A stretch of DNA of 38,012 nucleotides, taken from NCBI GenBank assembly GCA_030444405.1, contig JARFPM010000018.1:1-38012 (forward strand), given 5' to 3'. Source of the DNA: Nitrospira sp. (lineage in GTDB: Bacteria > Nitrospirota > Nitrospiria > Nitrospirales > Nitrospiraceae). Below the pieces are notes generated by a model that saw nothing but the letters and a program-made list of their open reading frames with translations, had not been told where the DNA came from and did no database searches. A program made the translations under genes and the position numbers. This document shows, piece after piece, positions 1 through 38,012 of the stretch (position 1 is its first letter; each line of letters begins with the position of its first letter).

Positions 1-70
1 CGTGTGCGCACCCCCCAAAGCCCAGGATGGTCAAGATCAGTAGTGCCATGGACCGACGCATTGTGTTCAT
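1..70 (-). CDS. Lipoprotein, N-terminal start only (runs off left edge)
   Basis: Only the first 23 codons lie in the window. They read as a classic lipoprotein signal peptide: Met-Asn-Thr-Met, two arginines, a hydrophobic stretch (MALLILTILGF) and a lipobox-like GGC, so the cysteine at residue 21 would be lipidated and the mature protein anchored in the envelope. The start codon is ATG at 70-68, preceded by a strong Shine-Dalgarno GGAGGAG about 6 bases upstream. The function of the mature part cannot be seen. The gene diverges from the HlyD-type gene and shares a 406-base upstream region with it. Confidence 0.75.
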   Translation of the reverse strand, partial: MNTMRRSMALLILTILGFGGCAH

Positions 71-201
71 AACAACTCCTCCATTACGCTAAACGTAAGT
101 GGCCTCTTCCTCCCCTGCAGTCAAGGCAAGGGCATAGTCCTTCCGCCACTTACCCATGTAACAAGTCTGACCTATATCAATGACGCATTCTCATATCCAT
201 C

Positions 202-231
202 ATGTAAACATCGTGTAAACAAGATGTAAAC
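202..231. promoter_or_regulatory. Three helically phased TGTAAAC direct repeats
   Basis: The heptamer TGTAAAC occurs at 203-209, 214-220 and 225-231, exactly 11 bases apart, each preceded by A or G. An 11-base repeat places all copies on the same DNA face. This is the architecture of sites bound by OmpR/PhoB-family response regulators, but the sequence itself is not a known box I can name. It lies in the divergent region between the lipoprotein (start 70) and the HlyD-type gene (start 477) and could control either. Confidence 0.5.
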
Positions 232-243
232 TATCGCTCAGTT

Positions 244-260
244 CATGGACAAATAGATAA
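244..260. promoter_or_regulatory. Motif shared with 8112-8128 (CAT-n-GACAAATAGATAA)
   Basis: A 17-base stretch matches positions 8112-8128 at 16 of 17 bases, including an identical 13-mer GACAAATAGATAA. Both copies lie upstream of minus-strand genes for small exported proteins. It may be a shared regulatory site. The rest of the 71-476 intergenic region holds only the phased repeats and a hairpin; I see no further gene in it. Confidence 0.4.
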
Positions 261-287
261 ATTGCATCGTAATAATTTCAAAAATGG

Positions 288-322
288 ATGATCTGCCGCG
301 AAAGCGGGACTTGCGGCATCAT
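288..322. repeat. Imperfect hairpin in the HlyD upstream region
   Basis: ATGAT and GCCGC on the left pair with GCGGC and ATCAT on the right, with a two-base CT bulge and a loop of about 13 bases. It is not followed by a T-run, so it is more likely an operator or RNA structure than a terminator. The meaning is unknown. Confidence 0.3.
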
Positions 323-476
323 AGCATAGAGAAATGGTCTGCGGTCTCATGGTTTGATGCCTGAGTCCGATCGCCTTCCGTGATCAAATTGACGGGGACG
401 CAAGTTCTTCCTATGATGATCGCATGAGCACTTGTTTTAGATCCTTCAAGGACCCCGGGTCGTTGACCGGTTTATC

Positions 477-1934
477 ATGAGCAACCCTGGTGATTCCGCG
501 GGAAGACTGTCTGTTGAACTCGGGAACGAGGTTCGTGCTCTCGTTCAAGGTGAATCCCGTTCGGGCGACATTGCCGTAGACGAGCTCGCCTCATCGACCA
601 GAATTCAATCCTGGGAGGTGGCTCAACTTCCCATAGGATGGCGGTTTTCCTCACGCTTACCGATCACTCTGGTCGTACTTTTCCTGCTGGTCATTGTTTT
701 CGTCCCCTGGACTCAGACGATAACCGTAACGGGTCAGATGTCGGCCTATACTCCCTACGAACGACCGCAGGATATCGAAGCCCAGATCACGGGACGCATC
801 AGGAAATGGCACGTGCTGGAAGGTGACCAGGTCAAGGAGGGAGATCTTATTCTCGAACTGGAGGACAATGATCCGAATTTCATGTCCCCCCACCTGCTAG
901 CCTTTCTGGATCAACGCAAGAAGGCTTTGGAGAAGGCCCAGCAAGCAGCCTTGATGAGGATAGACCAGCTCGACAAGCGGATCGTAGAAATGCGGAACCT
1001 GGTCAAAGCCGCAGTTCCGTCCGCAGAGGCCCGTGTCGTTGAATCTGCAAACAAAGTGCGTGAAGCGTACCAGAAGGTAGAGGCAGCCAAAATCGCCGCG
1101 ACGACAGCGGCGCTGAATGTCGAGCGGCACAAGCAACTGTCCAAGAGAGGCTTGGTCTCTCAGCGAGAATTGGAATTGACGATCCAGGCAGACACCGCGA
1201 GCCAAGCAGAACTCGAGGGGGCACGCGCGAATCTTCGCGCGGCCGAAGAGGCGATGAAATCCCTCAGCTTCGGCCGCGACCAAGTCAGCGCAGAGATGTT
1301 ACAGCGGCTGCTCGATGCGGAGGCGGGGCGCGATGCGTCGGTGGCCGAAGCGGCCAAAGTCGGCGACCAGCTGGCCGATGTGTCGCTGCGACTGTCAAAC
1401 GCCGAGCAACGTCGTCTGGCCGGTAAGATTTTAGCTCCAATCGCCGGCACCGTCGTCAAGATGGCCAAGACTGGTGTTGGCGAGACCGTGCGCCAAAGTG
1501 ATACCTTGATCCGACTCTCTCCGACCAGTACGGACAAGGCGATTGAGATGACAGCGGACGGGCTGGATGCCCCCCTGTTGAATGTGGGCCGGAAGGTCAA
1601 AATCCTCTTCTACGGCATCCCCGCCATCCCTCTACCGGCATGGCCTGAACTGATGGCCGGCACCTATTCGGGCGTGATTAAGGTCATCGACCAAGTCGAC
1701 GACGGAAAAGGGAACTACCGGTTTTGGGTTGTTCCAGATCCGGACGATCGAGCCTGGCCGGAACAATCTCACGTGCGGCAGGGGACGAAAGTCATGGGCT
1801 GGGTCATCCTGAACCGTGTGCCTCTCTGGTATGAGCTGTGGCGCCGGTTTAACCTATTCCCACCCGATTACGAGGAACGGTCCCACAGGGTGATCGACAC
1901 GCTTCTCCCTAAGGCAGGACGAGGCTCGAGGTAA
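477..1934 (+). CDS. HlyD-family membrane fusion (periplasmic adaptor) protein
   Basis: This 485-residue protein would link an inner-membrane exporter to a TolC-type outer-membrane channel. It has a cytosolic N-terminus of about 60 residues, one membrane helix at 61-79, the first half of a lipoyl/barrel-sandwich domain at about 106-130, a long alpha-helical coiled-coil hairpin at about 140-315, and the second lipoyl half at about 317-347 (LAPIAGTVVKM). A beta-barrel region follows. This order is the HlyD/type I secretion pattern. No strong ribosome binding site is visible before the ATG. It is convergent with the ABC-type gene at 2003-3703, not co-directional, which is unusual for such loci. 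The substrate is unknown. Confidence 0.85.
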   Translation: MSNPGDSAGRLSVELGNEVRALVQGESRSGDIAVDELASSTRIQSWEVAQLPIGWRFSSRLPITLVVLFLLVIVFVPWTQTITVTGQMSAYTPYERPQDIEAQITGRIRKWHVLEGDQVKEGDLILELEDNDPNFMSPHLLAFLDQRKKALEKAQQAALMRIDQLDKRIVEMRNLVKAAVPSAEARVVESANKVREAYQKVEAAKIAATTAALNVERHKQLSKRGLVSQRELELTIQADTASQAELEGARANLRAAEEAMKSLSFGRDQVSAEMLQRLLDAEAGRDASVAEAAKVGDQLADVSLRLSNAEQRRLAGKILAPIAGTVVKMAKTGVGETVRQSDTLIRLSPTSTDKAIEMTADGLDAPLLNVGRKVKILFYGIPAIPLPAWPELMAGTYSGVIKVIDQVDDGKGNYRFWVVPDPDDRAWPEQSHVRQGTKVMGWVILNRVPLWYELWRRFNLFPPDYEERSHRVIDTLLPKAGRGSR

Positions 1935-1980
1935 CCTTGGTTTCCTACCTACGCGTGATCCCATAGGCGGTCGGCGATTT

Positions 1981-2000
1981 ACATAAGCCGACACTTATGT
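1981..2000. terminator. Possible bidirectional terminator between convergent genes
   Basis: A perfect 7-base inverted repeat (ACATAAG, loop CCGACA, CTTATGT) sits in the gap between the HlyD-type stop and the ABC-type stop and is followed by TTT on the plus strand. The stem is AT-rich and therefore weak, but its position between converging genes supports a termination role. Confidence 0.45.
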
Positions 2001-2002
2001 TT

Positions 2003-3703
2003 TCAGGAGGGCAACAGCGGCACGGGTCTGTCCAAACCACCAAGGACGATGCGGCGATCGACATAGGGTGTGAGGTCGGGGTCATTGGAGACAAAAATGA
2101 CCGTCCAGGGCTCATCCTTCGAGCAGAGCCGTCGCAGGATGATGTCTCGCAAGCTCGGTTGCATGTCGTGAATCATGCCGTCAAAAATAAGGAGTTGCGG
2201 TCGCCCCAGAATGGCGCGTGCGAGGAGAATGCGCAACACATGGGTCGGCGCAGGAAGCTCCCCGAGCGCCCTGATATCGGAATTGATTCCCTGCGGGAGG
2301 GTCGCCACTTCATCCTGGAGCTGAGTCAACCACAGTGCCCAACGGACATCGTCGTAAGAGATGTAGGAACGGCGCCACACGATATTCTCTGCGATCGTTC
2401 CGTCGATCAGGGACAGATGTGAATCGATCATGAAGCCACGACATTGATTGACGACGTTCAGATCAAGATGCCGAAGTTCAACATCGTTATAGGAAATGAC
2501 ACCGCTGGTCGGCGGTTCAAGACCAGCCAACACCCTGGCCAAGGACATTCTCGTCGTGGTCGTGGTCGTGTAAATGGCGATCTTCTCGCTGGGGGCCACA
2601 TCCAGATCAAAATCGTCGAGCGCAGACGCACCGTCGTGAATCAGCCCGAGTCCTTTACACGTCACCCGGATACCATGAATCTTCGGGTCAGGGAGGGTCA
2701 CGGATGACGTTGGCGGAGGATGGAGCTGATCTTTCGGCAGCGAGAAGAAAGCATCCAACTCCACCAGGGCTGTGAAGAAGAAATACACCTGCCCCATACT
2801 CTTGACCACTGCATCAAAGTTGATGAGAAGGCTGCCGACCACGACCTCGACGGCAACGAATTGGCCGAGGGTCAATTGCCCGATGGACAGTAGCCAGCCG
2901 GCTAGAGCCAGAGCCCCGCTGTGGGCGAGGGCTTGCCCTCCCACCGAGGCGATAAATTGGCGCAACAGGACGGCGAACCGCGCTCGTCGACATTCCATAT
3001 ACTTCTTCGCGAGTTCATCGGTTTTCTCCACGAGTAACGCCCGGCTGTCGGTCGCCTTGATGTGCAGCAAGTTCTGCGAGATTTCCTGGATCCAGTGCAG
3101 CACGTCATACTTGGCATGAGACATCTCGATGGTAGTCCGCAGTCCTCCGCGAGACAGGACGAAGAAAATGAGGGCTGCTCCGCTTAGCAGGACTAGGTTA
3201 AAGAGAATGAAGTATGGATGATAGAAGACCAATATCATCATCCCAATGACCCCGCCAACGACCACATGGATCAGATCCACGAGTAAGACCGCCAATGCCC
3301 GCTGCATGAAGGCGGTCTCCATAAAGGAATTCGACACCCTCGGTCTGAATCCTTGAAGTTGAATAAGGGGCAGCTTCTGGGCCATCGCGAAAGCGGTTCT
3401 GACAAAGAGCCGACGCTGGAGCACCTCGACCGCGTAGTATTGCAGCGCTTTGAATGCGCCGACCACAGTCAGCACCACCACCATGATAATGGCCAGCGTG
3501 GCGATCATGACCGGTTGGATCGCAAAGGAGAACGTGTTGACCAATTCTTGAACGGTCAAGGGAACGATGAGCGAGAAGAGTCCGATCACAATTGCATAGG
3601 AGAGCACGAGCGCCAAGATCCTACGTTCAAGCCGAACGAAGCGCCCCAAAATCCTCAACACGTGAAACAGGTTAGGCTGATGTGTGTCTGGTGGTTGTCC
3701 CAT
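2003..3703 (-). CDS. ABC-exporter-like membrane protein with degenerate nucleotide-binding domain
   Basis: The 566-residue protein has the layout of a type I exporter half-transporter: about six membrane helices in residues 35-320, then a C-terminal domain in the position of the nucleotide-binding domain. The ATPase motifs are not there. Where the Walker A loop should be (residues 379-384, DNA 2552-2569) stand six consecutive threonines, followed by RMSLARVLAG. The Q-loop position reads MIDSHLSLIDGTIAENI without Gln. The signature region reads ELPAPTHVLRILLARAIL instead of LSGGQ. Walker B reads LLIFDGMIHDM, lacking the catalytic Glu. The H-loop reads FVSND, without His. Flanking segments (DGTIAENI, LLARAIL) remain recognisably ABC-like, so the fold is probably kept. 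The frame is open throughout. It lies downstream of the TolC-type gene on the same strand, 127 bases away. Confidence 0.8.
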   Translation of the reverse strand: MGQPPDTHQPNLFHVLRILGRFVRLERRILALVLSYAIVIGLFSLIVPLTVQELVNTFSFAIQPVMIATLAIIMVVVLTVVGAFKALQYYAVEVLQRRLFVRTAFAMAQKLPLIQLQGFRPRVSNSFMETAFMQRALAVLLVDLIHVVVGGVIGMMILVFYHPYFILFNLVLLSGAALIFFVLSRGGLRTTIEMSHAKYDVLHWIQEISQNLLHIKATDSRALLVEKTDELAKKYMECRRARFAVLLRQFIASVGGQALAHSGALALAGWLLSIGQLTLGQFVAVEVVVGSLLINFDAVVKSMGQVYFFFTALVELDAFFSLPKDQLHPPPTSSVTLPDPKIHGIRVTCKGLGLIHDGASALDDFDLDVAPSEKIAIYTTTTTTRMSLARVLAGLEPPTSGVISYNDVELRHLDLNVVNQCRGFMIDSHLSLIDGTIAENIVWRRSYISYDDVRWALWLTQLQDEVATLPQGINSDIRALGELPAPTHVLRILLARAILGRPQLLIFDGMIHDMQPSLRDIILRRLCSKDEPWTVIFVSNDPDLTPYVDRRIVLGGLDRPVPLLPS

Positions 3704-3830
3704 TTGTCAGCGTTCCAGGATCATTCAGGTCGTGAGAACATTCAACCGTTTGCAAACCCGCGACGTACGGGTTCGCTGCCGTCATCTCGAACTCAGGGAG
3801 ATCGTCCCAGGCTCTAGCCCGCTCATCATG

Positions 3831-5300
3831 TCAACGGTAACTGACTCGTATGGCGTCGCTCGGCATCTTGGCCCAAGCTCCGATGGCCCATTGGTACAGG
3901 GCTAAGGCTTTGTGGTATTCGGCCTTAGCCCGAATGACATGACTTTGCGAATCGATGGTGTTGCGTTCCCGAAGATTGACGAAGAGCACGCTGGTTGTAC
4001 CAATGCTGAAACGATATCGCTCTCCCTCTTCGACGATTTCCACCAGACGCAGTGCTTGCGAGGCCTCCTCTATTCGTTCCCTTGCTCGCTCAATTGCAGA
4101 CAGTGCATTGTCGATATCAACGACAACTTGGTTTTCCCGGTACTGTTGCGCCACCACGAGTCGCTCTGCCTGGCCCTGGGCCTGAAGCACTTCACCGCGG
4201 CTGCGACGTTGGAAAAGAGGGACCCTCAGTTCGACACCGAATCGGTACCCCAACCCGAGAACAAATTTCTCCGGGGAACGCGCCGGTGCTGCCTCCAAGT
4301 TCAGGCTTGGGAGCAGGTTGTTCTTCGCCAGTGCGAGGTCGATGTTGTTGATCTTCGCCTCTACTTCAAGTTCCTTTACTTCCGGCCGTTCTTTCATCGC
4401 GTCCAGCTTGTGCGTCATAACTTCTTCCGCAGTCGGCAACCGCCTCTCAGTTGGAAATTCCGGGACACGATCTATCGGCGGGATTGTCGGAGAACCATTT
4501 TCCCATAAAAACATGGAGAGCTTGAACTGCTCCTGCTCGAGTAATCGCCGGGCAGCGATGGCCACTTCCCGCCGGCGGTGTACTTCTTGGTCGGCTTCTG
4601 TGACGTCGATCGGGGCAACCGCGCCGGCCTTGGCGCGTGCTTCCACTTGTTTATACCGTTCTTCTGCCACGACTAATGCGCGCTTCTGAACGTCGAGCAG
4701 CTTCGCAGCGGCCACCCAATCCCAGAATTGATGGGCCGCGGCCAGGAAGAGATCTTGCCTCGTTTGGGTAACCTTGATTTCTGCGCGAGGGGCCGCCAAC
4801 TCTGATCGCTGCAGTTCGGCACGCTCGGGGTTGATCATCAGGCCTCTGAGCAAAGGCAAGAAGCCTCCCAGGATGACCTGCTTAGTACCATTGCCGAAGG
4901 ACAGGTCGGGAATGCTCGCCTCGCCGATCGCTTGACGGAACCCGGCGCTGGCTCGAAAGCCCCAAGGATGAAGCGCTTCGACCAGAGTGTCGTTAAACCC
5001 CCCCGTCTGTGTCCCCTTGCCGGGGTCTGCACTTGAAATAAAGCGGTCAAGCTCTGTGTCATTCACGAGAGTTGGTTCAAAGGCGCCGAGAGCCTTCAGC
5101 ATCTGCCCTCGAGCGATCGTTTTTTCAGCTCCTGCCCCCCTCAAGAGCGGATGGGTTCGGTCGATCCTTGAATGAAGTTCCTCAAGAATGAACGGAATAG
5201 GCGGGAGCGATGTGGCCATCGGCAATTCTTTGGCCTGACCAGTGTAGCCGATAACCGGCAGCAGGAGTAACCAGCCGAGAGCGAACGACAGGGTTTTCAT
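3831..5300 (-). CDS. TolC-family outer membrane efflux protein
   Basis: The 489-residue protein starts with a signal peptide (MKTLSFALGWLLLLP, likely cleavage after GQA near residue 23). It then shows the long amphipathic helices of outer-membrane efflux proteins, with two internally similar halves. One contains DLFLAAAHQFWDWVAAAKLL and the other QYRENQVVVDIDNALSAIER followed by RYRFSIGTTSVLFVNLRER. It should form a trimeric channel-tunnel in the outer membrane. The ATG at 5300 is preceded by AAAGGAG and overlaps the stop of a small upstream reading frame as ATGA. With the ABC-type protein downstream and the HlyD-type adaptor nearby it would make a tripartite envelope complex. Confidence 0.88.
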   Translation of the reverse strand: MKTLSFALGWLLLLPVIGYTGQAKELPMATSLPPIPFILEELHSRIDRTHPLLRGAGAEKTIARGQMLKALGAFEPTLVNDTELDRFISSADPGKGTQTGGFNDTLVEALHPWGFRASAGFRQAIGEASIPDLSFGNGTKQVILGGFLPLLRGLMINPERAELQRSELAAPRAEIKVTQTRQDLFLAAAHQFWDWVAAAKLLDVQKRALVVAEERYKQVEARAKAGAVAPIDVTEADQEVHRRREVAIAARRLLEQEQFKLSMFLWENGSPTIPPIDRVPEFPTERRLPTAEEVMTHKLDAMKERPEVKELEVEAKINNIDLALAKNNLLPSLNLEAAPARSPEKFVLGLGYRFGVELRVPLFQRRSRGEVLQAQGQAERLVVAQQYRENQVVVDIDNALSAIERARERIEEASQALRLVEIVEEGERYRFSIGTTSVLFVNLRERNTIDSQSHVIRAKAEYHKALALYQWAIGAWAKMPSDAIRVSYR

Positions 5301-5460
5301 AGGGAGACTCCTTTCTGTTTAGGCAAGTCCAGTTTGAATGGAGTTTCGAGAAGCACTGTACCGTAACGGTCTGATCGGGCAGGATTGGATCGAAGCGCAT
5401 AGATGCCGGCGATGAGGGCGATGACTAGAACGTCGTTCGCAATCCCGCCCCTTTTCTCAT
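5297..5460 (-). pseudogene. Small single-pass membrane protein, one-base frameshift near start
   Basis: Between sthA and the tolC-type gene an ATG (5460) overlaps the sthA stop as ATGA. That frame reaches TAG after 11 codons. If the run GGGG near codon 4 is read as GGGGG, the same start gives a 54-residue protein. It has a clear membrane helix (DVLVIALIAGIYAL) and a hydrophilic tail, and ends exactly on a TGA overlapping the tolC-type ATG. The ATGA overlap at both ends argues that this is a real gene of a three-gene operon with one base missing, by mutation or by consensus error. The function is unknown. Confidence 0.6.
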
Positions 5461-6891
5461 GCAAGTTTGTTGAATGCGTCCAATGCGGCGACCTTGTAGC
5501 ATTCAGCTAGAGTGGGATAGTTAAATGCCGTCGTCATAAAGTATTCGAGCCCACCGCCCAACCTCAATACGGCTTGACCGATATGGATCAGCTCTGTCGC
5601 ACCAGTACCGACTGCGTGGACTCCTAGGAGACGATGGTCCAGCCGATGAAACAGCAGTTTAAGGAATCCGCTATCATCGCCCATGATGTGGCCGCGCGCA
5701 ATCTCTCGATAGCGGGCAACCCCGCTCTCATAGGGAACCTTCCGCGCCGTCAACACGTGTTCCGGCTCTCCGACGGCCGACACTTCGGGGATCGCGTAGA
5801 TACCGATGGGGAAATGCGACGCCATCGGCTCTGTGTCGATGCCGAAAGCCGCACAAGCAGCCAGGCGACCCTGCTCGGCCGAGGTGGTCGCCAAGCTTGG
5901 AAACCCGATCACATCCCCGGCGGCGAAAATATGCGGGACGTTCGTTCGATACGCTCGATCGACCGTCAACCGTCCACGAGCGTCGGCTTTGAGTCCCGCC
6001 GCTGACAGGTTCAATCGATCAGTCGCACCCTGCCGCCCGGCACTACAGAGCGTCAAGTCGGAGACCAACCGTTTGCCTGATTCCAGGAAGATCACTACGC
6101 CTCGAGATGGCTTCTCGACAACCTCAAGCCGCTCCACCGCTTCTCCGAGTCGAAACGTCACACCAGCATTGCGCATTTGGTGCAGCAACTCGTCAACCAG
6201 CTCTCCGTCGAGAAACTCCAACGGGCGTACCCGCTTGTCGATGACGGTCACGTCGATGCCGAGAGTGGCGAACATCGAAGCATATTCAATCCCGATGACG
6301 CCGGCTCCTACCACGGCGAATCGTCGCGGCAGAGTCGTTATTTGGAGCAACTCATCGCTTGTCACGACCAGATCCGACTGAGTGAACAAGCCGGGCACTG
6401 GAGCAGGCACCGTGCCGACGGCGATCAGGATGTTGGCCGCGTTCACCGCTCTGGCTTGCCCATCCCTGGTCACCATCACTGTATGAGGATCGTGGAAGCT
6501 GGCCTCGCCCGTGAAGATGGACACATCGTTGCGCTGCAGCTGATCTCGGATAATCTCGGATTGCTGCCGTTCCACCTCCGCAACACGGGCCAAGAGAGTC
6601 TGTGCGCTTGGGCGATGGCTTAAAGCCGGATAACCAAGTCGTTGATCGAGCGATCCCTTACCCATTGTCAGGATTACGGCCTCCCGAAACGTCTTGCTGG
6701 GAATGGTTCCTGTATCAACACAGACACCTCCAATGAGGCGGCCCCGTTCAACCACGGCTGTGCACTTCCCAAGTTTGGCAGCTTGCACGGCCGCCCGCTG
6801 CCCGGCCGCTCCCGATGCAAAGTAGGTCGTAGTCAAATATCGCCGTTGGATCGACTTTACACGCTGCACTCCCCCTCGTTTTTTGTGTCAC
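5457..6891 (-). CDS. sthA: Si-specific NAD(P)+ transhydrogenase-like flavoprotein, apparent N-terminal frameshift
   Basis: This flavoprotein of the pyridine nucleotide-disulfide oxidoreductase family would pass hydride between NADPH and NADH in the cytosol. GGVCVDTGTIPSKTFREAV is the SthA form of the family's active-site loop, in which the second redox cysteine of lipoamide dehydrogenase is replaced (CxxxxT). A second Rossmann motif (VVGAGVIGIEYASMFATLG), the FAD motif HIFAAGDVIG and the C-terminal dimerisation domain (HAVGTGATELIHIGQA) are present. The first FAD loop is broken. The main frame (GTG at 6869) reads FASGAAGQRAA, while an overlapping frame starting at GTG 6891 gives YDLLCIGSG, the expected beginning of GxGxxG. 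Two or five bases appear to be missing at about 6801-6812. The first 20 residues of the main frame are therefore probably not the native N-terminus. Confidence 0.8.
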
Positions 6892-6949
6892 GGCCTCACG
6901 CAACCCCTATATCAGCTGTCGCCAGCTTGTGTATTGCCAGTAGGAGCCG

Positions 6950-7288
6950 TCATGGTTTGCCGAATGCCCAGCTGAAGATCAAAGCGACACCGTCCGGCGC
7001 ATTGAAGTATCGGTAGGATGCATGATGGTGTAATACGCTGCCTGGCAAGTGATGCGTATCGGTATGGGCCAGGCTGAACGAACCCCAGGACGGCTGCTCT
7101 GCCCGTTGCGACAAGACCTCGCTCCTCAGGACAGGTCCGAGAAGTTCCGCAGGTTCCGTAGGCGTAAGCGACTGTCTCTCGTCTTCTGGTAGTAGAAATA
7201 CGTGCCTATGTGCTCGGGACAGATCCGGAATGACATATCCAGTGATGAAAACAAGACCCAGAATGATAACAACCCTGTTCATGATCAT
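6950..7288 (-). CDS. Small exported protein of unknown function
   Basis: A 112-residue protein with an N-terminal signal peptide or anchor (NRVVIILGLVFITGYVI) and a histidine-rich second half (HTDTHHLPGSVLHHHASY). I do not recognise a family. The start is well supported: AGGAGGAGG lies 5-6 bases upstream of ATG 7288; a second in-frame ATG two codons later is also possible. The C-terminus is hydrophobic (GVALIFSWAFGK). It ends 58 bases before the likely sthA start on the same strand. The histidines could bind metal, but that is a guess. Confidence 0.6.
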   Translation of the reverse strand: MIMNRVVIILGLVFITGYVIPDLSRAHRHVFLLPEDERQSLTPTEPAELLGPVLRSEVLSQRAEQPSWGSFSLAHTDTHHLPGSVLHHHASYRYFNAPDGVALIFSWAFGKP

Positions 7289-7378
7289 GCCTCCTCCTAT
7301 GTCTTATGTGCATGAACAGCTGAATTGTTCGTACACCTGCCGATAGGATTTAGAGCGATCGCTAATGAAGTTGAAACC

Positions 7379-7417
7379 GCGGCGGCCGACCTGATTCGTA
7401 CTCAGGTGAGCCGCCGC
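7379..7417 (-). terminator. Strong GC-rich hairpin, likely terminator
   Basis: GCGGCGGC then ACCTGA pairs with TCAGGT then GCCGCCGC, with a two-base mismatch in the stem and a seven-base loop. It follows the stop of the DUF2934 frame by 10 bases on the minus strand. The 3' side continues GGTTTC rather than a clean T-run, so it may be an imperfect intrinsic terminator or an RNA-stabilising stem. Confidence 0.55.
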
Positions 7418-7426
7418 AGTAGCCAT

Positions 7427-7621
7427 TCAGTGGCACTCTTCCTTCAGGATCTCCCGCTCCGCCTGTAACCAATCCTCTACTTCATGCCCATTCATTCCGC
7501 CGCGCTGGAGGTATAGCTCGTATGCGCGCATGGCGATCCTCTTCTGGACCAATAGATCGTCGTCTCCTGGTTCCACTCCGTTCAGGTCTTGTATCTACTC
7601 CTTCTGATGTTCCCGCTTCAT
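7427..7621 (-). pseudogene. DUF2934 small protein with in-frame TAG at codon 9
   Basis: Reading from ATG 7621, which has a perfect AAGGAGG upstream, the frame is MKREHQKE, then TAG (7597-7595). It then continues in the same frame for 55 more codons to TGA at 7427. The downstream part contains RAYELYLQRGGMNGHEVEDW followed by LQAEREIL, which matches the DUF2934 family (RAYELY...RGG..GHE.EDWLQAE). Without the TAG this would be a normal 64-residue family member. A shorter product starting at ATG 7531 (34 residues, MRAYELY) is possible but has no good ribosome binding site. The simplest reading is a CAG or AAG codon changed to TAG. DUF2934 function is unknown. Confidence 0.65.
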
Positions 7622-7716
7622 GTCTCCTCCTTGTCTTGTGCCACCATTGCGCACTCCCTATTAAGGGAGGCCTATCGGGGAAATTCATACAGATCTCCTC
7701 AGGACTTCAAGAACCA

Positions 7717-8039
7717 TCAGCGTTTCATCAGTTCCATATATGGGTGCACGTACTCCACGATGATCTTTCCATCTTGCGATACCACCGGGCTCTTTCCCTG
7801 GGCCGTCCTTAGTGGGGTGAGGAGATAGGCGTTTCCCATCGAATCAAGCACTTCAAAATGTGACACCTGCTCGTCGAGATCCTTTACGTCCACCCTCCCT
7901 TGTGTCACGACCTTGGGCTTGAGTCCTACGCTGCCACCACCCACGGACGGATTGTCACCTGCAAATACTGTCGATGCCGCGAACATCACCGAGGCAGCAA
8001 TAATGGATAGGATTCATGCTTCCGATAGGCCTTGAGCAT
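7717..8039 (-). pseudogene. Small exported protein, one-base frameshift in signal peptide
   Basis: The mature part (GDNPSVGGGSVGLKPKVV and onward, about 80 residues) is intact and ends at 7717. Its signal peptide core (ILSIIAASVMFAASTVFA) has no proper start in frame; the nearest ATG at 7989 falls inside the hydrophobic core. A strong AAGGAGG lies just upstream of ATG 8043 and ATG 8039. From 8039 the frame reads MLKAYRKHE and then leaves the signal-peptide frame. Adding one A to the run in GAATCC gives MLKAYRKHEILSIIAASV, a textbook positively charged signal peptide. The protein is presumably periplasmic; its function is unknown. Confidence 0.6.
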
Positions 8040-8111
8040 TCATGACGCCCTCCTTATGGATATTCGAGTTAACAGCGTGCTCACCTGATTACCGTATAAG
8101 ATCCCGAGTGC

Positions 8112-8157
8112 CATAGACAAATAGATAATAATAGAGATAGTCATTTAATAAATAGAT
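8112..8157. promoter_or_regulatory. AT-rich element with two AAATAGAT copies, shared with 244-260
   Basis: GACAAATAGATAA at 8116-8128 is identical to 248-260, and a second AAATAGAT lies at 8150-8157, 31 bases (about three helical turns) from the first. The element is about 75 bases upstream of the exported-protein gene that starts at 8039. The remainder of the 8044-8430 gap holds only a short plus-strand reading frame at 8369. Confidence 0.4.
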
Positions 8158-8368
8158 GTGTAGTTGCAAGGCAGGGATAGAGATTGCGCGGACGCATTAG
8201 GTACCAGCTTGAGGTCTATGCCTCCAGCTACTCCACGAACGTCCTCCTGCAGAAACGAGAACCATAGCCTCGCAGTGCCGAGGGGTACCTAGAAATGAAT
8301 AGAAATAGTATCAGGCAGAATGAGGCCGATGCCGTCTGTTACCCCTTATACACACGAGGAGGACACTA

Positions 8369-8524
8369 ATGAAAACGCCTTTAGCATTAAGTCCTTTCGA
8401 TCCAGACGGCGGCGGCCGTGATGGTGCGAATCAATGCGTAGTCGCTTGGGGGATAGGCTCAAGCAATTTGATGACGAGCGTACTTCTTCCCGCTTCCGGG
8501 TCGAGGTCTGTCACCATGTTTTGA
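8369..8524 (+). CDS. Possible 51-residue small protein, overlaps DUF2294 gene antisense
   Basis: GAGGAGG lies 6-7 bases before ATG 8369, an excellent ribosome binding site in otherwise empty DNA. The frame runs MKTPLALSPFDPDGGGRDGA and on to TGA at 8524. Its last 31 codons overlap the end of the DUF2294 gene on the other strand, which is unusual. It may be a real small gene, a truncated remnant, or the start of a frameshifted gene; a shift of frame would end it at TGA before 8431. No family is recognised. Confidence 0.25.
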   Translation: MKTPLALSPFDPDGGGRDGANQCVVAWGIGSSNLMTSVLLPASGSRSVTMF

Positions 8525-8811
8525 ATCTTCACGCCGATGGCTTGCTCTATTTGTTTCTGTAGCACGTGCTGACAAGAGTCAAACAAGGCACGGTAAAATC
8601 GACGAAGGAGCTCGTGGCCTTCAGGCGATCTTGCGAGTTCCTTCTCCGCTGGAATGGACATGCTTCTTGCTGATGTGACGTAGATGAGCTCGTCGTAAAC
8701 GTAGGCTTGCACGTGCGAATAGGGAGACTTCATAAACTCCGTCTGAAAATTTAAAACGGCGAGCATGACCGCATACTCAATCTCAGCTTTATTGGTGACC
8801 ACACAAGCCAT
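8431..8811 (-). CDS. DUF2294 family protein
   Basis: A 126-residue cytosolic protein. Features typical of DUF2294 are a helical start (NKAEIEYAVMLAVLNFQTEF), the segment AYVYDELIYVTSARSMSIPA with EKELARSPEGHELLRRFYRA, and a closing strand region (VKIQNMVTDLDPEAGRSTLV). The family is widespread and has no proven function. The ATG at 8811 is preceded by GGAGGGG, which lies inside the last codons of the upstream gene; that gene's TAG is three bases before this ATG, so the pair is probably translationally coupled. Confidence 0.75.
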   Translation of the reverse strand: MACVVTNKAEIEYAVMLAVLNFQTEFMKSPYSHVQAYVYDELIYVTSARSMSIPAEKELARSPEGHELLRRFYRALFDSCQHVLQKQIEQAIGVKIQNMVTDLDPEAGRSTLVIKLLEPIPQATTH

Positions 8812-8814
8812 GGT

Positions 8815-9027
8815 CTACCCCTCCGTGCGCCACGAGCGAATCCAGCGCCCAGTTTGGGGATCTTCGAGTCTTGTGCTGTAGCGGTCACGAAGAAACGCCT
8901 CCTGCTCCGACGTAAGAGAGGACGTGCGAGTACCCAAGCCTCTGGGTGAGGAGACTGTGTCTGTGACAGGGGGTGAGGCGATGTCCTCTAACGTGATACC
9001 TATCACTACTGTTCCTAGGGCATTCAT
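8815..9027 (-). CDS. Small protein of unknown function, coupled to DUF2294 gene
   Basis: A 70-residue protein with no signal peptide. It begins MNALGTVVIGITLEDIASPP, has a Ser/Thr/Pro-rich middle, and ends in a basic, tryptophan-containing tail (GRWIRSWRTEG). A Shine-Dalgarno AGGAGG lies 6 bases before ATG 9027. It is followed directly by the DUF2294 gene and preceded by the IDH C-terminal domain gene 75 bases upstream. The family is not recognised; the strong start and tight coupling make it a likely real gene. Confidence 0.55.
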   Translation of the reverse strand: MNALGTVVIGITLEDIASPPVTDTVSSPRGLGTRTSSLTSEQEAFLRDRYSTRLEDPQTGRWIRSWRTEG

Positions 9028-9102
9028 CGTGTGCCTCCTAGAGGCGGGGCTGCGCGAGACGGTCTGGCGGGCACTCTTGCGCCCACCAGACTGTCCCGTC
9101 TA

Positions 9103-9453
9103 TCAATAGGCTTTACTGAATCCCGGTTCTCCATCGTAGGTCCACAATTTCTGAGCTGCAGACCACCACCACCCCTTCTTGGTCAGGGCGTCCAGGAACG
9201 TATTGACATCCGCGTCCTGCACATCCTTGGTTGCCATGAATCGGCAACGGTACCAATTGACCTGCAGCAGATCAGGGCTCACAAACCCAGGCCAGACCTT
9301 CGTGCCTCGATTCGAAATAAATTCACATTTGAAGGCTCCGATGTCGTCGAACTTGGGAATGCCCTTCTCCGTGATGATGTACATATCGACACCGACGAGC
9401 TTGATCTCTCTTTTCTTCTTTGTCGCCTTGGCGGTTTCTGTAAATGTTGGCAT
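9103..9453 (-). CDS. Isocitrate dehydrogenase C-terminal domain as a separate protein
   Basis: The 116-residue protein begins with a lysine-rich stretch (ATKKKREIKL), then GVDMYIITEKG, KCEFISNRGTKVWPG, VNWYRCRFMATKD and a final segment rich in Trp (KKGWWWSAAQKLW). The ISNRG-KVWP and YRCRF elements match what I know of the extra C-terminal domain of Thermus- and Rickettsia-type isocitrate dehydrogenases, which normally follows the catalytic domain in one chain. Here it starts 35 bases after the stop of the IDH gene on the same strand. I infer that it works as a separate subunit or regulator of the IDH. The family call rests on motif memory, not a search. Confidence 0.65.
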   Translation of the reverse strand: MPTFTETAKATKKKREIKLVGVDMYIITEKGIPKFDDIGAFKCEFISNRGTKVWPGFVSPDLLQVNWYRCRFMATKDVQDADVNTFLDALTKKGWWWSAAQKLWTYDGEPGFSKAY

Positions 9454-9488
9454 TGGATATCTCCTTGTTCAGTCTGTGCTCTCTGAGC

Positions 9489-10505
9489 TCAGGCCTTCGC
9501 ATGCATTTTGTCCACGATCGCTTGTGCATACTCGTCTGTTTTGGCCGTCCCACCGACGTCGTACGTCACATGTTTTCGCTCGTCGAGCACGGCGAACATG
9601 GCCTTCTCGATCCGGGCCGCGGCCGCTTCTTCTTTTAGCCAACGGAGCATCATGATGCCGGAGATCAGCACGGCCGAAGGATTGACCTTCTTCATGCCGG
9701 CGTACTTCGGCGCTGAGCCATGGACCGCTTCGAAGATCGCGCAGCCGTCGCCGACATTGGCGCCCGGCGCAAATCCCAAGCCTCCCACCAATCCAGCGCA
9801 GAGGTCTGTCAGAATGTCGCCATAGAGGTTCGGCAGCACCAGGCAGTCGAACTGGGCCGGATTTCGCACCAGCTGCATGCAGCAGTTATCCACGATAATG
9901 TCGCCGGACTCGATATCAGGATACTTTTTAGCGACCTCCCGGAAGGCATCGAGAAAGAGGCCGTCGGTCATCTTCATGATATTGGCCTTGTGCACGCAGA
10001 AGATCTTCTTGCGTCCGTTGGCTTTGGCCCACTTGAAGGCGAAATCGGCGATCCGGTAGGAGCCTGGCCAGGTAATGACTTTCAGACATTGCGCGACTTC
10101 ATCAGAAACCATGTGTTCGATGGCGGCGTAGGAATCTTCGGTGTTCTCGCGGAAATTGATAATGTCGATCTTGTCCCAGGGCCGTTTGAGCACTGGGATG
10201 AGTTTCGCCGGCCGCACATTTGCGTAGAGGTCGAAGACCTTGCGTAGAGTCACGTTCGCGCTCTTGTGACCGGTCCCGATCGGCGTCGTTGTCGGGCCCT
10301 TCAGCGCAACCTTGTTCTTCGCGATATTCTGAATGGTTTTGTCCGGCAAGAGGGTGCCATACTTGTCGAGACAGTCGAGCCCAATGTCTTCATATTCCCA
10401 CTTAATGTTGACCCCGCTTGCATCGATGACTAACCGCACCGCTTCGCAAATTTCCGGGCCGGTGCCTTCTCCCGGTAACATCGTCACGACATGCTGTGTA
10501 CCCAT
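9489..10505 (-). CDS. icd: Isocitrate dehydrogenase (isocitrate/isopropylmalate dehydrogenase family)
   Basis: A 338-residue enzyme that converts isocitrate to 2-oxoglutarate and CO2, or the reverse in a reductive TCA cycle. The family signature is present: LPGEGTGPEICEAV at the N-terminus, FRENTEDSYAAIEH (substrate-binding arginine and the Ser/Tyr region), KANIMKMTDGLF (catalytic lysine loop), NLYGDILTDLCAGLVGGLG, and the nucleotide-binding HGSAPKYAGMKKVNPSA. Cofactor preference (NAD or NADP) cannot be settled by eye. The start at ATG 10505 is chosen because GGAGG lies 7 bases upstream; an earlier in-frame start at 10544 lacks one. The length fits a catalytic domain without the C-terminal extension, which is encoded by the next gene. 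Confidence 0.88.
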   Translation of the reverse strand: MGTQHVVTMLPGEGTGPEICEAVRLVIDASGVNIKWEYEDIGLDCLDKYGTLLPDKTIQNIAKNKVALKGPTTTPIGTGHKSANVTLRKVFDLYANVRPAKLIPVLKRPWDKIDIINFRENTEDSYAAIEHMVSDEVAQCLKVITWPGSYRIADFAFKWAKANGRKKIFCVHKANIMKMTDGLFLDAFREVAKKYPDIESGDIIVDNCCMQLVRNPAQFDCLVLPNLYGDILTDLCAGLVGGLGFAPGANVGDGCAIFEAVHGSAPKYAGMKKVNPSAVLISGIMMLRWLKEEAAAARIEKAMFAVLDERKHVTYDVGGTAKTDEYAQAIVDKMHAKA

Positions 10506-10698
10506 TGAAGAACCTCCCTTAAGCAGCAAGGGCAATCGGACCATCCGCTCCCTCTAATTGCTGGTAAATGCAAATTAGAGTCCAGGCTGTGTCGTGCTCG
10601 TACGACCAGCCCATACGGAAAAGATTCCACATAAATGCATGGAAAATAGCGACTCGTGAATTCAGGTGAAGAAGCGGGTCTTTGGACGTTGTGAATTG

Positions 10699-10718
10699 CT
10701 CGTGCACCCACGCACGAG
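10699..10718. repeat. Inverted repeat upstream of icd
   Basis: CTCGTGC, six-base loop, GCACGAG: a perfect 7-base stem in the 316-base gap between the universal stress protein stop and icd. No T-run follows. It may be an operator for icd or a weak terminator. I see nothing else in this gap. Confidence 0.35.
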
Positions 10719-10821
10719 TCGCACCGTGCCCTGTGCATCGATGCTCAACTAATACGTGAACGAGGAGAGAGACTGCGCAGTGAGTGGTTCAGAGGGGTAG
10801 CCAATTGAGACGATTCTCTCT

Positions 10822-11223
10822 CTACTGCGAACGAACCACGAGCACGGAGGCATCAATCTTGGAGATCAATTGCTCCGCGACGGAACCGATGACCCACCGT
10901 TCCAGCGCTCGGCGATGTGAGCTTCCCAGCACCACAAGATCAGCGCCCCATTCTCGTGCACCATTGGCGAGGGCGTCGACGATTCCAGTCACGCCGTACA
11001 TGGCCTCAGTGTGTAAGACACGGGTGTCTACGGTCACTCCGTCGCCAACGGCGGACTTGGCCTGCGCCACCAGCCTGAGACTGGATTTTTGGTCGGTATC
11101 CTCGGTGGCAACATAGACAATTCGGAGCGTTCCATGGTTGGATACAGCCATACGCTTCGCTTCCATCAATGCTTTCATGGAACTGTCTTTCCCGTCGATC
11201 GCTGCCAGAATTTTTGTGAACAT
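10822..11223 (-). CDS. Universal stress protein (UspA family)
   Basis: A 133-residue single-domain Usp. It has the opening strand MFTKILAAIDGKDSSMKAL, a central VDTRVLHTEAMYGVTGIVDAL, and the C-terminal loop region ADLVVLGSSHRRALERWVIG followed by SVAEQLI and SVLVVRSQ. In ATP-binding members the loop is G-x2-G-x9-G-S/T. Here it begins GSSHR, so the second glycine is absent while the closing G-S-V-A-E is kept, and nucleotide binding is uncertain. AAGGGGGA precedes ATG 11223. The gene lies directly downstream of the SulP gene (104 bases) on the same strand, so the two may be co-transcribed. Confidence 0.85.
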   Translation of the reverse strand: MFTKILAAIDGKDSSMKALMEAKRMAVSNHGTLRIVYVATEDTDQKSSLRLVAQAKSAVGDGVTVDTRVLHTEAMYGVTGIVDALANGAREWGADLVVLGSSHRRALERWVIGSVAEQLISKIDASVLVVRSQ

Positions 11224-11327
11224 GGAGAGGCGTCCCCCTTGGTCTGTGATGGGTGAGTGAAGGAGGCAAATAGTCGTCTCCCCGTTCTCGTGGCTCTCAA
11301 CTCTGTGACCAATGTGGAGTGAATTTC

Positions 11328-12698
11328 CTAGCTAACGTCACCACCACTCTTTTTGAGATCATCAATGTATCGTTTGACAATCATGCTTCCGGGAAGTTTC
11401 TCAATATTCACATACACCATATAGTGTACGATTCCGTGAACTGCCATCGCAATCAGTAATCCTTCAAAAATCCCCACCTTAAAGACCAGGACGCCGCATA
11501 AAATGGCAAGAATCATAGCATAGGGGCCATGATGGGTCACATGCACGAGCCCCTCGATCATCTTCCAGCCGGAGAAGATCATGATGACCGCCAACGCAAA
11601 CTTTGGGAGGTAGGCCAGCGCGTAGGTGTTGAACGTAAAGAAGGTCACTACGAGCCCGATGATGAGCACGGAAAATTTCGTATAGGCGCCAGCCAAGCGA
11701 TTGGTGGTGCTCTTGGCCAACCCGTCCAGATTGGTCATGCCGCCGAAGAAGCTTGATCCCAGGTTGGCGATCCAGATGGCCAGTAGGCTATTGTTGCTGT
11801 TGCACTTCCTCTTGAGGGGGTCGATTTTTTCAATGGCGGCGTTGCTCATGACCTGTTCGATGACGTCAATCATGGCCAGCATCAAGGCAAATCCCACCAT
11901 GTAGAGAGCCGTTAAGGGACCATCAAAGTGCGGGATCGGCAGCGCGAGCTTGAGCTCCGTGTCATCCATGGACAACATAGGCACCGAGACGAACTGGGCG
12001 AGAATGGTGCCCGCTGCGATGATGACAAAGTATGGAATCGCAGGTTGGGTGTTCTTGAACTTCAAAAAGAGAGCGACGAAGAGGCCATACCCGACCATGG
12101 AGATGAAGATTATCTGGATACGCGCGCCGTTCAAGAAGGTGTCGGCGGCTTCCATGCCGGGAGGGAGCTCATAGGTGAAGGCCAAGAACTTGAGCGCGAT
12201 CTTCAGTCCGACGCCTGCCAATAGCCCTTCAACCAAATACACGGGCACGGCCACCAAAATATATCGCTGCCAGTTGAATCGCCAGATGATGGCTTGAATC
12301 GTCGCCGTCAGGAAGATGGCGAAGGCCATATTCTCCAAGTCAAAGGTGGCCACACCGACGGCCAACACGGGTGCCAGGCCGGCCGCGATTCCCGGACAGC
12401 CGATGTAGTTACCGGGTTTGAACCAGGCATTGATCCAGCCGATCAAGCAGGCAAACGCGACGGTGGCCAGTCCCACTTTAATGGGATATTCGGACATCAT
12501 GGCAATGCCGACCGTCAATGGGATCGCCATCGACCCCGCGATCAGTCCAGCGGCCATGTCACGCCCCGCATACTTGGCCTGAAAAGCGGCTGATCCGGGT
12601 ACGGTAACCGGCTCTGTCATGACCGGTTGAGCACTCCCGATGTCACGAAGTTCGTCTTCGGGTGACTCTAAATTTCTTTCTGCTTCATACGTTGTCAT
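11328..12698 (-). CDS. SulP-family inorganic anion transporter without STAS domain
   Basis: A multi-helix inner-membrane protein of about 456 residues. After a hydrophilic N-terminus come the SulP core elements: GRDMAAGLIAGSMAIPLTVG, the conserved second-helix region with GCPGIAAGLAPVLAVGV, and about ten further hydrophobic segments. The C-terminus (IEKLPGSMIVKRYIDDLKK) is short, so the usual cytosolic STAS domain is missing. SulP proteins carry sulfate, bicarbonate or other anions. The upstream cysD-like gene on the same strand favours sulfate, but bicarbonate is possible in an autotroph. I chose ATG 12698; an upstream in-frame ATG at 12749 adds 17 residues and neither has a strong ribosome binding site. 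Confidence 0.8.
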   Translation of the reverse strand: MTTYEAERNLESPEDELRDIGSAQPVMTEPVTVPGSAAFQAKYAGRDMAAGLIAGSMAIPLTVGIAMMSEYPIKVGLATVAFACLIGWINAWFKPGNYIGCPGIAAGLAPVLAVGVATFDLENMAFAIFLTATIQAIIWRFNWQRYILVAVPVYLVEGLLAGVGLKIALKFLAFTYELPPGMEAADTFLNGARIQIIFISMVGYGLFVALFLKFKNTQPAIPYFVIIAAGTILAQFVSVPMLSMDDTELKLALPIPHFDGPLTALYMVGFALMLAMIDVIEQVMSNAAIEKIDPLKRKCNSNNSLLAIWIANLGSSFFGGMTNLDGLAKSTTNRLAGAYTKFSVLIIGLVVTFFTFNTYALAYLPKFALAVIMIFSGWKMIEGLVHVTHHGPYAMILAILCGVLVFKVGIFEGLLIAMAVHGIVHYMVYVNIEKLPGSMIVKRYIDDLKKSGGDVS

Positions 12699-12938
12699 GG
12701 GTGGTGTCCCAACATTTTTCGAACCGAGGTGCGTGGCGCGGTAGGGCATCGGTCGCCGTTCGCGTGTGGCCTCGTGCTCAACACATTCATCTTGTCCCTA
12801 CAAAGAAACAGCAAGAAGGGGGCCGCGCCTCCTGCACCATGGCTCTGTAAGTCAAGGTGGTACAGTTACAGGAAAAATGGCGAGAGTATCAAGATAGACT
12901 CACTTCACTACAGTCAGGTCTTCAAGAAACCGAGTGCG

Positions 12939-12958
12939 GACGCACAGGTCTGTGCGTC
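12939..12958. repeat. Near-perfect 20-bp palindrome between cysD-like and sulP genes
   Basis: GACGCACAG-GT-CTGTGCGTC: nine-base arms around a two-base centre. It lies in the 365-base gap downstream of the cysD-like stop and upstream of the SulP start. The short centre favours a dimeric repressor/activator site over a hairpin terminator. Nothing else in this gap looks like a gene. Confidence 0.45.
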
Positions 12959-13063
12959 TGTGCACGGATTGGGAAAGCCATGACGAAGGGTAGATATTCG
13001 TGTGGTGCAGACATAACCGGCCCACGAACGTGTAGTCATTGGGCCGTCGCTCGAACGGCTGGC

Positions 13064-13861
13064 CTACATATGCCCAAGCTTGCGGAGTGTCTCCATGCCG
13101 CGGCCTTCGTCCTGTGCTCGGCCGCTCCGTTCTGCAATGGTAGTAACACGGAGTTCCGAAATAATTTGAGGAATGGTTGAGGCACAGGATGAAACAGCCC
13201 CGGTACAAGGCACGCATCCCAGACTCCGATACCGCATACCGTTGCCTTGATCGAAGTAGAGTTTCGGAAGGGGAATCCGTTCGAACTCGAGATACTCCCA
13301 GATATTCAACTCCGTCCAATCGAGCAGGGGATGGACGCGGATATGAGACCCGGCTGGGAACGTGGTGTTGAATTGGTCCCAGAGCTCAGGCGGCTGGTCA
13401 CGGAAGTCCCACTCGCCATGTTTATCACGCAGTGAAAAATATCGTTCTTTGGCACGGGTTCCTTCCTCATCGGCACGAATCCCCAAAATGATCGCAGTCC
13501 ATTTGTGTTTCGCAATGGTTTGCTTCAGGGCATCAATCTTCATCGCGGTACAGCAGGTGACACGTCCCTGTTGGGGACCCATTCCGGCCGCCAGTGCTTC
13601 AGTGTTTTGGCCGACGACCAGATCGAGGCGCCATTCCCGGCATAGCCGATCTCGATACTCAATCAACTCAGGCATTTCATAGCCAGTATCGATATGAACT
13701 AACGGGAATGGGACATGCCCAAAGAAGGCTTTCCTGGCCAGCCACAGCAGCACCGTGGAGTCCTTCCCCATGGACCACAGCATCGCCAGGTCGTCGAAAT
13801 GCTTATAGGCTTCGCGAAGGATATACACACTTTGATCTTCAAGCGCACGAAGGTGTTTCAT
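13064..13861 (-). CDS. cysD: Sulfate adenylyltransferase subunit 2 (CysD-like)
   Basis: A 265-residue member of the PAPS reductase/CysD family of PP-loop enzymes. CysD, with the GTPase CysN, makes adenosine 5'-phosphosulfate from ATP and sulfate. The start [20 protein letters not shown], the PP-loop SMGKDST (residues 30-36), [46 protein letters not shown] and the C-terminal [14 protein letters not shown] with [16 protein letters not shown] follow CysD closely. It is shorter than the roughly 300 residues of enterobacterial CysD because a segment before the RSLGC region is reduced. No cysN or cysC is in the window, so the partner must be elsewhere or the enzyme works alone. SulP lies downstream on the same strand. 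Confidence 0.8.
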
Positions 13862-13966
13862 GGTGTAGGTCTACTCATTCGGTGTTGATATCAGCCCCAT
13901 CGGGTCAGTCTTACTGCTGAGCTCTAAGTAGATCGGTTCAATCGTACCCATCAAGAGAACGAGCCC

Positions 13967-14230
13967 TCAGGGCCGGAGACTCACGTGATAGTCCATGCCG
14001 GGCCCTGGAATTTTCTGGATCCGGACTTCGCTAAAGCCGGCCCCTGTACATAGGGTGTGAATGCGAGCGTCGTCATAGAAGTACACCGGGCAGTTTCTCA
14101 GGTCATACCGCACCTTTCGGAAAGGGGTGCGGAACCAATGCGTACTTGGAAAAGATAACACCGCCAGACGTCGCACCACAGGGCGAAGGGCTTTTAAAAA
14201 GCTCGATGCGTCCTCGACATAGTCCATCAC
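13967..14230 (-). CDS. Class I SAM methyltransferase, C-terminal half (frameshifted)
   Basis: This 87-residue frame begins MMDYVEDASSFLKALRPVV and holds the end of a class I methyltransferase fold (SFPSTHWFRTPFRKVRYDL, then NCPVYFYDDARIHTLCTGAG). It overlaps the stop of the upstream half as TGATG. If the GGGG at the junction (14229-14232) is read as GGGGG, the two halves join into one 218-residue protein with the natural sequence DYAIVTGVMDYVEDA. The separate ATG therefore probably does not mark a true gene start. Confidence 0.7.
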   Translation of the reverse strand: MMDYVEDASSFLKALRPVVRRLAVLSFPSTHWFRTPFRKVRYDLRNCPVYFYDDARIHTLCTGAGFSEVRIQKIPGPGMDYHVSLRP

Positions 14231-14622
14231 CCCGTTACAATCGCATAGTCGTGAGGTTCCACCGGCGTTCCCGGAAACAATCCCTCCATCAGCGTACAGC
14301 GGTTCTCAGCTACGCCTGCCTGGGCCAACCGTTGGCGTACCAAGGTCAGCATGTTGGGAGCCGGATCAAGGCCCGTCACCCGTTCGGCCCCGCGTCTGAA
14401 GGCCTCCACAATATATGGCCCCGATCCGCAGCCCACATCCAGCACGGTCCGCCCGGCCATCGGTTCCAGCTTTTCAAACGTCAGGGTGTAGCGTAGAAAC
14501 ATGTCACTTCGAAACTTGCCGTCGATCCATCGCATGAAGGGGTTGCGTTTTTGGTCGTAGATGGTGTCGAAGGTCTCGGCGAAACTATTAAAAAACGTGG
14601 CAGCATTATGCTCCTGATTCAT
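14227..14622 (-). CDS. Class I SAM methyltransferase, N-terminal half (frameshifted)
   Basis: The 131-residue frame contains the SAM-binding motif I VLDVGCGSG (residues 60-68) and motif II region RVTGLDPAPNM, so this half binds S-adenosylmethionine. It stops after HDYAIVTG at a TGA, where the fold should continue into the next half. AAGGAG lies 6 bases before ATG 14622. The N-terminal region (NSFAETFDTIYDQKR) and the C-terminal half recall small-molecule methyltransferases of the UbiE/BchM type, but the substrate is unknown. The upstream gene is the large exported protein at 14694-17066. Confidence 0.75.
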   Translation of the reverse strand: MNQEHNAATFFNSFAETFDTIYDQKRNPFMRWIDGKFRSDMFLRYTLTFEKLEPMAGRTVLDVGCGSGPYIVEAFRRGAERVTGLDPAPNMLTLVRQRLAQAGVAENRCTLMEGLFPGTPVEPHDYAIVTG

Positions 14623-14693
14623 GCTCGGCTCCTTTATTTGGCGGTTGACTCAACAGGCGACAATCAGGTCCCTTCTCTCGGTCATGAATCGAT

Positions 14694-17066
14694 TCAATAG
14701 GCTGCGGGCTTCGAAAATGTCCGGTTCGATACAAGATCCAGAATGTGGAGACCGTCAAACTGCGCATCCGTCGAGCCCAGTGCGACCAGCCCCACTTGGC
14801 CTTCTCTTGGGAGGATAGCATCATCGACGGCTGCGACTTGGGTGCCGTCGATGAAGACAGCGAGGCGGCCCTTATCAAGGTGCAAGAAGTTCATGCGTTG
14901 AACCCGTATCGTATGCCAAGGCTTAGGGGAAAGCTTGGTCGCCACTTGCCCCAACAAGGTTGTTACGCCGTCAGTGACGCGACGAGTTGTGACCAAGCCG
15001 GCCGTCGTTTGCAGCGTAATCGCGTAGTAGTTGTTGGCGTCTGCCACGGCAATAGCAATGCCGGCTTCACTCTGGTCCTTTATGCTAGGTGAGCGTACCT
15101 GCACAGTCACGTCGGGATAGGTGGTTCTGATCCCATCTGCCACGAGGAGTCGTACGCAGTCCTGTGTCGGACAGGCAGAGGCGCGGACCAACTGGTGTCC
15201 TCCACTCGCGGAATCCTGATCGACTTGGACTTGCCAAGTCGTCGCGCTCTCATCGTTTCGGTCAAGCCTCAGAAAGCCGGCAGGCGGGAGGCCCAGTTGA
15301 TCTTGATCAAAATTCCATTGCCAGATGATGTTCTGCTTGGGTGGGTTGGCGTGGACGGCCACATCGAGAACTTCGAGTGAACGCGGTGGGCTTGGCAAGA
15401 CGATAGCGGCGGCCTCCGGTGTCAGCGACTTGACGAGATCGTTTGCGACCAGCTGCCCCTGCAGTCCCTTGACCCCAGGGATCCGATCCAAATCCTGCTT
15501 GATTTGCTGCAACCGTTCATAAAATCGATCCAGTTTGCGTGGCACCAGGAGCGATTCAATCGCCACCAGCGCATAGTGCGCATGGATCACGTCGTAAGGC
15601 TGAGCCAATAACCCAGCGGCCTGTTCAGCTTCCGTTTGAGCCTGCTGCAGCCAGGGATGATCGTAACGTCGGTTCCACGAGACAAACTGGATACGATCCC
15701 AGGCAATTTCCGAGAGGATCCTCCCATACTCGACCGTGCCCGTGGCGGTGTCGCGGAGCAGCGCTTCATGGATACCGAGGGCGCTGATCGGATCATTATT
15801 CCATCGGGTCAGAGTGCCAAGACGTCGGCGCTCCTCCGGCGTCGCCGGCGCCTGTCGTGCGAGAGCCTCGTAGGAGGCCAGGGATCGATAGAGGGCGTCT
15901 GCAGCCGGTTCATAGCCCTCTGATACGGCGGTCAATTCCTGCCGCCAGGTTTGTGCTTGAACGGTCCAGTACAGCTCGGTGATCCGCTGCAGAGCTGGCT
16001 CATCGCGGGCCGCCAGACCTCCCTTTGTGACGCCCTGCTTCAGAAAGGCTTGGTAACTATCGCCACCGCGCATTGCATGGGTCTCATTATGTTCCGGATC
16101 GATCAACAAGACACGAGTCAGCAATCCTGCGCGTTCTGCAGATGTGAGATGGGTCGCCTGGTCCAAGGCGGCTTGGATGATCGGCTCCGCGTCAGTACGC
16201 TCCCACCAACGTGCCGATCCAGTGACGAGTTGCCCCCTCAGCAGGGTCTGGGCAGGGTCGGCCTGGTCAAACTTCCGGCCATTATCCGACCGCAGACCGT
16301 AGTGCGTCGCGGCAATCAGCGGCGCGTCGGACAGTACTTCGTTCATCACCGCTCGATCTGCGCTGAAACCGAATTTTCGCAGACCTGTGACCACGATAAA
16401 CCGAACCACCACCTCACGAATGGGCCCAAAGTGTCGCTGAGCACCATTGACCCACCAAATTTCTTCAGGCCTGAGGGCTAGTGGCGCGGTGAGAGGATCG
16501 GGGTACAGGATCTTGATATCAACAGCCTGACCAGGCACCGAGACGAGCGAGCTTCCCTTGATATTCGACAGGGCCAGTGGTTGTAATGGACTGGTTCGTA
16601 CGACGGTTGTTTGGGGAATTGGAGCGTGGTCTTTCAAAATGATCGGTGGAGAGACGAAGACTGCCGGTGGGTAGTCTTTCCAGTTTTCCGTGGCACGATG
16701 TCGGTCAGCCAAGAGCCCAAGCCCGATTCCCCGTCCGGTCGCGTTGAAGACGCCGGACTCTGCTTGTTGGGTCACCATCTGGATATGGCCATGCAGCGTG
16801 TCGTCCCAGCAACGTCGGGCAATTTCTGGGGTCAGTTTCGTCAATCCAACTCCGGCGGCTGCCCGCGCACGGCTGAGGCAGCCCAAGTCCGCTGCGGCCC
16901 ACGTATCGGTCTGTGAGTGGGCCAATGCCTCGACGTACTGCAGCACGAAACGGGCAGCATCATCGCCGGATTTCGTCCGAGCTGGCGCGGCGTGGCCAAC
17001 AAGTGTGCAGGAAACCCCGAATACTCCAGCGATGAGGGCTGCTAGGGTGAGAGATCGCAAGAACAT
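14694..17066 (-). CDS. Large exported protein with C-terminal concanavalin-like domain
   Basis: A protein of about 790 residues with a signal peptide (MFLRSLTLAALIAGVFGV, likely cleavage after HAAPA). I start it at ATG 17066 because of that signal peptide and a nearby AGGAAC; an in-frame ATG at 17162 would put 32 hydrophilic residues in front of it. The middle is mostly helical and repeat-like, with TPR character (ADALYRSLASYEALARQAPA). The last 190 or so residues look like a laminin-G/concanavalin fold as in 3-keto-disaccharide hydrolase (DUF1080) proteins: GIAIAVADANNYYAITLQTT, WHTIRVQRMNF, GRLAVFIDGTQVAAVDDA, GQVGLVALGSTDAQFDGL. Such modules often bind glycans. The overall function is unknown. 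It lies 259 bases downstream of the response regulator gene. Confidence 0.65.
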   Translation of the reverse strand: MFLRSLTLAALIAGVFGVSCTLVGHAAPARTKSGDDAARFVLQYVEALAHSQTDTWAAADLGCLSRARAAAGVGLTKLTPEIARRCWDDTLHGHIQMVTQQAESGVFNATGRGIGLGLLADRHRATENWKDYPPAVFVSPPIILKDHAPIPQTTVVRTSPLQPLALSNIKGSSLVSVPGQAVDIKILYPDPLTAPLALRPEEIWWVNGAQRHFGPIREVVVRFIVVTGLRKFGFSADRAVMNEVLSDAPLIAATHYGLRSDNGRKFDQADPAQTLLRGQLVTGSARWWERTDAEPIIQAALDQATHLTSAERAGLLTRVLLIDPEHNETHAMRGGDSYQAFLKQGVTKGGLAARDEPALQRITELYWTVQAQTWRQELTAVSEGYEPAADALYRSLASYEALARQAPATPEERRRLGTLTRWNNDPISALGIHEALLRDTATGTVEYGRILSEIAWDRIQFVSWNRRYDHPWLQQAQTEAEQAAGLLAQPYDVIHAHYALVAIESLLVPRKLDRFYERLQQIKQDLDRIPGVKGLQGQLVANDLVKSLTPEAAAIVLPSPPRSLEVLDVAVHANPPKQNIIWQWNFDQDQLGLPPAGFLRLDRNDESATTWQVQVDQDSASGGHQLVRASACPTQDCVRLLVADGIRTTYPDVTVQVRSPSIKDQSEAGIAIAVADANNYYAITLQTTAGLVTTRRVTDGVTTLLGQVATKLSPKPWHTIRVQRMNFLHLDKGRLAVFIDGTQVAAVDDAILPREGQVGLVALGSTDAQFDGLHILDLVSNRTFSKPAAY

Positions 17067-17324
17067 GGCGCTTGTTCCTAACAAGTGAAAGGGCAACGAG
17101 TGATTTCCGGCTCGATATTCCCTGTTCCACCGGCATTGTGTGTCACTATCCTGTTTATGCAATCACCGGTCCCGACGTGCGTGGAAGGGGAGCCCGAAAG
17201 CTATTCTGACTGTGTAGGAAAATTGACAAGATTGCGAGACGAGCTTGGGCTTGAATGGGGAAGCAGTTCCGGAGTGTGTGTCGGCGCACAGGAAATAGTG
17301 CGGAGGTGCGGCTGCGCTCAGTTC

Positions 17325-18725
17325 CTATTTAGGTTTCCGCCGGCGCTCCAGCAGCCAGCGTGTCACGCCAAGATGCTTGGCCGCCCGTGTTTTATTACCG
17401 CCAGAACGATGGAGGACCTCCGTGATGATGCGGTCCTCGAGATCAGACAGGGACTCGCCGAGGCGGAAGGTCAAGTGGACCTGAGCGGGATCCGTGGTAT
17501 CGGAGAATGTCGATTCAGGAGGAGTGGTATCAACGACCGGCCGCAGGGGAGTCTCTCGCACATCAGAGGGGAAATGCACCTCTTCAAGCGTCTCACCGGG
17601 ACAGAAGAGGACCGCACGTTCCATCAGATTACTCAACTCACGCACATTGCCCGGAAAATGGTACCGCTGGAGAAGGACTCTTGCGCTCTCTCCAAGATGG
17701 CGAACCGGCTTTCTTAGTGAAAGGGCCGAACGGATCAAGAATTGTTCCGCCAGCGGGGTGATGTCCTCCGAGCGCTCCCGTAGTGGGGGGATCGTGAGGG
17801 TCACGACGTTCAACCGAAAATAAAGATCTTCGCGAAACTCACCTTTGGCCACCGCGTCTTTCAGGTTCCGATTCGTTGCTGCCATAAAACGAACATCCAC
17901 GGGTATCGTTATTGAGCCGCCGATCCGCCGGAACGCCCGTTCCTCAATCACCCGTAACAACTTGGCTTGCAACGGCAGTGGGAGGTCGCCGATCTCATCG
18001 AAGAGGACGGTTCCCCCTTCCGCCAGTTCAATCAATCCCGTCTTACGGCCTGCCGCGCCGGTGAAAGAGCCTTTTTCGTGCCCGAAGAGTTCGCTTTCGA
18101 AGAGTTCCCGTGGAATCGACGGACAGTCTACCTCAATACAGGGCTTGTGGCTTCTGGCGCTGTTATAGTGGATCACGCGGCCGATGTATTGTTTGCCGGT
18201 GCCGGTCTCTCCTTGGAGCAGCACGGTCACACGTTCATTCCTGGCGAGCTCACGGACTTGGGTCATGAAGCTCTGGGTCGCTGGACTGTGTGCGATGACC
18301 TGGTTGATGGCGTAGCGCTCGGCATCCTGTCCACTCTGCAATCGAACCTGGCGTTGTAACGTGAGCAGCTGGGTCGCCCTGGTCAATGCGTGCTGCAGGT
18401 CTTCCATGTCGATGGACTTAGCGACAAAGTCGAATGCACCGAGCCTCGTCGCTTCGACCGCATCCTTCACCGTGCCCCTGGCTGTCAACAGAATGACGAG
18501 CAAGTTGGGCGAGGTCTGTTTGACACGCTCGAGCACGTCCAATCCGGACAGATTCGGCATCACAAGGTCCAACACCAGAATGTCCGGTTCAAAAGACTTC
18601 AGGAGGGTCAAACATTCTTCTCCAGACCCGGCCGTCTGCACGGCATACCCTTGGTCGGCGAGGCGCAGGGCGAACGCTTCGCGGACTGATTCTTCATCTT
18701 CCACGAGCAGGAGTTGCCAGGTCAT
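17325..18725 (-). CDS. Sigma-54-dependent response regulator (NtrC family)
   Basis: The 466-residue protein has all three NtrC-type parts. A receiver domain at 1-120 has acidic pocket ED at 9-11 and phospho-acceptor Asp53 in VLDLVMPN. The AAA+ domain has Walker A GETGTGKQ (172-179), the sigma-54-contacting GSFTGA (219-224, a common variant of GAFTGA) and Walker B VLFDE (240-244). A Fis-type helix-turn-helix ends the protein (GGNKTRAAKHLGVTRWLLER). Once phosphorylated it should bind an enhancer and drive sigma-54 RNA polymerase. Its ATG is one base after the TAG of the histidine kinase gene, so the two are coupled. No clear -24/-12 promoter was found near it, so its target is open. Confidence 0.92.
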   Translation of the reverse strand: MTWQLLLVEDEESVREAFALRLADQGYAVQTAGSGEECLTLLKSFEPDILVLDLVMPNLSGLDVLERVKQTSPNLLVILLTARGTVKDAVEATRLGAFDFVAKSIDMEDLQHALTRATQLLTLQRQVRLQSGQDAERYAINQVIAHSPATQSFMTQVRELARNERVTVLLQGETGTGKQYIGRVIHYNSARSHKPCIEVDCPSIPRELFESELFGHEKGSFTGAAGRKTGLIELAEGGTVLFDEIGDLPLPLQAKLLRVIEERAFRRIGGSITIPVDVRFMAATNRNLKDAVAKGEFREDLYFRLNVVTLTIPPLRERSEDITPLAEQFLIRSALSLRKPVRHLGESARVLLQRYHFPGNVRELSNLMERAVLFCPGETLEEVHFPSDVRETPLRPVVDTTPPESTFSDTTDPAQVHLTFRLGESLSDLEDRIITEVLHRSGGNKTRAAKHLGVTRWLLERRRKPK

Positions 18726-18726
18726 G

Positions 18727-20778
18727 CTATGTGTCCCGCTTCAAGGGCAGCCACACCTCGACCATCGCTCCACTTCCCGGAGGGCTGGTGATTGTCAATT
18801 GTCCGCCGTGCCGTTCGATGATGTCGTGGGTGATGGTGAGGCCGAGGCCGACTCCCTTGGCCTTTCCATTCGTAAAAAACGGTTCGAAAATTCTCTGGAG
18901 GTCTTCCGGCTCGATGCCTTTACCCGTATCGCAAAACGTCACTGAGATGCCCGGACCTCGTTTTGCCACCAGCGCAGCTCTGATGATCAACTCTCCTCCG
19001 TTCGGCATGGCATCGATCGCATTCATCGAGATATTGAGAAAGGCTTGCTGCAAGTGAGCACGGGAGGCTTCTACCAAAGGAACCTCCGGGATAATCTTTT
19101 TGACGATAATCCGCTGTTTCCGGAGGTTCGGCCTCAGCAGCGTCAACATGTCGTCGATGAGGGATGGGAGGTCGCAGGGTTGGAGATCGAATGGGCGGGG
19201 TCGCAGCTGGCCCAAATGCGATTCTAACAGTTCGTCGATGCGGGCCGCTTCGCGTGCTATGAGCGCGCACCGGTCTCTCGCGGTACGGGGCAATTGTTCC
19301 TGTTCCGCGAGATGCGTCGCCAGACTTCCGAGCCCGATTAACGGATTGCGGACTTCGTGCAAAATGCCGCCGGCCAGTTGCCCCACCAGTTTAACCTGTT
19401 CGGCGTGGCGCAACGCTTCCAGCATCTGTTCCCGCTCGCTGAGGTCTGTCAGAATGCCCAAATAGAATTGTGTGGTCCCGTCACGATCCTTAACGGGACT
19501 GACACTTTCCCAGACCAGGAACTCCGATCCGTCCTTCCGGCGATTGATGAAACGATCCACAAATGCCAGCCCCCAGCGGATAGCTTGCCAGAGTCGTTCG
19601 TAGAATTCCGGTGGATGTTTGCCGGACTTCAAAATCGACGGTCGCTGGCCGAGGGCCTCGTCGCGGGTCCACCCCGTCATCCGTTCCAATGCCGGATTCC
19701 ATTCGAGGATGCAGCCCTCAGTATCGGTCAGCATGATCCCATCCTGTGCAGACATGAACAATCGATGATAGAGGTCTCGCTGGGTATCGGCACGTCGCCG
19801 TCGTTCCAGGACGGTCGCCACGGTGTTGGCAACCGTACAGAGAAACTCCAGTTCCTTGACCGTAAAGTCCCGAACCGACTTGGAATGGGCCGTCATGGCA
19901 CCGTAGACCCGGTCCTCCACCAGCATAGGTACGCACATGCCCGCAATGGCGCCATGCTCGGTTAAAAGCTTGGAAGGCGTGAATCGCGTTTCCTTCCGCA
20001 AGTCCCGTACCACGACCGGCAGCCGTTCACGGATGGCGTAACCGGCTTGTGAATGTGTGCCGCCCTCAATCGTCAGTCTGCCGATGAGTTCCGGTTCGAG
20101 GCCGATTCCCGCCACCACGGCCAAGTGGTCATCTGATTCTCGCGGGACAAGAATCTTGCAGAGCTCGATGTCGAGTGCCTCCGCGGTATGCTTAACGGCT
20201 TCATCCATTAACTCCTGCGCCGGCGCATCGCTGACGGCAAGCGTTCCAATGCGGGCGAGCACGGATTGAAAGCGAGCGATCTGCGAAGCTTCCTGGGCAA
20301 GATCCGTATGTTCGGTGATGTCCTGCAGGACCAAGAGCACGCCGGTCTCGCCATGATAGGGGACGACGTTGAAGCGGCATTCATAGACGAGGGCTTGGCC
20401 CTGGTGATCGGCGAGACGATAGGTCTTGCTGCCTCTGGTGCCCAGGGTCTCCTGGTTCCAGGCCTTCGCATCGGCAAAGAGTTGAGAACGTAACGTCGGA
20501 ATTTCAGAACCCGACAGGCCCGACAGTGCAGCCGTGGCTTCGACCAGTTCGCCGAACTGCGCATTCTCGAAAACCAGAAGGCCCTTGGCGACGAAACAGA
20601 GCCCCCCTTCCAGACAGTCGCTGACCCAGGCCAGCACCTCCGCCGCGGCGACTTCCGGTTTGTCTTGCACCGGATTCTTGGAATGAGAAGCGGGCGTAGT
20701 ACGGTTCTTCACTCGCAGCCTCTGTCGTGAAAAGGACTCATATGGGGACAGCGTAGTATACCGAGCCAACAGCAACAT
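18727..20778 (-). CDS. Soluble PAS-GAF-PAS sensor histidine kinase
   Basis: This kinase of about 683 residues has no membrane segment. In order it has an N-terminal PAS-like sensor (ending VLLVLQDITE), a GAF domain (SVLARIGTLAVSDAPAQELM to VANTVATVLERRRR), and a second PAS with its PAC motif (LFMSAQDGIMLTDTEGCILE; FYLGILTDLSER). A HisKA box follows with the phospho-acceptor in AGGILHEVRNPL, then a HATPase domain with N-box NAIDAMPNGG, G1 DTGKGIEPED and G2 GVGLGLTI. It would sense a cytosolic signal and phosphorylate the adjacent NtrC-type regulator. The start is uncertain: TTG 20823, ATG 20778 and GTG 20712 (with AGAGG upstream) are all in frame. Confidence 0.88.
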   Translation of the reverse strand: MLLLARYTTLSPYESFSRQRLRVKNRTTPASHSKNPVQDKPEVAAAEVLAWVSDCLEGGLCFVAKGLLVFENAQFGELVEATAALSGLSGSEIPTLRSQLFADAKAWNQETLGTRGSKTYRLADHQGQALVYECRFNVVPYHGETGVLLVLQDITEHTDLAQEASQIARFQSVLARIGTLAVSDAPAQELMDEAVKHTAEALDIELCKILVPRESDDHLAVVAGIGLEPELIGRLTIEGGTHSQAGYAIRERLPVVVRDLRKETRFTPSKLLTEHGAIAGMCVPMLVEDRVYGAMTAHSKSVRDFTVKELEFLCTVANTVATVLERRRRADTQRDLYHRLFMSAQDGIMLTDTEGCILEWNPALERMTGWTRDEALGQRPSILKSGKHPPEFYERLWQAIRWGLAFVDRFINRRKDGSEFLVWESVSPVKDRDGTTQFYLGILTDLSEREQMLEALRHAEQVKLVGQLAGGILHEVRNPLIGLGSLATHLAEQEQLPRTARDRCALIAREAARIDELLESHLGQLRPRPFDLQPCDLPSLIDDMLTLLRPNLRKQRIIVKKIIPEVPLVEASRAHLQQAFLNISMNAIDAMPNGGELIIRAALVAKRGPGISVTFCDTGKGIEPEDLQRIFEPFFTNGKAKGVGLGLTITHDIIERHGGQLTITSPPGSGAMVEVWLPLKRDT

Positions 20779-20915
20779 CGTCGAGTGAGCTGTGGATGTG
20801 GGGAAGGCAAGGATGGGGTTCAATAGACGGGGGAGAATCGGATTTGGGTGCGAGCGATAGAGTTCGAGTCAACCCGCCAATAGCAAAAATCGAGACACTC
20901 GTGGTACAGAGAGAT

Positions 20916-22391
20916 ATGATCCGGCGCACCCTGGAAACCCTCTCGTTCGACAATACCTATGCCCGCCTTCCTCAAGCCTTTTACGCGCGATTGAGCCCGA
21001 CCCCGTTTAGCGCTCCGCCCTATCTGGTTCATGCCAATCAAGCTGCAGCGGAGCTGATCGATCTTGACCCGGCGCAGCTTGCGCGGCCGGAGTTCTCCGC
21101 TCTCTTTGGCGGGAGCGCCTTGACGCCCGGTATGGAACCGCTCGCGATGCTGTACTCAGGCCATCAGTTTGGCGTCTATGTTCCACAACTCGGCGACGGA
21201 CGCGCGATCCTTCTCGGCGAGGTGAAAAACCAGCGAGGAGAACGTTGGGACCTGCATCTCAAAGGCGCCGGGATGACACCCTTTTCGCGGGACGGCGACG
21301 GTCGCGCGGTGCTCCGCTCGACTATCCGCGAATATCTTTGCAGCGAAGCATTGCACGGCCTCGGCATTCCCACCACGCGCGCGCTCTGCATCGTCGGCAG
21401 CGATCACGCGGTCTATCGGGAAGAGGTCGAAACCGGCGCGATGCTGGTCCGCATGGCGCCGTCACATGTCCGCTTCGGCACGTTCGAAGTGTTCTATTAC
21501 CGGAAACAGCATGAGCACCTCAGAGCTCTGGCCGACTATGTGATCGACCAGCATTTCTCCCATCTTCGCAATGCCGACGAGAAATACGCGCGGTTCTTCA
21601 TCGAAGTTGTCGAGCGCACGGCAAAGTTGATTGCCCGATGGCAGGCTGTCGGTTGGGCGCATGGGGTCATGAATACCGACAATATGTCGATCCTCGGTCT
21701 CACGCTGGACTATGGGCCCTACGGCTTCATGGATGACTACGACGCCGGTTTCATCTGTAATCATTCGGACCACAACGGCCGCTATGCCTTCAACCAGCAG
21801 CCCTATATCGGTCTCTGGAACCTGAGTTGCCTGGCCCAAGCGTTGTTGCCAGTGGCGGTGAAAGAGGCGTTGAAGGCAGGCCTTGAGACCTACCAGCCTT
21901 TGTTTGAGCAGGAATATCAGAAGTGTATGCGGGCAAAATTGGGATTGATCGATACGCGGGCAGAAGACGACGAACTCATTCGCGATTTCTTGGGCCTCCT
22001 GCAGGGCAGCCATGCCGATTACACGATCGTATTTCGGGAATTGAGCACATTTTCTTCGGAGCAGGGTGCGACAAATCCCAAGCTGCGGGAACACTTCCTG
22101 AACCGCAACCATTTCGATGACTGGGCGGCGCGCTACCGGCATCGACTCCAGACTGAAAGCAGCCGTGACGACGACCGGCGTGTACGGATGAACCGGATCA
22201 ATCCGAAGTACGTGCTCCGTAATTACCTCGCCCAGGCTGCCATTGAAAAAGCTCAACAGAAGGACTTCTGCGAAATCGACCGCTTGTTCGCTCTGCTCCA
22301 AGATCCCTACAGCGACCGGCCGGACATGGAGGCCTACGCCACGCCACCCCCTAACTGGGGCAAGCATCTCTCCGTCAGTTGCTCTTCGTGA
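20916..22391 (+). CDS. selO: Protein adenylyltransferase SelO (YdiU family)
   Basis: A 491-residue pseudokinase-fold enzyme that transfers AMP from ATP to protein side chains. Family markers are the opening LSFDNTYARLPQAFYARLSP, YSGHQFGVYVPQLGDGRAI, LKGAGMTPFSRDGDGRAVLR, REYLCSEALHGLGIPTTRAL, the catalytic GVMNTDNMSILGLTLDYGPY, and the C-terminus SVSCSS, which matches the ending of bacterial SelO (cysteine in place of the selenocysteine of eukaryotic homologues). The start at ATG 20916 fits the family; longer in-frame extensions upstream do not look like SelO. It is divergent from the histidine kinase, sharing about 137 bases of upstream DNA. Confidence 0.92.
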   Translation: MIRRTLETLSFDNTYARLPQAFYARLSPTPFSAPPYLVHANQAAAELIDLDPAQLARPEFSALFGGSALTPGMEPLAMLYSGHQFGVYVPQLGDGRAILLGEVKNQRGERWDLHLKGAGMTPFSRDGDGRAVLRSTIREYLCSEALHGLGIPTTRALCIVGSDHAVYREEVETGAMLVRMAPSHVRFGTFEVFYYRKQHEHLRALADYVIDQHFSHLRNADEKYARFFIEVVERTAKLIARWQAVGWAHGVMNTDNMSILGLTLDYGPYGFMDDYDAGFICNHSDHNGRYAFNQQPYIGLWNLSCLAQALLPVAVKEALKAGLETYQPLFEQEYQKCMRAKLGLIDTRAEDDELIRDFLGLLQGSHADYTIVFRELSTFSSEQGATNPKLREHFLNRNHFDDWAARYRHRLQTESSRDDDRRVRMNRINPKYVLRNYLAQAAIEKAQQKDFCEIDRLFALLQDPYSDRPDMEAYATPPPNWGKHLSVSCSS

Positions 22392-22460
22392 CCGCGCCGT
22401 GCTTGCGCAGTACCCCCCTCTTGAGCAAGTATAGAGCCGCTTACTCGTAAACCCCATGCG

Positions 22461-22477
22461 CGGCCTTTCCTAGGCCG
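22461..22477. terminator. Short GC-rich hairpin after selO
   Basis: CGGCCT, five-base loop, AGGCCG: a perfect 6-base stem 70 bases after the selO stop and 30 bases before the next gene. No T-run follows, so it is at best a weak terminator. Confidence 0.3.
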
Positions 22478-22506
22478 GCGCCTCGATCTCAATCCGGGAC
22501 AATCGT

Positions 22507-25500
22507 ATGGCCAAGAAGCAAGGAGATTCCAAGCTGGCAGTAGCGGGAACTATTACGCTGGGGCTGGCGATTGCCGGAGTGATGTTGGTTCAGCAACCGC
22601 TGAAGAGCACGAGGCCCCCGTCTTTGGGGAGTGCACTCAAGCCGCAGGTTTCCGAAGGCGTCGTGCAGGCCAGGCTGTGGGAGGACCCGCTGGAAGCCGC
22701 GCGGCGCGCGGCGACATTCGACGGCGCGGCCAAGAAGACGACCGGGACCGCCCAGAATGATGTGGACCGGGTCGGGGCCATCCGTAAGGAGGTGGATGAC
22801 CGGATCAAGCAAGGCCAGGGCGGGCCCATCACCGTCCTGCTCGTGATGACGGAAGGCGGGGCCTCAGGTGAAAGCCGTGAGACCCGCATTCGAGATCGCT
22901 ACGCCATAGGCTCGGCTCTCGGCGTTGCCTGTTTTATCCCACAGGGAGATGATGAATTGTCCTATGTGGAGTGGCGCGACCGGACGGGAATGAGCCGGGT
23001 CTTGCCCTACGAGTGGTACGGGCAAGGGCCGAGGAAATGTTCGCTGGATCCGGATTGGGCGCAGGCCGTGCTCGTCCTGTGGATCAGCAGCGAGATCACG
23101 GGCGATCGGCCCATCGCGATGCTGACACATCTCACGCAGTCCATCCTATGCGAGAGGAGCGCCATCGGCGCCTGCCAGCAAGGAAGGGAGGGAGATGGGA
23201 CGGTGCTGCTGGATCTTCACCGGGAACAGCAGGTGCGATTCAAGATCATGGGGCCGCGGAGTTCATCCGGCTTTCGGAATCTGCTTGAGGAAGCGGCCGG
23301 CTCCGTCAAGGGCCGCGAGGATCACGTGATCTGGGCCAACGCAGGCGGCCGTGTGGAGCTGTACTCGCCTTGGGCCACCGCCATGCCGAAACTCCTGACG
23401 CAGGACATCAGCGTGACGGCCAAGCCTGCGGGGTCCAACGAATGTGTCTCCTCCGATGCGAGCCGGGCACAACTCTGCTGGATTCTGTTGCGGGCCGGGA
23501 TCGAGCTGAAACACAGCATCGGCTCCGATGATCAGTTGTTTGAGGCACTGGTTTATGAGCTGGAACGCCGCCGGGTGAAGTTCGAGAGGGATGCCGTGAT
23601 CCTCATTGCGGAATGGGATTCCTTCTACGGCCGGGTGATGCCGGTCGAGTTCACCGCCACTGTGTGCCATCGCATCGCGCATCGACCCTCCGAAGAGAAC
23701 TGGGCGATCGAGCCGGACCGGCTGGCCCTCATCCGGTCGAAATGTGACACGGTCGATCAGGCGATTGATCTTCAGGTGAACGATCCGGTCGGGACAAGGG
23801 GGCTGGGCCTGAACATATGGCGGTACAGTTATCTGCGCGGGCTCGATGGCGAAGTCTCCGGCGGACAGACCGGAAATTCGGCAAAAGCGGCCGCATTGCA
23901 GTCGCTGAAGAATGTCCTGCTCGATACCCAGGTGCGTGAACGCCCGATCGGCACAAGCCAGTTCGACTATGTCCAGCGGCTGGCCGCCCGCATCGAGCGG
24001 GATATGGCCGAGGAATCCAATCTTCAGCAGGCGGCCGGTGATTCGGCGACGGGGAACGAGGAACCCGGCCGCAAGCCGCCCGCTGCCATCGGCATTCTCG
24101 GCAGCGATGCCTACGATGCGTTGTTGATTTTGCAGGCTATGCGCGAGCGGTTCCCCGGCGTCGTCTTCTTCACCACTGATCTGGACAGCCGGTTGGTCTA
24201 TGCCGACGACTACCGCTGGACGAGGAATCTCGTTATCTCATCCCATTACGGGCTGGAATTGTATGACAGCTTGCAGCGAGACGTGCCGCCGTTCCGCAGC
24301 AGCTATCAAACATCGACCTACTTGGCGACGCTCCAGGCCGTGGGGCATGTGCGTCCGCTGGCCGACTGCCCGCCGATTGCCGGGCGGTCAAACGCGCCCG
24401 CCGGCGCGTTCTTGTCGCCATGCGGCTACCAGGCCAACCGAGTTTCTGATGAGGTGTGGTTCAGCGGGGTGGAGCCTCCCCGGATGTTCGAAGTCGGCCG
24501 TCACGGTGCGGTCGATCTGACGGTAGGGGCGGTGTCCGAAGGCTATACTCTGCATGCCCCTCGTGTAGATCTCTCTAACGATAATCCCCAAACTGGCGGT
24601 CGGCGGCCTCCTTCCGGCACCCTCTACGGCACGGCGGGCCTGGCCTACATGATCGGCTTCGTCATCCTCTGGACCAAGCCGGCCAGCTACCGTTGGATGA
24701 CGGCGCACATGGGTTTGCTGGTGCTTGGCGCCGTGGGTGCCTTTGGGCTGGCCTTTGTCGTAGACAAGTTTCTCCTCGATCTCATCTTGCAGCATCATGA
24801 CGGGGGGGAGCCGTTTTACTGGTTGGAAGGGGTGAGCATTTGGCCGACGGAAATTCTTCGAGCCCTGGCCACGTTGCTGGCGATCGGTTTTCTCATCAAG
24901 GCCTGGCGTGACCTCCGGTCAAATAGTGAGAGGATGACAGACCGCTACGGCTTTGGGGTTCCGGAGGAAACGGGTCAGACGGAGGGGTGGCGGCAGTATC
25001 TCAGAATGGCTGAGTGGGTCCTGTCCCCCCGGAGCCGGGGAAACAACGACCAGGTCGATGCCTTGTGGGAACGGTACCGGAATGCCGGGTCCGGCCGGCA
25101 GCGCATCCCGCGGCTGTTCCTGCTCGTGGTGATTTATGCCATGTCGTTTCTCCTGCTCTGGAAAGTGACGGGCGCCGAAGACATGTCGGGACCGTGCCGC
25201 GGGACATTTAGCTGCCGGCTGGATCTTATCTCCGTGATCGCGAGTTACATCGTTCTGGTCGTGCTCAATCTCTTTGTCTTCGACGCCGTGCTCCTGTGCC
25301 GGCGCTGGATCGGCGCCTTGACACAGGCCACGGAGGGGTGGCCTCAGGAGTTGACGAAGCGCCTCAAATTGCAGTCGGCCGAGAATCTGGCCAAAGCACG
25401 GGAGTTGATGAAAATTGAGCTTATCGCGCAGCGGACGGAAGTGGTGAACCGGCTTGTGCGATATCCCTTCATTGTGTTGCTCATCATGATCGTGGCGCGC

Positions 25501-25827
25501 AACAATTATTTCGATGATTGGCATTTTCCGTTGACGATGATCGCAGGCTGGTCGGCGAATGTGTTCCTCGCCCTGACAGCGGCGCTGTTGCTCTACCGGG
25601 CGGCGGAGCAGGCGCGCAATGCGGGTGTGGCACGGCTCAATCACTCGGTTTTGCAGGGGCTGGATCGCGGCGCACAGAACGATGCCGACGTGAAGCTGAC
25701 CCGCCAGGTCATTGACGACATCGAAGCGGTCGGCCAGGGAGCCTTCGTGCCCCTGTGGCAGCAGCCTGTCGTCGAGTCGTCGTTTTACGGCCTGCTGGCA
25801 CTGCTTCAGTATCTCTACCTGAGTTAG
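22507..25827 (+). CDS. Giant membrane protein with receptor-like extracytoplasmic region, unknown function
   Basis: The 1106-residue protein has an N-terminal membrane helix (LAVAGTITLGLAIAGVMLV), about 650 residues presumably outside the membrane, then about seven hydrophobic helices (for example YGTAGLAYMIGFVILW, MGLLVLGAVGAFGLAFVV, ILRALATLLAIGFLIKAW, LFLLVVIYAMSFLLLW, VIASYIVLVVLNLFVF and two more near the end). Two segments of the large domain look like alpha/beta sugar- or amino-acid-binding folds (periplasmic binding protein type I). One lies near ITVLLVMTEGG with RYAIGSALGVACFIPQ; the other is AIGILGSDAYDALLILQAMR followed by FPGVVFFTTDLDSRLVYA. I know no characterised homologue. The stop is 10 bases before the esterase gene, so the two are likely one operon. 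The domain assignment is tentative. Confidence 0.7.
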   Translation: MAKKQGDSKLAVAGTITLGLAIAGVMLVQQPLKSTRPPSLGSALKPQVSEGVVQARLWEDPLEAARRAATFDGAAKKTTGTAQNDVDRVGAIRKEVDDRIKQGQGGPITVLLVMTEGGASGESRETRIRDRYAIGSALGVACFIPQGDDELSYVEWRDRTGMSRVLPYEWYGQGPRKCSLDPDWAQAVLVLWISSEITGDRPIAMLTHLTQSILCERSAIGACQQGREGDGTVLLDLHREQQVRFKIMGPRSSSGFRNLLEEAAGSVKGREDHVIWANAGGRVELYSPWATAMPKLLTQDISVTAKPAGSNECVSSDASRAQLCWILLRAGIELKHSIGSDDQLFEALVYELERRRVKFERDAVILIAEWDSFYGRVMPVEFTATVCHRIAHRPSEENWAIEPDRLALIRSKCDTVDQAIDLQVNDPVGTRGLGLNIWRYSYLRGLDGEVSGGQTGNSAKAAALQSLKNVLLDTQVRERPIGTSQFDYVQRLAARIERDMAEESNLQQAAGDSATGNEEPGRKPPAAIGILGSDAYDALLILQAMRERFPGVVFFTTDLDSRLVYADDYRWTRNLVISSHYGLELYDSLQRDVPPFRSSYQTSTYLATLQAVGHVRPLADCPPIAGRSNAPAGAFLSPCGYQANRVSDEVWFSGVEPPRMFEVGRHGAVDLTVGAVSEGYTLHAPRVDLSNDNPQTGGRRPPSGTLYGTAGLAYMIGFVILWTKPASYRWMTAHMGLLVLGAVGAFGLAFVVDKFLLDLILQHHDGGEPFYWLEGVSIWPTEILRALATLLAIGFLIKAWRDLRSNSERMTDRYGFGVPEETGQTEGWRQYLRMAEWVLSPRSRGNNDQVDALWERYRNAGSGRQRIPRLFLLVVIYAMSFLLLWKVTGAEDMSGPCRGTFSCRLDLISVIASYIVLVVLNLFVFDAVLLCRRWIGALTQATEGWPQELTKRLKLQSAENLAKARELMKIELIAQRTEVVNRLVRYPFIVLLIMIVARNNYFDDWHFPLTMIAGWSANVFLALTAALLLYRAAEQARNAGVARLNHSVLQGLDRGAQNDADVKLTRQVIDDIEAVGQGAFVPLWQQPVVESSFYGLLALLQYLYLS

Positions 25828-25837
25828 CGTCGAGGCG

Positions 25838-26554
25838 ATGCGGACTCTTCGGCTGAACGATCTCAGCGCGCGGCTGACCGGCGGTGCCGACGGGAATGGT
25901 AGCGGCGACGGTCCGCTCGTGATCCTGCTCCATGGCTTCGGGGCGCCGGGCGACGACCTGGTGCCGCTCTCGGACATGATCGATGTGCCGGCAGGAACAC
26001 GCTGGCTCTTTCCGGAAGGGCCGCTGCCGCTCAGCTTGGACTTCGCCAATGCCCGCGCATGGTGGATCATCGATTTCGCGCGCATCCAAGCCGATCGTGC
26101 CGCGGGTCGAGTTCGTGATTTGTCCGTGGAAATTCCGCAAGGCCTGGCCTTGGCACGAGAGCGCCTGCTGGCGTTTCTGAACGACCTTCCGCGACATCTC
26201 CCGATCGACTACAAGAAGACGGTCATCGGTGGGTTCTCGCAGGGTGCGATGCTCACGTGCGATGCGGTCCTGCATACCGACTATCCCTGGTCCGGCCTCA
26301 TCCAGCTTTCCAGTAACCTGCTGGCTCAGCCGGTCTGGGGTCCGCTCATGCCCACACGCAGGGGGCTGCCAGTCTTTCAAGGTCACGGCACGCAGGACGA
26401 CATCCTCCCGCACATCGGCGCGGAACGTCTCCGAGACGCACTGACACAATCGGGGCTTGCTGTTGAGTGGCACAGCTTCCGAGGCGGGCACGAGATCCCG
26501 GAGGCGGTGCTACGGCGACTCGGTCCATTCATCACGAAGAGTCTTGGAGCATGA
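25838..26554 (+). CDS. Phospholipase/carboxylesterase-type alpha/beta hydrolase
   Basis: The 238-residue protein has the short alpha/beta hydrolase core of the phospholipase/carboxylesterase (YpfH-like) family. It shows the oxyanion strand LVILLHGFGAPGDDL, nucleophile Ser134 in GGFSQGAM, an acidic residue in HGTQDD (187/188) and His218 in RGGHEIP. It should cleave carboxylic esters or lysophospholipids in the cytosol; no signal peptide is seen. It starts 10 bases after the giant membrane protein gene, and its TGA overlaps the next ATG as ATGA, so it is the second gene of a four-gene unit. Confidence 0.85.
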   Translation: MRTLRLNDLSARLTGGADGNGSGDGPLVILLHGFGAPGDDLVPLSDMIDVPAGTRWLFPEGPLPLSLDFANARAWWIIDFARIQADRAAGRVRDLSVEIPQGLALARERLLAFLNDLPRHLPIDYKKTVIGGFSQGAMLTCDAVLHTDYPWSGLIQLSSNLLAQPVWGPLMPTRRGLPVFQGHGTQDDILPHIGAERLRDALTQSGLAVEWHSFRGGHEIPEAVLRRLGPFITKSLGA

Positions 26555-27303
26555 GCACACAGCAATTCGAGCTGATTGGTGCAGACGGCAAACGCATCAA
26601 AGGTGATCGCGCCGATGGGACAGATCGGCAGATTCTCTTCATCACCGGCTTTCTGTCCAAGCGATGGGGCAACAAGAGCAAGGCGTTGGCGCAATGGTGC
26701 CAGGAGAAGGGGTGGGGGTTCTGCTGTTACGACGTGCGCGGGTTCGGCGACTCGGATGGCCAGTTCGTGGACTACACCCTTTCTGATTGGATCGCCGATG
26801 CGCGGACAGTCCTGAAATCCATTGAATCTGGTCCGCCCGTTACAATCGTCGGTAACTCGCTCGGCAGTTGGATCGCCTGGCTGGTCGTGCAGGAGTGTCC
26901 CATCGTGGAAGAACTCATCCTGATCGCACCGGCGTTCAAGATGATGGGTGAGCGGGCCAAGGCCATTTCCAAAGAACGGCTCCATGACTGGCGCACCGCC
27001 GGCTGGATGCCGTGGGACGACGATCCGTTGCACAGGGATTGGCCCTTGTCCTGGAAGTGGGTGGAGGAGAGCGAGTCCTATTGGACGAAGACATTTGACG
27101 ACCTGCGTCCCGTGAAGACGACGATTCTGCACGGCGAGCAAGATAGTGTCATCTCACCGGAGGGTAGCTGGCGGTTAGCTAATGAACTCCTGCACCGTGC
27201 TCCGGCCTTTCCGCTTGATCTTCGATTGATTCCGGGCGACCATCGTCTCAGTAGTCCCGAACATATTGAACTATTTCGCCGATTAGTGATGAGAGAAGCC
27301 TGA
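26551..27303 (+). CDS. Alpha/beta hydrolase
   Basis: A 250-residue hydrolase. It has the HG-like region ITGFLSKRWGNKS, DVRGFGDSDG, nucleophile Ser103 in GNSLGSW, Asp198 in HGEQDSVI and His231 in PGDHRLS, a full catalytic triad. The overall type resembles serine aminopeptidase/peptidase S9- or S15-like small hydrolases; the substrate is unknown. I start it at ATG 26551, which overlaps the esterase stop (ATGA); the frame is open further upstream but inside the esterase gene. The stop overlaps the ATG of the next small gene (TGATG). Confidence 0.8.
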   Translation: MSTQQFELIGADGKRIKGDRADGTDRQILFITGFLSKRWGNKSKALAQWCQEKGWGFCCYDVRGFGDSDGQFVDYTLSDWIADARTVLKSIESGPPVTIVGNSLGSWIAWLVVQECPIVEELILIAPAFKMMGERAKAISKERLHDWRTAGWMPWDDDPLHRDWPLSWKWVEESESYWTKTFDDLRPVKTTILHGEQDSVISPEGSWRLANELLHRAPAFPLDLRLIPGDHRLSSPEHIELFRRLVMREA

Positions 27304-27470
27304 TGCTGGTGTTGATTCACAAAGAATGCGGCGGTCCGGCGTTGGAAGAATCGCCAATCGGCGAAGTCTGTGCCATCCCAATCGATCGGTTTCCCTTCTC
27401 CTGCTTCACCTGCCTGGAAGAGATCGTTGACGAATCAGAAGTGCGGTTGTCGGAAGAGCTGGGGATCTAA
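27303..27470 (+). CDS. 55-residue cysteine-containing protein (possible zinc ribbon)
   Basis: The ATG overlaps the hydrolase stop as TGATG. The product, MLVLIHKECGGPALEESPIG and onward, has Cys residues in KECGG, VCAI and FSCFTCLEE; the paired C-x2-C and the earlier His/Cys suggest a small zinc-binding fold. Family unknown. Codon use and start coupling support a real gene, the last of the operon beginning at 22507. Confidence 0.6.
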   Translation: MLVLIHKECGGPALEESPIGEVCAIPIDRFPFSCFTCLEEIVDESEVRLSEELGI

Positions 27471-27519
27471 GAGATTCAAGCCCTATAGATATTGCGATAG
27501 GCACAGTAGTAGGGGGAGA

Positions 27520-28405
27520 TCATCGTAGATTCGCAAGAGCCTTTTCGGTCTCCTTAAGGTTGTTCATCGTTTGTTTCCACTGCACAGGCAGAGCGTCCTT
27601 GGTTCTGACTTGTAAAGCCGTCTGAAAAGGCTCAATGGCATGTCGGAGGAGCTTCTTTCCGTCCTTGCCGCCAGTGCGGGTGCCTTGGTCCCACAGTACG
27701 AGGCCGAGATTGTTTTGGGTGGCGGCCCACTGTTGCGGGAGCTGCGTTTTCGTACGGATCGTCAAGGCAGCGCGATAGGCCTCGACGGCCTGGGCGAGGA
27801 GCTGGGTGCCGGCCTTGCCGCTGGTGCCGGTTCCTTGGTCGCTGAGCACATTGCCGAGATTCTTCTGGGTCATGGCCCAGTCTTGCGGGAGCTGCTCTTT
27901 CGTATAGACCATCAAGGCGGCCTGATAGGCGGCCACTGCGTTTCCGAGGTGGTGGTAAATCCGATCTCCCTCTGTCCGAATACCGATATCGTGTTCAGAA
28001 TTCCCAACCAACAGGGTAAGGTCTGCCCACAGACGAGGGTCGTCGCTTTGCGACGTGAGCTCTCTGGCCTTTTGATACGCAAGAAGGGCGAGGTCGAAGC
28101 GATAGTTATTGGTATGGGCGTCACCTGCCAGCCGAAAATCGCGGATGGCCTCTTCCGTGAATTGTTGGGCTGTGGCCGAAGCCTCACGAGCCTTGCGTAC
28201 CTTTCCTGCTGCTGATCCTTCCGATAGCTTGCCGGCCTCGCCGAAATGCTTCTTGGCATACGCGGCCAAGCCAAGCTCATACGGATCATCTCCCTGCTCC
28301 GCCTCAACAACCCATTTGTCGATCTCGGCCTTCGCCTGTTGGGCGCTAAATCCATACTTGACGGCCCACTCCTTTATGTAGCGACTGAAATCGATCTCCT
28401 GTGGC
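27520..28405 (-). pseudogene. TPR-repeat fragment of the broken TIR gene
   Basis: This frame opens right after a TAA and has no ATG; the first usable start (TTG 28269) lies inside the domain. Upstream codons are clearly coding (IDFSRYIKEWAVKYGFSAQQ). The C-terminal part has two clear TPR units of the long type with inserted loops: LPQDWAMTQKNLGNVLSDQG and LPQQWAATQNNLGLVLWDQG, each followed by a KAG/KDG loop and an AxxxYRAAL-like helix, then a third partial unit (LPVQWKQTMNNL). TPRs would mediate protein contacts. Confidence 0.65.
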
Positions 28406-29224
28406 TTACCTTACAGGATGGACCTGCTCTTTGGCCTTACTGGCCATCTCTTGAATGAACTCTTCGATCCGCGCGGCCGACCATAACTTGAGAGAGCCCT
28501 TCTTCACCATGCGGATCCTCACTAACTCGCTATCCAACGCTGGAATTGTGATCTCACCGTCGATCGGCGCGTAGATCACCGAATCGTCCTTCCTAATCCC
28601 TAACTCCACCTTTGTCCCCGGTTGGAAGGTGTCTGGCAGAGGAAACGTGAACAGGCCGTCTGAGTCTGAAAAGGTTTTCGCCGCGGTTTGTAAGAGGGTC
28701 ACAGTGACTTCCTCTGCCGCCATCAATTCATCATTCTCTCCGATGAAGAACACCCTTCCCCGCAAGACCGGCTCGCGCAGTTTCGGTGCGGCGAGGTAAT
28801 ACAAATCACCGGCAACCTGATAGAAGTCTCCCTGCACGATCAATTGTTGCAGGGTGGTCTTGGCCTGCTTGAGGACAGCCTTCTCTTCGGTTTCAACGAT
28901 CTCGTTGAGCCTATCAATGATTGGTTTCCGTCTTTGGAAATCGGCTAATGGCGCGGCTGCCAGGGTCTTGATGAGGCCGCTCACATCATCCAGACGATGG
29001 CCATGCAGCGCGCTGAGAATGGGGGCTAACAGCGTGTTATCAAGAAGGCAAGGGACGATAATTTTCTTGAGCGCGATGGCCGTACACCATTCGAACTCCA
29101 CGAAGTGCGAGGCGGCTGCATTCTTTGACCAGGCTAAGGAGAAAGACATCCTGATCGGCAATAGCTTCGCCCAAGGTATTTCGGCTATTTCTGCCCGCCA
29201 TAGATCTTCTCCTGGTCGCACCAA
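28406..29224 (-). pseudogene. Middle fragment of the broken TIR gene (end of TIR, linker, beta-rich domain)
   Basis: An open frame of 272 codons. Its first 25 or so residues are a mixture of true and out-of-frame TIR sequence. From KNAAASHFVEFEWCTAIALK it follows the end of a TIR domain, then a helical linker (ETEEKAVLKQAKTTLQQLIV) and a beta-rich segment like carboxypeptidase-regulatory or Ig-type folds (VLRGRVFFIGENDELMAAEE; TFSDSDGLFTFPLPDTFQPG). It ends at TAA just after EQVHPVR, where the TPR frame should continue. Its apparent start codon is not a natural start. Confidence 0.6.
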
Positions 29225-29401
29225 ATGGAAATCTCCGGATGGCCTGTGAGCTGTGCTTCAAGCTGTTCGATGAGTGGCAGGTCCGCTCGGGAATAGCTCA
29301 AGAAGACGGTCGGCATCCGACGGAAGCCTCCTACGTAGGAAATGGGAGGGTGCCATACTGCAAAGTTCAGGACCGCTCAAGGCAGCGTGATGGCTGCTTG
29401 G

Positions 29402-29430
29402 TTGTGATCGAAAAGGTTGTCTGGTATGGT
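29402..29430 (+). promoter_or_regulatory. Possible sigma-70-type promoter of ettA
   Basis: TTGTGA (29402-29407) and TATGGT (29425-29430) are 17 bases apart, each matching the consensus at four of six positions, about 54 bases before the ettA start. This is only a consensus resemblance. Confidence 0.3.
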
Positions 29431-29483
29431 GCGCTCTCAATCCGGTACATCAAAAAGACTAAGCACGGAGGGCGATAGGGCTC

Positions 29484-31169
29484 ATGGCCACGAACGATAA
29501 GCAGGTTATTTTTTCACTCGTCAATGTCGGGAAGGTTTATCCGCCGAAGAAGCAGGTGCTGCGGGAGATCTATCTGGGCTTCTACTACGGCGCCAAGATC
29601 GGCGTGCTGGGCTTAAACGGCTCGGGCAAGAGCTCGTTACTCAAGATCATCGCGGGGGTCGATCCGAACTACACGGGCGAGATCACGAGGTCCAAAGGCT
29701 ACAGCGTCGGTCTGCTTGAGCAGGAACCCCAGCTCGATCCAAACAAGACAGTGAAAGAAGTCGTTGAGGAGGGCAAGGCCGAACTGGTCGCGCTGATCCA
29801 TGAATATGAAGCCGTCAGCAATAAGATTGGCGAGGTCGGGCCCGATGAGATGGAAAAGCTGCTCGACAAGCAAGCGCAGCTGCAAGAGAAGATCGAAGCG
29901 GCCAATGGATGGGAACTCGAAAACCAACTCGACATTGCCATGGATGCGTTGCGCTGTCCGCCCGCCGATCAGAAAGTCGGAACACTCTCCGGCGGTGAGA
30001 AACGCCGGGTCGCGCTCTGCCGCCTGATGATTCAAGAACCGGATATTCTGTTGCTCGACGAGCCGACGAATCACTTGGATGCGGAATCGGTGCAGTGGCT
30101 TGAGCAACATCTGCAGCAGTACAAGGGTACAGTCATTGCCGTGACACACGACCGGTACTTTCTCGACAATGTGGCCGGGTGGATTTTGGAACTGGATCGT
30201 GGCCATGGAATTCCGTTCCAAGGCAATTACAGTTCTTGGTTGGAGCAGAAGAAGGACCGACTGGAAAAGGAAGAGAAGGCGGAGTCGAAGAGGAAGAAAA
30301 CGCTGGAACACGAGTTGGAATGGATCAGGATGTCGCCGAAGGCCCGGCAATCGAAGGGCAAGGCACGGTTGAACCGCTATGAAGAACTGGTGAATCAGAA
30401 ACAGGACAAGGTGGCGGAGGAGCTGGAGATCTACATTCCACCGGGACCGCGGCTTGGCGATGTGGTGGTCGAAGCGAACGGGATCAGTAAAGCCTTTGGC
30501 GACAACGTGCTGTACGAAAACGTGAATTTTAGCCTGCCGAAGGGTGGTATCGTCGGTGTGATCGGCCCGAATGGCGCCGGCAAGACGACGATGTTCAAGA
30601 TGATTATCGGCAAGGAGAAAGCGGATGCCGGATCGATCAGGGTCGGCGAGACCGTCAAGCTCGGCTATGTCGATCAGGACCGTAGCCTCGACCCCACCAA
30701 GTCCGTGTACGACGTGATTTCGGAAGGGCAGGACACGATCAAGCTCGGTAAGGCGGAAGTGAACGCCCGAGGCTACTGTGCCCGCTTCAACTTCGCCGGG
30801 ACGGATCAGCAGAAGAAGGTGAAGGACCTCTCGGGCGGCGAGCGCAATCGCGTGCACCTCGCGCGCATGCTGAAAGAAGGGGCGAACCTGATCATTCTCG
30901 ACGAGCCCACCAACGATCTCGATGTAAATACCTTGCGGGCGCTGGAAGAGGGCTTGGAGAATTTCGCGGGCTGTGCCGTGATCAGCAGCCATGACCGTTG
31001 GTTTCTCGACCGAATCGCCACCCACATTCTCGCCTTTGAAGGCGATAGCAAAGTGGTGTGGTTCGAGGGCAACTACAGCGAGTACGAGGCGGATCGGAAG
31101 AAGCGGCTCGGCAAAGAAGCCGACCAACCCCACAGGATTCGGTATCGGAAATTGACGCGCAATCAATAG
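29484..31169 (+). CDS. ettA: Energy-dependent translational throttle protein EttA
   Basis: A 561-residue ABC-F ATPase with two nucleotide-binding domains in one chain and no membrane part. NBD1 has Walker [10 protein letters not shown] (43-51), signature LSGGEKRR and Walker [13 protein letters not shown]. The inter-domain linker is rich in Glu/Lys and basic residues ([20 protein letters not shown]), as in the ribosomal P-site tRNA-interaction motif. NBD2 has Walker [10 protein letters not shown], signature LSGGERNR and [12 protein letters not shown]. An arm insertion in NBD1 and the ending YRKLTR are typical of EttA. It binds the ribosomal E site and links translation initiation to ATP/ADP ratio. 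The length matches E. coli EttA (555). Confidence 0.95.
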
Positions 31170-31416
31170 TTTACGTGACCGGAGCATCCCTTGCGCGACG
31201 CCTTTTGAATTCCGCTCCCACAGTATCTCTAGTGGCCTGCTAGGGTCGAATACCATGTAAGTATTGGGCCAACCCCTTCATTCTTCTCAAGGTCCCTGAT
31301 TCACAAACCGATAGGAATGGACAGGGAGAGCTTTGTCGAGCCCTCCATGACGCTATCAATCAGCTTTGATCTTGCACTGAGTGACGGGGCCTCATCCCAA
31401 TGAGAAGGGTATCCTC

Positions 31417-34400
31417 GTGACCGACCGGCGACCGGATGGAACAGGCGCACGCGCCGTCCGCATCAGCGAGGGGGACTGGGCCGCCGTGCTTGAAGGTAGC
31501 GGCATGGGTCTCTGGGAATGGGACGCGGCTACAAACAGAGTCCTCTTCTCCGACGGGTGGAAGGCCATGTTCGGGTATGTGCAGGATGAAGTCGGCGACA
31601 GCCTGGATGCATGGTCATCCCTCGTCCATCCGGACGATCGCCCGCGGGTCATGGCTGCTCTTCAGCGGTACGCTTGCGGCGAGACCCCGACGTATTCCAC
31701 TGAACACCGCATGCGGTGCAAAGACGGGTCCTACAAATGGGTTCACGATCAAGCCAAGATCAGTTCGCGGATGCCGGATGGCAGACCTCTCTGTCTCCTC
31801 GGCTTCCTGGCCGACATCACGGCGCGCAAACAGGAGGAAGAAGGGCGACTCAAACGGGAAACGCTCCTCTCGTTGATGCTCCATACGGGACCCGGGTGTA
31901 TCAAGCGTGTCGCATCGGACGGGACCCTGTTGCAGATGAATCCGGCCGGGCTCTGCATGATTGAGCTGGATGAAAAAGAAGCGATGGGGCGCTGTGTATT
32001 CGATGTGGTAACGCCCGAGCACCGGGCCTCCTTCATCGACATGCACCAGGCAGTGATCAAGGGGGCGCCGCGAACGCTTCAGTTTGAGATACAAGGATTC
32101 AAGGGGACGCGGCGATGGATGGAAACGTTTGCAGTCCCGTTCCTGAATCCGGTCACGGGTAACACCGAGCATCTCGCCGTGACCCACGACATCACCGAGC
32201 GGAAGCGGGCCGAGGAAGCCCTCCGGAAGAGCGCAGCCCGGTTGAATGAGGCCCAGCGTCTCGCGCACATCGGCAGCTGGGAATTGGATCTGACGACGAA
32301 CCAGCTGGACTGGTCCGACGAGATTTACCAGATCTTCGAAATCAATCGGCACAGTTTCGGGGCGTCGTACGACGCCTTCTTGTACGCCGTGCATCCGGAT
32401 GACCGGACTGATGTCCATCGCGCCTATACCAAATCGGTACGGGACAAGAAGCCCTATGAGATCGTGCATCGCCTGCTCATGCCGGATGGGCGGGTGAAAT
32501 ACGTTCAGGAACAGTGCAAAACCACCTACGATGCGGCGGGGCAGCCCCAACGGTCGTTGGGCACCGTCCAGGATGTGACCGAGCGGATGCGGCTGGCCGA
32601 ACGAGAAGCCGTCCGGCTTGAGCAGTTGAAGAAGCTGTCCGAACTCGGCCTGACCCTGTCCGGCGATCCCTCGGCGATCTTCGAACGGGTCGTTCGCATG
32701 ATCGGCGAGTTATTCAAAGTGCGCGTGGTCTGCCTGTCGGAAATTGTCGGGCCCGAGCTCCATTTCAAGGCGGTCTATCTCAACGGCGAAGTGGCGCACG
32801 ACGCGGGCCGATGTCCGCTGGCGGTTACCCCCTGCGCCACCGTCGAAATGGACAAGGAGCTCCGCGTCTTCGATTGCGTCCTGGAGCGGTTCCCCCAGGC
32901 CTCTTTCCTGCGGGACCACCACGCCGTGTCGTATTGCGGATTCCCCGCGCTCGACGGCCATGGCCAGGTCGTGGCGGTCACGTGTCTGTTGGACGACAAG
33001 CCCCGGGAGTTTACCGTAGAAGAGCAGGAGCTGTTGCGGGTGTTCGGTCAGCGCATCGCGATCGAGGTCGAACGAGCCCGATACCTGGCCGACCAAAAGC
33101 GGCAGGCGGAGGAGCTTCAGCGATCGCACGTCTTCATTCGCCAGATCATCAATACGGCCCCCAATTTCATTTTTGCGAAAGACCGAGAGGGCCGGTTCAC
33201 TCTGGCCAATCAGGCCGTGGCCAAGGCCTATGGAACGACGGTAGACAACCTGATTGGCAGGACCGATGCCGACTTCAACCCCGATCAGGCCGAAGTCGCG
33301 TTTTTTCGCCAGAAGGACCTTCAAGTCATGGATTCCTTGCAGGAATGGTCGACTGCGGAGGAGAAGATCACGGACGCCACCGGAACAGTCCGCTGGCTGC
33401 AGACCGTCAAGCGGCCGATTCTCGATGAACAGGGCGCGGCAACTATGGTTCTTGGAGTGGCCACCGATGTCACCGAACGAAAACGGGTCGAAGAAGCGCT
33501 CCGGGCAAGCGAGTCCCGTCTCCGACTCACACTTGACGTCGCCACAGACGGCCTGTGGGACTGGAACCTCACGACGCTGCAGGCATACTACAGTCCCAGT
33601 TGGATTCGTCTCTTGGGCCTGGAAGACCAGGATATTCCTCTGAACAATATCTTCGATTGGAAAATGCGCATTCATGAACACGATCGCCCAGAGGTCGAGC
33701 GCGCATTGAACAGTCACTTGGAGGGGCAAAGCGCCGCCTATATCGTCGAGCACCGTGTCCGCCACCGGTCCGGTGAGTGGAAATGGTTCACGATGCGCGG
33801 GAAGGTCGTACAGTGGGATGGGCAGGGTCGCCCATCCCGTATGATGGGCACGATGATAGATATCACGGAGCGCAAGGTGTCTGAGACCAAGCTGGCCCAG
33901 GCCGCCCAAGATCTTGAACGGAAAAACAGAGAACTTGCAGTCGCCCGGGATAAAGCCCTCGAGGCTGTAAAGATCAAGGCAGAGTTTCTGGCCACAATGA
34001 GTCATGAGATTCGAACGCCGATGAACGGCGTCATCGGCATGACGGGGCTGCTGCTCGATACGTCGCTGACCCCGGAGCAACGCGAGTACGCTGAGATCGT
34101 CCGGCTTTCCAGTGAGCATTTGTTGGACATCATCAACGAGATTCTAGATTTTTCCAAGATCGAGGCCGGGAAGCTTGAGCTTGAAGACCTCAATTTTGAC
34201 CTGCACACGGTGGTAGAGGACGCGATCGGCCTGCACGGCGGGCGGGCCTATGCCAAAGGCCTTGAGTTGACCTGTCTCGTACAGGCGGGTGTACCGACGG
34301 GCCTCCGAGGAGACCCCGGCCGTCTTCGTCAAATCTTGGTGAATTTGATCGGCAATGCCATCAAATTCACGGAACAGGGTGAGGTCGTGGTCACGGTGAG

Positions 34401-35622
34401 TATGGAGAGCGAGCCCGACACGGTGACAGCTCCGAACTCGAATTCGTTGTATCGGACGCTACGATTCGAAGTGTCGGATACCGGAGTCGGCATCATGCCG
34501 GAGCATCAAGCGAAACTGTTTGAGCCGTTCACTCAAGCCGACGGCTCCACCACAAGGAAGTACGGAGGCACCGGGCTGGGGCTGGCCATCTGCAAGCAGC
34601 TCGTGGAGATGATGGGAGGGCGGATCGGTGTGGACAGCAAGCTCGGAGCAGGCAGCGTCTTTTGGCTTACGGTACGGTTTCCCGTCCAAGCAGAGGGCGC
34701 TCAGCCAATCACGACGACTCCGGTGGCCCTACGAGGCCGTAGAATTTTGATCGTGGATGATCATGCCACGAACCGTCGAGTTCTTGAGCAGAGTCTGCGG
34801 GGACAAGGGGTGATGTATGAAAGCGCGGAGAACGGGTATCAAGCGCTGGAGTGCCTGCGTAACGCGGTCCGTCGACAGGCTTTTTTCGATGTAGCCATTT
34901 TGGATATGCAGATGCCTGGCATGGACGGTCTGGAGTTAGCCCGCCGAATCAAGTCGGAACCGGTGATCAGCGCGACCCTTCTGGTGCTTCTGACATCGGT
35001 CGGCCAGCGCGGCGATGCCAAAGCGGCTCAACAGGCCGGTATTGCAGCCTATCTGACGAAACCGATCCGGCAGTCGCTCTTATACGAGTGCCTCGGCCTT
35101 GTTCTGGGAAGCGTCTCCAATGCGGTTGCTCCAACGCCTCAGGCGGCTACTCCCATCATTACCCGTCATAGCTTGTCAGAGGCGCAGACACGATCCAGAC
35201 CGCTGGTCCTCGTGGTTGAGGACAATCCGGTCAATCAAAAGGTTGCAGCGAATATGATTGAGAAGCTCGGGTATCGGGTCAATGTTGCGGCAAACGGGCA
35301 AGAAGCCGTCGATTCACTTGCGCGTATTCCGTATGCCCTCGTGTTCATGGATTGCCAGATGCCAGAAATGGATGGTTTTGAAGCGACAAGGGTGATTAGG
35401 AATCAGGAGGAGGGCCTACGCCAGGCGTGTGGTCGGGCGCCCCATCTACCCATCATCGCCATGACTGCCAACGCGATGCAGGAGGATCGTGACCGGTGTC
35501 AGGCGGTCGGGATGGATGACTTCCTCAGCAAGCCGGTCACGAGCAAATCCCTGGCAACGGTTCTGAATCGCTGGTTGCCGCGCGACCAGGCCCCCGCGGA
35601 ACCAGAATCGAAAGCAGCCTAG
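31417..35622 (+). CDS. Hybrid sensor histidine kinase with five PAS, one GAF and two receiver domains
   Basis: A 1401-residue soluble hybrid kinase. In order it has three PAS/PAC units ([60 protein letters not shown]), then a GAF domain ([20 protein letters not shown]), then two more PAS units ([40 protein letters not shown]). The HisKA box carries the phosphorylated His in [18 protein letters not shown]. The HATPase has N-box NLIGNAIKF and G2 [13 protein letters not shown]. Two receivers follow, with Asp in [12 protein letters not shown] and [12 protein letters not shown]. No Hpt domain follows. I start at GTG 31417 because GAGAAGG lies 8 bases upstream; GTG 31381 is an alternative. The output partner is not adjacent. 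Confidence 0.93.
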
Positions 35623-35910
35623 TTATGAGGAGCGTACAGCGATTGCGAAGCTCCGTCGACTTTGACCGGACTCATCCACCTACGTGCAATACCTGACCCT
35701 TATCGTGATGGTCTCAACACAGCAGGCGCAATTCTCCTGCTCATGACCTCTTCCAACCACCAGGTCGAAAGTCGTACAATCAGTCCCCAATTTGAGTCCG
35801 TCTGCATTGATGGCGTTTCATAACTAGGCGACCATATCACTTCGACCACCTCCCCCGATGGTTTGTTGGATGCGGTTTCCACTCATGCACGGTGTGCCCC
35901 GTGAAGCACT

Positions 35911-36792
35911 ATGAGACCACGTGTCATCGTCACCGGGGCGGCGGGACTGATTGGGCGCTACGTTGTAAAGTCTGCGTCTCGATGGGCGCCAAACTGGGAG
36001 GTGCACGGTCTCAGTCGTGCCGATCTCGATCTCACAGATCGCGTTGCCGCCGAACAGGCTTGGCAGCGACTGAAACCCCATGCCGTCATCCACTGCGCGG
36101 CCGTAAGTCGAACGAAAGATTGCGAGCAAGATCCTCAGCTCGCTCGCCGCGGGAATATAGACGCCACGGCACATCTGGCCTATCTTTCCAAGGACGTTCC
36201 ATTTATTTTCTTGTCGAGTGGCGAAGTCTTCGATGGTAAGAAGGGCTGGTACTGTGAGACGGATAGACCCGATCCGATCAATGTCTACGGCAAGACTAAG
36301 CTTGAAGGGGAACAGCGTGTGTTGCAGAATGCGCGCCATGCCGTCGTTCGGATCGTCCTTACGGCGGGTACCTCACAGCACGGCGATCGAAGTTTCGTTG
36401 AAGAGATGAGTCGGTCGGTGAAGAGTGGGAAGACGGTGACGCTCTATGGCGATGAATTCCGCTGTCCGTTGCCGGCCGGGGTCATTGCCCGCTCGGTGTG
36501 GGAATTACTCGACAAAGGCGCTTCCGGTCTCTACCACCTTGGTGGACGGGAACGGCTGTCACGCTGGGAGATTGGGCAGGCGCTGCTGCCGTGGTATCCC
36601 GAGCTGCAAGGCCATTTGGTTGAAGGATCCGCCGGGGGGCATACCGGTGCCCCCAGGCCTGCGGATCTTTCTTTGAACTGTGAGAAAATCCAGGCGCTCT
36701 TGTCGTTTCCCATCCCAGGGTTTCGCAGTTGGTTGAAGGATCGGATGCACCAAGGCGTCGACATATGGGACTATGAGCCCAGTCTGTTGTAA
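35911..36792 (+). CDS. RmlD-like NAD(P)-dependent sugar-nucleotide reductase (SDR)
   Basis: This 293-residue extended short-chain dehydrogenase has the nucleotide-binding loop VTGAAGLIGRYV, a DLDLTDR motif, HCAAVSRTKDCEQDP, the FLSSGEVFDG segment with catalytic Ser, and YGKTKLEGE with the YxxxK pair. This is the pattern of dTDP-4-dehydrorhamnose reductase (RmlD/SDR17-18). No other rhamnose genes are nearby, so the actual substrate is open. It is followed 9 bases later by the DUF1295 gene, probably in one transcript. The ribosome binding site before ATG 35911 is weak. Confidence 0.8.
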   Translation: MRPRVIVTGAAGLIGRYVVKSASRWAPNWEVHGLSRADLDLTDRVAAEQAWQRLKPHAVIHCAAVSRTKDCEQDPQLARRGNIDATAHLAYLSKDVPFIFLSSGEVFDGKKGWYCETDRPDPINVYGKTKLEGEQRVLQNARHAVVRIVLTAGTSQHGDRSFVEEMSRSVKSGKTVTLYGDEFRCPLPAGVIARSVWELLDKGASGLYHLGGRERLSRWEIGQALLPWYPELQGHLVEGSAGGHTGAPRPADLSLNCEKIQALLSFPIPGFRSWLKDRMHQGVDIWDYEPSLL

Positions 36793-36801
36793 AGGGTAGG
36801 G

Positions 36802-37638
36802 ATGATGGGACCAGAAGACGGAATGCTTGAGTCGGATCCGCTGTCGCTTGTCATGATCGCCTATATCCTCATGGCGATCGTCATGGGTGTCCTGTGGGCA
36901 GTGCAGCGAAAGACCAAAAACGCCGCGATCGGTGATGTCGGGTGGTGCGCGGGGTTGATCGCCTCTGTGCTGTCCTATGCCACCCAGGCTCCCGCGGGAA
37001 TTGAGCGGATCCTGCTCACGGCGATGCTGGTTGTGCTCTATGCCGGGCGCTTGGGACTCCACATCTATTCCGAACGGGTGGCCGGGCAATCGGAAGACGG
37101 CCGTTATCGCCGCTTGCGGAAGAAATGGGGTGATTCTGAGTCGGTCAACATGTTTGTGTATTTCCAGTGGAAAGCCGTGTCTGTGGCAGTGTTTTCATTC
37201 CCGTTTCTGGCGGTGTTGTGGAACCCACGGGTTCCGTCCTCGGTGGTCGAACTGCTCGGATTGCTGATCTGGGGCGTAGGAGTAGCCGGTGAAGCGAAGG
37301 CTGACCGGCAACTTGCCCATTTCCGCGCCGATCCGAGGAACGAGGGCCGCGTTTGCCGGGAGGGCCTGTGGCGCTATTCACGCCATCCGAATTACTTCTT
37401 TGATTGGCTGCACTGGTGCTCCTATGTCGTCATGACAATGGGAGCGCCGGGCTGGCTGTTTACCTGGGTTGGCCCGATCGGCATGGGGTGGTTGCTATTC
37501 AGAGTGACCGGTATTCCACGGGCGGAAGAGCAAGCCCTCTCAAGCCGGGGGGAGGAGTATAAAGCCTACCAGGCGACGACCAACGCGTTTTTCCCGTGGT
37601 ATCCGCGACAGAAACCGGAGACGTCCGTTACGTTATGA
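36802..37638 (+). CDS. DUF1295 (steroid 5-alpha-reductase-like) membrane protein
   Basis: A 278-residue inner-membrane protein with about six helices. The C-terminal half carries the family motif GVAGEAKADRQLAHFRADPR, CREGLWRYSRHPNYFFDWLH and EEYKAYQATTNAFFPW, as in DUF1295 proteins, which share the fold of steroid 5-alpha-reductases and isoprenylcysteine methyltransferases. Relatives reduce or methylate lipid-like substrates; the reaction here is unknown. GGGTAGGG lies directly before the paired start codons ATG ATG at 36802/36805. Confidence 0.85.
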   Translation: MMGPEDGMLESDPLSLVMIAYILMAIVMGVLWAVQRKTKNAAIGDVGWCAGLIASVLSYATQAPAGIERILLTAMLVVLYAGRLGLHIYSERVAGQSEDGRYRRLRKKWGDSESVNMFVYFQWKAVSVAVFSFPFLAVLWNPRVPSSVVELLGLLIWGVGVAGEAKADRQLAHFRADPRNEGRVCREGLWRYSRHPNYFFDWLHWCSYVVMTMGAPGWLFTWVGPIGMGWLLFRVTGIPRAEEQALSSRGEEYKAYQATTNAFFPWYPRQKPETSVTL

Positions 37639-37659
37639 TGCCGTCAGGCCGGCGGTTGT

Positions 37660-37803
37660 CTAGCGCCAATGCATCTCTTCCGTGATTTCTACGGTAAGGT
37701 CGGCCGCTTTGAATTGTTCGACGAAGTCCGTCAAGCGAGCGCGGCCCGCTTCATCCATCCGGGTGATTTCCCATCCCGCGTCGCGACCTTCAGACCATCT
37801 CAC
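37660..37803 (-). CDS. Small acidic protein of unknown function
   Basis: The minus-strand frame ending at TAG 37662-37660 reads VRWSEGRDAGWEITRMDEAG, then RARLTDFVEQFKAADLTVEI and ends TEEMHWR. It looks coding, with strongly ordered helix-like acidic content. In-frame GTG 37803 gives 47 residues. The same coding character extends upstream (YVARSHLHDVVV) back to an ACG at 37839 that directly follows the TAG of the TPR-like gene, so the true start may be a changed ATG. The plus-strand frame over the same bases looks like its shadow. Confidence 0.4.
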   Translation of the reverse strand: MRWSEGRDAGWEITRMDEAGRARLTDFVEQFKAADLTVEITEEMHWR

Positions 37804-37839
37804 AACAACGTCGTGAAGGTGCGACCGCGCGACGTACGT

Positions 37840-38012
37840 CTATTTCCTGCTGTCCAGATCAGCTAGCCGTGCCCGAGCGATCTCGGCCACTTTGGTGGAT
37901 GGGTAAAGATTCACCAGTTCTTGGTAGAGCTGCTTGGCATGAGGGAGATTTCCTTGGTTTTCTTCGAAGGCGGCAGTTTCAAACAGCTCCTTAGCCTTGC
38001 TGCTATCGGAGC
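37840..38012 (-). CDS. TPR-like protein, C-terminal end (runs off right edge)
   Basis: The last 56 or so codons of a minus-strand gene: SDSSKAKELFETAAFEENQG followed by LPHAKQLYQELVNLYPSTKV and AEIARARLADLDSRK, then TAG. The A-x6-Y-x8-YP spacing is that of a tetratricopeptide or YfiO/BamD-like repeat. The start and the rest of the protein are outside the window. Confidence 0.6.
   Translation of the reverse strand, partial: SDSSKAKELFETAAFEENQGNLPHAKQLYQELVNLYPSTKVAEIARARLADLDSRK

Follow-up and report, generated by a model that had tools for sequence, protein, structure and literature searches.

The window analysed here, a stretch of 38,012 nucleotides covering positions 1 to 38,012 of contig JARFPM010000018.1 of Nitrospira sp., encodes a protein that we interpret, with a probability of roughly 60%, as a pseudo-ATPase, i.e., an ABC-exporter-fold subunit of a HlyD-TolC conduit in which the nucleotide-binding domain (NBD) would act as a scaffold or gate. 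Judged from the aligned sequences, the whole family has lost the residues needed to hydrolyse ATP, and the clade of the window gene has also lost those needed to bind it. Because the catalytic parts are lost in all members examined, and the whole NBD in some, the export machine probably draws on an energy source other than ATP hydrolysis of its own. The gene, its neighbours and the places of the former motifs are located in the window as follows:

477..1934, plus strand: HlyD-type periplasmic adaptor, 485 aa (Pfam HlyD_3, E 2e-8; Biotin_lipoyl_2)
2003..3703, minus strand: ABC-exporter-fold protein, 566 aa, uninterrupted ORF with ATG start; six-helix membrane domain at residues ~27-322 and degenerate NBD at ~346-556
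2084..2086, minus strand: Asn540, at the position of the H-loop His
2177..2182, minus strand: Asp508-Gly509, Walker B, with the Asp kept and the catalytic Glu replaced by Gly
2240..2254, minus strand: PAPTH (residues 484-488), at the position of the LSGGQ signature by motif alignment
2423..2425, minus strand: Asp427, at the position of the Q-loop Gln by motif alignment
2552..2569, minus strand: six Thr codons (residues 379-384) at the Walker A/P-loop position, followed by Arg385-Met386
3032..3085, minus strand: second intracellular (coupling-helix) loop, residues 207-224, which decays in NBD-less sisters
3831..5300, minus strand: TolC-type outer-membrane factor, 489 aa (Pfam OEP, E 2e-35)

Pfam bore out that the ABC gene lies between HlyD- and TolC-type genes, as an earlier note on this DNA had claimed, with the correction that the HlyD gene and the ABC-TolC pair are transcribed towards each other and not in the same direction. 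Adaptor and outer-membrane factor genes are thus adjacent to the ABC gene, as in a tripartite HlyD-TolC system, and this neighbourhood is conserved. The ABC protein itself scored 19 bits against Pfam ABC_tran (PF00005), under the 25-bit gathering cut-off, and fell below the cut-offs of three NCBIfam type I secretion permease/ATPase models, with 87 bits for TIGR03375 (cut-off 693), 81 for TIGR01842 (510) and 58 for TIGR01846 (726). Elsewhere in the window, a small MpsC-domain protein (Na+-translocating membrane-potential system) is encoded, apparently alone, at 8431-8811, and two large proteins of 822 and 1106 aa (14694-17162 and 22507-25827) had zero Pfam matches at E 1e-4.

Comparison with the catalytic residues expected of ABC_tran (GxxGxGK[ST], LSGGQ, DE, Q-loop Gln and H-loop His) revealed that the window protein keeps only the Walker B Asp. 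The earlier statement that all ATPase motifs are gone therefore stands for Walker A, the Q-loop Gln, LSGGQ, the Walker B Glu and the H-loop His, and does not stand for Asp508; the six Thr codons occupy the Walker A place exactly as had been described, and the single open frame reported through the membrane domain and the NBD fold runs without interruption. Four ordinary exporters from the same genome, passed through the same alignment procedure as a control, had intact motifs, one of them (L005) with the signature variant LSVGQ. The Thr run is encoded by ACG ACC ACG ACC ACG ACG, with Arg-Met where Lys-Ser/Thr belongs, and is common only to the window gene and its nearest orthologue (L009, 90% identical). 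Since the orthologue spells it in other codons (ACG ACG ACG ACA ACG ACG), the run cannot be put down to an assembly slip, nor to a fresh microsatellite alone. A frameshift, or a Walker A hidden in another frame, was rejected: the other minus-strand frames read RHLHDHDHDENV and PFTRPRPRREC, with no intact Walker A in either, as had been claimed, and the same peptide in different codons in the orthologue counters this possibility as well.

The general fold of the NBD was said to persist, and structure prediction agrees. The AlphaFold2 model gave the NBD a pLDDT of ~80-90 and the membrane part a low-confidence pLDDT of ~50-70. The best Foldseek match was the HlyB/HlyD complex, with TAP and TmrAB also among the best structural matches, and VIA-align superimposed the NBD alone on the TAP1 ATPase domain with Z 24.2 over 231 residues (rmsd 3.1). 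Based on these predictions, the protein has a type IV ABC-exporter fold, composed of a six-helix membrane domain, modelled at low confidence, and an NBD.

At least one copy of the gene was found in 121 of the 147 Nitrospiraceae genomes sampled. The window genome carries two copies, 58% identical to each other; named relatives, 73-85% identical in a contig scan with patterns that reach close relatives only, mark it as a Nitrospira. Among 114 aligned Nitrospirales homologues, the Q-loop Gln was replaced by Asp and the Walker B Glu by Gly in every sequence; the canonical LSGGQ occurred in none, its first Gly being replaced in all, and the H-loop His was also missing throughout, with Asn, Thr or Ser instead. 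Residue 512 was His in 114/114, giving DGxxH where ordinary exporters have DEATS, and the Walker B Asp was retained in 108. Because the Q-loop and Walker B Glu replacements are common to all 114 homologues, the loss of motifs is not due to chance.

Selection was examined between the window gene and 13 orthologues. Over the whole gene, dN/dS came to 0.08-0.145; taken separately, the membrane domain had 0.05-0.11 and the NBD 0.09-0.21, and the pooled segments of the former motifs had a pN/pS of 0.06-0.16. A family profile (A3), built from 20 members and searched through whole genomes, separated family members (at least ~366 bits) from ordinary exporters (at most ~115 bits) in each searched genome, with the exception of one 112-residue fragment of a broken copy in genome G074. 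The profile search found almost no internal stops in the family; the stops inside several sequence-search matches came from alignments overrunning the natural C-terminus. The lost catalytic motifs and the broken copy in G074 are what a decaying pseudogene of an ordinary exporter might leave, a reading to which we give next to no weight, as conservation across phyla speaks against it and purifying selection, uninterrupted frames and conserved replacements refute it at the level of the whole family. The constrained non-ATPase role that the earlier note had proposed is instead supported by purifying selection that covers the membrane domain and the NBD, former motif segments included, by the family-wide defect and by the conserved HlyD/TolC cassette. 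Intact homologues in close relatives and relaxed selection, either of which the note would have taken as a sign of decay, were both looked for, and neither was found.

The cassette extends beyond Nitrospira. A second Nitrospirales family has full-length members that are equally degenerate. Phyla outside Nitrospirota were sampled through plasmids only, where tblastn recovered Bacteroidota loci (Persicobacter, Aureibacter, Riemerella) and Sphingomonadales loci with the same gene arrangement, ABC-HlyD-TolC. A cassette is also found on plasmid pNL2 of Novosphingobium aromaticivorans DSM 12444 (L214). The 17 full-length plasmid loci inspected from these groups were degenerate without exception; at an eighteenth, from Sphingopyxis, the gene is cut short and a gene for an IS3 transposase adjoins it. 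HlyD and TolC neighbours were present at nearly all group-A, second-family and plasmid loci. Profiles of the Nitrospirota and Sphingomonadales proteins aligned over 513 columns (E 9e-52), and in a tree built from only the membrane domain a single branch with an SH-aLRT of 100 split 45 degenerate sequences from six ordinary exporters. A single origin of the degenerate family is likely and not proven, because the ordinary sample is small and the branches are long, as the tree program warns. On the strength of these sequence comparisons, the cassette family is older than Nitrospira. Public annotation of the relatives reads 'ABC transporter ATP-binding protein', a label that we consider misleading.

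Within the second Nitrospirales family, members L200-L202 are ~340 aa long and end before the NBD, still in a HlyD-TolC operon, and in their transmembrane stretches they share 64-79% identity with full-length sisters. The membrane part is thus under selection with or without an NBD. In exporters, the coupling helix that reaches the NBD sits in the loop between helices 4 and 5. Over the corresponding residues 207-224, identity between NBD-less and full-length proteins was 26% and 6%, in comparison to 74% and 33% between two clades that both keep the NBD; only one other window of low identity was found, residues 108-116, and it was low in both comparisons. Since this loop decays in the NBD-less sisters while the helices stay 64-79% identical, residues 207-224 are probably held in full-length members by contact with the pseudo-NBD. 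The NBD-less cassettes adjoin a DabA gene (inorganic carbon uptake), a Mrp/NuoL-like gene and a LysR regulator, and on a Sphingobium plasmid (L220) a DUF2309 (DabA-type) gene lies directly upstream of the cassette, with a LysR-type regulator downstream.

Walker A has been lost by degrees. The motif is SGTSTGKTT in basal and tandem copies and ARTTGAKT in the second Nitrospira copy, and sequences of the window clade range from ARTTxARM to TTTTTTRM, such that the six-Thr Walker A of the window appears in the alignment as the extreme end of a graded erosion, the remaining losses being family-wide. As the Walker A Lys is kept in 94/114 homologues, most of the family may still bind ATP, and such binding could bring about conformational change. 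It is conceivable that most members bind nucleotide and that ATP binding alone opens or closes a non-hydrolytic conduit, as the Thr at the end of Walker A (87/114), the SGTSTGKTT of basal and tandem copies and the frequent Walker B Asp would allow. We regard this as unlikely: the fourth-position Gly of Walker A is lost in 114/114 and the sixth-position Gly in 101/114, the window clade has Arg in place of Lys and Met after it, the P-loop is almost wholly gone in the second family and Sphingomonadales, and some members have no NBD at all.

An ATPase could also be supplied from elsewhere, with the degenerate protein paired with an intact ABC half, as the earlier note had suggested, or filling one or two of the three dimer positions of a HlyB-like hexamer. 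Many heterodimeric exporters have one degenerate site, and conserve it (PMC7756269), and the window genome encodes four ordinary exporters. In addition, the HlyB/HlyD complex, our best Foldseek match, contains several ABC dimers. The search for a co-occurring intact half gave no such partner. Tandem second copies, present in several Nitrospiraceae genera, are degenerate as well, and a regular expression that recovered 5/6 control exporters gave no intact NBD at any of 110 cassette loci; an active tandem partner is therefore rejected. No intact sibling in Nitrospirota was detected in the searched genomes with profile A3, the interval between ~115 and ~366 bits being empty apart from the fragment of the broken G074 copy. 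Genomes G006 and G051, both small and nearly complete, have the gene and no more than two or three ordinary ABC membrane domains, and in these the type I secretion (T1SS) exporter model TIGR03375 gave no match above ~335 bits, in comparison to 570 for the T1SS-type exporter of the window genome. Furthermore, classical heterodimers keep one site intact, whereas here every site is lost and some members lack the NBD. The suggested pairing with an intact half was thus not borne out, and we consider a heteromer of either kind improbable.

A secondary SecA was considered as the engine of the cassette and rejected. The window genome has SecA_DEAD genes on contigs C35 and C8, none of them in the window, and the SecA/HlyD/OEP cluster on C8 (G000:C8) is a separate locus with HlyD and OEP genes of its own. 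There (L228), the secondary SecA is in two overlapping frames, either a real split or a sequencing error, beside two HlyD genes, an OEP gene and a nearby RTX-repeat protein, an arrangement that resembles the module of PMC4452313. In that study, Kamneva et al. reported in Nitrospirae a SecA_DEAD-HlyD-M50 module that is T1SS-like without an ABC ATPase. The likeness to the window cassette lies in these same features; however, the module has no ABC protein and the window locus has no SecA_DEAD gene. We therefore rejected PMC4452313 as a prior description, its loci being without an ABC homologue.

The neighbourhoods of other copies raise the question of whether the protein is a transporter at all, or a sensor that passes envelope signals to neighbouring sensory proteins. 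In most Nitrospiraceae loci, those of the window and paralogue clades apart, the gene after the ABC gene encodes a stand-alone four-helix-bundle sensory protein (4HB_MCP_1), solitary ABC copies adjoin a PAS histidine kinase and an NtrC-type regulator, and LysR/OxyR-type regulators adjoin second-family and Sphingomonadales cassettes. This signalling role is quite doubtful in our view, as the sensory partner varies by lineage and none lies beside the window copy, and the conserved HlyD and TolC partners favour an envelope-spanning conduit. The 4HB_MCP_1 protein is ~263 aa long and has no output domain (L113:2814-3602, L117:7193-7981 and equivalents). The solitary degenerate ABC genes (L126, L127, L207, L208 and L209) are without HlyD/TolC; a PAS kinase is found with them and, in most, an NtrC-type regulator.

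In the preferred reading, a pseudo-ATPase subunit of a HlyD-TolC conduit, the window protein would dimerise in a type IV-like manner, its pseudo-NBDs would dock on the cytoplasmic side as a scaffold or gate, and the inner-membrane subunit would join HlyD and TolC in an envelope-spanning conduit. Opening and transport would be driven otherwise than by hydrolysis at this NBD, most plausibly by a proton or substrate gradient, by analogy with SbmA. SbmA is NBD-less, proton-driven and without coupling helices, and descends from ABC exporters that lost the NBD (PMC13316013). By this analogy, proton-driven SbmA would be the closest precedent: SbmA/BacA (SLiPT) has a membrane domain of the ABC-exporter type that needs no ATP hydrolysis to function, as is probably true of the family, and the NBD-less L200-L202 lost the NBD and coupling loop 2 where SbmA lost the NBD and coupling helices. 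In contrast, most family members keep a pseudo-NBD and have HlyD/TolC, whereas SbmA has no such partners and imports. SLiPT proteins have neither an NBD nor coupling helices; the window protein keeps its NBD and falls outside this class, only L200-L202 being NBD-less, and a Pfam match to SbmA_BacA was not obtained. Three charged or polar membrane-domain residues, Q52, H162 and E286, are conserved in the family and absent from ordinary exporters. Proton coupling is a hypothesis only, and a clean 'glutamate ladder' is doubtful, because E286 is nearly conserved but Gln in 3/26 family-1 sequences, including the paralogue of the window genome.

Two other known systems are close. Type I secretion (HlyB-HlyD-TolC) shares the HlyD and TolC/OEP partner genes, the type IV exporter fold and the Foldseek match; the window protein differs in having no catalytic motifs and no C39-like N-terminal domain, and in its score far under the TIGR03375 cut-off. 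Heterodimeric exporters (TmrAB, TM287/288, TAP) share a conserved degenerate NBD, and TAP and TmrAB are structurally close; these keep one functional site, whereas in the family each of two tandem halves is degenerate, and the search for an intact sibling was negative. The open-access literature searched contained no published description of a degenerate ABC exporter family with HlyD/TolC. The components are known, and what that literature did not show is their combination, a tripartite cassette of three phyla in which the exporter is ATPase-dead throughout the family. More broadly, the odds appear about even that these proteins represent an unrecognised, widespread class of tripartite envelope machines, found at least in Nitrospirota, Bacteroidota and Alphaproteobacteria, in which an ABC exporter has been made into a non-hydrolytic transporter or channel; its graded stages would be a nearly intact P-loop, the six-Thr P-loop and the absence of the NBD.

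The cassette adjoins purE/purK in several genera (L058, with the Nitrospira moscoviensis homologue, L203 and L229), and the window copy lies beside a transhydrogenase-type gene. The recurrence of purE/purK in several genera suggests that this locus is ancestral and that the window copy may be a relocated duplicate. The second Nitrospira cassette copy (L229 at G000:C74, and L059-L101) usually has three tandem, diverged TolC genes, ~44-52% identical to the TolC of the window, whose products could assemble into a mixed trimer.

The ATPase is what defines an ABC transporter, and this family lets one ask how an exporter powered by ATP turns into a secondary transporter or a passive conduit; it also bears on the role of a pseudo-NBD and on what energises the conduit. 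Nitrospira are environmentally central nitrite oxidisers and comammox bacteria, and most of the Nitrospira genomes sampled have the gene.
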